The notes under the pieces: generated by a model | What the model was told of the DNA's origin: nothing | The model's database searches: none | The model's input: the letters and a program-made list of their open reading frames with translations, nothing else | Shown here: positions 1-64,000 of the stretch, piece by piece | Layout of the letters: every line of letters starts with the position of its first letter | Position numbering within the stretch: the first letter of the stretch is position 1 | DNA from: Sphingobacteriales bacterium | GTDB taxonomy: Bacteria; Bacteroidota; Bacteroidia; Chitinophagales; JADIYW01 | Direction: 5' to 3' | Assembly (NCBI GenBank): GCA_947460245.1 | Contig: CANHGL010000004.1 | Location: forward strand, 40,102-104,101 | DNA length: 64,000 bases | Made by a program: the position numbers and the translations under genes

Positions 1-72
1 GGTCAGTATCTCATCAAAGTAAGCGATTTGGAGACACATCAATCCGGAAGTTCCAGATTTATAAAAGGTTAA
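1..72 (+). CDS. C-terminal end of a T9SS type A sorting-domain protein (5' truncated by window)
   Basis: Frame 1 translates to GQYLIKVSDLETHQSGSSRFIKG* , typical of a T9SS type A C-terminal sorting domain (GxYxIxV...KxFIK). Confidence 0.7.
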   Translation, partial: GQYLIKVSDLETHQSGSSRFIKG

Positions 73-138
73 TCAGTATTTTAGGCACTAACAATTAAAA
101 AATATCATCTTCTTAGTTTTTGTTTGTGCAATCTATTT

Positions 139-146
139 TATCTTTG
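139..146 (+). promoter_or_regulatory. Bacteroidetes-type -7 box TATCTTTG upstream of yebC
   Basis: TATCTTTG matches TAnnTTTG; TTG about 17 nt upstream. Confidence 0.5.
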
Positions 147-181
147 TACAACATTTTTAATTCATCATTTAAGTAAATATT

Positions 182-892
182 ATGGGTCGCGCGTTTGAGT
201 ATCGAAAAGCTTCTAAATTTGCCCGTTGGGATAGAATGGCTAAGGCATTTACCAGAGCCGGAAGAGAAATTGCTATAGCTGTTAAATCCGGAGGGCCTAC
301 ACCAGATACTAATCCCAGCTTGAGAAGAGCTTTGCAAAATGCTAAAGCGGCTCAAATGCCGAAAGATAGAATTGAAGCGGCTATTAAAAGGGCTTCTTCT
401 AAAGAAGATAAAGGCTTCTCAGAAGTTGTATACGAGGCTATGGGGCCTCATGGAACTGCAATTATTATTGAATCAGCAACAGATAATCCTGTAAGAACTG
501 TAGCCAACCTAAGGGCTATACTGAATAAGAATGGCGGATCTATGGGTACACAAGGTATGCATGACTTTATCTTTGAACGTAAAGGCGTTTTTAAGATAAA
601 CGCAGCAAATGTAGATATGGATGAACTGGAATTAGAGTTAATTGATTTTGGGTTAGATAGCTTGGAAAAAAATGAGGAAGGGAATGTGTTGATTTATACT
701 AAATTCTCTGATTTCGGTTCTATGCAAAAGGCAATAGAGGACAAGAAAATTGAATTGATCAGCTCAGAATTACAGAGAATACCATCTATACATAAAGAAT
801 TAAATGAAGAACAAACAGATGAAGTGCTCGAATTAATCGACAAACTAGAGCAGGATGAAGATGTTCAGAATGTTTTTCATAATCTTGCATAG
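182..892 (+). CDS. yebC: YebC/PmpR family DNA-binding regulator / translation factor
   Basis: MGRAFEYRKASKFARWDRMAKAFTRAGREI... and GGSMGTQGMHDFIFERKGVF are YebC/TACO1 family hallmarks. Confidence 0.93.
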   Translation: MGRAFEYRKASKFARWDRMAKAFTRAGREIAIAVKSGGPTPDTNPSLRRALQNAKAAQMPKDRIEAAIKRASSKEDKGFSEVVYEAMGPHGTAIIIESATDNPVRTVANLRAILNKNGGSMGTQGMHDFIFERKGVFKINAANVDMDELELELIDFGLDSLEKNEEGNVLIYTKFSDFGSMQKAIEDKKIELISSELQRIPSIHKELNEEQTDEVLELIDKLEQDEDVQNVFHNLA

Positions 893-906
893 TACCAACA
901 ATTACC

Positions 907-1893
907 ATGACACCAGAAATTAAAAAAATATATGAGGCACACCTAGCCTTCGAATTAGCCTATTTCCAGAAAAAAAACTTAAAGGCTGTTATTAAAGAAG
1001 AAGTTGAAGCTACTTTTATTTGGCTGGAAGGTGTTAAACTAAAAGATATATCTTCCCCTGAATCTATTAAGTCTTTTTTAAAACGCAATATTGAAGCAAA
1101 AAGCTTAACAGCTGAACAAAAGGCTTATATAAATTCTATTGCACTCACTTTTCACAAGGAAGCAATAGTATCAGATTATACAGTTTCTGATTATATATTC
1201 AAAGAACGCTATCATGAAATCGTTGAGGAATTGATTAGTCGAAAGGAATGGAGAGATCAGTTTATAGAAAACACAGTAAAGAATCCTTTGTACGGACAAA
1301 TTATTGCCGATACCTTATATGATGGCTTAAAGGCTTTTGCTTCCCAAGGTGGTCCGGCCAAAGACTCAGTAGGGGGGTCCCTGTTTAATCTTGGGAAAGG
1401 CATCTTAGGTGCTGCATTGTCCGGAGTTTCTGAAACTTTTGATAAAAATATCAAGCGATTTATTGCCGAAAATTTATCTAAAACATTGAAGCAAAGTGAA
1501 CAGCACCTTAAAGACAGATTTAATGATGAGAATTTGCTGACTTCTTCTAAAAAGATATGGAACAAGATAGAAGATATTAAAATCAGCAGTATTGCAAAAA
1601 AGATTAAAAAGAAGGATGTTGAGTATATTATAGAAATGAGTGAAAAGCTTGTAGCCGATCTACTAAGTAATGAAGCGGTTCGTGCCATCAGTGATATAGC
1701 TATTGATCATTTCTTTACTTACCATATGAACAGCACTATTACAGAGATATTAGAAGATAATTCGATTACTAAGGAAATTGTTATTAGGGAACTTGAAGAA
1801 TTCCTTATTCCGGTAATAGATAAAGCAAACAAGGATGGGTACCTGAAAGCAAGGCTGGATGCCCACCTGTTGAAATTCTACAGCACGCTTTAG
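907..1893 (+). CDS. hypothetical protein (328 aa)
   Basis: Long ORF 14 bp downstream of yebC; family not recognised. Confidence 0.75.
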   Translation: MTPEIKKIYEAHLAFELAYFQKKNLKAVIKEEVEATFIWLEGVKLKDISSPESIKSFLKRNIEAKSLTAEQKAYINSIALTFHKEAIVSDYTVSDYIFKERYHEIVEELISRKEWRDQFIENTVKNPLYGQIIADTLYDGLKAFASQGGPAKDSVGGSLFNLGKGILGAALSGVSETFDKNIKRFIAENLSKTLKQSEQHLKDRFNDENLLTSSKKIWNKIEDIKISSIAKKIKKKDVEYIIEMSEKLVADLLSNEAVRAISDIAIDHFFTYHMNSTITEILEDNSITKEIVIRELEEFLIPVIDKANKDGYLKARLDAHLLKFYSTL

Positions 1894-1896
1894 TTG

Positions 1897-2283
1897 CTAA
1901 ATATAATCCCAATGCTGAGTAAGCGGGCAGGTAAGCAGTGCAATAAATAAAGCTATTAGAAGAAACAGCAGGTTAATAATGATAAACATATGCTCTGCTC
2001 TTTTGTAATGAGTATACATAGCTCCACCCATTACTATGGCTATACCAAAAGCGGAAATAGAGGTAAGATAATATCCGTGTCCTAATAGTTTAGGTACAAC
2101 TAAACATAGGGCTAATACTACTTCAATAATCCCTATAATTTTCACTTCGAGGTCTGAAAAACCCTCAGCCCATTTTCCGGAACTGGTGATAACTTTTTCT
2201 CTATTTTGCAGAACCTTCATTAAGCCAGAGGCTAAAAACACAAAAGTGAGTATGCCTTTTAGGATCCATAATACAGTAATCAT
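1897..2283 (-). CDS. DoxX-like membrane protein
   Basis: Four TM-like segments; ILKGILTFVFLASGLMKVL...EVVLALCLVVPKLLG pattern. Confidence 0.7.
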   Translation of the reverse strand: MITVLWILKGILTFVFLASGLMKVLQNREKVITSSGKWAEGFSDLEVKIIGIIEVVLALCLVVPKLLGHGYYLTSISAFGIAIVMGGAMYTHYKRAEHMFIIINLLFLLIALFIALLTCPLTQHWDYI

Positions 2284-2366
2284 AGTTCTTTCTTTATATA
2301 TTTAAATTTAGTCCAAATTTTTGTATAGTTCCAATTTATAATGTTTTTATGGGGATTTTTTTACCA

Positions 2367-4001
<1,635 letters not shown>

Positions 4002-4065
4002 TTATTTCAATTCCGGGCTATAATGGATTTGATATTTTTTAAAATAGCTAAAACTTAATATCAGA

Positions 4066-4677
4066 TTAGGGTTGTTTATCCCTGATTTTAAATTCATGTT
4101 TCTTGTTACCCACATTATATCGGAAGAAAAGGGCATCTTTTTCCGTGTTGCTTACTTCATAGGCAAAGAGTTTAGCTCTATAAAACTCTTTAGAAGGCAT
4201 ATTGTCTTTATGAAAATTTTGTATATAGGAGCTATCTAGCGCTGATGAATCTGTCTGTAAAGAGTACATATTTAAAGCAAAACTTACGTTGCTAAACAAA
4301 TACGAGGAATCTGAGGTGCTAAGCTTGCAATTCTTTGTAAATGTTGCTATATCAAAAGGGGTTTCTGATTTGTTTTCGATACCCAAATCTATGATATAAT
4401 AGGTGAATCCATCTCCAATGCCCGGACCTTCTTCTTTTATCTGGTAGGTAATTACATTAAATAGTGTAATAAGAATATTATCTGTTTGCTGTTGGTAAAG
4501 GTGCTTGTCTTTATAGGCATTTTTGATTTTATGGGCGTAGCGTTGTGCCTCTAACTGTTCATCGGTCATACCTTCTTGTAAATCAATCCTATTGTTGTTG
4601 TTGTTCTGAAATAGGTTGCAAGCATTAAATAATGAAATCAGCAATAGAAGAGTTACAAAATTTAGGAATCTTTTCAT
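4066..4677 (-). CDS. hypothetical lipoprotein
   Basis: Signal peptide with lipobox-like LFNAC; poly-Asn tract after the Cys. Confidence 0.65.
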   Translation of the reverse strand: MKRFLNFVTLLLLISLFNACNLFQNNNNNRIDLQEGMTDEQLEAQRYAHKIKNAYKDKHLYQQQTDNILITLFNVITYQIKEEGPGIGDGFTYYIIDLGIENKSETPFDIATFTKNCKLSTSDSSYLFSNVSFALNMYSLQTDSSALDSSYIQNFHKDNMPSKEFYRAKLFAYEVSNTEKDALFFRYNVGNKKHEFKIRDKQP

Positions 4678-4705
4678 GTTCTCAATGAATTTTTCAGATG
4701 CTATT

Positions 4706-5905
4706 TTAATCTAGTGTGTTAGACATATTTTCTTCATTTCCACTTTCACTTTTTGGTTTACGTCTGGAGCCTTCATACATTTCATAGATACAGAATAAGC
4801 AATCCAGTTTTCCATTTACCACCGGGTATTTTCTTAAGGGCTTCAACCCAATATTTTTCATACTTTCAAAATTACTGGAAATCATACAACAGGTATAGTC
4901 TGTAAAGTGCTGTTTAAAGGCATCTCCAATATGTTTATATAATAGATCTATTTCATGTGTTTGCAGTCGCTCACCATAAGGAGGATTTATCACTAGAGTA
5001 CCCTTTCCCATCGGAGGAATCATCTTTTGAATGCTTGTTTCCCGAATCTCAATCAGATGGGATAATCCGGCTTTACGGATATTGGCCTGAGCGGTAAAAA
5101 TTGCTTTTTTATTATTGTCAGACCCAATAATTTTGTACGGGAAGTCTTTGATTTGGTATTCTAAAACTGTACAAATATCGTTGTATAACACCTTGTCGTA
5201 ATTCTTCCAGTTTTTGAAACAAAAATAAGCTCTGTCTAAATTAGGAGCTTTGTGAATTGCCATACTTGCAGCTTCCATTACAATTGTTCCACTACCGCAC
5301 ATAGCATCTACAAAGTGAGACTGTTTGTCCCATTTACTGAGATAGATTAGTCCGGCTGCAAGAACTTCATTAATAGGTGCAATTGTTTGTTCAATACGGT
5401 TCCCTCTTTGGTGTAAAGAGGTTCCGGAGCTATCAAGTGATATCGTTACTCTATCTCTGTTAATATGTAAGTTAAAAAGAATATCTGGTTCCTTCGGGTT
5501 GACGTTGGGGCGCTTATCATCGCAAAACTTTCTGAACCTGTCACATATAGCATCTTTTAATTTTAGAGAAGCAAACTGTGTGTGTGTGAAAAATTCTGAC
5601 TGAATGGTGAAGTCTATGGCAAAACTTTGGTCTACATCAAAATAGTCTTCCCATGGAATTCGTATAGCAAAACCATACAAATCTTCCGGCGAGGAGGATT
5701 CAAATTCAAAAAGTGGAACTAATACTTTGAGACAGGTCCTTAATTCTAAATTACATCTGTATAGCAGCTCCTTGTCGTAATCACATACTACGGCACGCTT
5801 GATGATTTCTATGTTTTTTGCATTTAACCCATCGAGTTCTTCGGCGAGTACTGCCTCAAGACCTTGGAAGGTTTTACAGATGAGCTTTGTTTCGAATACA
5901 TTCAC
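4706..5905 (-). CDS. THUMP domain class I SAM-dependent RNA methyltransferase (RlmL-like)
   Basis: N-terminal THUMP-like region, DAMCGSGTIVMEAA and NPPYGERL motifs. Confidence 0.9.
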   Translation of the reverse strand: MNVFETKLICKTFQGLEAVLAEELDGLNAKNIEIIKRAVVCDYDKELLYRCNLELRTCLKVLVPLFEFESSSPEDLYGFAIRIPWEDYFDVDQSFAIDFTIQSEFFTHTQFASLKLKDAICDRFRKFCDDKRPNVNPKEPDILFNLHINRDRVTISLDSSGTSLHQRGNRIEQTIAPINEVLAAGLIYLSKWDKQSHFVDAMCGSGTIVMEAASMAIHKAPNLDRAYFCFKNWKNYDKVLYNDICTVLEYQIKDFPYKIIGSDNNKKAIFTAQANIRKAGLSHLIEIRETSIQKMIPPMGKGTLVINPPYGERLQTHEIDLLYKHIGDAFKQHFTDYTCCMISSNFESMKNIGLKPLRKYPVVNGKLDCLFCIYEMYEGSRRKPKSESGNEENMSNTLD

Positions 5906-5984
5906 CCTTCAAAAATACATTTATAAGCCCATTTTTTCATTTATCTCTTCATACATTTAGTATCTTAGTTTCTAATTAAAGCAT

Positions 5985-6794
5985 ATGGATAATCAGTTTT
6001 TTAATAAATACGGTCCCTGGGCAATTGTGACAGGTGCATCGAGCGGAATAGGTGTGGAGTTTGCCCATCAATTGGCAGCGAAAGGGTTGAATCTGATACT
6101 GGTAGCCAGAAGAAAGAACTTGCTTGAAGAGGTCTCGTCCGATCTCATAGCAAAGTATAATATTGAGTGTAAAATCCTGGAGGCTGATCTAACTGTAGAT
6201 GGGTTTTTTAATGAAGTGCTTTTAGCTTCGAATGGATTGGATGTTGGTTTATTGGTAAATAATGCAGGGATGAATTGTGAAGGTGATTTTTATCGTGGAA
6301 GTTTAGACAGGAACCTGAATATGATTCAGCTGAATGTGAAAGCTCCATTTGTTTTGGCTTATGAGTACGGGAAGCAATTTTCAAAGAAGGGAAAAGGCGG
6401 TATTATTTTTACATCTTCCATTAGTGGATTTAACGCTCATCCTTATTTATCTCATTATGCGGCAACAAAGGCATATATATTATCGTTAGCTGAGAGTATG
6501 AATTATGAGTTCAAGGATAAGAATATTGATGTTTTGGCATTATGTCCTGGTATGACTAAATCAGAGATGACAAAGGGGTTAAAAGAAGGACCTATGCTTA
6601 TGGCAGCAGCTCCAGTAGTAAAAGCAGCCCTAGATAATTTAGGTAAAAAAGCATATGAAGTTCCGGGATGGATTAATAAGGCCCAGGTGTTTTTAAATAC
6701 AAGGATTCTAAATAGAAATGGCGCGAGAAATCTTTCGGGTGCAATCTTAAAAAAATTCCTTCCTGGTGTTAATAGAAAAAAGAAAAATTCCTAA
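5985..6794 (+). CDS. SDR family NAD(P)-dependent oxidoreductase
   Basis: TGASSGIG, NNAG, YxxxK (YAATK). Confidence 0.9.
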   Translation: MDNQFFNKYGPWAIVTGASSGIGVEFAHQLAAKGLNLILVARRKNLLEEVSSDLIAKYNIECKILEADLTVDGFFNEVLLASNGLDVGLLVNNAGMNCEGDFYRGSLDRNLNMIQLNVKAPFVLAYEYGKQFSKKGKGGIIFTSSISGFNAHPYLSHYAATKAYILSLAESMNYEFKDKNIDVLALCPGMTKSEMTKGLKEGPMLMAAAPVVKAALDNLGKKAYEVPGWINKAQVFLNTRILNRNGARNLSGAILKKFLPGVNRKKKNS

Positions 6795-7399
6795 TGATTA
6801 CATTTCTCCTTATAGGTATCACCGTAGTTGTAAGTTTGTTGGCTTTCTCCAATGAAGATATACAGCGCAAACTTATATTCAACCCTTTTGTAATAGATAA
6901 GCGGAAAGAATACTTTCGATTTATTACGTCAGGTTTTATACATGCAGACTGGATGCATCTGGCATTCAATATGTATGCATTGTATTTATTTGGACGTGTT
7001 GTTGAACAATCCTTTATTCAAATCTTTCAAAATCTAGGAGCAATACTCTTTGTGGTATTATATTTTTCTGCATTAATAATGAGCGCTACATTTTCGTTTT
7101 ACAAGCACAAGGAAAATCCTGGATATAATGCATTAGGTGCTTCCGGAGCTGTCTCGGCAATTTTATTTGCTAGTATAATTCTCTTCCCGGGTCAGCGTCT
7201 GATGATTTTCCCAATACCGTTTTTCATTCCGTCTTATATAGTCGGACCATTATATTTATTGTACTCCTACTACATGGGAAGAAGAGGTTTGGATAATGTT
7301 GGCCATGATGCTCATTTTTTTGGTGCCCTTTGGGGGGCTTTATTTGTTTTACTCTTGTGGCACGATGCCTGGAAGAATTTTATTTCACAGTTATTTTAA
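6794..7399 (+). CDS. rhomboid family intramembrane serine protease
   Basis: HLAFNMYALYLFG, GASGAVSA catalytic Ser motif, late GHDAHFFGALWG His. Confidence 0.9.
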   Translation: MITFLLIGITVVVSLLAFSNEDIQRKLIFNPFVIDKRKEYFRFITSGFIHADWMHLAFNMYALYLFGRVVEQSFIQIFQNLGAILFVVLYFSALIMSATFSFYKHKENPGYNALGASGAVSAILFASIILFPGQRLMIFPIPFFIPSYIVGPLYLLYSYYMGRRGLDNVGHDAHFFGALWGALFVLLLWHDAWKNFISQLF

Positions 7400-7408
7400 G
7401 ATTTTTAC

Positions 7409-8455
7409 ATGGAGACCGTTAAAAGTTTTATTGATTTAAGAAGCGATACCGTTACGCACCCTAATGAGGGCATGAAGCAAGCAATGTTCGCTGCCAAGGT
7501 TGGAGATGATGTTTTTGGTGAAGATCCTTCAATCAATGAATTGGAAGCAAGGTGCGCTGCTATTTTTGGGCATGAAGCAGCCTTATTTTGTGCAAGTGGT
7601 ACTATGGCAAATCAGATTGCCATAAAGACGCACACACAACCAATGGATGAAATTATTCTGGATAAAACTGCTCATATTTATTATTACGAAACTGCAGGGT
7701 ATGCATTCCATTCCGGAGTTTCTGTGAAATTAGTAGATGGCAACAGAGGGATTATTACTGCAGCTCAAGTGGTTGAGAATATTCAACCGGATTTCGACTG
7801 GCTTCCTAAAACAAGTTTAGTTTGCCTGGAGAATACCGCTAATAAAGGAGGAGGAAGTTGTTATGAGCTTTCTTCTATCATAGAGATTAAATCAGTGTGT
7901 GATAAGCACGGACTAAAACTACATATGGATGGTGCTCGTCTGTTTAATGCAATTGTAGCAAAGCAGTATACGACTCTAGAGGTAGGGAGTTTATTAGATT
8001 CCATTTCTCTTTGTTTTTCTAAAGGATTGGGCGCTCCGGTTGGAAGTGTGCTTATTGGTAACAGAGCATTTATTCGTAAGGCGAGAAGGGTACGTAAAGC
8101 TTTTGGAGGCGGTATGCGTCAAGCGGGATTTCTTGCGGCAGCTTGTATGTATGCATTGGATAATAATATTCAGCGGCTAGCTCAGGATCATACTCATGCT
8201 CAGCAAATTGCTGATACCTTATCGAAGTTGACCTGGGTAGAAGCTATACTGCCTCCCGAAACCAATATCTTAATCTTTGAAATAAAGGAATCTGAAACAT
8301 CTGTAGATGAAGTACTTCTCTTTCTTAAGAATAATAATATTTTAGCCACTCAGTTTGGCAAACATCAGATTAGAATGGTTACCCATTTGGATGTTTCCGG
8401 GTATAGTATAGATAAGGTTTGTTCCGTTTTAACATCGTTCCAACAGCTTATGTAG
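7409..8455 (+). CDS. low-specificity L-threonine aldolase / GntG family PLP-dependent aldolase
   Basis: DLRSDTVTHPNEGMKQAM, DGARLFNA, CFSKGLGAPVGS. Confidence 0.92.
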   Translation: METVKSFIDLRSDTVTHPNEGMKQAMFAAKVGDDVFGEDPSINELEARCAAIFGHEAALFCASGTMANQIAIKTHTQPMDEIILDKTAHIYYYETAGYAFHSGVSVKLVDGNRGIITAAQVVENIQPDFDWLPKTSLVCLENTANKGGGSCYELSSIIEIKSVCDKHGLKLHMDGARLFNAIVAKQYTTLEVGSLLDSISLCFSKGLGAPVGSVLIGNRAFIRKARRVRKAFGGGMRQAGFLAAACMYALDNNIQRLAQDHTHAQQIADTLSKLTWVEAILPPETNILIFEIKESETSVDEVLLFLKNNNILATQFGKHQIRMVTHLDVSGYSIDKVCSVLTSFQQLM

Positions 8456-8513
8456 TACTTTCCACTACTTTTTTTTCATAAATCACACTATTTCAGACAT
8501 AAGTAACGAAGCC

Positions 8514-8521
8514 TATCTTTG
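8514..8521 (+). promoter_or_regulatory. -7 box TATCTTTG in repeat copy 1
   Basis: Exact TAnnTTTG match. Confidence 0.5.
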
Positions 8522-8527
8522 TTATAA

Positions 8528-8633
8528 GAAATTCATAAAAACCCCAACGGATCTGGAAAATGGAAATATAGAAACCCCCTTGAACATTTTCTACTTACAA
8601 AAAAAAACAGCACCAATGAGGTGCTGTTTTTTT
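8528..8633 (+). ncRNA. candidate small RNA, copy 1
   Basis: Starts ~7 nt after the -7 box, no ORF, internal stem TGGAAAATG/CATTTTCTA, ends in AACAGCACC-aatga-GGTGCTGTT-T(n) terminator. Confidence 0.4.
8606..8633 (+). terminator. intrinsic terminator (copy 1)
   Basis: AACAGCACC aatga GGTGCTGTT followed by T-run. Confidence 0.8.
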
Positions 8634-8751
8634 GTTCCGGAAGAATAATTAAAGATGAGATATATATTCAGGAAGTTCCAACAGCTTATGTAGTACTTTC
8701 TACTACTTTTTTTTCATAAATCACACTATTTCAGACATAAGTAACGAAGCC

Positions 8752-8759
8752 TATCTTTG
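8752..8759 (+). promoter_or_regulatory. -7 box TATCTTTG in repeat copy 2
   Basis: Exact TAnnTTTG match, same relative position as in copy 1. Confidence 0.5.
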
Positions 8760-8765
8760 TTATAA

Positions 8766-8868
8766 GAAATTCATAAAAACCCCAAACGGATCTGGAAAAT
8801 AGAAATATAGAAACCCCCTTGAACATTTTCTACTTTCAAAAAAAAGCACCTTGTTGGTGCTTTTTTTT
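8766..8868 (+). ncRNA. candidate small RNA, copy 2
   Basis: Paralogue of copy 1; ends in AGCACC-ttgtt-GGTGCT-T(n) terminator. Confidence 0.4.
8838..8868 (+). terminator. intrinsic terminator (copy 2), probably bidirectional with the convergent subunit III gene
   Basis: A-run + GCACC ttgtt GGTGC + T-run, near-symmetric. Confidence 0.8.
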
Positions 8869-9490
8869 ATCCAAGAAGTATAAAGAAAAATAATAGATAT
8901 ATCCAGGTAATGCCTAAAAAATGCCAAAAAATAGAAAACAATCGAAGCTGTGATTGTATTATGGGGTCTGTAAAGTAAACAACTGATGTAGCATAGTCTT
9001 TTAGTAAGGGATGACTTTTTGATAAAAAGAATACAAGAAAAACCATTGCTCCTAGTACGTGTATAGCATGAATCCCTGATATCACATAAAGATAGCTTGA
9101 GGAGTGATGGGAGAGGGTGTATCCGGAATTATATAATGCCAGCCATCCAGTAACCTGACCGACCATAAATAAAATGCCCAATCCTAGAATAAGTAGCAAG
9201 GCTGATTTATATTGATTAAATCTATCTTCGGTATAATAAAGCTGAGATAATACTAAAGTTAAGCTACTACCCATAAGTACAAGCGTGTTCCAATAAAATA
9301 AAACGGGAAGCCTTACAGGCGCTTGCTGGTTTTTTATACTGCTAAAAAAATATAAAATGGTTAGTCCAATAAACATAATGGATATCCCACTAATACTGAA
9401 GTATAGCAACCATTTATAGTTTCTGTATTTCTTTTGGATAATACCCTCGTATATTTTTGTCTCATCTCTGGTTTGTAGCTTACCTTCCAT
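8867..9490 (-). CDS. cytochrome c oxidase subunit III-like (heme-copper oxidase subunit III) protein
   Basis: SGIHAIHVLGAMVFLVFF and FWHFLGITWIYLLFFF. Confidence 0.85.
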   Translation of the reverse strand: MEGKLQTRDETKIYEGIIQKKYRNYKWLLYFSISGISIMFIGLTILYFFSSIKNQQAPVRLPVLFYWNTLVLMGSSLTLVLSQLYYTEDRFNQYKSALLLILGLGILFMVGQVTGWLALYNSGYTLSHHSSSYLYVISGIHAIHVLGAMVFLVFFLSKSHPLLKDYATSVVYFTDPIIQSQLRLFSIFWHFLGITWIYLLFFFILLG

Positions 9491-9537
9491 AACTTATAGA
9501 CGAATTAGTACTCAAAATGTTTTTGGAATATTGAATT

Positions 9538-9954
9538 TTATTCATTGCAAGTAGCACAAATACCGTCTATAAGTAGATTTGCATTTTCCATTTTGTATTT
9601 TTTTGGCAACTGTAGTTTTGGTATTTCCAATGTATGCAAGCATTCAATTTTCTCACATTGCTTACATTTAAAGTGCACATGATGGTCATCGTGTGTGTGT
9701 GCCGTACCTTCATGATGGCATAGCGCATACTTTGCAACTCCGGAATCATCTGGAATTTTATGTAATAGCCCATTTTCTAAAAAGGAGCTCAGTGTTCTGT
9801 AAATGGTAACGCGATCAAATTTCTTATCATACTTAGCTTCCAGGTCTGCATGTGTGAGTGCTTTTTTGTGTGTCTGGAATAAGCTGAGTATTTCCACTCT
9901 TACTTTAGTAATGCGTAAGTTATGGTGTTTCAGGGTGTTATTTATTAGATTCAT
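9538..9954 (-). CDS. Fur family transcriptional regulator (Zur/Fur-like); start set to the internal Met
   Basis: HHNLRITKVRVEILSLF winged helix; DRVTIYRTLSSF; CKQCEKIECL and CATC zinc-site cysteines. Track ORF extends to 10011 but the internal ATG at 9954 fits family length. Confidence 0.85.
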   Translation of the reverse strand: MNLINNTLKHHNLRITKVRVEILSLFQTHKKALTHADLEAKYDKKFDRVTIYRTLSSFLENGLLHKIPDDSGVAKYALCHHEGTAHTHDDHHVHFKCKQCEKIECLHTLEIPKLQLPKKYKMENANLLIDGICATCNE

Positions 9955-9970
9955 GAGGATGGATTTACAA

Positions 9971-9987
9971 TTGCAATTATGTTGCAA
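9971..9987. promoter_or_regulatory. candidate Fur/Zur-type operator TTGCAA-N5-TTGCAA
   Basis: TTGCAATTATGTTGCAA, symmetric 17-mer in the intergenic region between the divergent Fur-family and MerC-domain genes. Confidence 0.45.
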
Positions 9988-10057
9988 AAATACCGTATAT
10001 TTGAACTTCAAGAGTTGTTAAAACAATTGTTTTAGCTCCTGCCAAAATAAACAAAAA

Positions 10058-10450
10058 GTGCATAACAATACACACCACCATCATCATTATTCTGAAAAGA
10101 TTTCTGTCTTTTTATCTGTTTTATGTGCGGTGCATTGTATCATCACTCCAATTTTGATGGTCGTATTACCGGTAGCTGGTATCTATTTTGAAAAATACCA
10201 TTGGGTAGAATACATTATTTTTTCAAGTGTTTTCTTTTTGGGTACTTCTGCTATACTACACGGATATAAATTTCACCACAAGAATAAGATTCCTGCTTTT
10301 ATATTCATTTTTGGTCTGATACTGTTGTGTACTTCTTCCGTATTAAGGGTAATATTTGACATCAATGATGTTTCTGCACATTTTATGAGTGCAATAGGTG
10401 GAATCGCCTGCGGAGTAGGTCAGTTGTATAATCTAAAGCTGATTAATTAG
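10058..10450 (+). CDS. MerC domain-containing membrane protein (GTG start)
   Basis: LCAVHCIITPILMVVLP MerC-like Cys motif; His-rich N-terminus. Confidence 0.85.
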   Translation: MHNNTHHHHHYSEKISVFLSVLCAVHCIITPILMVVLPVAGIYFEKYHWVEYIIFSSVFFLGTSAILHGYKFHHKNKIPAFIFIFGLILLCTSSVLRVIFDINDVSAHFMSAIGGIACGVGQLYNLKLIN

Positions 10451-11373
10451 TCGGCTTCGTTCTCCGATTCTGCCTCACTTAAATCTTCTCCTTGTTGGAA
10501 TAATTCAAAGAGTTCTTTCAATTGACTTGCTTTTTCAATATTTCCACTTTGATCGTAACAAGTCAGTTGATTAAATAGCAACGTTTTTAGGATATCCATA
10601 TTATTACATGGAGAGAAGAACTTTGGATGCGTCTTTACCTTCATCTGCTCGAGGTAATGGCTGATTTCAATTCTGGAAAAAGCAATTCCCTTATTTAATG
10701 GATTGATGTAAAACATCACATTTTTCTCCTGATCCTTACTATCCAACTCATCTTGTTGTAAATGTTTTCGGCAGTATGCCATGATAAAGTGATAGGGGAG
10801 ATTTACTCCATAAATAGGCAAATCGTTTTTTTGAGCTAAAATAAGATAGATAATACTTAAAGTCAATGAATTTCCTTTCTTGCTATCTAACACATTATTG
10901 ATATATCCCAATTCAGGTTCTAGTTGTTGAGATTGATTACCAAAAAAACCGTGTAACTGAAAAAACACATGATTCATTACGTGTGCTTCTTCCAATGGTG
11001 ATAACGCCGGATTTAATTCAATCCATATAGCTTTGGAAAGTATTTCTATTTTTTGTGTAATCTTAAATTCATCCAAATCGGGATATTGGAATTTGGCAAC
11101 AATCAGCGCTCCTTCGAGAAGATCTTCTCCATCTTTTTGTATCCACTTTATTAGTCTGTCTTTTACATTGGAGAATTGAATCTTATTGATAAGATCTTCT
11201 AGTCTCGTTTGTATCAGCTGATTCTCGGATGTTTCCCATGCAGATTCCAGAAGAGGAATGCCTTCTATTCCTAAAGAAAATAATTTATCGGTAACATGAT
11301 TATAGACTTCACTGTCATTGTCATCCAATAAAGTGATGAGTGCTTTAAATTCTGTATCAGAGATAGGCTGCAC
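10447..11373 (-). CDS. SirB1-like transglutaminase-family protein
   Basis: LDSKKGNSLTLSIIYLILAQKNDLPIYGVNLPYHFIM, typical SirB1_N region. Confidence 0.85.
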   Translation of the reverse strand: MQPISDTEFKALITLLDDNDSEVYNHVTDKLFSLGIEGIPLLESAWETSENQLIQTRLEDLINKIQFSNVKDRLIKWIQKDGEDLLEGALIVAKFQYPDLDEFKITQKIEILSKAIWIELNPALSPLEEAHVMNHVFFQLHGFFGNQSQQLEPELGYINNVLDSKKGNSLTLSIIYLILAQKNDLPIYGVNLPYHFIMAYCRKHLQQDELDSKDQEKNVMFYINPLNKGIAFSRIEISHYLEQMKVKTHPKFFSPCNNMDILKTLLFNQLTCYDQSGNIEKASQLKELFELFQQGEDLSEAESENEAD

Positions 11374-11390
11374 GTTTATATTTCTTTAGA

Positions 11391-13721
11391 TTACTTTTTT
11401 TTCTTAGGAAATTTTCTTTTAGGTTTATCAGCACTATTGGTGATGATATCTTCTATCTCTTGCAGTGTAAGGGATTTAGCATCTGTATTTTTAGGAATTT
11501 TATAGTTTTCTTTCCCTTTGCTGATGTAAGGGCCCCATCTTCCATTCAAAACCTGAATTTCGCCAAAATCAAGAATTAGACGGTTTGCATCTTTTTCCAA
11601 TTTTTCAGAGTAAAGTTCCTTAGCGCGATCCAGGGTAATTGTATATGGATCATCTTCTTTTTTCAGAGATACGAAAGTTGAACCCACTTGTATGTAAGGG
11701 CCAAATCGACCAATATTTACTTTTACTTTTAACTCACCAATGTCACCTATTTCTCTTGGAAGATTAAAAAGTGTCATTGCATCATCTAAACTGATGGTTT
11801 CTATGCTTTGGCCGGCCTGCAGTTTTGCATATCTTGGCTTCTCCTCATCTTCATTAACGCCAATTTGTATCATCGGACCATATCGGCCTAGCTTTGCAAT
11901 TACGGGTTTGCCGCTTTTTGGGTCCATACCCAATGCCCGTTCTCCGGTAACATAATCTGTATTCCCTTCTGACGCTTCTATCTCTTTATGAAAAGGTTTA
12001 TAAAACTGTTTGAGTAGATTGCTCCATTCTTTTCTGCCCTCTGCTACTTCATCAAAATCTTTTTCCATTTCTGCAGTAAAGCTATAGTCCATTACACGGG
12101 TAAAGTTTTCCATGAGATAGTCTGTTACCAAACTGCCGATATCTGTTGGCAATAGTTTACCCTTTAATGAGCCCGTATTTTCCTGAAGTGTTTCCTTGGT
12201 AATTTCTTTTTTATCGGATAAGTCGAGTTTTCTATAGGTACGAGGTAATCCTTCTCTTTCTCCCTTAACTACATATTCTCTATTTTGAATAGTTGATATA
12301 GTAGGTGCAAATGTGGATGGTCTGCCTATACCCAATTCCTCCAATTTTTTAATAAGACTGGCTTCTGTGTAGCGCGCAGGGGGTTGAGAAAAACGCTGAC
12401 GTGCCTCAATGTTTCTGTATGATAAATCCTGACCTACACTCAATGGTGGCAACATTCCCGCTTCTTCTCCGTCTTCTTTTTGTTCATCATCATCTGTACC
12501 TTCTATATATACTTTTAGGAATCCATCAAATTTCAGCACTTCTCCCTCGGCATTAAATTTCTCTTTTCTATTAGATATATCAATACGGGCAGTTGTTTTC
12601 TCCAGCTTTGCATTGCTCATTTGTGAGGCAATAGTCCTTTTCCAAATAAGCGTGTATAATTTTTGTTCATCAGAATTATTGCCTTCATTCATATTCTCTA
12701 TATACGTAGGTCTAATGGCCTCGTGGGCTTCCTGCGCATTTGAGTTTTTGGAGGCATATTGCTTTTTATTGGAGTATTCCTTTCCAAATTCCTTACTTAC
12801 ATAGGATTCAATACTATCCATCGCCATTTCAGAAAGATTAGGAGAGTCTGTTCTCATATAAGTAATCTTTCCGGATTCGTATAGTTTCTGTGCTACAGAC
12901 ATTGTTCTGGAGACAGAGAATCCTATTTTTCTACTGGCTTCCTGTTGTAGGGTAGAAGTAGTGAAAGGTGCCGCAGGTCCCTTTTGTGTAGGTTTTACCT
13001 GGATATCGCTGATTTTGAAAGCTGCTTTTTTACAGTCTTCCAGAAATTGTAAGGCTACTTCTTCTGTTTTTATTTTTTCAGAAAGCTCTGCTTTAAAAAT
13101 TTTATTACTTTTTCCATTTTGGTCCGCAATAAAATAAGCTACAATCTTGTAAAAAGATTCGGAGGCAAAATTGTTAATTTCTCTTTCGCGCTCAACCACT
13201 AATCGAACTGCAACAGATTGTACTCTCCCGGCAGATAAAGTTCTTCTTCCGAGTTTCTTCCATAAAACAGGAGAGAGCTCAAATCCCACTACACGATCCA
13301 GTACCCGGCGGGCCTGCTGCGCATAAAATAAATTCTGATCCAGCAGTCGGGGTTTTGCCACTGCTTTTTTGATGGCAGGAGCAGTAATCTCATTAAAAAC
13401 AATTCGTTTGGTAGTGTCTTTATTAAGGTTCAGTACTTCACACAAGTGCCAGGATATAGCTTCACCCTCGCGGTCCTCATCCGTTGCCAGCCAAACTTCT
13501 GCCTTTTTAGAGAGCTTCTGCAGCTCTTTTACAACTTGTTCCTTGTCTTCGGATATAATATAGGAGGGTTGAAAATTATTTTCTATATCAACGCCCATTC
13601 CTTTCTTGGCTAAATCACGGATATGGCCATAGCAAGACTTCACTATAAAATCTTCCCCAAGAATCTTTTCAATTGTTTTTGCTTTTGCCGGTGACTCAAC
13701 TATCAGTAAATTCTTTGCCAT
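11391..13721 (-). CDS. topA: DNA topoisomerase I
   Basis: KNLLIVESPAKAKTIEKILG, TDEDREGEAISWH, YMRTDSPNLS. Confidence 0.98.
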   Translation of the reverse strand: MAKNLLIVESPAKAKTIEKILGEDFIVKSCYGHIRDLAKKGMGVDIENNFQPSYIISEDKEQVVKELQKLSKKAEVWLATDEDREGEAISWHLCEVLNLNKDTTKRIVFNEITAPAIKKAVAKPRLLDQNLFYAQQARRVLDRVVGFELSPVLWKKLGRRTLSAGRVQSVAVRLVVEREREINNFASESFYKIVAYFIADQNGKSNKIFKAELSEKIKTEEVALQFLEDCKKAAFKISDIQVKPTQKGPAAPFTTSTLQQEASRKIGFSVSRTMSVAQKLYESGKITYMRTDSPNLSEMAMDSIESYVSKEFGKEYSNKKQYASKNSNAQEAHEAIRPTYIENMNEGNNSDEQKLYTLIWKRTIASQMSNAKLEKTTARIDISNRKEKFNAEGEVLKFDGFLKVYIEGTDDDEQKEDGEEAGMLPPLSVGQDLSYRNIEARQRFSQPPARYTEASLIKKLEELGIGRPSTFAPTISTIQNREYVVKGEREGLPRTYRKLDLSDKKEITKETLQENTGSLKGKLLPTDIGSLVTDYLMENFTRVMDYSFTAEMEKDFDEVAEGRKEWSNLLKQFYKPFHKEIEASEGNTDYVTGERALGMDPKSGKPVIAKLGRYGPMIQIGVNEDEEKPRYAKLQAGQSIETISLDDAMTLFNLPREIGDIGELKVKVNIGRFGPYIQVGSTFVSLKKEDDPYTITLDRAKELYSEKLEKDANRLILDFGEIQVLNGRWGPYISKGKENYKIPKNTDAKSLTLQEIEDIITNSADKPKRKFPKKKK

Positions 13722-13924
13722 GTTCTTTTTGGTGTTTTGTATTAGTATAGAGTATTTTGTGGTTCAGCAGATTAACAAAGAGGTTGTTTTGTGGCCGGTT
13801 CATTAAGTGCAATTTGCGCTATACTATCTACTTCGACCCGCAAATAAAACTAAATTTTCCATTTTGTTCATCATAAATCAAATTCTTTTCATGTATTAAT
13901 ACGTATTTTTACTAAAATTTTGAC

Positions 13925-15259
13925 ATGAGTGAATTGTTATCCATATCACCTGTTGATGGTCGCTACAGGAATAAAGTAGCTCATTTGTCAGATTATTTCT
14001 CCGAGTTTGCGCTTATAAAATACAGAATCCATGTAGAAGTGGAATACTTTATTGCTTTATCTGTATCTATTGATCAGGTAGGAAAGCTCTCTGAAGTTCA
14101 GCAGCAAATGCTTCGAAGTATTTACACAAATTTTACATTAGCAGATGCTGAGCGCGTTAAAGAAATTGAAAAAACTACCAATCATGATGTAAAAGCGGTA
14201 GAGTATTTTATTAAAGAGCATATAAAAGATAATGTCTTAAAGGGGAAGGCAGAGTTTATCCATTTCGGTTTAACTTCTCAGGATATTAACAATACAGCTA
14301 TCCCTTTGTCCTTAAAAAATTTCTTTTCAACGATATACAGTTCAAGATTTGTTCAGTTACATTCAGAGATAGAAGATAAAGTAAAAGCATATGCAGATAT
14401 TACGTTGCTTGCCCGAACTCATGGACAGCCTGCGAGTCCTACTAAACTAGGAAAGGAATTCAGGGTATTCTCAGAGCGTCTTAAAAACCAGTTTGATTAT
14501 TTTAATACCATTCCTTACTCAGCTAAATTTGGAGGTGCTACCGGTAACTTTAACGCACATCATGTGGCATTTCCTTTGGTCGACTGGAAAGTGTTTGGTG
14601 ATAGTTTTGTAAATGATAAGCTCGGCTTGTCTCGTTCTGCAACCACCACGCAGATAGAGCACTACGATAACCTGGCTGCCTTGTTTCATAATTACGCGCG
14701 AATTAACACGATTCTTATTGATTTTTGTCGGGATATCTGGAGTTATGTGGCTATGGATTATTTCAAACAGAAAATAAAAGAAGGTGAAGTGGGAAGTTCT
14801 GCTATGCCGCACAAAGTAAATCCAATTGATTTTGAAAATGCGGAAGGTAACCTGGGAATTGCAAATGCCTTATTGTATCATTTAGCTGAAAAGCTTCCTG
14901 TTTCCAGACTTCAGCGTGATTTGACAGATTCTACGGTGCTTAGAAATATCGGTGTACCTATGGCGCATACACTCATAGCTATTGATTCTATACTTAAGGG
15001 ATTAGAAAAGTTATTGATAAACGAAAAAAAGATTCGTCAGGATCTTGAAGATAACTGGATAGTGGTAGCTGAAGCTATTCAAACAATACTTAGAAGAGAG
15101 GGATTTGATAAGCCTTACGAACTCCTTAAAGATTTAACAAGAACCAATGCAAAAATTGGCGAAAAGGAAATTCATGATTTTATTGGAAGTCTAAATATTT
15201 CAGATACAATAAAAGAGGAACTCAGAGGTATTACGCCATTTAATTATACAGGTATCTAG
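13925..15259 (+). CDS. purB: adenylosuccinate lyase
   Basis: LSISPVDGRYRNKV, GSSAMPHKVNPIDFENAEGN signature. Confidence 0.98.
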   Translation: MSELLSISPVDGRYRNKVAHLSDYFSEFALIKYRIHVEVEYFIALSVSIDQVGKLSEVQQQMLRSIYTNFTLADAERVKEIEKTTNHDVKAVEYFIKEHIKDNVLKGKAEFIHFGLTSQDINNTAIPLSLKNFFSTIYSSRFVQLHSEIEDKVKAYADITLLARTHGQPASPTKLGKEFRVFSERLKNQFDYFNTIPYSAKFGGATGNFNAHHVAFPLVDWKVFGDSFVNDKLGLSRSATTTQIEHYDNLAALFHNYARINTILIDFCRDIWSYVAMDYFKQKIKEGEVGSSAMPHKVNPIDFENAEGNLGIANALLYHLAEKLPVSRLQRDLTDSTVLRNIGVPMAHTLIAIDSILKGLEKLLINEKKIRQDLEDNWIVVAEAIQTILRREGFDKPYELLKDLTRTNAKIGEKEIHDFIGSLNISDTIKEELRGITPFNYTGI

Positions 15260-15267
15260 ATTTAATA

Positions 15268-16515
15268 TTATTCTTTTATAAAAGAGAAACTTTCCGCTGT
15301 CCCTTCTATAGATGCAATATAGTATCCCGGATTAAGATGTTTTATACTAATTTCGCTAACTTCTTTAGATAAGTTTTGTCGAAGTATTTCTTTTCCGTTC
15401 GTATTTCTTATAATCAACAAAGCAGCTGAAAGATTGCTATTGGATTCTATGTAAATAAAGTCTTTTGAAGGATTCGGATAGAATTTTTTAATCTTTTTTT
15501 TGAGACTTTCTGTATTGTTGAGAACAAGTCCGTTGATATAATTACTAAGCAGATTGGATAGATCAAAAGTATGTAATTTCTGAGGTGTAGTGATGCCGGA
15601 TTTGGAGAAGTATTCATTCGATACATAATACTTTAATCCGTTTTGAGTAGCAATTCCTTCTGTTTGATGAAAGGGCAGGTTGACATCTATTCTTCTTTTA
15701 TTACCCAGCAAGAAATCATAGTTCTTAAAATCATAGAGTAAATACAAAAAAGGTTGCAGTAGATTTGAGTAGCCACAGATAACGGCCAGTCTTTTATCTT
15801 CTAGGTAAGTGATTCCCGTTGCCAGGCCTTGAATGTTTAATGTGCCTCTATTTATTGCGTTGTATCTTCCCGGTTGCTTTGGTAGCACATAAATACTAGT
15901 TTTATTGCTAATCCATTGCTTGGTAAATAGGTAAATACTGTCTGTACTCACCAGGAATGCCTCGCAATCAAAATCTGTTTGATTGGCTGCCGCTGGATTG
16001 AAGTTGGTTTGATCGTCATAGGAAAACCATATGGTATCTATAATAGCGGCGTTAGTTACTAAAGAATTTTTTTCAATTCTCAGTATATGCAGATCTGTCC
16101 TATTGCCGGAGCTGTTATTTCCAAAGTCTCCAATGTATATATAGTTATTGTCTTGAGAGATTTCTTCCCAGTCTTTATTGATTACATCTGTTAGCATATA
16201 GGATTGTTGTATAGCCGCAGTTCCAGTATCTAAAGTATAGAGTTTGGTATTGCTGTCGTCATTGTGCGACCACAGATAGTTATTCCATTGGATTAATCCG
16301 GATGTTTCTGTTAAAGCACTATCCAGTAAAATAGAACTTATAGGAGAAAAATTAGCTCCGTTATACGTGCAACTTCCATCGTTTTGTGTGGCAATCGCAT
16401 TGTAGTTGTTGGCCTTAGGATCGGTACATCCCGGAGTCTCTCCGCGTGCATCAATACAAAGATAAATCAGTATTAGAAAAAGGGATGTTGCGCTTATATT
16501 TCTACAAAATGGCAT
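15268..16515 (-). CDS. T9SS type A sorting domain-containing protein
   Basis: N-terminal CTDPKANNYNAIATQNDGSCTY motif; C-terminal KFYPNPSKDFIYIES...GYYIASIEG...FIKE. Confidence 0.85.
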   Translation of the reverse strand: MPFCRNISATSLFLILIYLCIDARGETPGCTDPKANNYNAIATQNDGSCTYNGANFSPISSILLDSALTETSGLIQWNNYLWSHNDDSNTKLYTLDTGTAAIQQSYMLTDVINKDWEEISQDNNYIYIGDFGNNSSGNRTDLHILRIEKNSLVTNAAIIDTIWFSYDDQTNFNPAAANQTDFDCEAFLVSTDSIYLFTKQWISNKTSIYVLPKQPGRYNAINRGTLNIQGLATGITYLEDKRLAVICGYSNLLQPFLYLLYDFKNYDFLLGNKRRIDVNLPFHQTEGIATQNGLKYYVSNEYFSKSGITTPQKLHTFDLSNLLSNYINGLVLNNTESLKKKIKKFYPNPSKDFIYIESNSNLSAALLIIRNTNGKEILRQNLSKEVSEISIKHLNPGYYIASIEGTAESFSFIKE

Positions 16516-18241
16516 CCCATTGTTTTTTATCTTTTAGCAACATTTCTCTAAGGATTTGTATTTGCGGCATTCCATTATCTAACATAAAGTCGTTGAACTT
16601 TTGAAGAGAGTAATTCGCACCTTCCTGTTTTTTATAATCTTCCCTGAGTTTCAGAATCTGTAATTTCCCTACAGTATAGAATAAATAACCCGGATCGAAG
16701 GTTCCTCTTAATGCTTCCTGGCGGGATGGCTTATCACCTTGATACCAGTTCTCCATAAAGAATTTAGTGCCTTCGTCAATAGTCATTCCATGGCAATGTG
16801 TTTTTATGGATACACAAAGTCTGCAGATACGCAGCAAAGCATCACCGGCTTGTGCCATCCGGTATTTTGCCGCTTTGATTTTATCACCATTATCTCCGTA
16901 GCCCTCATCTATTATTAGCTTTTCGGTATAATGTGCCCAGCCTTCAATGAAGGCATAGGAGCCAAATATTTTCTGAATCTTAGATGCATCAGAAGCATTA
17001 AGATGTAAGAATTGAGTATAGTGGCCTGGATAGGCCTCATGGATTGACACTACATCTGTGGTGTAAAAATTAAATGATTCCAGCCATTCCTCTTTTTGTT
17101 TTTCAGTCCATTTGTCATTTACCGGTGTGATATAATAGTAGGCGTCTGTTGCTTTCTTTTCAAACGGGCCGGGAGAGTCCATGGATGCTGTACTGGTTTC
17201 ACGAGCATACGGTGGTGTTTCTTCTACTTTTACGCGTACCTCTGATGGAACAGTGATGATCTTTTTATCTATCAGGAATTGACGTATGGCTTCTAAATTT
17301 TTTCGTGCATCCGGAATCAGATTTTCAGCAGTAGAATGTTCTTTCTGTAAATCAGCATAAACCTCAACAGGTTTTTTATTAGGGTTGATTATTTTGGCTG
17401 CGCTATTAAATGATTCCTGTTCTTTTTTCAGTTCTTTTAATCCGATTTCCAGTATCTCATCAGGTGTCATTCGAATAGCTTCCCCATAGAGCAACATTTT
17501 CTTGTAATTCTCCACTCCAATGGCATAGTGATTGTGCGTCTTAGGCAGTTTTTCTTTTTCGAGCCAAACTGCAAAATCCTGGTATGCTCCGATGGCTTTT
17601 TGATTTACCTCTTCCAATACATTCAATAATGCGGTATCCTTACTTTCTTTTACAGCTACCATCATGTCGTTACCCAGAAAAGATGCAGTTCCTCTTGCTA
17701 TCTCTATAGCTAGTTTGGTATAAGGATCAGCTAAGGAGTCCTCTAGATTAGATTTTGCATCGGTGAAAAATGCAGGTATCTTTTTTTCAATCTCTATAAT
17801 AGAGCGTATCCGTTCCTCAAGGGGTGCAAAGTTTCTTTTGATATAGATATTTAAATCTATGGCTCTGGCATAAGTCATAGGGTTTTTAGTATAGGCTTTG
17901 ATATCTTCTATGTAAAAGATATCATTTTTAATAGCAGATCTTAGTACGCTGAAATCATAATATACTTTTTGGCTTAATGATGCTGTATCTATCTGTGCTA
18001 GTTTTTCATCGTATTTTTTTAGTCGTGCAAGTTCAGCATCTATAGATGTTTTACTAAAGTTATCTAGTTTCCCATCATATTCATGAAACCCGAGTGAGAC
18101 GGCATTTTGTGGTCTCCAGGCTAAGTATCCGGAGATATATTCTTCAGATAATTTCTGAAAATCAGCATCACCGGAATGGCTGTTTTTGCAACTGTTAAGT
18201 AAAAGTACAAGTGTTAAAAACAGAAAGCTTATTTTTTTCAT
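16502..18241 (-). CDS. DUF885 family (M1-like zincin fold) lipoprotein
   Basis: HEAYPGHYTQ and EGWAHYTEKL motifs; lipobox-like LLNSC. Confidence 0.9.
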   Translation of the reverse strand: MKKISFLFLTLVLLLNSCKNSHSGDADFQKLSEEYISGYLAWRPQNAVSLGFHEYDGKLDNFSKTSIDAELARLKKYDEKLAQIDTASLSQKVYYDFSVLRSAIKNDIFYIEDIKAYTKNPMTYARAIDLNIYIKRNFAPLEERIRSIIEIEKKIPAFFTDAKSNLEDSLADPYTKLAIEIARGTASFLGNDMMVAVKESKDTALLNVLEEVNQKAIGAYQDFAVWLEKEKLPKTHNHYAIGVENYKKMLLYGEAIRMTPDEILEIGLKELKKEQESFNSAAKIINPNKKPVEVYADLQKEHSTAENLIPDARKNLEAIRQFLIDKKIITVPSEVRVKVEETPPYARETSTASMDSPGPFEKKATDAYYYITPVNDKWTEKQKEEWLESFNFYTTDVVSIHEAYPGHYTQFLHLNASDASKIQKIFGSYAFIEGWAHYTEKLIIDEGYGDNGDKIKAAKYRMAQAGDALLRICRLCVSIKTHCHGMTIDEGTKFFMENWYQGDKPSRQEALRGTFDPGYLFYTVGKLQILKLREDYKKQEGANYSLQKFNDFMLDNGMPQIQILREMLLKDKKQWDAIL

Positions 18242-18388
18242 TTGGAGTTATATTTAAGATATTAACTAGTATAAATTAAAGGTAGATAAAATATTTTATT
18301 TACAGCAGAAGCTAAGTCCAGTCTCCCCTATATATTTTTGAATAATCAGTGGGGAGTGAGTTCAGCTAAATTTTTCCTATTTTTAAGC

Positions 18389-18901
18389 ATGGTAAATTAT
18401 CAAGTCCAATTGGAAAGCAAGGTGGTAAAACACCAGGATGTATTTATAGCAGACACTGCCCGTGTTTTGGGTAATGTAGAATTGATGGATCAGGTATCTG
18501 TCTGGTTTGGTGCTGTTTTAAGGGCAGATTTTGATAAGATTTTGATTGGTGCGAGAACAAATGTTCAAGAGGGCGTAATTATGCATGTTGATCATGGGAA
18601 ACCAATTTCTATAGGTACAGATAATGTAATTGGGCATGGCGCTATTATACACGGTGCACAGATTGGAGATTTTAATTTAATTGGTATGCGTGCAACGATT
18701 TTAAATGGGGCTAAAATCGGAAATGGTTGTATTATTGGTGCTCACGCTTTGATTACTGAAAATATGGTTATTCCGGATGGCAGTATGGTACTGGGTACTC
18801 CCGGTAAGATTGTGAAGACACTTCCGGTGGAACAGGTTAAGCTCGGTGTTTTGTTGGGCGTTGAAGAATATCTGCAGGAAGCAGCAAAATATCTTAAATA
18901 A
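18389..18901 (+). CDS. gamma carbonic anhydrase family protein (start trimmed to internal Met)
   Basis: Left-handed beta-helix repeats; VWFGAVLRAD, VGHGAIIHGAQIGD-like sequence. Confidence 0.92.
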   Translation: MVNYQVQLESKVVKHQDVFIADTARVLGNVELMDQVSVWFGAVLRADFDKILIGARTNVQEGVIMHVDHGKPISIGTDNVIGHGAIIHGAQIGDFNLIGMRATILNGAKIGNGCIIGAHALITENMVIPDGSMVLGTPGKIVKTLPVEQVKLGVLLGVEEYLQEAAKYLK

Positions 18902-18972
18902 TAGTTTGTAGAAGAATGATGAGGTGCTTATAATGTTCTGGCATCTCTGATTTACGGAAATCTAAAATATAA

Positions 18973-19935
18973 ATGAAAATTCTTTTTATCCGCTTTAGCT
19001 CCATAGGAGATATTGTATTAACGAGTCCGGTTATTCGTTGCGTTAAAAATCAATTGCCGGATGCAGAAATTCATTTCTTAACTAAAGATGTTTTTAAGGA
19101 GATATTAGTGGCGAATCCTTATGTGTCTAAATTGCATACTATACGGGATAGTGTTGCTGAGGTGATATCTGATTTACAGGCAGAACAGTTCGATTTGATT
19201 ATAGATCTTCACAACAATATTAGATCGCATCAGATAACGTCAATACTAAAAGTAAAAACCCATCGATATAACAAGCAGCGTATTAAGACATTTTTGCTTA
19301 CTTCCTTTAATTGGAATTTATTGAATAATCATGTTGTTGACCGATATTTTTCTGCGGTGCAGCCTTTAGAAGTAATCAATGATGGTAAGGGCTTGGATTA
19401 TTTTATTCCTGAAGAGGAGGAGGTAGCGGTGCAGAATTTACCGTTTACACACCTGGCTGGATATGCGGCGTTGGTGATAGGTGCAAAGCATTTTACCAAA
19501 CAGATTCCTAAGGATAAGCTGGTAGAGTTATTTGAAGGGATTAATATGCCTATAATGCTTATTGGTGGAGTAGAGGATGCCTATCTGGGAACTCAGTTAG
19601 AAGCCTTAGATAAGTTTAAGATTTATAATGGTTGTGGAAAGTTTTCCATTAATCAGTCTGCATCTATTATCAAGAAAGCCAAAGTAGTTATTACGCCTGA
19701 TACCGGGATGATGCATATCGCTGCAGCATTGAACAAGCGCATTATTTCCATATGGGGTGGAACAGATAAGCGTTTGGGATATACACCTTATCATTCCAGT
19801 GCCTCATCTGTTATTATAGAAAACTCATCGCTCACTTGCCGGCCATGTCACAGATATGGAAGGGATAAATGTCCCAAAGGGCATTTTAAATGTATGAATG
19901 ATTTGAGTATGCAGAAGGTTTTGGATATTCTGTAA
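18973..19935 (+). CDS. glycosyltransferase family 9 (heptosyltransferase-like)
   Basis: MKILFIRFSSIGDIVLTSPVIRC; VVITPDTGMMHIAAAL. Confidence 0.92.
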   Translation: MKILFIRFSSIGDIVLTSPVIRCVKNQLPDAEIHFLTKDVFKEILVANPYVSKLHTIRDSVAEVISDLQAEQFDLIIDLHNNIRSHQITSILKVKTHRYNKQRIKTFLLTSFNWNLLNNHVVDRYFSAVQPLEVINDGKGLDYFIPEEEEVAVQNLPFTHLAGYAALVIGAKHFTKQIPKDKLVELFEGINMPIMLIGGVEDAYLGTQLEALDKFKIYNGCGKFSINQSASIIKKAKVVITPDTGMMHIAAALNKRIISIWGGTDKRLGYTPYHSSASSVIIENSSLTCRPCHRYGRDKCPKGHFKCMNDLSMQKVLDIL

Positions 19936-19940
19936 TTGCC

Positions 19941-20408
19941 CTACTCATTATGGTAGGGTAGATTATTTATGATGGTATAGGCCCTGTATAGTTGTTCTGC
20001 AAAGATTAATCGGATGAGCTGATGCGAATAGGTCATCTTGGATAGGGATATTTTATCATTAGCCCTCTTGTATACTTTTTCATCAAATCCATATGCTCCA
20101 CCAATTAGGAATATGATTTTTTTGACAGCTTGATTTTCTTTTTTTTGCAGGTAGGCGGCAAACTCCACAGAAGAGAAATTTGTTCCTCTTTCATCTAATA
20201 GTATCAGATAGTCATCGGTTTTTAGTTTGCCTATTATTTTATCTGCTTCCATATTCTTTATATGGGAGGGCTGGCTTTGTCCTTTTATGTCGGGGATTTC
20301 AACAATTGATACAGAGGTGAACTTTTGAATCCGCCTGACATATTCATGATACCCCTTCTCTGTAAAGTCCTGAAATGTTTTTCCTATCCACCAGATTTCA
20401 ACTTTCAT
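19941..20408 (-). CDS. rlmH: 23S rRNA (pseudouridine(1915)-N(3))-methyltransferase
   Basis: LLDERGTNFSSVEFA, FLIGGAYGFDEKVYKRA, LSKMTYSHQLIRLIFAEQLYRAYTI. Confidence 0.96.
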   Translation of the reverse strand: MKVEIWWIGKTFQDFTEKGYHEYVRRIQKFTSVSIVEIPDIKGQSQPSHIKNMEADKIIGKLKTDDYLILLDERGTNFSSVEFAAYLQKKENQAVKKIIFLIGGAYGFDEKVYKRANDKISLSKMTYSHQLIRLIFAEQLYRAYTIINNLPYHNE

Positions 20409-20430
20409 ATAAGCTTCTATAATATGTAAA

Positions 20431-20458
20431 ATAAAAAAACCATCCCGAAAGGATGGTT
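20431..20458 (-). terminator. intrinsic terminator downstream of rpmA
   Basis: Minus strand: CCATCC tttcg GGATGG followed by T-run. Confidence 0.7.
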
Positions 20459-20479
20459 TACACTAACTACTTTTATTTT

Positions 20480-20728
20480 TTAAGCGATATGGACGAAAGT
20501 TCTGTCCTTATATCCTTTTTTGAATAACACTTTTCCATCTTTTAATGCAAATATGGTATGATCTTTACCAAGACCAACGCCAACACCAGGATGAAATTCA
20601 GTTCCTCTCTGACGAATGATGATATTTCCTGCTATAGCTTCTTGTCCGCCATAAAGCTTTACACCTAATCTTTTGCTGTGTGATTCTCTACCGTTTCTGG
20701 AGCTACCGACACCTTTTTTATGAGCCAT
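20480..20728 (-). CDS. rpmA: 50S ribosomal protein L27
   Basis: [28 protein letters not shown]. Confidence 0.98.
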
Positions 20729-20754
20729 TTTAGTTTATTTTTTAAAGTTTCTAA

Positions 20755-21063
20755 TTAAGCAATTGTGTTAATCTTTACCTTGGTATAAGATTGTCTGAAT
20801 CCATTCTTTACTTTATACCCTTTTCTTCTTTTCTTCTTGAAGATGATTACTTTATCTCCTTTTGCATGTTCTACAATGGTTGCGGATACAGAATGTCCGC
20901 TAACGGTTGGATTACCAACTTTAACGCCTGCATCGCCTGCAACCATTAAAACCTTGTCAAAGCTCACCTTGTCTCCGGCATTACCATCCAATTTATAAAC
21001 GAAGATCTCTTGATCCTTAGCTACCTTGAACTGATGGCCACCTATTTCTACTATTGCGTACAT
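20755..21063 (-). CDS. rplU: 50S ribosomal protein L21
   Basis: MYAIVEIGGHQFKV; KKKRRKGYKVKNGFRQ. Confidence 0.98.
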   Translation of the reverse strand: MYAIVEIGGHQFKVAKDQEIFVYKLDGNAGDKVSFDKVLMVAGDAGVKVGNPTVSGHSVSATIVEHAKGDKVIIFKKKRRKGYKVKNGFRQSYTKVKINTIA

Positions 21064-21201
21064 AAAATTATTTTTAGGAGTTGCAAAGATAACTATTTAA
21101 TCTTGTTTTTTATACGTTAAGCGGATTTTTTATTAAGTCTGCCTGTTTTTTAATTGAAGGATTTATTTTTCACCTAAATAAATAATAATCAATAAGTTAT
21201 A

Positions 21202-22452
21202 CTAAATGCTAAGATTTTTTATTCTGGCTAGCAAGGGAGGATGGGAGTAATGGAAGAAAACATACCATTTATCCGGGTTGAGGTTAGATAGGTTATTGGC
21301 GGATAGTTTTTTCAGTGCACTGATGAGGTGTACTTCTGTACCAATCGTTTTTTTTGCAAAGCTATCGGCTTCAAATTCATTTTTTCTGGAAAGTATATTC
21401 ATAAAGATACCCGTCAGCATAGAAATAGGAGTGTACAACAGACTAAATGTAATTAAACCGAGATGGAAAATTGGAGTTTTAGTCTGAATTCCCAAAGCCT
21501 CGCTAAGTACCGGTTGATTGATAAAAATGGATAATATAAATAACAGTAGTCCCATTTGCAAGGTAGAAATAGCTATGCTTTTCTGGATGTGTTTGAGCTT
21601 ATAATGCCCAACCTCATGGGCAAGTATGCTCACCAGTTCCTCTTCGCTTTGTTCCTTGATTAAGGTGTCATACAGTACTATGGTTTTTTTGCTACCCAAT
21701 CCGCTGAAATAGGCATTAGCCTTGGTGCTTCTTTTGGAGCCATCAATCACATATATATTATCGAGAGGGAATTCTATTGCTTTGGCGTAGGATTCAATTT
21801 TTGTGCGCAAGGATCCTTCTTCCAATGGTTTTAACTTATTAAACAGAGGAACAATGAGTGAAGTGTAAAACATCGCAAAGAACAATATAAAGCAGGTGAA
21901 GAGGATCCATGCATATATCCAGAAATAAGCACCGGCAATGGTATAAAACCATACAAATAAACTGAGTAGTAATCCTCCAACTAATATACCCAAAATATAT
22001 CCTTTTACTTTATCGGATAGATAAGTTTTCCAGGTCATCTTATTGAAGCCAAATTGCTCTTCAGTGATAAATATTCCGTAGATCTCAAAAGGCAAGCCAA
22101 TAATTTCGGAAGCTATTCCAAATATTCCGAAGAAGAGTAATGTCTGCAATATAGGAGCTGTTGAAATGTTTGCCACAAATTGATGTAACTGAGCGAAGCC
22201 CTTTATCCAGATAAAAGCAATGATTAGTATCGTGCTGATGATCTTGGTGATTATTTGCAGTTGCTGTTTTGCCTTGTGGTAGTTTCTTGCTTGCAGATAC
22301 TTTTTATCATCATAAATATCATTGAGTTCTTTGGGTATAGGCAACTCCCAGGATTTATCATTTAACCTGTCTAAGATGAATTCGAGTATAAAGTCGAATA
22401 CAATAAACCCAATAATAAAAAGAGTCAGTATAGAGATTCCTTGTGTCAGCAT
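21202..22452 (-). CDS. M48 family metallopeptidase (CAAX protease / Ste24-like)
   Basis: VSILAHEVGHYKLKH; NEFEADSFA. Confidence 0.93.
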   Translation of the reverse strand: MLTQGISILTLFIIGFIVFDFILEFILDRLNDKSWELPIPKELNDIYDDKKYLQARNYHKAKQQLQIITKIISTILIIAFIWIKGFAQLHQFVANISTAPILQTLLFFGIFGIASEIIGLPFEIYGIFITEEQFGFNKMTWKTYLSDKVKGYILGILVGGLLLSLFVWFYTIAGAYFWIYAWILFTCFILFFAMFYTSLIVPLFNKLKPLEEGSLRTKIESYAKAIEFPLDNIYVIDGSKRSTKANAYFSGLGSKKTIVLYDTLIKEQSEEELVSILAHEVGHYKLKHIQKSIAISTLQMGLLLFILSIFINQPVLSEALGIQTKTPIFHLGLITFSLLYTPISMLTGIFMNILSRKNEFEADSFAKKTIGTEVHLISALKKLSANNLSNLNPDKWYVFFHYSHPPLLARIKNLSI

Positions 22453-22604
22453 GTAGCAAAGTTACGTAAAATGCTTGTTTATAGCTCGAATACCAAAACA
22501 GGAATTTGAATGCTTCATCCTTCAAATGGCTTAAACGTGTTTATTAAATTATAATTTTTGAAAGGTGAATTCTGATTTTTAAGATAATTTTTTTAATTTT
22601 CACT

Positions 22605-23504
22605 ATGCTCTATCATAACGACAAATCAGTTTTATTTTTTAATGGGGAATTTAAATCTGTAGACGATTTAGGTATCAGCCCTTTTAACCAAACCTTACAT
22701 TATGGTTATGGGGTTTTTGAGGGGCTTAGAGCTTATCAAACACAACAGGGTGCTCATATCTTCAAGGTTAAACGCCATTTTGAACGTCTCGAAAAATCTG
22801 CTGAGCGCATCTATATTAAAATGCCATATTCAGTGCAAGAGATGATTCACTTTGCCTATGAACTAATTGAACGCAATGGTATGCAGGAAGCTTATATAAG
22901 ACCGCTGGTTCTGATGGATAAAAACATGACCTTGCGTGCCGATGATGCAGAAAAACCAAATTTACTGATGACCTGTTGGAAATGGAATCGATATTACCCG
23001 TCCAATCATCTTAAAGTGTTGGTGTCCTCCTGGAGAAGACCGCATCCCCGAACTATGCCAGTAGATATAAAAGTGACCGGTAATTATGTCAACTCTATCT
23101 TGGCTACTAAAGAAGCGTTACAAAAAGGATATGATGAGGCTTTATTGCTGGATGTGGAAGGATATATTGCATCTGGCCCGGGAGCTTCTTTCTTTATGGA
23201 GAAAAATGGCAAACTTATAGTACCGCCGATTCAAAATATATTTCCAAGTATCACACGTACTACTTTAATAGATATTGCCCGACAAATGGGAATAGAAGTT
23301 GTGGAGAGACAGTTTGGAGTAGAAGAAGTTATAGAAGCTGATGGTGCATTTTTTACAGGCACGGCAGCAGAAGTGGCCGGCGTTGAAAGTATCAATGGAC
23401 ATAAACTAAAAGCAGATTGGGAAGATACCATTGGATATCTATTACACAACAGGTATAAACGTATTGTTTCAGGAAAGGATACCAATTTTCTCGAATACTT
23501 TTAA
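22605..23504 (+). CDS. ilvE: branched-chain amino acid aminotransferase
   Basis: HYGYGVFEGLRAY; FFTGTAAEVAGV; class IV aminotransferase. Confidence 0.92.
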   Translation: MLYHNDKSVLFFNGEFKSVDDLGISPFNQTLHYGYGVFEGLRAYQTQQGAHIFKVKRHFERLEKSAERIYIKMPYSVQEMIHFAYELIERNGMQEAYIRPLVLMDKNMTLRADDAEKPNLLMTCWKWNRYYPSNHLKVLVSSWRRPHPRTMPVDIKVTGNYVNSILATKEALQKGYDEALLLDVEGYIASGPGASFFMEKNGKLIVPPIQNIFPSITRTTLIDIARQMGIEVVERQFGVEEVIEADGAFFTGTAAEVAGVESINGHKLKADWEDTIGYLLHNRYKRIVSGKDTNFLEYF

Positions 23505-23514
23505 TTATAGTACT

Positions 23515-25323
23515 ATGAAAAAAATAGTTTTTTTGTTTTTTGGAATTCTTATAGGCTGCAGTATTTCTTCTTTAGCAGCAACTGTTCTGAGAGGGCCTTA
23601 TTTGAATATGGCTACACAAACATCCGTTCATGTCCGCTGGAGAACGGATGTAGCTACCAATAGTATAGTATACTATGGAACATCTGTCGGTTCATTGAGT
23701 CAGTCAAAAGTAGACGCTACTTTAGTTACAGAACACGATATCACCATAAATGGTCTATCGTTGGATACAAAGTATTTCTATTCAATAGGTGCAACCACTC
23801 CATCTGTTGAGACCTACAGCGAGGGTGCTGCCTATTTTTTTTACACCTTACCGTTAAAAGGAACAGATCGTACCACGCATATCTGGGCTTTGGGAGATTG
23901 TGGTAATAATTCCTCTAATCAGATTAATGTGCGCAATCAATACATGCAATACATGGGGAATAAGCATACAGATGTCATGCTCTTATTAGGGGATAATGCT
24001 TATCAATCGGGAACGGATGCAGAATATCAAACTAATTTTTATCCCATCTATCAGGATTCAGTATTGCGAAATGTAGTGTTGTGGCCAGCACCGGGAAACC
24101 ACGATTATGCCAATACAACGGCACGTCAGAATGACCATAATATTCCATACTTTGATATGTTCTCTCTGCCGGCTAATGCAGAAAGTGGGGGTGTGCCTTC
24201 AGGTACAGAAGCCTATTATTCCTATGATTTTGCCAATATTCATTTCCTCTCTTTAGATTCCTACGGTAAAGATTCAAATACTTATTTCCTATACGACACC
24301 ACCGGACCACAAGTGCGCTGGATAAAGCAGGATTTGGCAGCCAATACTCAAAAGTGGACCATCGCTTACTGGCACCATCCACCTTTTACTATGGGGTCCC
24401 ACAATTCAGAAACAGAAGCTGATTTAATAAATATTCGCTTTAAGTTCATTCGTATATTAGAGCGATACGGTGTAGATCTTATTCTCTGTGGACATAGCCA
24501 TGTATATGAACGTTCTTATTTATTGAACAATTATTACAGCAGTGAAGCTGCTTTCAATTTGGCTACGCATGCTGTTTCTTCTTCAACAGCTACTTACGAT
24601 AATTCCGCTAACTCTTGTCCGTATATTAAAAATGATGGACAGAAAAAAGGTACAGTCTATGTCGTTTCAGGCTCGGCGGGTCAGCTCGGCGGAAGCTTGT
24701 TGAATTTAGCATGGCCTCACAATGCTATGGTCTATTCTAACAGAGATATTGGCGGTGGTTTAGCAATAACTGTTCAGGGTAATCGTTTGGATGCAAATTG
24801 GGTGTGTAATGATGGTATCATTCGCGATCGCTTCACGATGATGAAGGATGTAAACAACAGACAGACCATTGTTATACCACAGGGGGATAGTGTTGTTTTA
24901 TCCTCTTCCTGGGAAGGTGAGCACAGCTGGCCGGGAGGCGTTACAGCTAAGGCTTTCACCTATGTCGGAAGCTCTCCCAAAACGGATACCGTTATAGTTA
25001 CAGATAATTTTTCTTGTCTCAGAGATTCCTTTATTATCAAGAAAAATGCTGTAACAGGAATTAATACGCAATCTTCAGATGAGCTTCAAGTTAAAGTGTA
25101 TCCTAATCCTTCTAAATCAGGATGGTTTTCGATAGATTTCTCTTCCAATTTCATCAATGTTGCTCAGGTAAAGGTTTTTGATGTTGCCGGAAAGTTGCTT
25201 TTCGCAGACAAGGTTGACATTAGTTCAAAATCCAAAAACTATATGTTAAACCTGACTGCATATCCATCCGGAGAATATCTGTTATCTATAGATAATCATG
25301 TTCTTAAGTTAATTAAGCCATAA
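23515..25323 (+). CDS. metallophosphoesterase (purple acid phosphatase-like) with T9SS sorting domain
   Basis: GDCGNN, LLGDNAY, PGNHDY, GHSHVYERS; C-term VYPNPSKSGWFSIDF. Start trimmed to ATG at 23515 after the ilvE stop. Confidence 0.9.
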   Translation: MKKIVFLFFGILIGCSISSLAATVLRGPYLNMATQTSVHVRWRTDVATNSIVYYGTSVGSLSQSKVDATLVTEHDITINGLSLDTKYFYSIGATTPSVETYSEGAAYFFYTLPLKGTDRTTHIWALGDCGNNSSNQINVRNQYMQYMGNKHTDVMLLLGDNAYQSGTDAEYQTNFYPIYQDSVLRNVVLWPAPGNHDYANTTARQNDHNIPYFDMFSLPANAESGGVPSGTEAYYSYDFANIHFLSLDSYGKDSNTYFLYDTTGPQVRWIKQDLAANTQKWTIAYWHHPPFTMGSHNSETEADLINIRFKFIRILERYGVDLILCGHSHVYERSYLLNNYYSSEAAFNLATHAVSSSTATYDNSANSCPYIKNDGQKKGTVYVVSGSAGQLGGSLLNLAWPHNAMVYSNRDIGGGLAITVQGNRLDANWVCNDGIIRDRFTMMKDVNNRQTIVIPQGDSVVLSSSWEGEHSWPGGVTAKAFTYVGSSPKTDTVIVTDNFSCLRDSFIIKKNAVTGINTQSSDELQVKVYPNPSKSGWFSIDFSSNFINVAQVKVFDVAGKLLFADKVDISSKSKNYMLNLTAYPSGEYLLSIDNHVLKLIKP

Positions 25324-25439
25324 GGGTTAGCTTCTGTTGGATAAGTTACTTGTTGTATTCATAGTGTTCAGTTGTATAAATGTGTCGACTTTTTTAGTCT
25401 CCTAAAGTTTTACTACTTTTAAGCGTTCAAAAATCAACT

Positions 25440-27119
25440 ATGTCTGAATTAAATAAGTTTAGTAAAACGGTAACACAAGATCCTACTCAGCCTGCTGCTC
25501 AGGCGATGTTGCATGCCGCAGGATTATCTAAAGATGATCTTAAAAAGGCTCAGGTAGGGATAGCCAGTACAGGTTGGGATGGCAACCCATGTAATATGCA
25601 CTTGAATGCATTAGCAGCTCAGCTTAAGAGCCTAGTTACTCAACAAGACTTAGTAGCCCTGAATTTCTATACTATAGGTGTAAGTGATGGTATATCTATG
25701 GGAACATCTGGGATGCGTTACTCTCTGGTATCCAGAGAAGTCATTGCAGATTCTATTGAAACCAATGCAGGTGCGCAATTCTATGACGGAATTATTTCTA
25801 TAGCAGGATGTGATAAAAATATGCCAGGCGTGGTAATGGGTATGTCGAGATTGAATCGTCCTTCCTTAATGGTATATGGCGGTTCTATTGCGCCGGGAAA
25901 ATATAAGAACGAAACATTAGATGTTGTCTCTGCTTTTGAGGCTTTGGGTAAGAAATTTGCGGGTACTATATCTGATGAGGATTATAATGGAGTTATAGAA
26001 AATGCTTGTCCGGGCGCTGGAGCCTGTGGTGGGATGTATACGGCAAATACCATGGCATCTGCTATAGAAGCCTTGGGTATGAGTCTTCCTTACTCTGCAT
26101 CTAATCCAGCTATGAGTGCAGATAAGAAAAGTGAGTTAAAGGAAGCTGCTACTGCAATCAGAGTTTTGCTGGAAAAAGATATAAAGCCAAGTGATATATT
26201 GACGTTTAAGGCTTTCGAAAATGCGATTAGAATAGTGATTGTATTAGGTGGAAGTACCAATGCTGTGATGCACCTCATTGCTATGGCTAAGACCATAGGT
26301 GTAAAAATAACGCTGAAGGATTTCACCAGATTATCTGAATCTACTCCGATGTTGGCGGATTTCCGACCAAGCGGAAAATATGTAATGGAAGATTTACATA
26401 AAATTGGTGGCGTACCGGCAGTAATGAAACTGTTATTGCGTGAAGGCTTATTGCATGGAGAATGTATGACGGTTACCGGAAAATCAATCATTGAAAATTT
26501 GGTTCATTTACCAGACTTGGCAGAGGGGCAAGACTTAATTCATCCATTTTCCAATCCCATCAAAAAAACGGGACATATTCGTATTCTTTATGGAAACCTG
26601 GCAACAGAAGGTGCAGTAGCAAAGATTACCGGAAAGGAAGGAGAACGTTTTGAAGGCATGGCAAAATGTTTTGATACAGAACAGGAAGCTATCAATGCGA
26701 TGCAGGCTAAGAAAGTAGTAGCCGGTGATGTGGTCGTTATTCGTTATATCGGACCAAGAGGTGCACCAGGTATGCCGGAAATGTTGAAGCCTACATCAGT
26801 TTTAATGGGAGAGGGTTTAGGGAAAGAGGTAGCCTTAATAACGGATGGTCGTTTCAGCGGTGGTTCACATGGTTTTGTGGTGGGGCATGTTACACCTGAA
26901 GCACAGAATGGAGGTAATATCGCTTTGGTAAAAGATGGTGATCAGATTATTATCGATGCGGTGAATAATACCATAGACGTAATGATTAGTGTGGAGGAAT
27001 TATCTTCCAGAAGAAATGCGTGGATAGCACCACCATTGAAAGTGAAGAGCGGGATTTTATATAAATACGCCAAGACTGTTTCCTCTGCGAGTGAAGGTTG
27101 CGTTACGGATGAGTTTTAA
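25440..27119 (+). CDS. ilvD: dihydroxy-acid dehydratase
   Basis: [47 protein letters not shown]. Confidence 0.98.
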
Positions 27120-27124
27120 ATAAA

Positions 27125-27199
27125 GGGTATTTAGTTCAGCTGGTTTAGAGCACTACCTCGACAAGGTAGAAGTCATTGGTTCGAATCCAATAATACCCA
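27125..27199 (+). tRNA. tRNA-Val(GAC)-like, with C at position 33
   Basis: GGGTATT TA GTTC AGCTGGTTTA GAGC A CTACC TCGACAA GGTAG AAGTC ATTGG TTCGAAT CCAAT AATACCC A: perfect acceptor, anticodon and T stems; anticodon GAC; no encoded CCA. Confidence 0.82.
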
Positions 27200-27267
27200 C
27201 TACTATTTCTATTCTCGTTTCGTGTACTCTTGAATTGGAATGGTTTATTTAGGCTGGTAACTAAACA

Positions 27268-27765
27268 TCACACCTTAAATCCTATTCTTTTCCTGTCTTT
27301 TTGTTTGCTTTCAACTTTATCCTTATTCACAAGATAGTTTAATACTTCGTAGACGTCTGTAAATTGCTCGTCATGTTTTACTAATTTATCTGCAAGTTCT
27401 TTGTAGTCCATGGCAAATTGCCTCATTTTAACAAATGTGCGCATAATTGCAATATTTACCGCTATTGCTTTAGGGCTATTGATTACACTGCTTAACATAG
27501 CAACACCCTGTTCTGTAAAAGCATAAGGCATATACCTTGTTCCGCCATAATTCGAACTTGAGGTTTCAAATTGAAACCTCAAGTTCTCAAACTCATCTTT
27601 AGTGAGTTGAAACATAAAATCTTCTGGAAAGCGGTTAATATTTCGTTTAACTGCCAAGTTTAAGCTCTTCGTCTTAACTTCATAAAGCATAGCCAGGTCA
27701 TAATCCAGCATTACTTTTACCCCTCTTAAGGTTTTAATTTTACGTTGTATCTCTTGCAATTCCAT
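27268..27765 (-). CDS. ORF6N domain-containing protein (phage/mobile-element associated DNA-binding family)
   Basis: IKTLRGVKVMLDYDLAMLYEVKTKSLNLAVKRNINRFPEDFMFQLT...YMPYAFTEQGVAMLSSV. Confidence 0.9.
   Translation of the reverse strand: MELQEIQRKIKTLRGVKVMLDYDLAMLYEVKTKSLNLAVKRNINRFPEDFMFQLTKDEFENLRFQFETSSSNYGGTRYMPYAFTEQGVAMLSSVINSPKAIAVNIAIMRTFVKMRQFAMDYKELADKLVKHDEQFTDVYEVLNYLVNKDKVESKQKDRKRIGFKV
27554..27586. repeat. 33-bp palindrome, perfect 16-bp arms with a 1-nt centre, inside the ORF6N CDS
   Basis: GAACTTGAGGTTTCAA a TTGAAACCTCAAGTTC. Confidence 0.97.
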
Positions 27766-27850
27766 ATACCCTTTTGAAATTGAGATACAGAATTGCCATC
27801 ATTTCCATAATAATTTTAGAGAATGTTTTTTAGGAGGTACAAACATCACT

Positions 27851-27873
27851 TGGGGTGCCAATTTGGTACCTCA
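27851..27873. promoter_or_regulatory. 23-bp imperfect palindrome upstream of the ORF6N gene (operator-like)
   Basis: TGGGGTGCCAA-T-TTGGTACCTCA; 11-bp arms, two positions G:T. Confidence 0.5.
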
Positions 27874-28054
27874 TGTTCTATTTTAGTTATTGGCGTGGAC
27901 CGGTTCGTGTCCTCAAGAAATGGAATCATAATTTTATCACCCGTCGATAAAAAAGTGCTGAGATGAAATAACACCTGTCACCTGCGAGTTGGCTAATATA
28001 AATTAGACAGTTTCCTCATTATGCATTAAATTGCAAGTATTCTATTTTGTTCCT

Positions 28055-29020
28055 ATGAAAAATATAGCTGTTTTTACTTCAGGAGGAGATGCATCAGGTA
28101 TGAATGCCTGTATCAGGGCTATAGTTCGTGCGGGTTTGCAGAAAGGCCTTAAGGTATTTGGAATCTACAACGGGTATGAAGGAATGATAGAGGGTAAAAT
28201 AGTAGCGTTAGACTCTTCCTTTGTTGAGCATATCATTCATCGTGGGGGTACTGTACTTAAATCAGCAAGGAGTAAGCGCTTCCTAACTGTAGATGGGCGT
28301 AAACAGGCATATGATCAGTTAAAGGCTAAAGGGATAGAAGGGGTAATCGCTATTGGCGGAGATGGCACATTTAAAGGGGCAGCAGAATTTTATAAAGAAC
28401 ATGGTATTCCATTTGTTGGCTTACCCGGTACCATAGATAATGATTTGTTTGGTACGGATATTACCATCGGGTATGATACGGCTATCAATACAGCTATGGA
28501 AGCCATCGATAAAGTTCGGGATACAGCATCTTCACACGGAAGGCTCTTCTTTGTGGAGGTGATGGGCAGGGATGTGGGCTACATTGCACTGGGTAGCGGT
28601 ATTGCCAGTGGGGCAGAGGATATCTTTATCCCTGAAACCCATACAGATCTGGAACAGGTGTATGAGAATCTGAAGAATTGTCCGCAAAAGGATTCCTATA
28701 TTATTGTGGTTTCTGAAGGCGATGAAGCCGGAAATGTGAAAGATATTTCAGCGGCATTTAAGCAGGCACATCCGGAATATGATATCCGTTTCTTAGTGTT
28801 AGGTCATCTGCTTAGAGGGGGTAACCCTACTGCTGGTGACAGAATTTTGGCTAGTAGGTTAGGTATTGAAGCTGTGAATGCATTGATTTCTGATAATCAT
28901 AATGTTATGATAGGTTGGCAAAAGGGAAACTTTTCGTATACTCCTTTAGAAAAGGCAGTAAAACATCATATTGATATCAATAAAGAGCTTTTGGATATTC
29001 TTAAGACCTTGTCTTACTAA
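28055..29020 (+). CDS. pfkA: 6-phosphofructokinase (start trimmed to internal Met)
   Basis: MKNIAVFTSGGDASGMNACIRA, GTIDNDLFGTD, MGRDVGYIAL. Confidence 0.97.
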   Translation: MKNIAVFTSGGDASGMNACIRAIVRAGLQKGLKVFGIYNGYEGMIEGKIVALDSSFVEHIIHRGGTVLKSARSKRFLTVDGRKQAYDQLKAKGIEGVIAIGGDGTFKGAAEFYKEHGIPFVGLPGTIDNDLFGTDITIGYDTAINTAMEAIDKVRDTASSHGRLFFVEVMGRDVGYIALGSGIASGAEDIFIPETHTDLEQVYENLKNCPQKDSYIIVVSEGDEAGNVKDISAAFKQAHPEYDIRFLVLGHLLRGGNPTAGDRILASRLGIEAVNALISDNHNVMIGWQKGNFSYTPLEKAVKHHIDINKELLDILKTLSY

Positions 29021-29056
29021 TCTATGTTTTAGTATGGAATAATGGCTATTTATCCA

Positions 29057-29064
29057 TAACTTTG
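29057..29064 (+). promoter_or_regulatory. -7 box TAACTTTG upstream of ilvB
   Basis: TAnnTTTG match ~50 nt before the start. Confidence 0.4.
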
Positions 29065-29113
29065 CCCTCTCTTATTTCAACAAAAATCTCCTTTTTAGTT
29101 TTTTATTAAAGGT

Positions 29114-30823
29114 ATGGCAGATACACAATTACATAAGATTTCAGGTTCTGAGGCAGTGATTAAATCATTGGTAGAGGAAGGTGTGGAGGTCATATTTGGT
29201 TATCCAGGTGGTGCCATCATGCCTATCTATGATGCTTTATGGCATTACCATGATAAAATTCACCATGTTTTAGTAAGACATGAACAGGGTGCAACCCACG
29301 CCGCAGAAGGCTGGGCGCGTGTTAGAAATAAAGCGACAGTATGTTTTGCTACTTCCGGACCGGGGGCTACCAACCTTATCACCGGTATAGCTGATGCCAT
29401 GATGGATAGTACTCCGATGGTTTGTATTACAGGTCAGGTTCCTCAGCACTTGTTAGGTACAGATGCCTTTCAGGAAACGGATGTAGTAGGTATTACTATG
29501 CCTATCACCAAATGGAATTATCAGGTTACCAGTGCCGCTGAAATACCAGACGTAATTGCAAAAGCATTTTATATTGCTAACTCGGGTAAGCCGGGACCAG
29601 TTTTAATAGATATTACCAAAAATGCCCAGTTCGAATTGATGGAGTGGAAAGGCTATAAGGCTTGTGAGGGCGTAAGAAGTTACATACCCAAGCCTGTAAT
29701 TGATTTGGAAAAAGTTAAACAAGCTGCAATTTTAATAAATAGTGCTCAGAAGCCTTTGATTATTGCTGGTCAGGGAGTAGTCATTGCCGGAGCAACCAAA
29801 TTATTGGAAGAGATGGCTACTAAGTCAGGTATTCCTGTTACTACTACGATGCAAGGTCTAGGTGGTCTTTCACCTGAACACTCCAGCTATGTTGGTTTAC
29901 CCGGTATGCATGGTAACTATTCTGTAAACAGGAAGATGAATGAATGCGATGTGCTGATTGCCGTGGGTATGCGTTTTGATGACAGGGTGACTGGCGACGT
30001 AACTAAATTTGCGAAACAAGCGAAGGTGATCCATCTGGAGATTGACGCAGTAGAAATCAATAAGGTGGTAAAAGCTGCTGTAGGCATCCATGCGGATGCT
30101 AAAGAGGGCTTGGAAGCATTGCTACCGCTATTGAGTGAAAATAAACACACAGAGTGGATGCAGTCCTTTAAGGACCTGGATCAAATGGAAGAAGAGAAAG
30201 TTATCCAACATGCGATTCATCCCAAAAGTGGAGGTATTAAGATGGGTGAAATCATGCACCTCATTGATGAAAAAACCAACGGAGAGGCGATTATCGTTCC
30301 GGATGTTGGGCAGCATCAGATGTATGCTATGCGTTATTATCATTACAAAAAGCCGAATTCGTGGGTGAGCAGTGGAGGTTTGGGAACTATGGGTTTTGCT
30401 TTGCCGGCATCTATAGGGGCGCAGATGGCTGCTCCTGATAGGACGGTAGTTGCCATTATAGGTGATGGTTGTTTTCAGATGACTTTGCAGGAGTTAGGAA
30501 CCATCTGGCAACAGGAGTTGAATGTCAAGATCGTTATCTTCAATAATAATTATCTGGGAATGGTTCGACAATGGCAGCAGTTGTTTTTTGAAAAACGCTA
30601 CTCACATGTGGAATTAAAGAATCCCGATTTTGTAGCAATTTCTAAAGGATTTAAGATAGAAGCAGCTAAAGTGGAGGACAGAAATGAATTGAGTGATGCA
30701 TTGGATAAAATGTTTGCGCATAAAGGTCCTTATGTATTAGAGGTAGTTTGTGAAAAGGAAGAGAATTTATTCCCAATGGTACCCAGTGGTGCCGCTTGCA
30801 GTGACGTAATATTAGAGCCATAA
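29114..30823 (+). CDS. ilvB: acetolactate synthase large subunit
   Basis: VEVIFGYPGGAIMPIYDAL, RHEQGATHAAEGWAR, GDGCFQMTLQELGT. Confidence 0.97.
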   Translation: MADTQLHKISGSEAVIKSLVEEGVEVIFGYPGGAIMPIYDALWHYHDKIHHVLVRHEQGATHAAEGWARVRNKATVCFATSGPGATNLITGIADAMMDSTPMVCITGQVPQHLLGTDAFQETDVVGITMPITKWNYQVTSAAEIPDVIAKAFYIANSGKPGPVLIDITKNAQFELMEWKGYKACEGVRSYIPKPVIDLEKVKQAAILINSAQKPLIIAGQGVVIAGATKLLEEMATKSGIPVTTTMQGLGGLSPEHSSYVGLPGMHGNYSVNRKMNECDVLIAVGMRFDDRVTGDVTKFAKQAKVIHLEIDAVEINKVVKAAVGIHADAKEGLEALLPLLSENKHTEWMQSFKDLDQMEEEKVIQHAIHPKSGGIKMGEIMHLIDEKTNGEAIIVPDVGQHQMYAMRYYHYKKPNSWVSSGGLGTMGFALPASIGAQMAAPDRTVVAIIGDGCFQMTLQELGTIWQQELNVKIVIFNNNYLGMVRQWQQLFFEKRYSHVELKNPDFVAISKGFKIEAAKVEDRNELSDALDKMFAHKGPYVLEVVCEKEENLFPMVPSGAACSDVILEP

Positions 30824-30838
30824 ATAAGTATATTGTCT

Positions 30839-31072
30839 ATGAAATCCTATAAAATTGAATTTGTATCGCATAATCAACCTGTAATGATAGGTAGGTTTAT
30901 GCTCATATTTTCAAGAAGGAGAGTAGAGGTAACCAACTTCTCTTTTAAAAAGTTAGATGATCAGGATGGCCTATTCACCATTGAATTTAATGCAGAAGAA
31001 TGGGCGGCTGAAAACTTGTTAAAACAAATGAATAAACAAATTGATATCTTTGAGGCCAGATTAATTGGCTGA
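30839..31072 (+). CDS. short ACT-domain protein, probable acetolactate synthase regulatory subunit (IlvM-like)
   Basis: Position between ilvB and ilvC; MKSYKIEFVSHNQPVMIGRFMLIFSRRRVEVTNFSF resembles an ACT domain; track start is an upstream TTG, ATG at 30839 preferred. Confidence 0.7.
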   Translation: MKSYKIEFVSHNQPVMIGRFMLIFSRRRVEVTNFSFKKLDDQDGLFTIEFNAEEWAAENLLKQMNKQIDIFEARLIG

Positions 31073-31116
31073 TATTTATAAACAATCAAATTTTTTAATT
31101 TTCAAATAAACACACT

Positions 31117-32160
31117 ATGGCAATAATGAATTTTGGAGGAACAGAGGAGAACGTGGTAACACGTGAAGAGTTCCCATTAGCAAAAGCTAAAGAAGTATTA
31201 AAAGATGAAGTAATTGCAATAATTGGATACGGCGTTCAGGGACCTGGACAGGCGCTGAATTTACGCGATAATGGGTTCAATGTAATCATAGGTCAGCGTA
31301 AGCCTTCTAAATCTTGGGACAAAGCAGAACGGGATGGTTTCGTAGCAGGTCAAACATTATTTGAGCCGGAAGAAGCATTGGAAAAAGCAACTATCATCAT
31401 GTATTTATTGTCGGATGCTGCTCAGATAGAAATGTGGCCAACCGTAAAAAAACATTTAACTGCAGGTAAAGCACTTTACTTCTCTCACGGATTTGGAATT
31501 ACTTATAAAGATAGAACTGGTATTATTCCACCGGCAGATGTAGATGTAATTTTAACAGCGCCTAAGGGTTCTGGAACTTCACTAAGAAGATTATTTCTGG
31601 AAGGTAAGGGATTGAATTCTTCTTACGCTATATTCCAGGATGCTACAGGAAAGGCATATAATCGCACAATTGCATTAGGTATCGGAATAGGATCAGGTTA
31701 TTTATTTGAAACTACATTCGAAAAGGAAGTATTTTCTGACCTTACAGGTGAACGCGGTGTACTAATGGGTGCATTGGCGGGAATTATGGAAGCGCAGTAT
31801 AAAGTTTTAAGAGGTCATGGACACTCGCCCTCAGAAGCATTTAATGAAACCGTAGAGGAATTAACAGAATCTTTGATAAAGTTAGTTTCTGAAAATGGAA
31901 TGGACTGGATGTATGGAAACTGTTCTACTACTGCACAACGTGGTGCATTGGATTGGAAAGGTCCTTTCCGCGATGCAGTTATGCCTGTTTTCAATGAGCT
32001 TTATAGTAAAGTAGCTAGTGGAGAAGAAGCACAGCGTTCTATAGACACGAACTCTCAACCGGATTACAGAGAGAAATTGGAAGTGGAACTTGCTGAGATA
32101 AGAAATTCTGAAATGTGGCAGGCAGGTAAGGTAGTTCGTAGCTTACGTCCTGGAAAATAA
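31117..32160 (+). CDS. ilvC: ketol-acid reductoisomerase
   Basis: GYGVQGPGQALNLRDNG; APKGSGTSLR; YGNCSTTAQRGALDW. Confidence 0.97.
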   Translation: MAIMNFGGTEENVVTREEFPLAKAKEVLKDEVIAIIGYGVQGPGQALNLRDNGFNVIIGQRKPSKSWDKAERDGFVAGQTLFEPEEALEKATIIMYLLSDAAQIEMWPTVKKHLTAGKALYFSHGFGITYKDRTGIIPPADVDVILTAPKGSGTSLRRLFLEGKGLNSSYAIFQDATGKAYNRTIALGIGIGSGYLFETTFEKEVFSDLTGERGVLMGALAGIMEAQYKVLRGHGHSPSEAFNETVEELTESLIKLVSENGMDWMYGNCSTTAQRGALDWKGPFRDAVMPVFNELYSKVASGEEAQRSIDTNSQPDYREKLEVELAEIRNSEMWQAGKVVRSLRPGK

Positions 32161-32176
32161 TTTATTATTACGTTTT

Positions 32177-32215
32177 AAAAAAGGCCTGATACTCATTGTG
32201 TCAGGCCTTTTTTAA
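32177..32215 (+). terminator. intrinsic terminator after ilvC
   Basis: AAAAAAGGCCTGA tactcattgtg TCAGGCCTTTTTT. Confidence 0.9.
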
Positions 32216-32334
32216 TTTCTAACTATTTATAGTTACGAGTAAAGTGCTTATCCATCTTCTATTGTCTCCACAGAGGTGTATAAACTGATATTGGTTGCCT
32301 GTTTAAATTATTCCAATTTTATAGTGAATAATTT

Positions 32335-35300
32335 TTGAAGTTATTCGTTAATACAATAATTAATTGGGTTATGCGAAAAATTGCCTGGACTGGTGTGTTT
32401 TTATTTTGCGTGAATATCGTATTCGCACAGGCTACGTTTAAGCAGTTAGATGTTTTAAAGTCGTATAAAGAAGCTGAGGAGTTAATCGTTTTAGGAAGAT
32501 ATGCTGTAGCCTATCCTGTGCTTGCTGACTTTATAGATAAGTATCAAAATAAGACCCTAGATAAATCTAATCTTATCTATGCAACTGCAGTCTATTATAA
32601 GGCATTGTGTGAGAAGCAAACTGGTGCCAAAGATGCTGAAAGAAACCTGATTTACTTTATTGATAATTTTAAAGGTCATGCCCAGATAAGTAGCGCCTAT
32701 TATCATATTGGAGATATAGCCTACCTTATGTCAGATTATAAGACGGCCCTGGAGTACTTTGATAAAGTAGAAGAATCTTCGCTTAATGATAAGGAGAAGG
32801 CAGATTTCCAGTTCAAGAGAGCCTTCGCCAATTTTGCGCTTAAAAAGTTTACGTTGGCTCGCCAATATTTTAATAGTTTTTCTTCCAATAAATTACATCC
32901 ATATGCTGAGGATGCAAATTATTATGCCGGATTGTCGAGCTATTATTTGAAAGAAGATAAAAATGCACTTAAATCTTTTCAGCAATTAGAGTCCTCTAAA
33001 AAATATGGTAAAGTAATACCCTATTATATTGCTTCGATTAAATTTAATAATAAGGAATATCAAGGCGTAGTAGAATATGCAGCGCCAAAGCTTAAACAGT
33101 CAATTGCCAACAACAATGAGCTTATGCATCTTTTAGGTAGTTCTTATTTTGAATTGAAAGACTATAAAAAGGTGCTATTCTATTTAGATCAGTATATTTC
33201 TAATGCTACCAAAGTAAGTCCGGACGACTATTATATGTTGGGGTATGCAGCGGCTAAGGAAGGTGAATATTCTAAAGCTATACCTAATGTTTTACAGCTT
33301 TCCCCATTACAAACTGCCTTAGCTCAGCAGGCTATGTTCTTATTAGGGCAGTGTTATCAGAAAATAGGAAATAAGGTTGATGCAAGAACTGCTTTTCTAC
33401 AAGCCGCACGCATGAATTTTGATAAGTCAGTTCAGGAAGAAGCCTGGTTTCAGTATGCAAAACTATCCTACGAATTAGGCAATACAAATGATGCATTGGT
33501 GGCGTTTAAAAATTTCATTCAGAATTATCCTAAATCTATTTTTACTGTAGAGGCCAACGAATTACTTGCCGATCTTTTTATGATGACGCGAAATTATGAA
33601 GATGCGATGTCTGTTATTGAAGGGCTTTCTGTGAAATCTTCCAAGTTGCTGGAAGCCTATCAGAAAATGGCTTATTACAGAGGAGTTGAAAATTTTAATG
33701 ACTATAAATTTATTGAAGCTAATCTGTTTTTTGATAAATCATTGCGATATATACCTTCTAAAAGTATTGAAGCTTTATGTTATTATTGGAAGGCAGATAT
33801 AGAGTTTCAGCAGTCTGATTATAATGCCTCTGTAATCTTGGCAAATAAATTTCTGAGCTTGGCAGCTGCAGTAAGTAAAGAACATTCTGATAAAGTGAAT
33901 GCAGGCACGGGGAATTATCTGCAAGGTTATAATTATTTTAAAAAGAAAGACTACTTGAGTTCGAATCTATTTTTTACTAAAGCCTTACCGTTTTTAAAAA
34001 CAGATAATAACCTCGTAAACCGTCAGAACCTTTATCCGGATGCTGTACTTCGTTTGGCAGATGGATATTTCATGCAGAAACAATATAAGCAGGCTGCTCA
34101 ATACTATGATGAACTTATAAAATCAAATTCTTTAGGTGCTGATTATGCCTTATATCAAAAATCTATTTTATTAGGACTGGATGGAGATTATACAGCTAAG
34201 ATTATTGGCATGAAATCTCTTGTAGCTAGATTCCCTAATTCTACATTTGTAGACGATGCCATTATGCAAAGTGGAAATACACTTATGGCCTTGGATAAAG
34301 AGGATGAGGCGATTGATATTTTTAAGTCTTTATTAATCAAGAATCCAAAATCAGACCGTATTCCGGAAGCCTATTTAAAAATAGGCCTGATCTATTTTAA
34401 TCGAGACAATACTCAAGAATCTTTGATCTGGTATCAGAAGGTATTGCAGTTATACCCTGGTTCGCCTGCAGCAAGTGAAGCGCTATTAGCTATTAAAGAA
34501 ATATACATTGCTAACGGAGATCCCAATGGCTTCATAAAATTTGCTTCTAAATATCCCGGACTTCAGATTAGTGCATCAGAGCAAGATTCCATACTTTATC
34601 TTGCTGCAGAAAATCAGTTCTTTAAAGGTAATACCGATAAAGCTTTAGAAGGTTTTAATCAATATCTAAAGCAATTCCCCAACGGCTATTTCATTGTTCC
34701 TGCACACTTTTATGCTGCAGAGTGCGGCTTTGCAAAGAAAGATACTCAGTTTTCTCTGGCAGAATATGAATACGTAATTAATCAAGCGCAGAATAAATTT
34801 ACAGAGCGGGCGCTTTCCAGAGCAGCATATATAGCATACTACCAATTAAAAAATTTCACGCGTGCGCATGAGTTCTATGTTTTGTTACAACCTATTGCCT
34901 CATTGGATGATAATAAAAGAGAGGCTGCAATTGGTTTAATGCGCACTGCATTCTATATGAAAAACTATAAGGAATGTCTGGAGGTTATTGGTAAGGTTTT
35001 GCAATTGCCGGCATTACCTGCTTTTTATCAGACGGAGATTGCCTACTATAAGGGAGTAAGTTTATTTCAATTAAAAGACTATTCTAATGCGTTGAAAGAG
35101 TTAGAGGTTGTTGTTAGATCTGCAAATAATGAACAAGCTGCAGCGTCAAAATATATGATGGCAAGAATTCATTATCTGTTAGGAGATAAAGTGCTCTCGG
35201 AAAAGGAGTGTAATGAGTATTTGGAACTATTCCCATCGTATGAATATTATCTGGGTAAGGCTTTTATATTATTAAGTGATTTGTACAAGGATGCTTCAAA

Positions 35301-35478
35301 AATGCTTCAGTCAAAAGCCACTTTACAAAGTTTGCTGGATAATTATTCTCAGATAGATGATGTTAAGGAAGAAGCACAGCAGAAATTAGATATAATTATT
35401 CAGGCTGAATTGGATAATTCTAAATTAAAATTAGAGGATAGTGGATCACAAATTCAATTTGAAGGAGACAATAAATGA
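32335..35478 (+). CDS. large tetratricopeptide repeat protein (1047 aa)
   Basis: Many TPR-like units (e.g. AYYHIGDIAYLMSDYKTALEYFDKV), N-terminal signal-like region. Confidence 0.88.
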   Translation: MKLFVNTIINWVMRKIAWTGVFLFCVNIVFAQATFKQLDVLKSYKEAEELIVLGRYAVAYPVLADFIDKYQNKTLDKSNLIYATAVYYKALCEKQTGAKDAERNLIYFIDNFKGHAQISSAYYHIGDIAYLMSDYKTALEYFDKVEESSLNDKEKADFQFKRAFANFALKKFTLARQYFNSFSSNKLHPYAEDANYYAGLSSYYLKEDKNALKSFQQLESSKKYGKVIPYYIASIKFNNKEYQGVVEYAAPKLKQSIANNNELMHLLGSSYFELKDYKKVLFYLDQYISNATKVSPDDYYMLGYAAAKEGEYSKAIPNVLQLSPLQTALAQQAMFLLGQCYQKIGNKVDARTAFLQAARMNFDKSVQEEAWFQYAKLSYELGNTNDALVAFKNFIQNYPKSIFTVEANELLADLFMMTRNYEDAMSVIEGLSVKSSKLLEAYQKMAYYRGVENFNDYKFIEANLFFDKSLRYIPSKSIEALCYYWKADIEFQQSDYNASVILANKFLSLAAAVSKEHSDKVNAGTGNYLQGYNYFKKKDYLSSNLFFTKALPFLKTDNNLVNRQNLYPDAVLRLADGYFMQKQYKQAAQYYDELIKSNSLGADYALYQKSILLGLDGDYTAKIIGMKSLVARFPNSTFVDDAIMQSGNTLMALDKEDEAIDIFKSLLIKNPKSDRIPEAYLKIGLIYFNRDNTQESLIWYQKVLQLYPGSPAASEALLAIKEIYIANGDPNGFIKFASKYPGLQISASEQDSILYLAAENQFFKGNTDKALEGFNQYLKQFPNGYFIVPAHFYAAECGFAKKDTQFSLAEYEYVINQAQNKFTERALSRAAYIAYYQLKNFTRAHEFYVLLQPIASLDDNKREAAIGLMRTAFYMKNYKECLEVIGKVLQLPALPAFYQTEIAYYKGVSLFQLKDYSNALKELEVVVRSANNEQAAASKYMMARIHYLLGDKVLSEKECNEYLELFPSYEYYLGKAFILLSDLYKDASKMLQSKATLQSLLDNYSQIDDVKEEAQQKLDIIIQAELDNSKLKLEDSGSQIQFEGDNK

Positions 35479-37196
35479 TGGTCAGAAATAATAATAGGAA
35501 TATCATGAGGAGTATTTTATCTAGACGTACTAAGCGTGTGTTTCTTTTGTTTGTGCTTGGGGCTGCTTATTCTCTTTGCCATGCGCAGAATACTACAGAT
35601 ACTTTATCTCAGTTAGATGAAGTAGATATTGTTAAGGCTTATGAGCCGATGCTCATTAGTACTAATAGGATTCCATTTGCACCTAATTTGCCAAATCTAT
35701 CAAAATCAAAATCTGATCCTCAGCAATATAGTTTCTCTGATGTGAGAGGTAAGGTAGAGCATCCACAGGAAGAAATACGTCCCATGAAGGCGACCGTCAT
35801 TAAGCCGGATAAGAATTCATTTTTATATGCAAAGATTGGTTTTGGATATCCGATGACTCCCTTGGTTCAGCTATTGATAGCAAATCCTGTGCAGGCCAAA
35901 TATAAAACAGGTTTGTCAACGGATTTTATATTGACAAAAGATTTCCAGGCAAAGTATAAGCAGTATACCGATTTTAAGATTAAGGGGTATGGGGAGTTGT
36001 ATGTAAAAAAAACAGTGGCGCTCGGTGCCGATTTATCTTACAAGTATAATCAGCATTTTTATTATGGCTACTCAGACATTTTTTCAACTTCCAGAGACTC
36101 CATGTTGCTCAATTATAATAGGGTAGACGCATCTCTTTATTTGCGCAATATTAAGAATGCAGCTTATTTTTATAATAGTACTTTTGATTTTAATACCGTT
36201 TCTGCCAAGAATATTTTTAAGAAATCACAAGAGCTTACTTTTAGCGCAACAGCAGAAGGTGGCTATACGTTTAAGACGCACTATACATTTGGTGGAAAAT
36301 TATGCTTTACAAATGTTTCTTTACGCGATAATCAAGATGCACTGGTTTCCAAACAAAATCATTTTTCTGTCCAGGCTATACCTTATGCTAAAGTGAAATT
36401 TAAAATCTGGCAGATATTTCTCGGGCCGAACATGATTATCACAAATAAGAACTTTTATATATGGCCGGAACTGCTTAATCAATTGCAGGTGTATAAAGAT
36501 TTTGTAGTTATTTATAATGAATGGAAAACTCAGGTTCGTATCAATAGTCTGAATAATATTTCACAGGAGAATCCATTTGTTAGAACAGCCAATTACCGGA
36601 ATTCAGTGGATGAGACTCGTACACTTTTAGGATTAAGGGGTGCAATAAAAGGTTTTGGATATGATGTGCGCTTTAGTCAATTGGTATCTTCTAATCAGGC
36701 TCAGTTCTTTTCCAGTTCAGACAGTGTACCTCAATTCAATAATGTAACTTTTGATGTACAGAGTGTCAATACCAAAGCATGGAATCCTCATGTTGGTTTA
36801 TCTTATGGATTGGGTACACAGTTGGGCGCTAAAGTTTGGTTCGATTATTTTATTTATAACAAGAATACAGCCTACCAGTTATCTTATTTGCCAAAATGGA
36901 AACTTGGGGTTTCCGCATTTTATAAATGGAAAGATAAATTATTGGTGAATCTGGATCTGTATAGTCAGGATAAAACCAATGGGTTACATTACGAACTGAG
37001 TTCAACATCTACATCTATGTCGCTTATTTCTATAAAAAGCCTGATAGATCTAAACCTGTCTGCCACTTATTTCATCAACAAGCATATTGGGGTGTTTGTA
37101 GATCTTAATAACCTTGGGTTTCAAAAATGGCAGCCCTATTACAGGTATAATACCTATGGTGCTCAGTTTATCGCTGGGGTTAAGTTGAATTTCTAA
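35475..37196 (+). CDS. putative outer-membrane beta-barrel protein
   Basis: Signal-like N-terminus, beta-rich alternating pattern, C-terminal ...YGAQFIAGVKLNF ending in aromatic; 4-bp overlap with the TPR gene. Confidence 0.65.
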   Translation: MMVRNNNRNIMRSILSRRTKRVFLLFVLGAAYSLCHAQNTTDTLSQLDEVDIVKAYEPMLISTNRIPFAPNLPNLSKSKSDPQQYSFSDVRGKVEHPQEEIRPMKATVIKPDKNSFLYAKIGFGYPMTPLVQLLIANPVQAKYKTGLSTDFILTKDFQAKYKQYTDFKIKGYGELYVKKTVALGADLSYKYNQHFYYGYSDIFSTSRDSMLLNYNRVDASLYLRNIKNAAYFYNSTFDFNTVSAKNIFKKSQELTFSATAEGGYTFKTHYTFGGKLCFTNVSLRDNQDALVSKQNHFSVQAIPYAKVKFKIWQIFLGPNMIITNKNFYIWPELLNQLQVYKDFVVIYNEWKTQVRINSLNNISQENPFVRTANYRNSVDETRTLLGLRGAIKGFGYDVRFSQLVSSNQAQFFSSSDSVPQFNNVTFDVQSVNTKAWNPHVGLSYGLGTQLGAKVWFDYFIYNKNTAYQLSYLPKWKLGVSAFYKWKDKLLVNLDLYSQDKTNGLHYELSSTSTSMSLISIKSLIDLNLSATYFINKHIGVFVDLNNLGFQKWQPYYRYNTYGAQFIAGVKLNF

Positions 37197-37229
37197 CTTC
37201 GATTTGTTTTAATAATAGCGGAAAAAAAT

Positions 37230-37237
37230 TAACTTTG
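37230..37237 (+). promoter_or_regulatory. -7 box TAACTTTG 4 nt before the ATG
   Basis: TAnnTTTG match; TTTG about 23 nt upstream. Confidence 0.45.
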
Positions 37238-37241
37238 TTCA

Positions 37242-38261
37242 ATGACTGAGTTAATTCAAGAGCTCTTATTATCCCATAATTGCGTTATAATCCCTGGATT
37301 TGGTGCTTTTATTGGTAATTATTCGCCATCAGAGATTCGATTGGCGGATAATTTAATCTTTCCTCCTCGTAAAGTCATTCTATTTAATCGTGCTCTGCAG
37401 ACTAATGATGGTTTATTGGTTAATGCAATGGCGTACAAGTTACAGGTTCCTTACAAGGAGGCAGAACAGGAAGTAGCTGCTTTTTCTAAGTCTTGCAACG
37501 AAACACTGGCTAATGTGAAGAGCCTGATTTTAAAAGATTTAGGAAGATTTATTCTGGATGGCGAGCAAGTAATTCAGTTTCAGCCTTTAAATAATCAGAA
37601 CTATCTGTTGGATAGCTTCGGGTTGGAGCCTTTGTCTGTTTATCCTATTCAGCGGCTCAAAGATGAGGCGGAAGCCATAAAAGAGAACTATCAGCGAGTA
37701 TTGCATCCCGAGTATTTACAAGGCTTGGATGTGCCGGTTAGCAGAACTTCCCGAATTCCATATTGGATTATGTCAGTTTTAGCTTTTGCCTTCATTGGTT
37801 CAACGCTTATATTTAATATCAAGAGAAATAATGAGGCGGTGAATTATACCTCCCTATTGCCAGTATCAACAGCTCCTGTTTCCACAGAAAATATGTCTAA
37901 GGGGGTTATTGCTACAGCCACAATAGCCACAGTTGAAGATTCTACAATAGCTTTAAATGAAGACACTCAATTAAATGATAACAAAGAAGTTGTATCATTT
38001 AATTCATCTTTAGTTACAACTCCAGTTAAAAAATCCTATATCGTTGTTGGGGCATTTTTTGACGAAGCTCATGCCAATAAAGTAAAGGCAGAAGTTGAGG
38101 CAAGAGGTTATGTTACCATGCTGACTAAAGAATACAATGATGTTCTTTATAGAGTTAGCGTAGAGGTAGAGACCCCATTTGCTAGTGCAACTTTAGGCAA
38201 AATTAAGGCTGATTTTAACCAAAGAGCCTGGATTTCTTGTACAGATTGTACGTTAAACTAA
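37242..38261 (+). CDS. HU-CCDC81 and SPOR domain-containing protein
   Basis: LLLSHNCVIIPGFGAFIGNYSPSEI...FPPRKVILFNRALQTNDGLL; TM IPYWIMSVLAFAFIGSTLIF; C-terminal SPOR-like KSYIVVGAFFDEAHANKVKAEVEARGY. Confidence 0.9.
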   Translation: MTELIQELLLSHNCVIIPGFGAFIGNYSPSEIRLADNLIFPPRKVILFNRALQTNDGLLVNAMAYKLQVPYKEAEQEVAAFSKSCNETLANVKSLILKDLGRFILDGEQVIQFQPLNNQNYLLDSFGLEPLSVYPIQRLKDEAEAIKENYQRVLHPEYLQGLDVPVSRTSRIPYWIMSVLAFAFIGSTLIFNIKRNNEAVNYTSLLPVSTAPVSTENMSKGVIATATIATVEDSTIALNEDTQLNDNKEVVSFNSSLVTTPVKKSYIVVGAFFDEAHANKVKAEVEARGYVTMLTKEYNDVLYRVSVEVETPFASATLGKIKADFNQRAWISCTDCTLN

Positions 38262-38287
38262 TCTTTCATTTTATCTCTTGATTTTCA

Positions 38288-38941
38288 ATGATTTCTTGTC
38301 AGAATATCCATAAATCTTACGATAAAATTCATGTACTCAAAGGGGTATCTTTAGATATTCAGAAAGGAGAGTTAGCATGTATTGTTGGCCCATCTGGAGC
38401 TGGAAAATCAACCTTGTTGCACATCATTGGAACTTTGGATAAAGCGGACAGCGGAACGGTAACTATTGCTGGTCAGGATATTTCCACCTTAAAAGACAAT
38501 GACCTTTCTTTATTTAGAAACACACATCTTGGTTTCGTCTTTCAGTTTCATCATTTACTTCCAGAGTTCTCTGCCCTTGAAAATGTATGTATTCCTGCCT
38601 TTATAGCTAAGAAGAATGAAGATAAGGCCAAACAAAGGGCTAAGGAATTATTGGATTTCCTTGGATTAAAAGATCGAATACAGCATCGTCCCGGCGAATT
38701 ATCTGGGGGAGAGCAACAACGGGTCTCTGTTGCCAGAGCGCTAATGAATGAGCCATTGCTTATTCTTGCTGATGAACCAACGGGGAATCTGGATACTGAA
38801 CGCTCGGAAGAATTGCATCAGCTGTTTTTTGATCTTAAAAAGGAATTTAATCAGACATTTATCATTGTTACCCATAATGAGCATCTTGCCAATAGGGCAG
38901 ACAGAAAAATTTTAATGCGGGATGGTCGCATTCAGGAATAA
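38288..38941 (+). CDS. ABC transporter ATP-binding protein (LolD-like)
   Basis: [48 protein letters not shown]. Confidence 0.92.
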
Positions 38942-39001
38942 ATAGCCTTATCCTCACAATTACATAACGTAATTTAAAATTTACTGAATTTAAAATTTTC
39001 T

Positions 39002-39009
39002 TATCTTTG
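39002..39009 (+). promoter_or_regulatory. -7 box TATCTTTG upstream of tRNA-Arg
   Basis: TAnnTTTG match. Confidence 0.5.
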
Positions 39010-39061
39010 CATCCCTATCCTAAGAATTGTTCCATCAGATAGGAAGTTTGTTTGAAATATT

Positions 39062-39135
39062 GGACCTGTAGCTTAACTGGATAGAGCATCTCACTACGGA
39101 TGAGAAGGTTAGGGGTTCGACTCCCTTCAGGTTCA
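39062..39135 (+). tRNA. tRNA-Arg(ACG)
   Basis: GGACCTG...TCTCA CTACGGA TGAGA...GGTTCGACTCC...CAGGTTC A cloverleaf, anticodon ACG. Confidence 0.95.
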
Positions 39136-39257
39136 CTAAATTGTTAAAATAAGTCCATCCCGACTAATTTGGGGTGGAATAGATTGTATAATTGTGTGGT
39201 ATCATTTGGAATTACAATTAGGAATCGTTATTTTTGCACCTCTTAAATATAAAAAAT

Positions 39258-39503
39258 ATGGCAAGGTTTTGTGATTTATCAGGGAAAGGTCCAATGTCGG
39301 GTAACAGCGTCTCTCACTCTAATATAAAGACGAAGAGAAAGTTTTATCCTAATTTACAGAAAAAGGCTTTCTTTATTCCTGAATTAGATAGATGGATTGA
39401 TTTAAAGGTTTCAACATCTACAATCAGAACAATTAATAAGAAAGGTATTTATACATACCTTAAAGAATTAGAGAAAAAAGGAGAAATTCAGTTAGGTTTT
39501 TAA
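39258..39503 (+). CDS. rpmB: 50S ribosomal protein L28
   Basis: [34 protein letters not shown]; start trimmed from 39234. Confidence 0.97.
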
Positions 39504-39514
39504 AATTTTGAATA

Positions 39515-39700
39515 ATGGCTAAGAAGAAAGGAAATAGAATTCAGGTGATTTTAGAGTGCACAGAGCACAAAACTTCAGGCTTGTCCGGAGTTTCTCGCTA
39601 TATTACTACTAAAAACAGAAAGAATACGCCTGAGAGAATTGAGTTGAAGAAATTCAATCCTATCATGAAGAAAGTAACAGTTCATAAAGAAATAAAATAA
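39515..39700 (+). CDS. rpmG: 50S ribosomal protein L33
   Basis: [22 protein letters not shown]...[21 protein letters not shown]. Confidence 0.97.
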
Positions 39701-39706
39701 TAAGAA

Positions 39707-39877
39707 ATGGCAAAAGTATCAAAAAACGCGAAAGTAGACAGAGGTAAGAACATTGGTGAGTCTAAGAACATGGTCAAAATAATCAAGGCGGTTAAGTCAA
39801 CTAAATCTGGTTCTTATACCTTTAGAGAAAAGGTGGTTCACAAAGACCTATTACAACAAACCTTAAAGGATTTGTAG
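39707..39877 (+). CDS. DUF4295 small basic protein (56 aa), absent from the ORF track
   Basis: MAKVSKNAKVDRGKNIGESKNMVKIIKAVKSTKSGSYTFREKVVHKDLLQQTLKDL*; position after rpmG is typical for DUF4295. Confidence 0.85.
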   Translation: MAKVSKNAKVDRGKNIGESKNMVKIIKAVKSTKSGSYTFREKVVHKDLLQQTLKDL

Positions 39878-39898
39878 TAGATCTGTATCTTTACAGTA

Positions 39899-39928
39899 CA
39901 AAGCTTCTCTATTGAGAAGCTTTTTTGT
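39899..39928 (+). terminator. intrinsic terminator
   Basis: AAGCTTCTC tatt GAGAAGCTT TTTT. Confidence 0.85.
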
Positions 39929-39969
39929 TTAATTTCACAACAACATTTTATTTAACAGATATTGAATTA

Positions 39970-40950
39970 ATGGGAATTTTTGATAAAATATTTGGCAGTA
40001 CTAAGTCTACAGAAGATATTAAAATAGAAGAAAATCAGCTGAATGATGGGCTGAAGCAGACCAAGCAAGGTTTTTTTTCCAAGATATCTAAGGCGATAGC
40101 AGGTAAGTCGACAGTTGATGTAGAGTTTCTAGATGAATTAGAGAATATACTGATTTCTTCAGATGTTGGTTTGGCTACCACTGTTAAAATTATCGACCGT
40201 TTGGAAGCCCGTGTTTCCAAAGATAAATACATTAACACTTCCGAATTAAATAAGATTATAAAAGAGGAGATAGGGGAGATATTAGCTGAGAATAATACTA
40301 AAGACCTCACATCATTCATTCCAGAGGGCAAACAGAAGCCTTATGTCATCATGGTAGTAGGCGTTAATGGCGTTGGTAAAACAACAACGATTGGTAAATT
40401 ATCCTATCAGCTTAAAAAAGAAGGGAAACAAGTGTTATTGGGTGCCGGAGATACTTTCCGTGCTGCAGCAATTGATCAGTTGGTAATCTGGAGTGAACGG
40501 GTAGGTGTTCCTATTATTAAACAATCTATGGGAAGCGATCCCGCTGCCGTTGCTTTTGATACGATACAATCCGGAGTAGCTAAGGGTGTCGATGTAATTA
40601 TATTAGACACTGCTGGCCGTCTGCATAATAAGCAGGGGCTAATGGACGAGTTATCTAAAATTAAAAAGGTGATGTCTAAAGTTATCCCTGATGCGCCGCA
40701 TGAAGTATTGTTAGTCTTGGATGCTTCTACTGGTCAAAATGCACTAGAGCAGGCAAAACATTTTTCCGCAGCTACTCAAGTTACTGCGCTGGCTTTAACG
40801 AAATTAGATGGAACGGCAAAAGGGGGAGTTGTATTAAGTATTGCAGATGAATTTAAAATCCCAATAAAATATATTGGCTTAGGCGAAAAAATGGAACAGC
40901 TGCAACTGTTCAACCGCCAGGCATTTATTGAAACCTTGTTTGAGCATTAA
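39970..40950 (+). CDS. ftsY: signal recognition particle receptor FtsY (start trimmed)
   Basis: VVGVNGVGKTTTIGKL, GDTFRAAAIDQL, DTAGRLHNK, LTKLDGTAKGG. Confidence 0.97.
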   Translation: MGIFDKIFGSTKSTEDIKIEENQLNDGLKQTKQGFFSKISKAIAGKSTVDVEFLDELENILISSDVGLATTVKIIDRLEARVSKDKYINTSELNKIIKEEIGEILAENNTKDLTSFIPEGKQKPYVIMVVGVNGVGKTTTIGKLSYQLKKEGKQVLLGAGDTFRAAAIDQLVIWSERVGVPIIKQSMGSDPAAVAFDTIQSGVAKGVDVIILDTAGRLHNKQGLMDELSKIKKVMSKVIPDAPHEVLLVLDASTGQNALEQAKHFSAATQVTALALTKLDGTAKGGVVLSIADEFKIPIKYIGLGEKMEQLQLFNRQAFIETLFEH

Positions 40951-42260
40951 TGAAGACAAAATCACACAATAAGGATAAGTACAATGTTATTACATTGGGT
41001 TGCTCTAAGAATTTAGTGGATTCCGAAGTGCTGGTAGCGCAACTGATACATAATAATTTTGAAGTCGAACATCAGTCGGATAAAAAAGATGCCAATATTA
41101 TTATCGTAAATACCTGCGGCTTTATTGATCGAGCTAAAGAGGAATCTATAAATACGATTCTGGAATATGCAGCACAAAAAGAAAAAGGTAAAATTGATAA
41201 GCTTTATGTTACAGGTTGTTTATCGCAACGATACAAGGATGACCTGGAAGTAGAAATACCTCAGGTAGATGCTTTCTTTGGTACGCTCGAATTACCACAG
41301 CTATTACAAAAATTAGATGCCGATTATAAGCATGAGTTAGTAGGGGAGCGTTTTCTTACAACACCTCAGCATTATGCATATCTCAAAATATCTGAAGGTT
41401 GTAATAGAACATGTACGTTTTGTGCAATTCCACTGATGCGCGGTAAACATGTTTCCAAATCAATAGAAGATATTGTAACAGAAGCAAAGCACCTGGCAAA
41501 GCAGGGAGTTAAAGAAATTATGCTTATTGCTCAGGAACTCACTTACTATGGATTGGATATCTATAAAGAAAGGGCTTTAGCAAAGTTATTATACGCATTA
41601 AATGAAGTAGAGGGCATAGAATGGATTCGTTTGCATTATGCCTATCCAAGTAAATTCCCTATGGATGTTATTGATGCCATTAAAAATTGTAGTAAGGTTT
41701 GCAATTATCTGGATATTCCTTTACAGCATGCCAATAGTGAAGTTTTAAAGCGTATGCAGCGACAAATTACACAGGAGGAGACAACGCAGCTAATTCACGA
41801 TATCAGGGCTGTTATACCTGATATTGCTATCCGTACTACTATGTTGGTAGGCTTTCCTGGTGAAACCGAAGAGGAGTTTGAGGATCTCTGTAATTTTGTA
41901 AGAGAAATGAAATTTGAACGTTTGGGGGTATTCCAATATTCTCATGAAGACGATACCGCTGCTTTTAAATTGGAAGATAATATCGATCAGGATACAAAAG
42001 AAGAAAGAGCCAGCAGATTAATGGCTATACAGCAAGAAATTTCTTTTCTTAAGAATGAAGAAAAGGTAGATAAAGTCTTCAAAGTTTTAGTAGACCGTAA
42101 AGAGGGAGGTTATTTTATAGGACGAACAGTCTATGATTCTCCTGAAGTCGATAATGAAGTGCTAATCGATGCCACTAATAATTATTGTAGAATCGGCGAT
42201 TTCTGCAATGTAAAAATTTTCGATTGTACCGACTTTGATATCTATGGCAATATTTGCTAA
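40950..42260 (+). CDS. rimO: ribosomal protein S12 methylthiotransferase
   Basis: TLGCSKNLVDSE, ISEGCNRTCTFCAIPLMRG, DIPLQHANSEVLKRM. Confidence 0.97.
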   Translation: MKTKSHNKDKYNVITLGCSKNLVDSEVLVAQLIHNNFEVEHQSDKKDANIIIVNTCGFIDRAKEESINTILEYAAQKEKGKIDKLYVTGCLSQRYKDDLEVEIPQVDAFFGTLELPQLLQKLDADYKHELVGERFLTTPQHYAYLKISEGCNRTCTFCAIPLMRGKHVSKSIEDIVTEAKHLAKQGVKEIMLIAQELTYYGLDIYKERALAKLLYALNEVEGIEWIRLHYAYPSKFPMDVIDAIKNCSKVCNYLDIPLQHANSEVLKRMQRQITQEETTQLIHDIRAVIPDIAIRTTMLVGFPGETEEEFEDLCNFVREMKFERLGVFQYSHEDDTAAFKLEDNIDQDTKEERASRLMAIQQEISFLKNEEKVDKVFKVLVDRKEGGYFIGRTVYDSPEVDNEVLIDATNNYCRIGDFCNVKIFDCTDFDIYGNIC

Positions 42261-42339
42261 ATCTCCTAAAGAGATGACAGATATCATCTTAAATTCTTTT
42301 CTATTTAGTTTTTTATAATCTTGTATTCAAATACACTTT

Positions 42340-44757
42340 ATGTTGAATACGTTGGTTGTAGATTTTAAAACTATTCGCAATAAGGATATTGCCATAGTAG
42401 GAGGAAAAAATGCTTCCATAGGGGAGATGATGTATGCACTTGTTCCAAAGGGTATACGTATTCCTAATGGATTTGCTACTACTGCTGCTGCTTTTTTGCT
42501 TTTTCTGCAAGAAAATAAATTACAAGCTCCTCTCCAGGATTTAATGCAGCAATTAAATACAACTTCTTTTCAGAATCTTAATGAAATTGGTGCTAAAGCT
42601 CGTGAGTTGATTATGCAGGCAAAGATGCCGGATAGTTTGCGTGCTGCAATTATTTCATCCTATGAGGATTTGTGTAAAGAATATGGTATGAATACAGCAG
42701 TCGCAGTAAGAAGTAGTGCTACAGCAGAAGATCTGCCTAATGCAAGTTTTGCAGGTCAGCATGATTCTTTTCTGAATAGGAGAGGGAAGGAAGATGTTCT
42801 ATTGGCCGTACAGCAATGTTTTGCTTCTTTGTTTAATAGTCGTGCTATCAAATATAGATTTGATAATAGCTTTGACCATATGAAAGTGTATTTGTCGGCT
42901 GGAATACAAATGATGGTAAGAGCAGATCTCTCTGCATCCGGAATAAGTTTTACCATTGATCCTGAGTCAGGGTTTAAAGATATTGTTCTGATTTCCGGCT
43001 GTTGGGGCCTGGGTGAAAATATTGTCCAGGGGGCTGTTATTCCCGATGAGTTTTGTGTTTTTAAACCCACATTATTAAGCGGTAAAAAAGCAATCCTTTC
43101 CAAAAAAATGGGTTCTAAGGCAATGACTATGACTTATCGGGAAGATGGAGCCCAAGGGCTATCCTTGCTAAATAAAGATACTCCGGTAGAGAAGAGAAAA
43201 TCGTGGGTATTGTCTGATGATGAAATTGAACAAATAGCAAAATGGTCGGTCCTTATTGAACAACATTATAATTGTCCTATGGATATTGAATGGGCAAAGG
43301 ATGGTATAAGCGGAGAAATATTTATTGTACAAGCCAGACCCGAAACTATCCATGGTATCATATCCGCTAAATATATTAAGGAATATATATTAAAAGAGGA
43401 TGGCAAAGTATTGTCTGAAGGAAGCGCTGTTGGGTCAGGTATTGCCTCAGGTAAAGCGAGAATTATTATGTCTCCAAAAGATGCTTATAAACTGGAAGCC
43501 GGAGAGGTATTGGTTACAGATATTACTAATCCTGATTGGGATCCTATCCTTAAAAAAGCAGCTGCAATTGTAACGAATAAAGGTGGTAGGACAAGTCATG
43601 CTGCTATTGTTGCGAGAGAATTAGGAGCAGTAGCGGTAGTAGGAACGACAGATGCTACAACCACTATAGAAGAGGGGCAACTTGTTACGGTGTCTTGTGC
43701 TAATGGAAAAACAGGATATATATATGATGGAAAATTAAGCTGGGTAGAACATAAAGTAGCGTTGGATACTTTTAAAAAGCCAAAAACTGCAGCCTTGTTG
43801 ATTGTTGCTGATCCGGAAAAAGCATTTCATTTAGCAGGTTATCCTAATGATGGGGTAGGGCTCATGCGTCTAGAATTTATAATTAGTAATTCCATCCGCA
43901 TACATCCTATGGCACTACTAAATTTTGAACAGCTAAAAGATGAAAAAGCTAAACAGGAGATTGAATTTCTTACTTATGGTTATAAAGATAAGTCACTTTA
44001 TTTTATAGACAAATTGTCGCAGGCAGTTGCAACAATAGCGGCAGCTTTTTATCCCAAAGAAGTTATCGTAAGAATGAGTGATTTTAAAAGCAATGAATAT
44101 GCTAATTTATTAGGTGGGAGTCTATTTGAACCTGAAGAAGAAAATCCTATGATTGGTTTTCGTGGTGCATCTCGTTATTATCATGACCGATATAAGGAGG
44201 GTTTTAAATTGGAGTGCGAGGCTATGAAATATGTAAGAAAGGATATGGGGTTTACCAATGTAAAACTTATGATTCCCTTCTGTAGGACTATAGAGGAAGG
44301 GAAAAAGGTGCTGGCTATTATGGAAGAGTGTGGTTTAAAAAGAGGTGTTGATGGTTTGGAAATTTATGTAATGGCTGAAATACCAAGTAATATTATTTTA
44401 GCTAAAGAATTTGCCACTCTTTTCGATGGATTTTCTATTGGCTCTAATGATTTGACTCAGCTGGTTTTGGGTTTAGATAGAGATTCTGCAACCATAGGAG
44501 AGTTGTTTGACGAAAGAAATCCTGCTGTAAAAATTATGATAGAGCAATTAATAAAATCAGCAAGAACTTGTGGTGCTAAAGTGGGTTTTTGTGGTCAGGC
44601 TCCAAGCGATTTTCCAGAGTTGGCCAAATTTCTGATTGATCTGGGAATAGATAGTATTTCTTTTAATCCAGATGCAATAATTAATGGTATGTCAAATATG
44701 TCAATGGCTGAATCACAAAGAAAAGTATTGGTTGATAGCAATCATTCTTATAAGTGA
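42340..44757 (+). CDS. ppsA: phosphoenolpyruvate synthase
   Basis: VGGKNASIGEM, GGRTSHAAIVARELG, FCGQAPSDFPE. Confidence 0.95.
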   Translation: MLNTLVVDFKTIRNKDIAIVGGKNASIGEMMYALVPKGIRIPNGFATTAAAFLLFLQENKLQAPLQDLMQQLNTTSFQNLNEIGAKARELIMQAKMPDSLRAAIISSYEDLCKEYGMNTAVAVRSSATAEDLPNASFAGQHDSFLNRRGKEDVLLAVQQCFASLFNSRAIKYRFDNSFDHMKVYLSAGIQMMVRADLSASGISFTIDPESGFKDIVLISGCWGLGENIVQGAVIPDEFCVFKPTLLSGKKAILSKKMGSKAMTMTYREDGAQGLSLLNKDTPVEKRKSWVLSDDEIEQIAKWSVLIEQHYNCPMDIEWAKDGISGEIFIVQARPETIHGIISAKYIKEYILKEDGKVLSEGSAVGSGIASGKARIIMSPKDAYKLEAGEVLVTDITNPDWDPILKKAAAIVTNKGGRTSHAAIVARELGAVAVVGTTDATTTIEEGQLVTVSCANGKTGYIYDGKLSWVEHKVALDTFKKPKTAALLIVADPEKAFHLAGYPNDGVGLMRLEFIISNSIRIHPMALLNFEQLKDEKAKQEIEFLTYGYKDKSLYFIDKLSQAVATIAAAFYPKEVIVRMSDFKSNEYANLLGGSLFEPEEENPMIGFRGASRYYHDRYKEGFKLECEAMKYVRKDMGFTNVKLMIPFCRTIEEGKKVLAIMEECGLKRGVDGLEIYVMAEIPSNIILAKEFATLFDGFSIGSNDLTQLVLGLDRDSATIGELFDERNPAVKIMIEQLIKSARTCGAKVGFCGQAPSDFPELAKFLIDLGIDSISFNPDAIINGMSNMSMAESQRKVLVDSNHSYK

Positions 44758-44834
44758 CCTTAGTCATTTTCAAAATTTCTCTTAAGGTATACATTTGAAG
44801 CATATTTAATTATTAATCATTTTAAAAAAAAATT

Positions 44835-45284
44835 ATGTCACTACTCAAAAGAAACAACGGCGCATTATTGCCTTCCTTTTCATCTCTTCCTTCATTATGG
44901 TCAGATATTTTTGACGATCGTATTTTCAATGTTGGTGTGCCTGAGGTTTCAGGATTTATGCCGGCAGTAAATATAAAAGAAACTAAGAACGACTTCCAGT
45001 TAGAAGTGTCTGCTCCGGGTTTTTCTAAGAATGACTTTAAAGTAAAAGTTGAGGATGATGTTATGACTATCAGTGCAGATAAAAAAGAAGAAAAAGAAGA
45101 GAAAAATGAGCGCTATACGCGTAGAGAGTTTTATCATAATACTTTTTCAAGATCATTTACTCTTCCAAGTTCTGTAAAGATTGATAAGGTGGAAGCGCAT
45201 TATGAAAACGGAATTTTGCAATTGCAAATTCCTAAGAAGGAGGAGTCTAAGGCTACTTTGGTTAAAGAGGTTGCGATTTCTTAG
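44835..45284 (+). CDS. Hsp20/alpha-crystallin family small heat shock protein
   Basis: PAVNIKETKNDFQLEVSAPGFSKNDFKVKVEDDVMTISA; ENGILQLQIPK. Confidence 0.95.
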   Translation: MSLLKRNNGALLPSFSSLPSLWSDIFDDRIFNVGVPEVSGFMPAVNIKETKNDFQLEVSAPGFSKNDFKVKVEDDVMTISADKKEEKEEKNERYTRREFYHNTFSRSFTLPSSVKIDKVEAHYENGILQLQIPKKEESKATLVKEVAIS

Positions 45285-45312
45285 TATGTTTTACCACGAA
45301 GAGATCGTTCGG

Positions 45313-45341
45313 AGTCCTGCCTGCAGTGGTAGGACTTTTTC
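45313..45341 (+). terminator. intrinsic terminator after hsp20
   Basis: AGTCCTGCC tgcagt GGTAGGACT TTTT. Confidence 0.8.
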
Positions 45342-45361
45342 ATTTTAATAAATAACTAACT

Positions 45362-46117
45362 ATGGAAAATTCATTTAAAAATAAGACAGTATTAATTACA
45401 GGGGCTAGTTCTGGTATCGGACAGGCTACAGCTGTAGCATTTGCAAAACTTGGCGCAAATATTGTAGTTGCAGATATAAATGAAGGAAATGAAACATTAA
45501 AGTTAATAGAATTGGCCGGTGGTAAAGGGAGATTTTTTGAATGTGATGTTTCTAAGGAAAAAGAAATAGCGTCGCTTGTTCATAAAGCCGTAAAAGAATA
45601 TGGAAGCCTGGATTTTGCATTCAACAATGCAGGTATTGAAGGTCAGTCTGGTTTGTTGCAGGATATTCAAACAGAGGATTTTGAGAAGATTATCCATGTA
45701 AATCTTTTAGGGGTCTTCTGGTGCATGAAATATGAACTCCAGGAAATGTTGAAACAAGGGCACGGTGCAATAGTGAATTGTGCTTCTATTGCAGGCTTGG
45801 TAGGCTTTTCGGGTATGGGAGCATATGTCGCATCCAAACATGGTGTAGTGGGGCTTACAAAAGCTGTTGCTTTAGAAAATGCGAAACATAATATTAGGAT
45901 TAATGCAGTTTGTCCAGGGGTTATTCATACGCCTATGATTGATCGTTATATTGCTCAACATCCGGAAGGAGAGGCCCAGTTAACTTCGGGGGAGCCTATT
46001 GGGCGTATGGGTAAACCGGAAGAGATTGCAGCTTCGGTGGTTTGGCTGTGTTCTGATAGTTCGTCTTTCACTACCGGTCAGGCTATAGCCATTGATGGTG
46101 GATGGGTTGCACAATAG
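45362..46117 (+). CDS. SDR family oxidoreductase
   Basis: TGASSGIG, NNAGIEG, YVASKHGVVGLTKA, AIDGGWVAQ. Confidence 0.92.
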   Translation: MENSFKNKTVLITGASSGIGQATAVAFAKLGANIVVADINEGNETLKLIELAGGKGRFFECDVSKEKEIASLVHKAVKEYGSLDFAFNNAGIEGQSGLLQDIQTEDFEKIIHVNLLGVFWCMKYELQEMLKQGHGAIVNCASIAGLVGFSGMGAYVASKHGVVGLTKAVALENAKHNIRINAVCPGVIHTPMIDRYIAQHPEGEAQLTSGEPIGRMGKPEEIAASVVWLCSDSSSFTTGQAIAIDGGWVAQ

Positions 46118-46208
46118 AAGTAGAAATACTTTCATATTTTTAGTTGCTTTTCTGTTTAGCTTTCTATCACAACTAAAATTCTTTATATTCGGGTGATTTT
46201 ACAGGACG

Positions 46209-47822
46209 ATGACTGAAAGTATCCCATTTAAAGAATTGAATATATTCTCCAATCTTATTTTGGACTATATACATCAAGACGATAATGTTCGTGAGTTTTA
46301 TAAATATGCCCCTCTGTCATCAGAGATAGAAAAGGTTATTCAGGCAAGATTAGAATTATTGCCAATAGATGCTAATTCTTCTATGGATCGAAAGAAGTTG
46401 GCTGAGACGATCAAAAAGCAATATCACGCTATTGATCATATTCCAGAACAGGTTACACAGAACATAGTTGCATTGGAAGAATCCATTACATTTTGTGTAG
46501 TAACTGCGCATCAGCTCAATATTTTTGGTGGCCCGCTGTATTATATCTATAAAATTGCTCAGACTATATCTACATGCAAGCAGTTGTCAGCGGAATATCC
46601 CAATTATAATTTTGTTCCGGTGTATTGGATGGGTAGTGAAGATCATGATTTCGAGGAAATAAATCATATTACGCTTTACAATAAGCGGATACAGTGGTCA
46701 GATTATCAAAAGGGATCTCTTGGAGCTTATCATCCAGATACTGTTTTACCTTTATTAGACGAATTACAACAACTTCTTGGTAATGTTAAATATACAGAGC
46801 AATTAATAAGTATTTTTAAATCTGCTTATTCTCAGGCTACTTTATCCGAAGCTACAAGATATTTTGTGAATGCAATATTTGGTGAGTATGGATTAGTAAT
46901 TGTGGATGGTGATGATGCGGTATTTAAACGTCAATTTATTCCAGTTATTAAAGATGATCTACTCCACAATACTTCCTTTAAACTTGTAGCACAACAAATT
47001 GAAGCATTAAAAGAAAAAGGGTATGGATATCAGGCGATGCCCAGGGCTATAAATTTATTTTATATTCGAGAAAATTTACGGGAACGTATTGAGTTCAATC
47101 AGCAAACAAATTGCTATGTGATTTTGAATACCGAGTTGTCTTTTTCTGAAGAGGAAATGCTAAATGAATTAGAGCAGTACCCGGAGAGGTTTTCACCCAA
47201 TGTAATTTTACGACCATTGTATCAGCAAACTATTCTTCCATCTGTGGCATATATTGGAGGAGCTGGAGAATTGAGTTATTGGTTGCAGTTAAAATTGCTT
47301 TTTGATTTTTATGGTGTAAGTTACCCTCAGTTATTGTTGCGTAATTCGGTCTTATTGGTCAATCCGAATATCACTAATAAAATAAGCAAATTGGGTTTTT
47401 CAATTACTCATTTTTTTAAGGATGTAGAAGAACTCAAGAAGGATTTTATTAATAAGTCGACGGATGTAGACTTTGATATTACAGCGTATAAAAAGCAGAT
47501 TGAATTTGAATTTCTAAAGCTGCAGGAACATACTAAAATCTTTGATGCTACTTTAGCTCCTGCTGTGGGAGCTGAGTTACAAAGAACTTTGCAGGGTTTA
47601 GACGGTGTACAAAAGAGAATTATTAAATCTCTGAAACATAAAAATGATACTGAATTAAATCAGTTAGAGAAAATTAAGCAGCAGCTATTCCCGGCTAAGT
47701 CTTTGCAAGAACGGGTCGAAAATTTCTCTTCCTATTATGCTGTCTATGGTCCTGATTTTATCCATCACCTGATTGCTGATTTTGATATTTATCAAAAGGA
47801 ATTTTTATTGATTTCATTATAA
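46209..47822 (+). CDS. bshC: bacillithiol biosynthesis cysteine-adding enzyme
   Basis: VVTAHQLNIFGGPLYYIYKIAQTI; PVYWMGSEDHDFEEINH; SVAYIGGAGELSYWLQLK. Confidence 0.95.
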   Translation: MTESIPFKELNIFSNLILDYIHQDDNVREFYKYAPLSSEIEKVIQARLELLPIDANSSMDRKKLAETIKKQYHAIDHIPEQVTQNIVALEESITFCVVTAHQLNIFGGPLYYIYKIAQTISTCKQLSAEYPNYNFVPVYWMGSEDHDFEEINHITLYNKRIQWSDYQKGSLGAYHPDTVLPLLDELQQLLGNVKYTEQLISIFKSAYSQATLSEATRYFVNAIFGEYGLVIVDGDDAVFKRQFIPVIKDDLLHNTSFKLVAQQIEALKEKGYGYQAMPRAINLFYIRENLRERIEFNQQTNCYVILNTELSFSEEEMLNELEQYPERFSPNVILRPLYQQTILPSVAYIGGAGELSYWLQLKLLFDFYGVSYPQLLLRNSVLLVNPNITNKISKLGFSITHFFKDVEELKKDFINKSTDVDFDITAYKKQIEFEFLKLQEHTKIFDATLAPAVGAELQRTLQGLDGVQKRIIKSLKHKNDTELNQLEKIKQQLFPAKSLQERVENFSSYYAVYGPDFIHHLIADFDIYQKEFLLISL

Positions 47823-47849
47823 TATTTCATTATTAACTGCGTTGTAAGG

Positions 47850-48401
47850 ATGATGAAGAAAAGTCTCTTTTGTTTTTGTTTACTGTTTTCCTTAATTGGG
47901 TTTTGTAGTATTAGCCTTTATCAAAACCCAACAATTGATTTTTATACGTGGAGTCAGAAAGGTAAATTGAATTGGTCTGACTTTAAAGGTACACCGGATT
48001 ATAAATCACCCGAGATAGCTATTACAGCATCTTCAGTAGAATTTTCATATTATACAAAAGGAACTGTTATCGGTTGGCAGGTAATAGCAAAATATTTTCC
48101 TGATAGATCCTGGATTAAAAAAGATAAGCAATCACCTTATGTTTTACAGCATGAACAGGTGCATTTTGACATTACTGAGTTATATGCAAGACTTTTTAGG
48201 AAACGACTAAAAGAATCAGTTAAAACTTCAAATGATATTTTAATGTTGAAATCTATAGGAAAGGACATTCTAAGAGATTGGCAGAAGACACAAGATTTAT
48301 ATGATAAGGAAACCAATCATAGTATAAATGAGCAGAAGCAGGCTGAATGGAATAAAAAGGTGTTTGATCAATTGCAAGCCTTAAAAGATTTTGCTAGTTA
48401 G
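47850..48401 (+). CDS. DUF922-like secreted protein with HExxH motif
   Basis: Signal peptide; LNWSDFKGTP; VLQHEQVHFDITELYARL. Confidence 0.75.
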   Translation: MMKKSLFCFCLLFSLIGFCSISLYQNPTIDFYTWSQKGKLNWSDFKGTPDYKSPEIAITASSVEFSYYTKGTVIGWQVIAKYFPDRSWIKKDKQSPYVLQHEQVHFDITELYARLFRKRLKESVKTSNDILMLKSIGKDILRDWQKTQDLYDKETNHSINEQKQAEWNKKVFDQLQALKDFAS

Positions 48402-49251
48402 CTATAATGTTTTCATGTAGAAATAAAGAGAACGGGATTTCAGGTATTATTCCTTTTTCTACTGCAACTGCATAAAGATTCTGTATTGCTTTTTCTCCCT
48501 CAGCGCCTAGTTCAAGGCTAAATTTATTTACATATAAATTGATATGTTGTTGGCAAATGCTGTCATCCATTTCTTGTGCATATTGTCGGATGAAAGACTT
48601 GGACGAGTAAGGATTGTCAAAGGCATATTGTATACTTCTTTGTATTATGCGCTCAACGGCAAATTGAGTATCTATCTCTAAATCCCTTTTTATGGCAATA
48701 CCACCAAGTGGGATAGGGGCTTTATAGCTTTGCTCCCAATATTCTCCTAAGTCAATGATTTTCTTAAGACCTTTTTCCTGGTAAGTAAATCTATTCTCAT
48801 GTATGATTAGTCCGGCTTTGTATTTACTGTTCAATATATCCTCTTCAATTTCAGAGAATAGTACAAAGGATTTATTGCTGGCATTTGGGTATCTCAATGA
48901 AAATAATAGATTAGCAGTTGTATATTTCCCTGGAATAGCAATTAATGATGTATTTATAGACTCATCTGTAAGTTCATCTTTACTAATCAATATTGGTCCG
49001 CAGTTGTTACCCAAAGCACTTCCCGCCCGAGAAAGCACATAATTTTCAGCAGCATAGGCATAGGCGTGGAAACTTAATTTGGTGATGTCATATTTGCTCT
49101 TAAATGCAGCAGTATTGAGTTCTTCTACGTCGGCAAATACAACATTGAACTGTAAATCTTCTGTGTCTATTTTGCCATGTAGCATAGCATCAAAGATATA
49201 AGTGTCATTTGGACAGGGAGAAATAGCTATGTTAAGCGTTCGCATAAGCAA
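48394..49251 (-). CDS. mqnD: 1,4-dihydroxy-6-naphthoate synthase (futalosine menaquinone pathway)
   Basis: ISPCPNDTYIFDAMLHGKID; KLSFHAYAYA; PIPLGGIAIKRD. Confidence 0.93.
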   Translation of the reverse strand: MLMRTLNIAISPCPNDTYIFDAMLHGKIDTEDLQFNVVFADVEELNTAAFKSKYDITKLSFHAYAYAAENYVLSRAGSALGNNCGPILISKDELTDESINTSLIAIPGKYTTANLLFSLRYPNASNKSFVLFSEIEEDILNSKYKAGLIIHENRFTYQEKGLKKIIDLGEYWEQSYKAPIPLGGIAIKRDLEIDTQFAVERIIQRSIQYAFDNPYSSKSFIRQYAQEMDDSICQQHINLYVNKFSLELGAEGEKAIQNLYAVAVEKGIIPEIPFSLFLHENIIAN

Positions 49252-49313
49252 ATGTATTTTATATTTTCGTAATCAGATGACCTTAAATTGTTATTTTTGT
49301 CTTAAACAGTATA

Positions 49314-50699
49314 TTGAATAATAAAGATAGATATTACCCCGTTTATTTATGGGCTGTCCTGCTAACTCTGTTAGTAAATATCTATTCATGGCATCTTCCT
49401 TTTTTTTGGGATACTATGCTGTCTTCTTCAATATCCCAGTATTATTATAATTTTGGATTTGGAAATTTTATACCTCCAGCTGCTTTGGACGCAGGTCACC
49501 CGCCCTTATTTTATAGTTATATAGCATTTTTGATGAAAGTATTTGGTAAAAGTTTATGGGTAGTTCATCTGTCTATATTGCCTTTTACACTTTTAGGGAT
49601 ACTCAGTTTTGTCCGTATTTTAGACTTCTTCTCATTTCCAAAGAAGAATCAACTTTTAGCTGTCTTCCTATATTTCTGTATTCCTGCTGTAACAACTCAG
49701 CAGATGATGGTGAGTTATGACATGGCTTTATTATCACTTTATTTGTCTGCCATCTATGCAGTACTTTTTAATAGACGTATACTATTCTCATTTATCTTAA
49801 TATTAATTGTAGGAGTATCATTAAGAGGTATAGTAGCTTTGGTTTCTATATTTTTCACACTTTATATTTTAAACGATAAGAAATTTAAATCTACTTTGCG
49901 TTGGGTATTACTTATGATACCTGCTTTGATATTTTGCTTTGTATGGTATTACTTTCATAAGATGCAAACGGGTTGGTGGCTGTCAACTTCATCTGCGTCA
50001 TGGAGTGGCCAGAGAGGGATTGTAGATGTTCTAGGGTTTTTCAAAAATTTAATTTCTTTAGCTCGCTGCTTTTTTGATTATGGAATAGTAACGTTTACGA
50101 TATTTTATTTCTTCCATTTTTTGAAAGGTAAAATAATAGATAAACTGATTTTAATCTGGTTAATTCCGCTGTTGGTTTTTGCACTTTCTTTTCTTCCATT
50201 CCGCAACCCAATTAATCATCGTTACTTTTTAATAGTATATGTGCTCATGATTCCATATGTTGTTATATTTCTTACAAAGCGTAGATTTCTTTTTTCTGTC
50301 CTTGTTGGTGTGCTTCTATTGCTAAGTAATTTTATGATTTATCCTGGTAAAATATCGAATGGTTGGGATTGTACATTAGCTCATCATTCTTATTTTTCAC
50401 TGCGCAAGCAATTCAATGCCTATTTCATTCAGCATAAGTTGGATAGGACTCAAATAGGTACAGTTTTTCCAATGAGTACTAGCTTTTCTACAACAGATTT
50501 TTCAGAGGATACTACAGCAATGTTGAATGTAAATGGTAGTAACATAGAAAGCGTCCCATATGTCTTATATTCTAATATAGCTAATGATTTCTCAGATGAA
50601 CAGATGGACAAACTGTCTAATTGGAAGATTGTTAGACAAGACCATCTGGGTTTAGTTTCTATGTCCCTACTTCAGAATCCAAATTTTACTACTAAATAA
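49314..50699 (+). CDS. polytopic membrane glycosyltransferase-like protein (GT39/ArnT-like), TTG start
   Basis: Many TM segments; early DTMLSSSISQYYYNFG...DAGHPPLFYSYIAFLMKVFG resembles the PMT/ArnT N-terminal region. Confidence 0.65.
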   Translation: MNNKDRYYPVYLWAVLLTLLVNIYSWHLPFFWDTMLSSSISQYYYNFGFGNFIPPAALDAGHPPLFYSYIAFLMKVFGKSLWVVHLSILPFTLLGILSFVRILDFFSFPKKNQLLAVFLYFCIPAVTTQQMMVSYDMALLSLYLSAIYAVLFNRRILFSFILILIVGVSLRGIVALVSIFFTLYILNDKKFKSTLRWVLLMIPALIFCFVWYYFHKMQTGWWLSTSSASWSGQRGIVDVLGFFKNLISLARCFFDYGIVTFTIFYFFHFLKGKIIDKLILIWLIPLLVFALSFLPFRNPINHRYFLIVYVLMIPYVVIFLTKRRFLFSVLVGVLLLLSNFMIYPGKISNGWDCTLAHHSYFSLRKQFNAYFIQHKLDRTQIGTVFPMSTSFSTTDFSEDTTAMLNVNGSNIESVPYVLYSNIANDFSDEQMDKLSNWKIVRQDHLGLVSMSLLQNPNFTTK

Positions 50700-50722
50700 A
50701 TATAAATCATCAATCTAAGTAC

Positions 50723-50730
50723 TATTTTTG
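50723..50730 (+). promoter_or_regulatory. -7 box TATTTTTG 4 nt before the ATG
   Basis: TAnnTTTG match. Confidence 0.4.
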
Positions 50731-50734
50731 TGTT

Positions 50735-51670
50735 ATGTATATCTCGGTAATAGTTCCCGTCTACAATGAAGCAGGTAATCTCTGTGTATTACACGAAAGA
50801 TTGGTGAATGCTGTAACCTCTATTACTAATGAATATGAAATAATATTTATTAATGACGGCAGTAAGGATAATTCTTTAGGTATGATAAAGAATTTAGCAA
50901 AGGATTTTTCTCAGGTAAAATATATTGATTTTAGTAAAAATTTTGGACATCAGATTGCAGTCTTCGCAGGTCTGGAATATGCAAGCGGTGATGCAATTGT
51001 AATTATTGATGCAGATCTTCAGGATCCTCCTGAGCGTATTATTGACTTATATACCAAAATGCAAGATGGCTATGATGTTGTTTTTGCACAGAGAGAGGAA
51101 AGGGTAGGTGAGCCATGGCATAAATTGATTACTGCTAAACTATTTTATAAGGCTATCAATCGCTTATCTGATGTTAATATTCCTTTAGATACTGGAGACT
51201 TTAGAATATTTAGCGCTAAGATTAAAGATATTATCTTGTCTATGCCTGAGCATAATAAATTTTTACGAGGTCAGATTGCTTGGGCAGGCTTTAATCAGAC
51301 ATCAGTCTCTTATAAACGTGAAGAGCGATATTCTGGTAAGACTAATTATTCCTACTCCAAGATGTTTTCCTTCGCTTTCGATGGGATTACCGCTTTTTCT
51401 AATCTTCCTTTACGGCTTGCAACCTATATGGGTTTTATCGTTTCTGTGATTGCTTTCCTGGTTATCTTGTATACGCTGTATGTGAAATATATAGCCCACG
51501 ATGTAGTGCAAGGTTGGTCTTCTTTGATGGTCAGTATATTATTTATTGGAGGCGTTCAGCTGATATGCCTGGGTATAATTGGTGAATATCTCTCCAGGAT
51601 TCTTGACAACGTTAAACAACGCCCCTTATATCTAATTAGGGAGAGTAATTTTGTCAATTCTAATGTATAG
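50735..51670 (+). CDS. glycosyltransferase family 2 (DPM1/GtrB-like, C-terminal TM pair)
   Basis: ISVIVPVYNEAGNL; IDADLQDPPE; DTGDFRIF; two C-terminal TM segments. Confidence 0.92.
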   Translation: MYISVIVPVYNEAGNLCVLHERLVNAVTSITNEYEIIFINDGSKDNSLGMIKNLAKDFSQVKYIDFSKNFGHQIAVFAGLEYASGDAIVIIDADLQDPPERIIDLYTKMQDGYDVVFAQREERVGEPWHKLITAKLFYKAINRLSDVNIPLDTGDFRIFSAKIKDIILSMPEHNKFLRGQIAWAGFNQTSVSYKREERYSGKTNYSYSKMFSFAFDGITAFSNLPLRLATYMGFIVSVIAFLVILYTLYVKYIAHDVVQGWSSLMVSILFIGGVQLICLGIIGEYLSRILDNVKQRPLYLIRESNFVNSNV

Positions 51671-52352
51671 TATCCAATATATGAAGTAGTGCTTTATTGA
51701 GTTGTGTAACAGCAGCGCTGATATCCCAGTTATCTTTATTCCTTTTTTCTACATAATTAGATATGGATCTTATTTCTATTCCTGGTTTGCTTATCAATTT
51801 CAGAACATAATAGAATGCCAATCCTTCCATATTTTCAGTATCGGCATTGTATTTTTTAGAAATCAATTCAATAGTTTTTGCATTGCCATGTACTTTATTG
51901 ACTGTAATCGAAGTGACTTTGTTGTATGGAAGTTCTTTTATATCCTTATGCTGAATAGGATAGCATAAGCCATATTGATATGCGTCTTCTTTCTTATCTA
52001 AAAACCCAAGGTCATAAAAGTCCTCAAAGTTTTCATCATTTTCTACGCCAAAATCGCCATAGGTTTCTGATATAATTTGGACAACTTCTCCAATTTTAAG
52101 ATTCCTGTTAAAAGCGCCACAAATTCCAGCATCGATATAATAGTCTCTATCGTATGTTGAAGTATATAGGGTTAAATGAGCGGCTGTATTTAAAATACCC
52201 ATTCCGGTTATCAGAATGTGTAATTCCTCATCTATGATAAACAGTCCGGTAAATTCAGCCTTTATTGGGTTGAAATGATCAAAGATTGGTTTTAGCTCTA
52301 ATTTTGTTGCTGCAACAATAGTAATCTTAAGCCTTTTAGCTGCATTTGTCAT
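51660..52352 (-). CDS. mqnB: futalosine hydrolase
   Basis: IVAATKLELKPI, ITGMGILNTAAHL, DAGICGAFNRNLKIGEVV, NMEGLAFYYV (nucleosidase family). Confidence 0.88.
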   Translation of the reverse strand: MTNAAKRLKITIVAATKLELKPIFDHFNPIKAEFTGLFIIDEELHILITGMGILNTAAHLTLYTSTYDRDYYIDAGICGAFNRNLKIGEVVQIISETYGDFGVENDENFEDFYDLGFLDKKEDAYQYGLCYPIQHKDIKELPYNKVTSITVNKVHGNAKTIELISKKYNADTENMEGLAFYYVLKLISKPGIEIRSISNYVEKRNKDNWDISAAVTQLNKALLHILDTIH

Positions 52353-52414
52353 ATTGCAAATATAAATTTTAAATTAAAATTATTACTGAACATTAATTAC
52401 TCATAGCGTCATAG

Positions 52415-52422
52415 TATATTTG
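52415..52422 (+). promoter_or_regulatory. -7 box TATATTTG 4 nt before the GTG start
   Basis: TAnnTTTG match. Confidence 0.4.
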
Positions 52423-52426
52423 TGCT

Positions 52427-52837
52427 GTGGTCTATTTAACTAGAAGAGAGACGTTTAACGCTGCACATCGTCTGTATAACGATTATTGGTCGGAAGAGCA
52501 GAATAATGAAGTTTTTGGCAAGTGTGCCAATCAAAACTGGCATGGACATAATTATATACTTTTTGTAACGGTAAAGGGTCATCCAAATAAAGATACCGGG
52601 TTTATTATCAATGTAAAACACCTTAGTAAACTGATTAAAGATCATATAGTTGATATATTGGATCATTCTAATTTGAATATGGATGTGTCTTTCATTCCAA
52701 AGGATATACATCCGAGTACTGAAAATTTAGTTAAGCTGATATGGCAGCAGCTTGAACCACACATCGATGGATGTAAGTTACATGCTGTTAAACTGTATGA
52801 AACAGATAATATTTATGCCGAATACTTTGGAGAATAA
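52427..52837 (+). CDS. 6-carboxytetrahydropterin synthase / 6-pyruvoyl-tetrahydropterin synthase family (GTG start)
   Basis: RRETFNAAHRL, KCANQNWHGHNY, DHSNLN. Confidence 0.93.
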   Translation: MVYLTRRETFNAAHRLYNDYWSEEQNNEVFGKCANQNWHGHNYILFVTVKGHPNKDTGFIINVKHLSKLIKDHIVDILDHSNLNMDVSFIPKDIHPSTENLVKLIWQQLEPHIDGCKLHAVKLYETDNIYAEYFGE

Positions 52838-52843
52838 TATTGT

Positions 52844-53299
52844 ATGACTCAATCTGTACTTAAATATTTCAATGATTTGTCGGCGGTTGAATTATATGAT
52901 TTATTGCAATTGAGGGAGTTTGTTTTTCAGCTCGAACAACAATGTCTTTATCGTGATATAGATGACAAGGATAGAAAATGTTGGCATCTTTTAGTGTACA
53001 AGGAACAGGTATTGGTGGCATATGCAAGGTTAGTTCCAAAAGGAATTTCTTATGATGATTACGTTTCTATCGGTAGAGTAGCAACTCATCCTGAATTCAG
53101 GAGAGAGTCATACGGCAAATACTTAATGCAAGAGGCTATGTTATATACAGATAAGCTTTTCCCCGGCATTCCTATCAAGATTTCAGCCCAAGCCTATTTG
53201 CAAAAATTTTATGAGGATTTCGGATTTGTAAAGTATAGTGAGCCTTATATGGAAGATGACATACCCCATATTGCTATGGTCTGTGATAAAACTATATAA
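52844..53299 (+). CDS. GNAT family N-acetyltransferase (ElaA-like)
   Basis: LYDLLQLREFVFQLEQQCLYRDIDDKDRKCWHLL; IGRVATHPEFRRESYGKYLMQEA. Confidence 0.92.
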   Translation: MTQSVLKYFNDLSAVELYDLLQLREFVFQLEQQCLYRDIDDKDRKCWHLLVYKEQVLVAYARLVPKGISYDDYVSIGRVATHPEFRRESYGKYLMQEAMLYTDKLFPGIPIKISAQAYLQKFYEDFGFVKYSEPYMEDDIPHIAMVCDKTI

Positions 53300-54251
53300 T
53301 TACAACATTCCTGACTTGTTCTACATCCTTCTCAATCTGTACTTTAAGTAAGTCCCAATTTTCATATTTTATCTGTGGTCTCATGTAATCTACAAATATG
53401 ATGTCTAATTCTTTATCGTATAATTCTTTTTCAAAATCAAGAATAAATACTTCTATGGTAAGTTTACTGTTGTCAAATACAGTTTCTCTATATCCAATAC
53501 TTAATGCTCCTTTGTAGTATTCTCCATCAATTTTTATTTTCACAGCATAAACTCCGGAGGCGGGAATTAGTTTGTGAATATTAGATACTTCAATATTTGC
53601 AGTTGGAAAGCCTAATATTCTACCTATTTTATCTCCATGTATTACTTTCCCTTTTATGCTAAAAGGATAGGCAAGAAGCTGATTGGCAGTTAGTATGTCC
53701 CCATCCAATAAGGCACTTCGGACTTTTGTAGAGCTCACAGATATCTCATCAATAGTTTGAGCTGGAATTTCTTCTACATCATAATTAAATTTTTCAGATA
53801 GGGAGCGCAATAAGTGGATATTACCTTTCCTGTCTTTACCAAAATGATGGTCATAACCTATAATTATTTTTTTGGGATGAAAATTCTCTACAAGTATCTT
53901 TTCTATGTAAACTTCCGCATCTATAGAAGCAAAAGATTTAGAAAATTCAGCTATTACCAAATGGTCCAGTCCGAAAGGTTCCAGAAGCTGTTCTTTTTCA
54001 TCAATAGTGGATATAAGCTTTAGCTTATCATCCTTGGGATTTAACACTAAACGTGGATGAGGATCAAATGTCAATAATATACTCTCCCCATTTGTTTGTT
54101 GAGCTAATTCATGAAGGCGTCTGATGATTTGCTGATGACCAAAGTGAACACCATCATAAGTGCCTATAGTTAGCACCGCATTTCTAAATTTTGGTAAATG
54201 ATGAAGGCCGTGATGTATCTGCATATTTTTGTACCTGAAGGTAGTCTGCAA
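53292..54251 (-). CDS. ribF: bifunctional riboflavin kinase / FAD synthetase
   Basis: TIGTYDGVHFGHQQIIRRL; VSSTKVRSALLDGD; GRILGFPTANIE. Confidence 0.95.
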   Translation of the reverse strand: MQTTFRYKNMQIHHGLHHLPKFRNAVLTIGTYDGVHFGHQQIIRRLHELAQQTNGESILLTFDPHPRLVLNPKDDKLKLISTIDEKEQLLEPFGLDHLVIAEFSKSFASIDAEVYIEKILVENFHPKKIIIGYDHHFGKDRKGNIHLLRSLSEKFNYDVEEIPAQTIDEISVSSTKVRSALLDGDILTANQLLAYPFSIKGKVIHGDKIGRILGFPTANIEVSNIHKLIPASGVYAVKIKIDGEYYKGALSIGYRETVFDNSKLTIEVFILDFEKELYDKELDIIFVDYMRPQIKYENWDLLKVQIEKDVEQVRNVVII

Positions 54252-54273
54252 AGTTAGAATAAACTTTGGTTTG

Positions 54274-54978
54274 CTAATTTAAAGCAGGTACTAAACTTTC
54301 AACAAAGTCCTGAATCTCCCAGGCATCTTTTACAGTGTAATTTCCTATTTGAGTTCTTCTTAAAGCATATAGATAGGCGCCGTTATTCAAACGCTTTCCA
54401 AAATCATCAGCAATGCTTCGGATATATGTTCCTTTTGAGCATTTAATTTTAAATGCTATTGTTGGGAGTTCTATCGAGGTTATCTCAAATTCGTAAATAT
54501 TTATCTTCTTAGATTTAATATTGGCTTCTTTACCTGCTCTTGCCAAATTATAGGCTCTTTCACCAGCTATTTTTACAGCAGAATATATAGGAGGGAATTG
54601 TTCCTGCTCTCCAATAAAACTCTGCGCACATTTTATGATATCTTCCTGGGTAATTCCGCTTAGTTCAAAAGTCTGATTTACTTCCTGCTCAGTATCAAAA
54701 CAGGGGGTTGTAGCCCCCAGGAAGAATGTGCCTGTATAAGTCTTGTCAGCGTCCTGTATTTGTTGTATATCTTTTGTTTTCTTGCCAGTACAAAGTATAA
54801 GTAGTCCGGTTGCTTTTGGATCCAAGGTGCCTGCATGTCCAATCTTTATCGCACCATATTTTTTTTTGAGTGTAAACTTTATTTTATTGACAATATCAAA
54901 GCTTGTCCAGTCTAGGGGTTTGTTTATTAGAATAACTTCTCCTTCTGCAAAATTATAATCTTTTTTTATTAGCATCAT
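54274..54978 (-). CDS. truB: tRNA pseudouridine(55) synthase
   Basis: NKPLDWTSFDIVNKI; KIGHAGTLDPKATGLL; SKGTYIRSIADDFG. Confidence 0.96.
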   Translation of the reverse strand: MMLIKKDYNFAEGEVILINKPLDWTSFDIVNKIKFTLKKKYGAIKIGHAGTLDPKATGLLILCTGKKTKDIQQIQDADKTYTGTFFLGATTPCFDTEQEVNQTFELSGITQEDIIKCAQSFIGEQEQFPPIYSAVKIAGERAYNLARAGKEANIKSKKINIYEFEITSIELPTIAFKIKCSKGTYIRSIADDFGKRLNNGAYLYALRRTQIGNYTVKDAWEIQDFVESLVPALN

Positions 54979-54993
54979 TTATTTGATAGTTTA

Positions 54994-55791
54994 TTAAGAG
55001 ATGATGTGAAGTTGAAGAAGAATTAATACAATAATACCTACTGCAATTCGGTACCACCCAAACAATCTAAAACCATATTTTTGCAAAAATCCAATAAAAA
55101 ATCTAATAGCTAAAAGAGCAACGATAAATGCTATAATATTCCCAATGCCTAGTAGCAGAAGTTGATGTTTATCTCTAAGTATCTCTGGATGTCCTTTATA
55201 TACTTTTAGCAGTTTATATCCAGTAGCAGCAGCCATAGTTGGCACGGCTAAAAAGAAAGAAAATTCTGCTGCTAGTTTTCTGTTTAACTGTTGTTGCATC
55301 CCTCCAATTATACTAGCCCCACTTCTACTAACTCCGGGTATCATAGCTATGCATTGCCAGAATCCAATGATGAAGGCATTTTGATAGCTAATGTCTTTTT
55401 CGTCACTAATTGCCCCTGATGTGAAATAGTTGTCTATAAATAACAATACAATGCCTCCAAAAATTAAACTTACTGCTACAGTAGTAGGACTTTCCAACAA
55501 TGCATCAATTTTATCTGAAAAGAGTTTTCCTAATAGGAGAGCTGGTATGACAGCAATAAGTAGTTTAATGTAAAAGGTTACACGCTTTATATCAAAAAAT
55601 TTCTTGTGATAAAGTACGACTACGGAAAGTATAGCCCCAAGTTGTATTGCGACTTCAAATAATTTCGTAAACTCATTTTTTTCTATTCCCATCAGTGAGC
55701 TGGTGATAATCATGTGCCCAGTAGATGATACGGGAAGGAACTCTGTCAAGCCTTCAATAATAGCTAATATTATCGACTGAAGAATGCTCAT
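54994..55791 (-). CDS. uppP: undecaprenyl-diphosphatase
   Basis: [31 protein letters not shown]. Confidence 0.96.
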
Positions 55792-55852
55792 AGTGATGTT
55801 TTGAAATTAACTAAAGTAAGTTGCCCGGTTCTGAATTGCTATAATTTATCTA

Positions 55853-56203
55853 TTATTCAGCAATGGTTTCAGATGGTTTTTTTAGTATTGCGATAACAAT
55901 AACTATGAATCCTAATATCACGGTAATAGGTGCTAGTGTAATTCTGCGGAAGGAATAGATTTCTGCCTCGTTAAACACTTTTGGGTCAGTATTTCCTCCG
56001 CTCATTAATATAAATCCTATAATAATAAGTAAAGCACCACCAGCTAAGAGTAGATAGTTTGTTCGGTCAAACAAAAGCGCTTTATTTTGACTGTTTGATA
56101 GGTTCAACCAGCTGCTTCCGGAAGATTTTGAAATATTTTTACCCTGCTGAGTTGGACGCACAGGAGGGGTGTTCTTTGTGGGTAAAGGTTTATTCTTCGC
56201 CAT
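55853..56203 (-). CDS. DUF3098 family membrane protein
   Basis: LLLAGGALLIIIGFILMSGGNTDPKVFNEAEIYSFRRITLAPITVILGFIV. Confidence 0.88.
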   Translation of the reverse strand: MAKNKPLPTKNTPPVRPTQQGKNISKSSGSSWLNLSNSQNKALLFDRTNYLLLAGGALLIIIGFILMSGGNTDPKVFNEAEIYSFRRITLAPITVILGFIVIVIAILKKPSETIAE

Positions 56204-56208
56204 AATTT

Positions 56209-57084
56209 TTAATATAATTGGTCTAATTTTATTTTCAGGTATTTGTTAACCGCAAAATAGGTGCTGGCAATAGATATTAGAATGCCGAAAACAATCAGGC
56301 AAAGTGCAGCGACAAATAGTATAACTAAGTCTGACCCATTTAAATCTAGAGAAAACTTGTTATTGGAAAGGAAAATAATAATTGCTAAGAAGGCAATGGA
56401 TATCAGTCCACTGATGAGTCCGGATAATATTGACTTAGCTAAATAAGGTTTGATGATAAACCATTCATCTGCACCAATAAGCTGCATACTGCGTATAGTG
56501 TATCGCTGTGAATACATCATCAGACGTATCGTATTATCAATAATTAAAAAAGCTACGATGAGCATAATAATACAAAGTATAATTATGCCTATAGTAACAG
56601 GTTTTAAGGTAGTAGCAGTAGTATTTACTGCCATATCTGAATAAAATACTTCTTGAACCCCGTCAAGTCCAACAAATACAGATTTTACATCTTTTACAAA
56701 TTCAGGGTTGGAGTATTCTGCCCTAAGGCGAATAATATATGCATCGTATAGTGGATTGCTTCCCAGAATCTCTCTGAAGTTCTGACCTAGTTCTTTTTCA
56801 AACTCTTGTGCGGCTACATCTTTACCCCTGAAGGTGAATTTTGAAATGTAATTTTGTTTTTTAAGAAATTTAGATATGTTTTTCTTCTGAACCTCTGTAA
56901 GATCTGCCTTAAGGTTGATGTCTATTTCTACACTTTCTTTAATTTGATTGATTTCTTTTTGGACTACAAAAACCCCAAAAGAAAATAACCCTATAACTAA
57001 TAAAATCATAGAAATGCTGATGACAGCATATAGGAAACTTGGTCTGCGCTTTTTAGGCGTTTTTTGTTCTAAATCTTCTGACAT
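56209..57084 (-). CDS. ftsX: FtsX-like cell division permease
   Basis: N-terminal cytosolic + TM, periplasmic domain, C-terminal FtsX-like TMs (RYTIRSMQLIGADEWFIIKPYL). Confidence 0.88.
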   Translation of the reverse strand: MSEDLEQKTPKKRRPSFLYAVISISMILLVIGLFSFGVFVVQKEINQIKESVEIDINLKADLTEVQKKNISKFLKKQNYISKFTFRGKDVAAQEFEKELGQNFREILGSNPLYDAYIIRLRAEYSNPEFVKDVKSVFVGLDGVQEVFYSDMAVNTTATTLKPVTIGIIILCIIMLIVAFLIIDNTIRLMMYSQRYTIRSMQLIGADEWFIIKPYLAKSILSGLISGLISIAFLAIIIFLSNNKFSLDLNGSDLVILFVAALCLIVFGILISIASTYFAVNKYLKIKLDQLY

Positions 57085-57218
57085 AATATTTCAGTGCTAA
57101 ATTAAGGTTTTTTCACCGTAGGTTATTGATTTTTTCCCACAATCGTTATTAAATGATGAAAAATGAATGTTGTTTCTGTAATCATTTTTAAAAGAGATAC
57201 AATACATGTATGCTTTTA

Positions 57219-57226
57219 TATCTTTG
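57219..57226 (+). promoter_or_regulatory. -7 box TATCTTTG 6 nt before the ATG
   Basis: TAnnTTTG match. Confidence 0.45.
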
Positions 57227-57232
57227 CGACCT

Positions 57233-57898
57233 ATGAAGAACGCACCCTTAGGAATTGATTTGTATTTACAACCTACTTTTTTTGCTGACAGTGATCAGCC
57301 GGACATCCAGAGATTTGTTAAGAATATCATCGGAAATGAATTGGATAAAACGAAAATTGCCGTAAAGCTCTATTACGCGGTGAGAGATGGATGGAAGTAT
57401 AATCCCTATAATATAGACTTACATCATACCTCATTAAAAGCGAGTTCACTGTTTAACAGAGATTCAAAAAGTGCTTATTGCATTGAAAAGGCTTGTCTTC
57501 TGGTTGCCTGTTTGCGTGCAGCAAATATTCCTAGTAGATTTTGTTTTTTTGATGTTAGAAATCACATAGGAGTGGAAAAATTAATTCAAGTACTTAAAAC
57601 GGATGTCTTGGTGTTTCACGCTTGCTGTGAAATCTATTTAAACGATATTTGGGTGAAAGCGACTCCTGCATTTAATGTAGAATTATGTGATTATTTGAAT
57701 GTTCAGCCTCTTGAATTTAACGGTATTGAGGACTCTGTTTTTCAAGAATATGACTCAAAGGGTGGTAATTTTATGGAATATCTAAAGAGTTATGGTAGTT
57801 TTCATGATATTCCTCATGATATGTTTGTAATGTTGCTCCAGGAAAATTACCCTCATTTCTTTTCAGAACAATGGAGTAAGGCTATGCTAAAAGAGTAA
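57233..57898 (+). CDS. transglutaminase-like domain protein (start trimmed)
   Basis: SAYCIEKACLLVACLRAANIPSRFCFFDVRNH; DIWVKATPAFN. Confidence 0.85.
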   Translation: MKNAPLGIDLYLQPTFFADSDQPDIQRFVKNIIGNELDKTKIAVKLYYAVRDGWKYNPYNIDLHHTSLKASSLFNRDSKSAYCIEKACLLVACLRAANIPSRFCFFDVRNHIGVEKLIQVLKTDVLVFHACCEIYLNDIWVKATPAFNVELCDYLNVQPLEFNGIEDSVFQEYDSKGGNFMEYLKSYGSFHDIPHDMFVMLLQENYPHFFSEQWSKAMLKE

Positions 57899-57978
57899 TT
57901 TCCATTTTTGGAGAGGAGTATGATTTTAGTCATTCTTTTTAATTGACCTTTCTGCTACTTTTGAGACAAAACATTAAT

Positions 57979-58362
57979 ATGACAGTCCAAAAGTATTTAT
58001 CAGATTTACATCACGAGTGTATCACGTGGAAAAATAATCTTTCTTTTTACAAAGAGGATTTAGAGGTTATGAAACATCGTCTTGGCGAAGTGGCAAGGAA
58101 AAATACAGATAAAGACATGCATGCTATGGTAGAGCGATTTCAGAATAAACTAATTATTGAAGAGGAGCGTATAGATACTTTAATGCATAGGTTAAATTTG
58201 AGTGAGGAGGAAGTAGTCGATAATGTAAAAGATAATCCTAGCTCCAGTGATCATAGAAAAATGACGAGTCCACAAGACCTTTGGGATGATATGCAGTCCT
58301 TCGAATTATTATTCAATCAGTTGCGCAAAGATTTAAATTCCTTTGCGGCTAAATGGATGTAA
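57979..58362 (+). CDS. hypothetical coiled-coil protein (start trimmed)
   Basis: Helical charged sequence; TACTTTTG -7 box at 57956-57963. Confidence 0.65.
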   Translation: MTVQKYLSDLHHECITWKNNLSFYKEDLEVMKHRLGEVARKNTDKDMHAMVERFQNKLIIEEERIDTLMHRLNLSEEEVVDNVKDNPSSSDHRKMTSPQDLWDDMQSFELLFNQLRKDLNSFAAKWM

Positions 58363-58378
58363 GCAATCTATGCTTATT

Positions 58379-58410
58379 AAAAGCCCGACATGAGTGTCGG
58401 GCTTTTTTGT
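58379..58410 (+). terminator. intrinsic terminator
   Basis: AAGCCCGACA tgag TGTCGGGCTT TTTT. Confidence 0.92.
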
Positions 58411-58519
58411 TTTCTAACACTATCATAAACCCACTCTATGCTATGATTTCTTTTTCATTTGTTACTTTTATGCACTATAAATAGATTTATAGCTTTTTAT
58501 ATAGCTTAAAATAACCGAT

Positions 58520-61300
58520 ATGGAGTATAATTTTTCAGAGATAGAGTCCATTGCTAGAAATAAATGGACTAAATCTCAGGTGTATAAAGTGGACACGGAA
58601 TCCAATAAACCAAAATATTATGTGTTAGATATGTTTCCCTATCCAAGTGGTGCGGGATTGCATGTAGGTCATCCATTGGGTTATATCTTTTCGGATATTT
58701 ATGCCAGATATAAGCGTATGCAGGGATTTAATGTTTTACATCCCATGGGTTTTGATGCCTTTGGTTTGCCTGCGGAACAATATGCCATCCAGACTGGTCA
58801 GCATCCTGCGGTTACTACCGCGCAAAATATTAGTACGTATAAGAAGCAATTTGAAAAAATTGGATTTTGTTTTGATTGGAGCAGAGAGGTGTCTACTTGC
58901 GATCCGGCGTACTATAAATGGACACAATGGATCTTTCTCCAGTTATTTAATTCCTGGTATGATAAGCCGAAAGAAAAGGCAATTAATATTAGTGAATTGA
59001 TAACTCTCTTTTCTCAAGAGGGTAATCATTCTACTAATGCTGCATGTGATGATAAAACGTTGTTATTTTCAGCATCTGAGTGGAATGCATATAGTCCATT
59101 GGAGCAACAGGAAGTCTTAATGGATTATCGTTTGGCTTATCGTAAGGAATCCTTTGTAAACTGGTGTCCTGCACTGGGTACAGTTCTTGCCAATGATGAG
59201 ATTATTAATGGCGTTTCTGAGCGTGGTGGATATCCCGTCGAAAAGAAAAAGATGTCTCAATGGTTTCTGCGTATTACAGCTTATGCAGAGCGTTTACTAA
59301 AGGGGTTGGAATCGTTAGAGTGGACTGAAAGCATGAAAGAGATGCAGCGTAACTGGATTGGAAAATCTACCGGCGCTATGGTTTCATTTTCCTTAAAAAA
59401 TCATGAAGATAAGATAGAGGTTTTTACTACACGTGTCGATACCATCTTTGGTGTCTCTTTTTTGGTTATCGCTCCGGAACATGAGCTCGTTTCAAAAATA
59501 ACAACCAATGAAAATAGGTCGGATATAGAAAATTATATTAAAGCTTGTGCATCAAAATCTGATATAGAACGACAATCAGAAAAACGCGTTTCGGGTCAGT
59601 TTACAGGAGCCTACGTAATTCACCCTTTTACGCAAAAGGAGCTCCCTGTGTATATAGCGGATTACGTTTTATCCGGCTATGGAACGGGAGCTGTAATGGC
59701 CGTTCCAAGCGGAGACCAGCGAGATTATCTATTTTCTAAGAAGTATAATTTACCGGTATTACCAATTTCGGATGCACAACAGAATCTGGATAAGGAAGCG
59801 GATTCGACAAAAGAAGGAAAGTATATCAATTCTGATTTTATAAATGGTTTAGGCTATAGGGAGGCAACACAGCTGGTAATCCAAAAGTTGGAAGCAACGG
59901 GGATAGGCCATGGAAAGGTGAATTTCAGAATGCGTGATGCGGGCTACAGTCGCCAGCGATACTGGGGTGAACCTTTTCCAATCTATTATGACAGTAACGG
60001 GATTATACATACTATTCCTGAAGAGGATTTACCTGTAACCTTGCCAGTCGTTGATTCCTACAAACCTACCGGAACCGGTGAAAGTCCCATTGCGAATGCT
60101 TCGGAATGGGTAGAGCGAATGGGTTCTGGAACACGCATGGAAACAGATACTATGCCGGGCTATGCAGGAAGTAGCTGGTATTTTCTCAGATATATGGATC
60201 CAAATAATAAGGATACGTTAGTAGGATCCTCTGCCCAGCAATATTGGCAAAATGTAGATTTATATGTTGGTGGTTCAGAGCATGCTGTGGGGCATTTGTT
60301 ATATTCAAGATTTTGGCATAAATTTTTAAAAGATATAGATGTATTGTCAACGGAGGAGCCTTTTAAGAAAATGGTTAATCAGGGAATGATACAGGGACGT
60401 TCGCTGCTGACAAAAGATAATCAGATTAAGGGACTAAGCGGTGGATTGCATATACCATTATCATTTACTTCAATAGGAGATAAAATTTATAAGGATAATT
60501 TTTGCAGGCTGCAAAAAGAAGATAATCGTTTTGAAAATCTTAATGCTGATATCGATGTAATTTGGGAGCTTGATAAAGATGGTAAAGCGTTTTTATCATT
60601 AAGTCCTCAGGTTGAAAAGATGTCAAAAAGATACCTGAATGTCGTAAACCCTGATGATGTTGTTGAACAGTATGGGGCGGATACTTTTAGAATGTATGAA
60701 ATGTTTCTTGGTCCAATAGATACTGCAAAACCATGGGATACGAATGGTATTTCAGGTGTTGCTAATTTCCTGAGAAAGTTTTGGAGACTTTTTTACGATG
60801 AGTCTGGGAATCCTAAATTTTCAGAGGTGTCAGCATCTGACGAGGAGCTAAAAATTCTACATAAAACTATTAAAAAGATTTCGGAAGATTTAGAACGTTT
60901 TGGACTAAATACTTGCGTGTCCAATTTTATGATAGGCGTAAATGAGCTCTCCAAACTGGCTTCAGTCTCCAAAGCAACGCTCACCGATTTGATCAAATTA
61001 ATAGCGCCTTTTGCACCACATACTGCAGAGGTCTTATGGTCTAATCTTGGAAATGAATCTTCTGTGGTAGATGCATCCTTCCCAAAATTTGATACTAAAT
61101 ATCTTATTGAATCTTCCTTTAATTATCCTATTCAGGTAAATGGTAAACACCGCGGTAATATAGAAATAGCCCTGGATATGGATGAATCAGAGGTTAGAAA
61201 GCTGGTTCTTGAGGATGACAGGATAGCGAAGTTTACAGAAGGGAAGGAGCCCAGGAAATTTATTGTAGTTAAGGGAAGAATCATCAATGTTGTGATTTAA
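58520..61300 (+). CDS. leuS: leucyl-tRNA synthetase
   Basis: DMFPYPSGAGLHVGHPLGY; MSKRYLNVVNPDDVVEQYGADTFR; editing domain. Confidence 0.98.
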   Translation: MEYNFSEIESIARNKWTKSQVYKVDTESNKPKYYVLDMFPYPSGAGLHVGHPLGYIFSDIYARYKRMQGFNVLHPMGFDAFGLPAEQYAIQTGQHPAVTTAQNISTYKKQFEKIGFCFDWSREVSTCDPAYYKWTQWIFLQLFNSWYDKPKEKAINISELITLFSQEGNHSTNAACDDKTLLFSASEWNAYSPLEQQEVLMDYRLAYRKESFVNWCPALGTVLANDEIINGVSERGGYPVEKKKMSQWFLRITAYAERLLKGLESLEWTESMKEMQRNWIGKSTGAMVSFSLKNHEDKIEVFTTRVDTIFGVSFLVIAPEHELVSKITTNENRSDIENYIKACASKSDIERQSEKRVSGQFTGAYVIHPFTQKELPVYIADYVLSGYGTGAVMAVPSGDQRDYLFSKKYNLPVLPISDAQQNLDKEADSTKEGKYINSDFINGLGYREATQLVIQKLEATGIGHGKVNFRMRDAGYSRQRYWGEPFPIYYDSNGIIHTIPEEDLPVTLPVVDSYKPTGTGESPIANASEWVERMGSGTRMETDTMPGYAGSSWYFLRYMDPNNKDTLVGSSAQQYWQNVDLYVGGSEHAVGHLLYSRFWHKFLKDIDVLSTEEPFKKMVNQGMIQGRSLLTKDNQIKGLSGGLHIPLSFTSIGDKIYKDNFCRLQKEDNRFENLNADIDVIWELDKDGKAFLSLSPQVEKMSKRYLNVVNPDDVVEQYGADTFRMYEMFLGPIDTAKPWDTNGISGVANFLRKFWRLFYDESGNPKFSEVSASDEELKILHKTIKKISEDLERFGLNTCVSNFMIGVNELSKLASVSKATLTDLIKLIAPFAPHTAEVLWSNLGNESSVVDASFPKFDTKYLIESSFNYPIQVNGKHRGNIEIALDMDESEVRKLVLEDDRIAKFTEGKEPRKFIVVKGRIINVVI

Positions 61301-61451
61301 TCCGTTTTTCTTCATTGCAGCAATATGTTTTAATGACTTTATATTAGTTAAAGTATTAATATTTAGCTGCTTAACTATTTTTATCAACACTGCTAATTAG
61401 TTTTGGTTATTTTTAATTTATTACTATTTTTATAGCACTAAATTCAAAAAA

Positions 61452-64000
61452 ATGTTCAAAAGAATTACACTATTCTCTTTGTTAGTGCTATTTGCGCTTA
61501 GTATGTTTTCAAGAAACTACAAGCAGGATGCTTTAACATACCTCAGACAAAACAAAACACAACTCAAGCTATCAGATCAGGATATTGCTGATTTAGTAGT
61601 ATTGGAAGACGTTCAGGATGACTACACACTTATTAATCGTGTGTGGTTACAACAAACTGCGTTCGGTTTACCGCTTAAAAGTGGTATGATTTCTGTTCAT
61701 TTTAAAGATGGAAAAGTAGTCAACAGTACTAACAGTGGTGTTTATGACTTGCAAAAGCAGATTGCTTCTGTTATGCCTTCTATTTCTGCAAAAAATGCGG
61801 TAGTTCGTGCTGCTTCATTTGTTGGTGTAGACAAGTTAGGGGCTATTGAATTACAGGAGAAGGTAGATAAAAAACAAAATTTATACATCTTTAAACCAAT
61901 CAGTGGTTTATCTAATATCGAAGTACATGCACAGTTGTTGCTAACCAGAGATAAGCAAGATAAAGTGCAGTTAAATTGGGAAGTTCAGTTTCACTCTTTA
62001 GACGAGTATAATTTTTGGAATATTGATGTAAATGCTAAGGATGGTAGCTTAATTAAAAAGTTTGATCAAGTTATACATTGTAGTTTTGGAAATGGTAAGT
62101 TTTTGGAATCGCAGGGAACAGGAAGTGCACAAGCTCTAGTTGCTAATAATACGCCTCAGAATTCTACTAACCTTTCTTCTAGTCCAATGGCGGCATCTTA
62201 CAGGGTATATCCTTACAATGTGGAGTCTCCGGCTTATGGGGTTCGTCAGTTAGTTACAGGTGTGGAAGATGCTACTGCTTCTCCTTATGGATGGCATGAT
62301 ACAAATGGTGCTGCTGGCGCAGAATACACCTATACCAGAGGTAATAACGTATATGCATATGCTGATAAAAATGGAGATAATGCAGTAGATGCAGGTTCAG
62401 CTCCAGATGGAACAGCTTCACTTACTTTCGATTTTGCTTTAAACTTTGCTACTAAATTGGATTCTTTAACTAATTCAAAGGCTGTAGTTACTCAGTTATT
62501 TTATATGAATAATATCATGCATGATATTTTCTTTAAAAATGGTTTTACGGAAACTAATAGAAATTTCCAAACTAAGCATTATGGTGCTTCTACTACTGGA
62601 GCAGGTGACCCTGTCAATGCAGAGGCACATGATGGAGTTCTGTTAGCTACACCAACTAAGAATAATGCCAATTTTGCTACAGGTACAGATGGAAGTAACA
62701 CAACATTCAATAAATCCAGAATGCAGATGTTTATGTGGGATGGTATTCCTCCTTCCACACTAACTTACAATACTCCGGCAGGTATTGCAGGGGATATTTT
62801 ACATGGATCTGCTAATGGATGGGGCCCTTGTTCTTATAACGTTACAGGTGCAGTTGCAAATGCATTAGGGGCTGGTACGCCTTCTTCCTATGTTTGCGGA
62901 GCTGTATCTAACTCAGCTGCTATTACAGGTAAGATTGCACTTATTGATAGAGGTACATGTAACTTCTCTGAAAAGGTTTATTTCGCGCAGCAAGCAGGCG
63001 CTATTGGTGTAATTATTATCAACAGACAATCAGCAGGTGACTCTCTTATCGGAATGGCTAGTGGTACAAATGCCGGTGCGGTAACGATACCTGCTATGTT
63101 TGTTACCTATGCAGATGGTCAGAAGCTTAGAGATAATATTGGTACTGCTAATGTTACCATGTTCCGTCAGTCGTCTTCTAATTGTTTAGATTTGGATGGT
63201 TCATTGGACAATGGTATCGTTTCTCACGAATATGGTCATGGTATCTCTACACGTTTAACAGGTTTCAGCACAGGAACAGGTGGTACTTCTGCTTGTCTAT
63301 CTAATGCTGAACAAGGTGGCGAAGGCTGGAGTGACTTCTTTGCTTTGGCTTTGTCTAAAAAAGCAGGAGATACTAAAAATACTTTAAGAGGTATAGGTAA
63401 CTATGCGATAAGTTCAGACTCAACCGGTCCTGGTATTCGTCGTTATCCTTATTCTTATGATATGACGATTAATCCATTAACTTATAGTGATGTAGCTGCA
63501 AGTGGTGGAGAGGTTCATGATATTGGTGAGGTTTGGTGTGCAGCTATCTGGGATATGTATTGGAACTTAGTAGATAAATATGGATATAGTAATGATTTAT
63601 ACAATGGTACATTGGGTAATAACAGGGCTATGAAGCTAGTTATTGAAGGTTTAAAGCAACAAGCTTGTAGCCCAGGTTTCTTAGATTCCAGAAATGCTAT
63701 CTTAAAAGCTGACTCTATATTGTATGGATATGCAGACAGATGTGAAATCTGGAATGCATTTGCAAGAAGAGGTATGGGCTTTTCTGCACGTCAGGGATTA
63801 TCAACTAATACGGATGACCAAACTGAAGCATTTGATATTCCGGCAATCTGTAACCTTACTCCATCGGCTACGGCTAATTTCACGTCGAGTGACAGTACGG
63901 TATGTGTAGGAGGCAGTTTAACGTATACGAATACATCTACTGCCACTGCAGGCTCACCGGATTCAGTACGCTGGACGATAGGTGGTGGAACGCCATCTAC
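61452..64000 (+). CDS. M36 (fungalysin-like) metalloprotease with PA domain and start of a PKD-like domain; 3' truncated by window, absent from ORF track
   Basis: ATG at 61452 opens a stop-free frame to the window end: MFKRITLFSLLVLFALSMFSRNYKQDALTYLRQNK...; zinc motif IVSHEYGHGIS, GEVWCAAIWDMYW; PA-domain-like GKIALIDRGTCNFSEKVYFAQQAGAIGVIIIN. Confidence 0.92.
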   Translation, partial: MFKRITLFSLLVLFALSMFSRNYKQDALTYLRQNKTQLKLSDQDIADLVVLEDVQDDYTLINRVWLQQTAFGLPLKSGMISVHFKDGKVVNSTNSGVYDLQKQIASVMPSISAKNAVVRAASFVGVDKLGAIELQEKVDKKQNLYIFKPISGLSNIEVHAQLLLTRDKQDKVQLNWEVQFHSLDEYNFWNIDVNAKDGSLIKKFDQVIHCSFGNGKFLESQGTGSAQALVANNTPQNSTNLSSSPMAASYRVYPYNVESPAYGVRQLVTGVEDATASPYGWHDTNGAAGAEYTYTRGNNVYAYADKNGDNAVDAGSAPDGTASLTFDFALNFATKLDSLTNSKAVVTQLFYMNNIMHDIFFKNGFTETNRNFQTKHYGASTTGAGDPVNAEAHDGVLLATPTKNNANFATGTDGSNTTFNKSRMQMFMWDGIPPSTLTYNTPAGIAGDILHGSANGWGPCSYNVTGAVANALGAGTPSSYVCGAVSNSAAITGKIALIDRGTCNFSEKVYFAQQAGAIGVIIINRQSAGDSLIGMASGTNAGAVTIPAMFVTYADGQKLRDNIGTANVTMFRQSSSNCLDLDGSLDNGIVSHEYGHGISTRLTGFSTGTGGTSACLSNAEQGGEGWSDFFALALSKKAGDTKNTLRGIGNYAISSDSTGPGIRRYPYSYDMTINPLTYSDVAASGGEVHDIGEVWCAAIWDMYWNLVDKYGYSNDLYNGTLGNNRAMKLVIEGLKQQACSPGFLDSRNAILKADSILYGYADRCEIWNAFARRGMGFSARQGLSTNTDDQTEAFDIPAICNLTPSATANFTSSDSTVCVGGSLTYTNTSTATAGSPDSVRWTIGGGTPS

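Follow-up and report, generated by a model that had tools for sequence, protein, structure and literature searches.

A response regulator-linked family of candidate small RNAs in a Sphingobacteriales bacterium, with a tandem pair between ltaE-like and cox3-like genes

The genome of a Sphingobacteriales bacterium (G000, a 2.21 Mb draft) very probably encodes a real family of small RNAs (sRNAs) linked to a response regulator (RR), its members being candidates recognized from sequence. Two of them lie in tandem in the window, the 64,000-nt stretch of DNA analyzed here from positions 40102-104101 of contig C4, where a preliminary description had proposed a pair of paralogous sRNA genes. The candidate-sRNA reading is supported by the sequence analyses reported below, and the finding appears larger than that description had it.

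Results

Tandem duplication of a convergent-gene gap

The two units occupy the gap between convergent genes that we take, from reading of their protein sequences, to encode an ltaE-like low-specificity threonine aldolase and a cytochrome c oxidase subunit III-like protein (cox3) (Table 1). Direct-repeat comparison confirmed that a segment of ~195 bp is doubled in direct orientation with its copies 238 bp apart: positions 8437-8547 and 8675-8785 match over 111 nt at 99% identity (spacing 238), and the repeat carries on as 8537-8609 and 8776-8848 at 93% identity. A recount of the differences preceding the terminators returned the three substitutions and one 1-nt indel originally reported. Nineteen nucleotides at the end of ltaE also belong to the repeat, and comparison with the sequence beyond 8869 shows positions 8634-8674 to be a decayed duplicate of the cox3 3' end (a score matched by 0 of 2000 shuffles). 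The duplicated unit is the entire intergenic region together with both gene ends, ltaE and cox3, and this content points to a tandem duplication that arose locally and covered the gap in full. Promoter and body of the window copies are 97-98% identical, whereas the cox3 remnant is changed by ~30%, which fits selection or gene conversion acting on the RNA unit.

Table 1. Features of the duplicated gap and its flanking genes, in window coordinates.
Feature	Position	Strand	Basis and remarks
ltaE-like low-specificity threonine aldolase gene (presumed)	7409..8455	+	ORF; TAG stop overlaps operator
Duplication unit, copy 1	8437..8674	+	ltaE 3' end, RNA unit and decayed cox3 3' end
Promoter module 1, copy 1	8452..8521	+	GTAGT-N7-ACTAC-N5-TTTCA-N9-CTATTT-N20-TATCTTTG, 0 mismatches
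Candidate sRNA, copy 1	8528..8633	+	Start inferred from -7 box, end from terminator
Motif copy A, sRNA copy 1	8529..8545	+	AAATTCATAAAAACCCC; leave-one-out profile
Motif copy B, sRNA copy 1	8562..8579	+	GGAAATATAGAAACCCCC; predicted unpaired; profile
Bidirectional terminator hairpin, copy 1	8601..8633	both	Perfect arms 8601-8614/8620-8633
Decayed cox3 3'-end remnant	8634..8674		Repeat alignment
Duplication unit, copy 2	8675..8915	+	ltaE 3'-end remnant (8675-8693), RNA unit and genuine cox3 3' end; right edge approximate
Promoter module 1, copy 2	8690..8759	+	Pattern match, 0 mismatches; GTAGT half-site present
Candidate sRNA, copy 2	8766..8868	+	-7 box, terminator, covariance model
Motif copy A, sRNA copy 2	8767..8783	+	Profile
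Motif copy B, sRNA copy 2	8801..8818	+	AGAAATATAGAAACCCCC; fold prediction and profile
Bidirectional terminator hairpin, copy 2	8838..8868	both	Perfect arms 8838-8850/8856-8868; directly after cox3 stop codon on minus strand
Cytochrome c oxidase subunit III-like gene (cox3; presumed)	8867..9490	-	ORF and relatives; convergent; 3' end within unit 2

The -7 box TATCTTTG was found at both 8514-8521 and 8752-8759, and each copy ends in an intrinsic terminator composed of a hairpin with perfect arms and a T-run. As had been noted, the element contains no ORF (none of at least 60 aa), and the single short reading frame that starts with ATG in copy 1 (atg gaa ata tag) has been lost from copy 2. The sequence AUAGAAACCCCC could serve as a probe for discrete RNAs starting near 8528 and 8766.

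The proposal that RNA structure is under constraint held weakly at the terminators and failed for the body. Between the two terminators the arms change from CAGCACC/GGTGCTG to AAGCACC/GGTGCTT, a single compensatory double change from C-G to A-U that keeps the pairing; these terminators may also serve the neighboring convergent genes. The body hairpin is at chance level. Stripped of their terminators, the bodies, for which a stem TGGAAAATG/CATTTTCTA had been suggested, fold no better than shuffled sequences (z = 0.13 and 0.18); the pair closing the loop of that stem is broken in copy 2, and a third paralog folds otherwise. The promoter and a repeated, unpaired motif are under constraint, not the structure of the body.

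When 60 relatives were searched for DNA similarity to the window element, homologues were confined to G000. The ltaE-cox3 gap of the congener G001 holds no such element, and that of G006 is occupied by a different gene. The body of the window RNA is not conserved at the DNA level in other congeners, indicating that the sRNA family is narrow or fast-evolving.

A third paralog beside a response regulator gene

Searching the genome's own DNA returned two matches on contig C38. One is the promoter before a small secreted-protein gene (locus L035, position 1959); at the other (L035 3234-3409), a complete RNA unit lies between an RR gene and a PAS/HisKA_3 kinase operon whose first gene encodes a FIST sensor. 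The RR (L035 2601-3227) combines Response_reg and GerE domains and is of the NarL/LuxR type. From operator to terminator, the third paralog (C38:3296-3409) aligns with both window copies, and this occurrence of the same promoter, body blocks and terminator at an unrelated locus makes a paralogous sRNA pair, as first proposed, the best reading of the window. A covariance model built from the three G000 copies, the C38 paralog included, recovered that paralog with an E-value of 1e-18 and the window copies with 1e-23 and below. Beyond this genome, the same model gave two weak matches to further RNAs in G001 (contigs C119 and C11), most others being terminator-only or chance.

The RR is present in one copy in G000 and in five intact copies and one broken copy in G001 (L084, contig C116), where the tandem paralogs are 65-73% identical. 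Among 61 genomes, the RR subfamily at ≥61% identity is confined to G000 and G001. Interspersed among the G001 copies on C116 are their operators, genes for PAS/HisKA_3 kinases and genes for single-domain receivers. Small secreted proteins (each ~110-135 aa) also recur beside sRNA/RR loci (L035 2123-2503, L084 7906-8298 and, on the minus strand, L245 846-1247); two of these three match little beyond a Por_Secre_tail-like domain.

A rigid promoter module shared by RNA units and response regulator genes

Both window copies, the C38 unit and genes of the RR locus have in common a rigid 70-bp promoter layout (module 1), GTAGT-N7-ACTAC-N5-TTTCA-N9-CTATTT-N20-TAnnTTTG. Not counting the second window copy, which also has it, 10 distinct promoter sites of G000 and G001 share it with identical spacing, and it precedes RNA units, RR genes, a regulator with a cyclic-nucleotide-binding domain and secreted proteins with T9SS tails. 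We searched 61 genomes with the 22 positions running from ACTAC to the -7 box, omitting the left GTAGT half-site and allowing up to three mismatches, and obtained four matches in G000 and seven in G001, compared to 0 and 1 for the reversed control. At 0-2 mismatches, the only match beyond these two genomes was an isolated one in G031, with two mismatches; a 3-mismatch site in G006, located before a secreted-protein gene, looks genuine. By itself, GTAGT-N7-ACTAC showed no enrichment over control, and specificity lies only in the full module, not in the dyad alone.

In Chryseotalea, the module geometry appears 86 nt after the RR with 4 of 27 mismatches, the next best site in 20 kb having 10. When the best 80 GTDB loci of RR relatives were examined for dyads, TGTAG-N9-CTACA was located within 300 nt of the RR stop codon in two Flavobacteriaceae loci, one Nitrospirae locus and one Kapabacteria locus, and these four loci contain five of the six such dyads found in the 80. 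This co-occurrence of dyad and RR suggests that the RR may bind the GTAGT-N7-ACTAC operator. Three loci of Flavobacteriaceae and Kapabacteria (L146 10700, L160 4460 and L191 5272) have, downstream of the RR gene, a TGTAG-N9-CTACA dyad together with non-coding sequence that includes a terminator-like hairpin; such stretches are possible RNAs of unrelated sequence in the same position.

A repeated motif behind two promoter types

Alignment of the G000 and G001 RNAs brings out a 16-nt core, RGAAACAUARAAACCC, that is present in one to five copies per RNA in terminator-ended candidates, at least seven of them in G000 and six in G001. Four of the G000 members come in addition to the window pair and C38, and the sixth G001 member is at L315 10336. 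The 13-nt core AAYATARAAMCCC has seven exact matches in the 2.2 Mb of G000 (two in the window and one each in C2, C3, C7, C10 and the FIST leader). All seven are non-coding, six residing in RNA units and one in the FIST leader; the C10 match, within an intergenic RNA unit, overlaps just a predicted antisense ORF. At one mismatch, G000 yields 59 matches versus 47 for the reversed pattern, most of them in coding sequence at about control frequency.

A leave-one-out motif profile detected the motif in all 12 RNAs scanned, with 0-1 of 500 shuffles scoring as well, and gave two or three hits in 7 of the 12; by eye, the C7 and C10 RNAs contain four to five degenerate copies. Searches with the motif itself contributed to its definition, so that members are partly motif-found, and independent support for the family comes from features outside the search, namely promoters, additional motif copies and terminators. 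C7 and C10, each located through one motif match, also present further motif copies, a second promoter module, a -7-like box and a terminator. Several family terminators could serve flanking genes.

This second module, AATAAGnATGTCACA-N44/45-TTTACA, is likewise rigid and is found upstream of C2, C7, C10, G001d and G001e. One RNA motif hence stands behind two unrelated promoter types, and the C3 member has no recognized promoter. The C-runs of the family RNAs are predicted to be 63-100% unpaired. In the same sense, the motif is also carried by a few leaders only: those of the FIST sensor gene (31 nt before the ATG), of C2:19907 (15 nt before the ATG) and of the secreted-protein gene at L035 2123. 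It was not seen by eye in the upstream regions of the RRM genes.

Individual members differ in architecture. In the RNA candidate at G000:C10:8219-8298 (L321, minus strand), some five GAAACATARAAACCC-like units can be made out by eye in tandem, three of them above the profile threshold, and this RNA is the strongest case of a decoy-like family member. The transcript candidate at L250 1290-1545 (G000:C2), upstream of a large secreted-protein gene, has a 27-aa ORF (MKQSIIINILQNFYKAMIITEDGAGRY), then four degenerate copies of the motif and a terminator. A 49-aa ORF starting MTKLRKIIRDIVRQQFELQQ lies at L084 5187-5335 (G001:C116), its 3' UTR bearing the sRNA motif and a terminator.

Across 399 genomes of the order, the 16-mer occurred at control level outside G000, G001 and G008, and the G008 matches proved to be a different terminator-linked repeat, not the family. 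That repeat (L259 758-775 and 1500-1517; L251 1501) consists of a hairpin followed by GAAACATAAAAACCCC, reads GGGGTTTTTATGTTTC before a terminator on the other strand, and is present in three copies in one draft genome. In viral contigs, 51 single 16-mer matches were judged to be chance.

Comparison with known RNA families

An Rfam scan of the window returned nothing above gathering threshold save two tRNAs, and no such match was obtained in seven family loci. Matches to the window element itself were sub-threshold and terminator-driven (e.g. GcvB, 28.8 bits on the other strand) and were discarded as evidence of membership; the csRNA model gave 18.0 bits against a gathering threshold of 57 (E = 9). 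These results suggest a previously unlisted, multi-locus family in the Bacteroidota, unmatched in Rfam.

The CiaRH csRNAs of Streptococcus comprise several similar RNAs of 51-202 nt with fixed-spacing RR-operator promoters and terminators, some in tandem (PMC3091779, PMC8186281). Like them, the present family has several similar terminator-ended RNAs behind one type of RR promoter and a conserved unpaired stretch, and its RR would also govern protein genes. Unlike the csRNAs, with their anti-SD and anti-AUG stretches, it displays one to five repeated 16-nt motifs and belongs to another phylum, and its promoters hold GTAGT-N7-ACTAC or AATAAGnATGTCACA instead of the csRNA operator NTTAAG-N5-WTTAAG.

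The resemblance to the Gac/Rsm and BarA-UvrY/Csr systems (GacA with RsmX/Y/Z, CsrB/C) includes a LuxR-type RR, a Gac dyad, TGTAAG-N6-CTTACA, similar to TGTAGT-N7-ACTACA here, and several sRNAs with a repeated unpaired motif that is also present in target leaders (PMC4950607). The family shows the general architecture in which a single RNA bears the same unpaired motif more than once. In contrast with those systems, the motif is not GGA, and the family has neither CsrA nor a known partner protein. CsrA (PF02599) was absent from all 31 genomes searched, in which positive controls matched, and repeated GGA of the Csr/Rsm type is not conserved between paralogs, the conserved repeat being RGAAACAUARAAACCC. 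Judged by the absence of CsrA and the non-GGA motif, the family is not a Csr member.

Within the Bacteroidota, the FopS/GibS family of Bacteroides thetaiotaomicron comprises multi-copy paralogous sRNAs linked to an RRM protein, FopS being described as an antisense repressor of a SusC leader with sigma-ABfr/PM2 promoters (PMC11697453). The present family is set apart from FopS, as described there, by its proposed RR regulon and internal repeats (PMC11697453). G000 has two genes for RRM proteins, as candidate partners.

Discussion

Taken together, an unpaired motif that is repeated within the RNAs, presumed RR control and the presence of the same motif in some leaders resemble titration of the Csr/Rsm kind. 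Each window copy would be transcribed independently into a ~100-nt non-coding RNA, one of a multi-copy family. The NarL/LuxR-type RR encoded on C38 would bind GTAGT-N7-ACTAC and activate the RNA promoter coordinately with its regulon, producing RNAs that carry one to five unpaired RGAAACAUARAAACCC copies and end in a strong terminator. By capturing an RNA-binding protein (possibly either of the two RRM proteins), the repeated motif would draw it away from the copies of that motif to which it otherwise binds in mRNA leaders such as that of the FIST sensor operon, following CsrB/RsmZ logic with another motif and another protein; the tandem copy in the window would raise dosage. The duplication, shared fixed-spacing promoters, repeated motif, family, terminators and absence of CsrA are read from the sequence itself, whereas transcription, RR binding, protein titration and the identity of the protein we infer. 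Each window RNA has only two motif copies, one of them weak, which is few for a decoy, and we consider RR-activated sRNAs that titrate an RNA-binding protein to have close to an even chance of being the correct reading. More tentatively, and with the balance against it, CsrA-less Bacteroidota may possess a functional counterpart of Csr/Rsm in which decoy RNAs, both dispersed and tandem and with one to five RGAAACAUARAAACCC sites, are activated by the RR and by one or more further activators, and titrate a translational regulator, perhaps an RRM protein, from mRNA leaders.

The main rival to titration is base pairing with mRNAs, in which the unpaired ACAUARAAACCCC of the RR-controlled sRNAs would be a redundant seed for translation-initiation regions, CAU acting as anti-AUG and CCCC as anti-G-rich sequence. 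The motif is unpaired, as csRNA seeds are (PMC3091779), its CAU-N5-CCCC has an anti-start layout in which a C-to-U variant, UAU, could wobble-pair with AUG, and multi-copy sRNA families with this mode of action, such as FopS, occur in the Bacteroidota (PMC11697453). Nevertheless, no perfect 11-mer complement of the motif falls at a start codon in G000: GGGGTTTTTAT has six occurrences there, four in the RNA genes themselves and two elsewhere, and no start codon is visible at either of the latter. The four to five tandem motifs in C7 and C10 are unusual for a single seed, and the leaders hold the motif in the same sense rather than its complement. We therefore regard base pairing as rather unlikely, if clearly worth weighing.

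Promoter-like and terminator sequences of the ltaE/cox3 gap could have been copied as non-coding debris of a gene-end duplication, yielding no functional RNA; the unit does take in both gene ends, the bidirectional terminators abut the cox3 stop codon and the body has no stable structure. Debris leaves the paralogs at unrelated loci, the fixed-spacing promoters and the repeated motif unexplained, however, and it is the non-RNA part that decayed while promoter and body stayed nearly identical, making this reading improbable. Slightly lower still do we place the possibility that the units are RR-activated promoters for neighboring genes, producing leader RNAs or attenuators: even though promoter module 1 also drives genes for the RR and for secreted proteins, and the C2 and G001b RNAs hold a short ORF (27 and 49 aa), the window units face the convergent cox3 gene and meet a strong terminator at once, with no plus-strand gene directly after. 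As for a mobile or REP-like element, suggested by the many scattered copies and by the terminator-linked repeat of G008, the copies share promoters and short motifs but no common bordered full-length sequence, and the tandem pair arose by local duplication with flanking gene ends; we find it scarcely credible.

Post-transcriptional control in the Bacteroidota is poorly mapped outside Bacteroides, and the family offers testable handles: its two promoter codes are clear, a candidate activator is named, and the repeated motif is short. The recurrence in several phyla of a LuxR-type RR with TGTAG-N9-CTACA just downstream of its own gene indicates that the regulatory logic may exceed the RNA family. 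Titration of an RNA-binding protein by these sRNAs could reveal a CsrA-independent titration circuit in the Bacteroidota.
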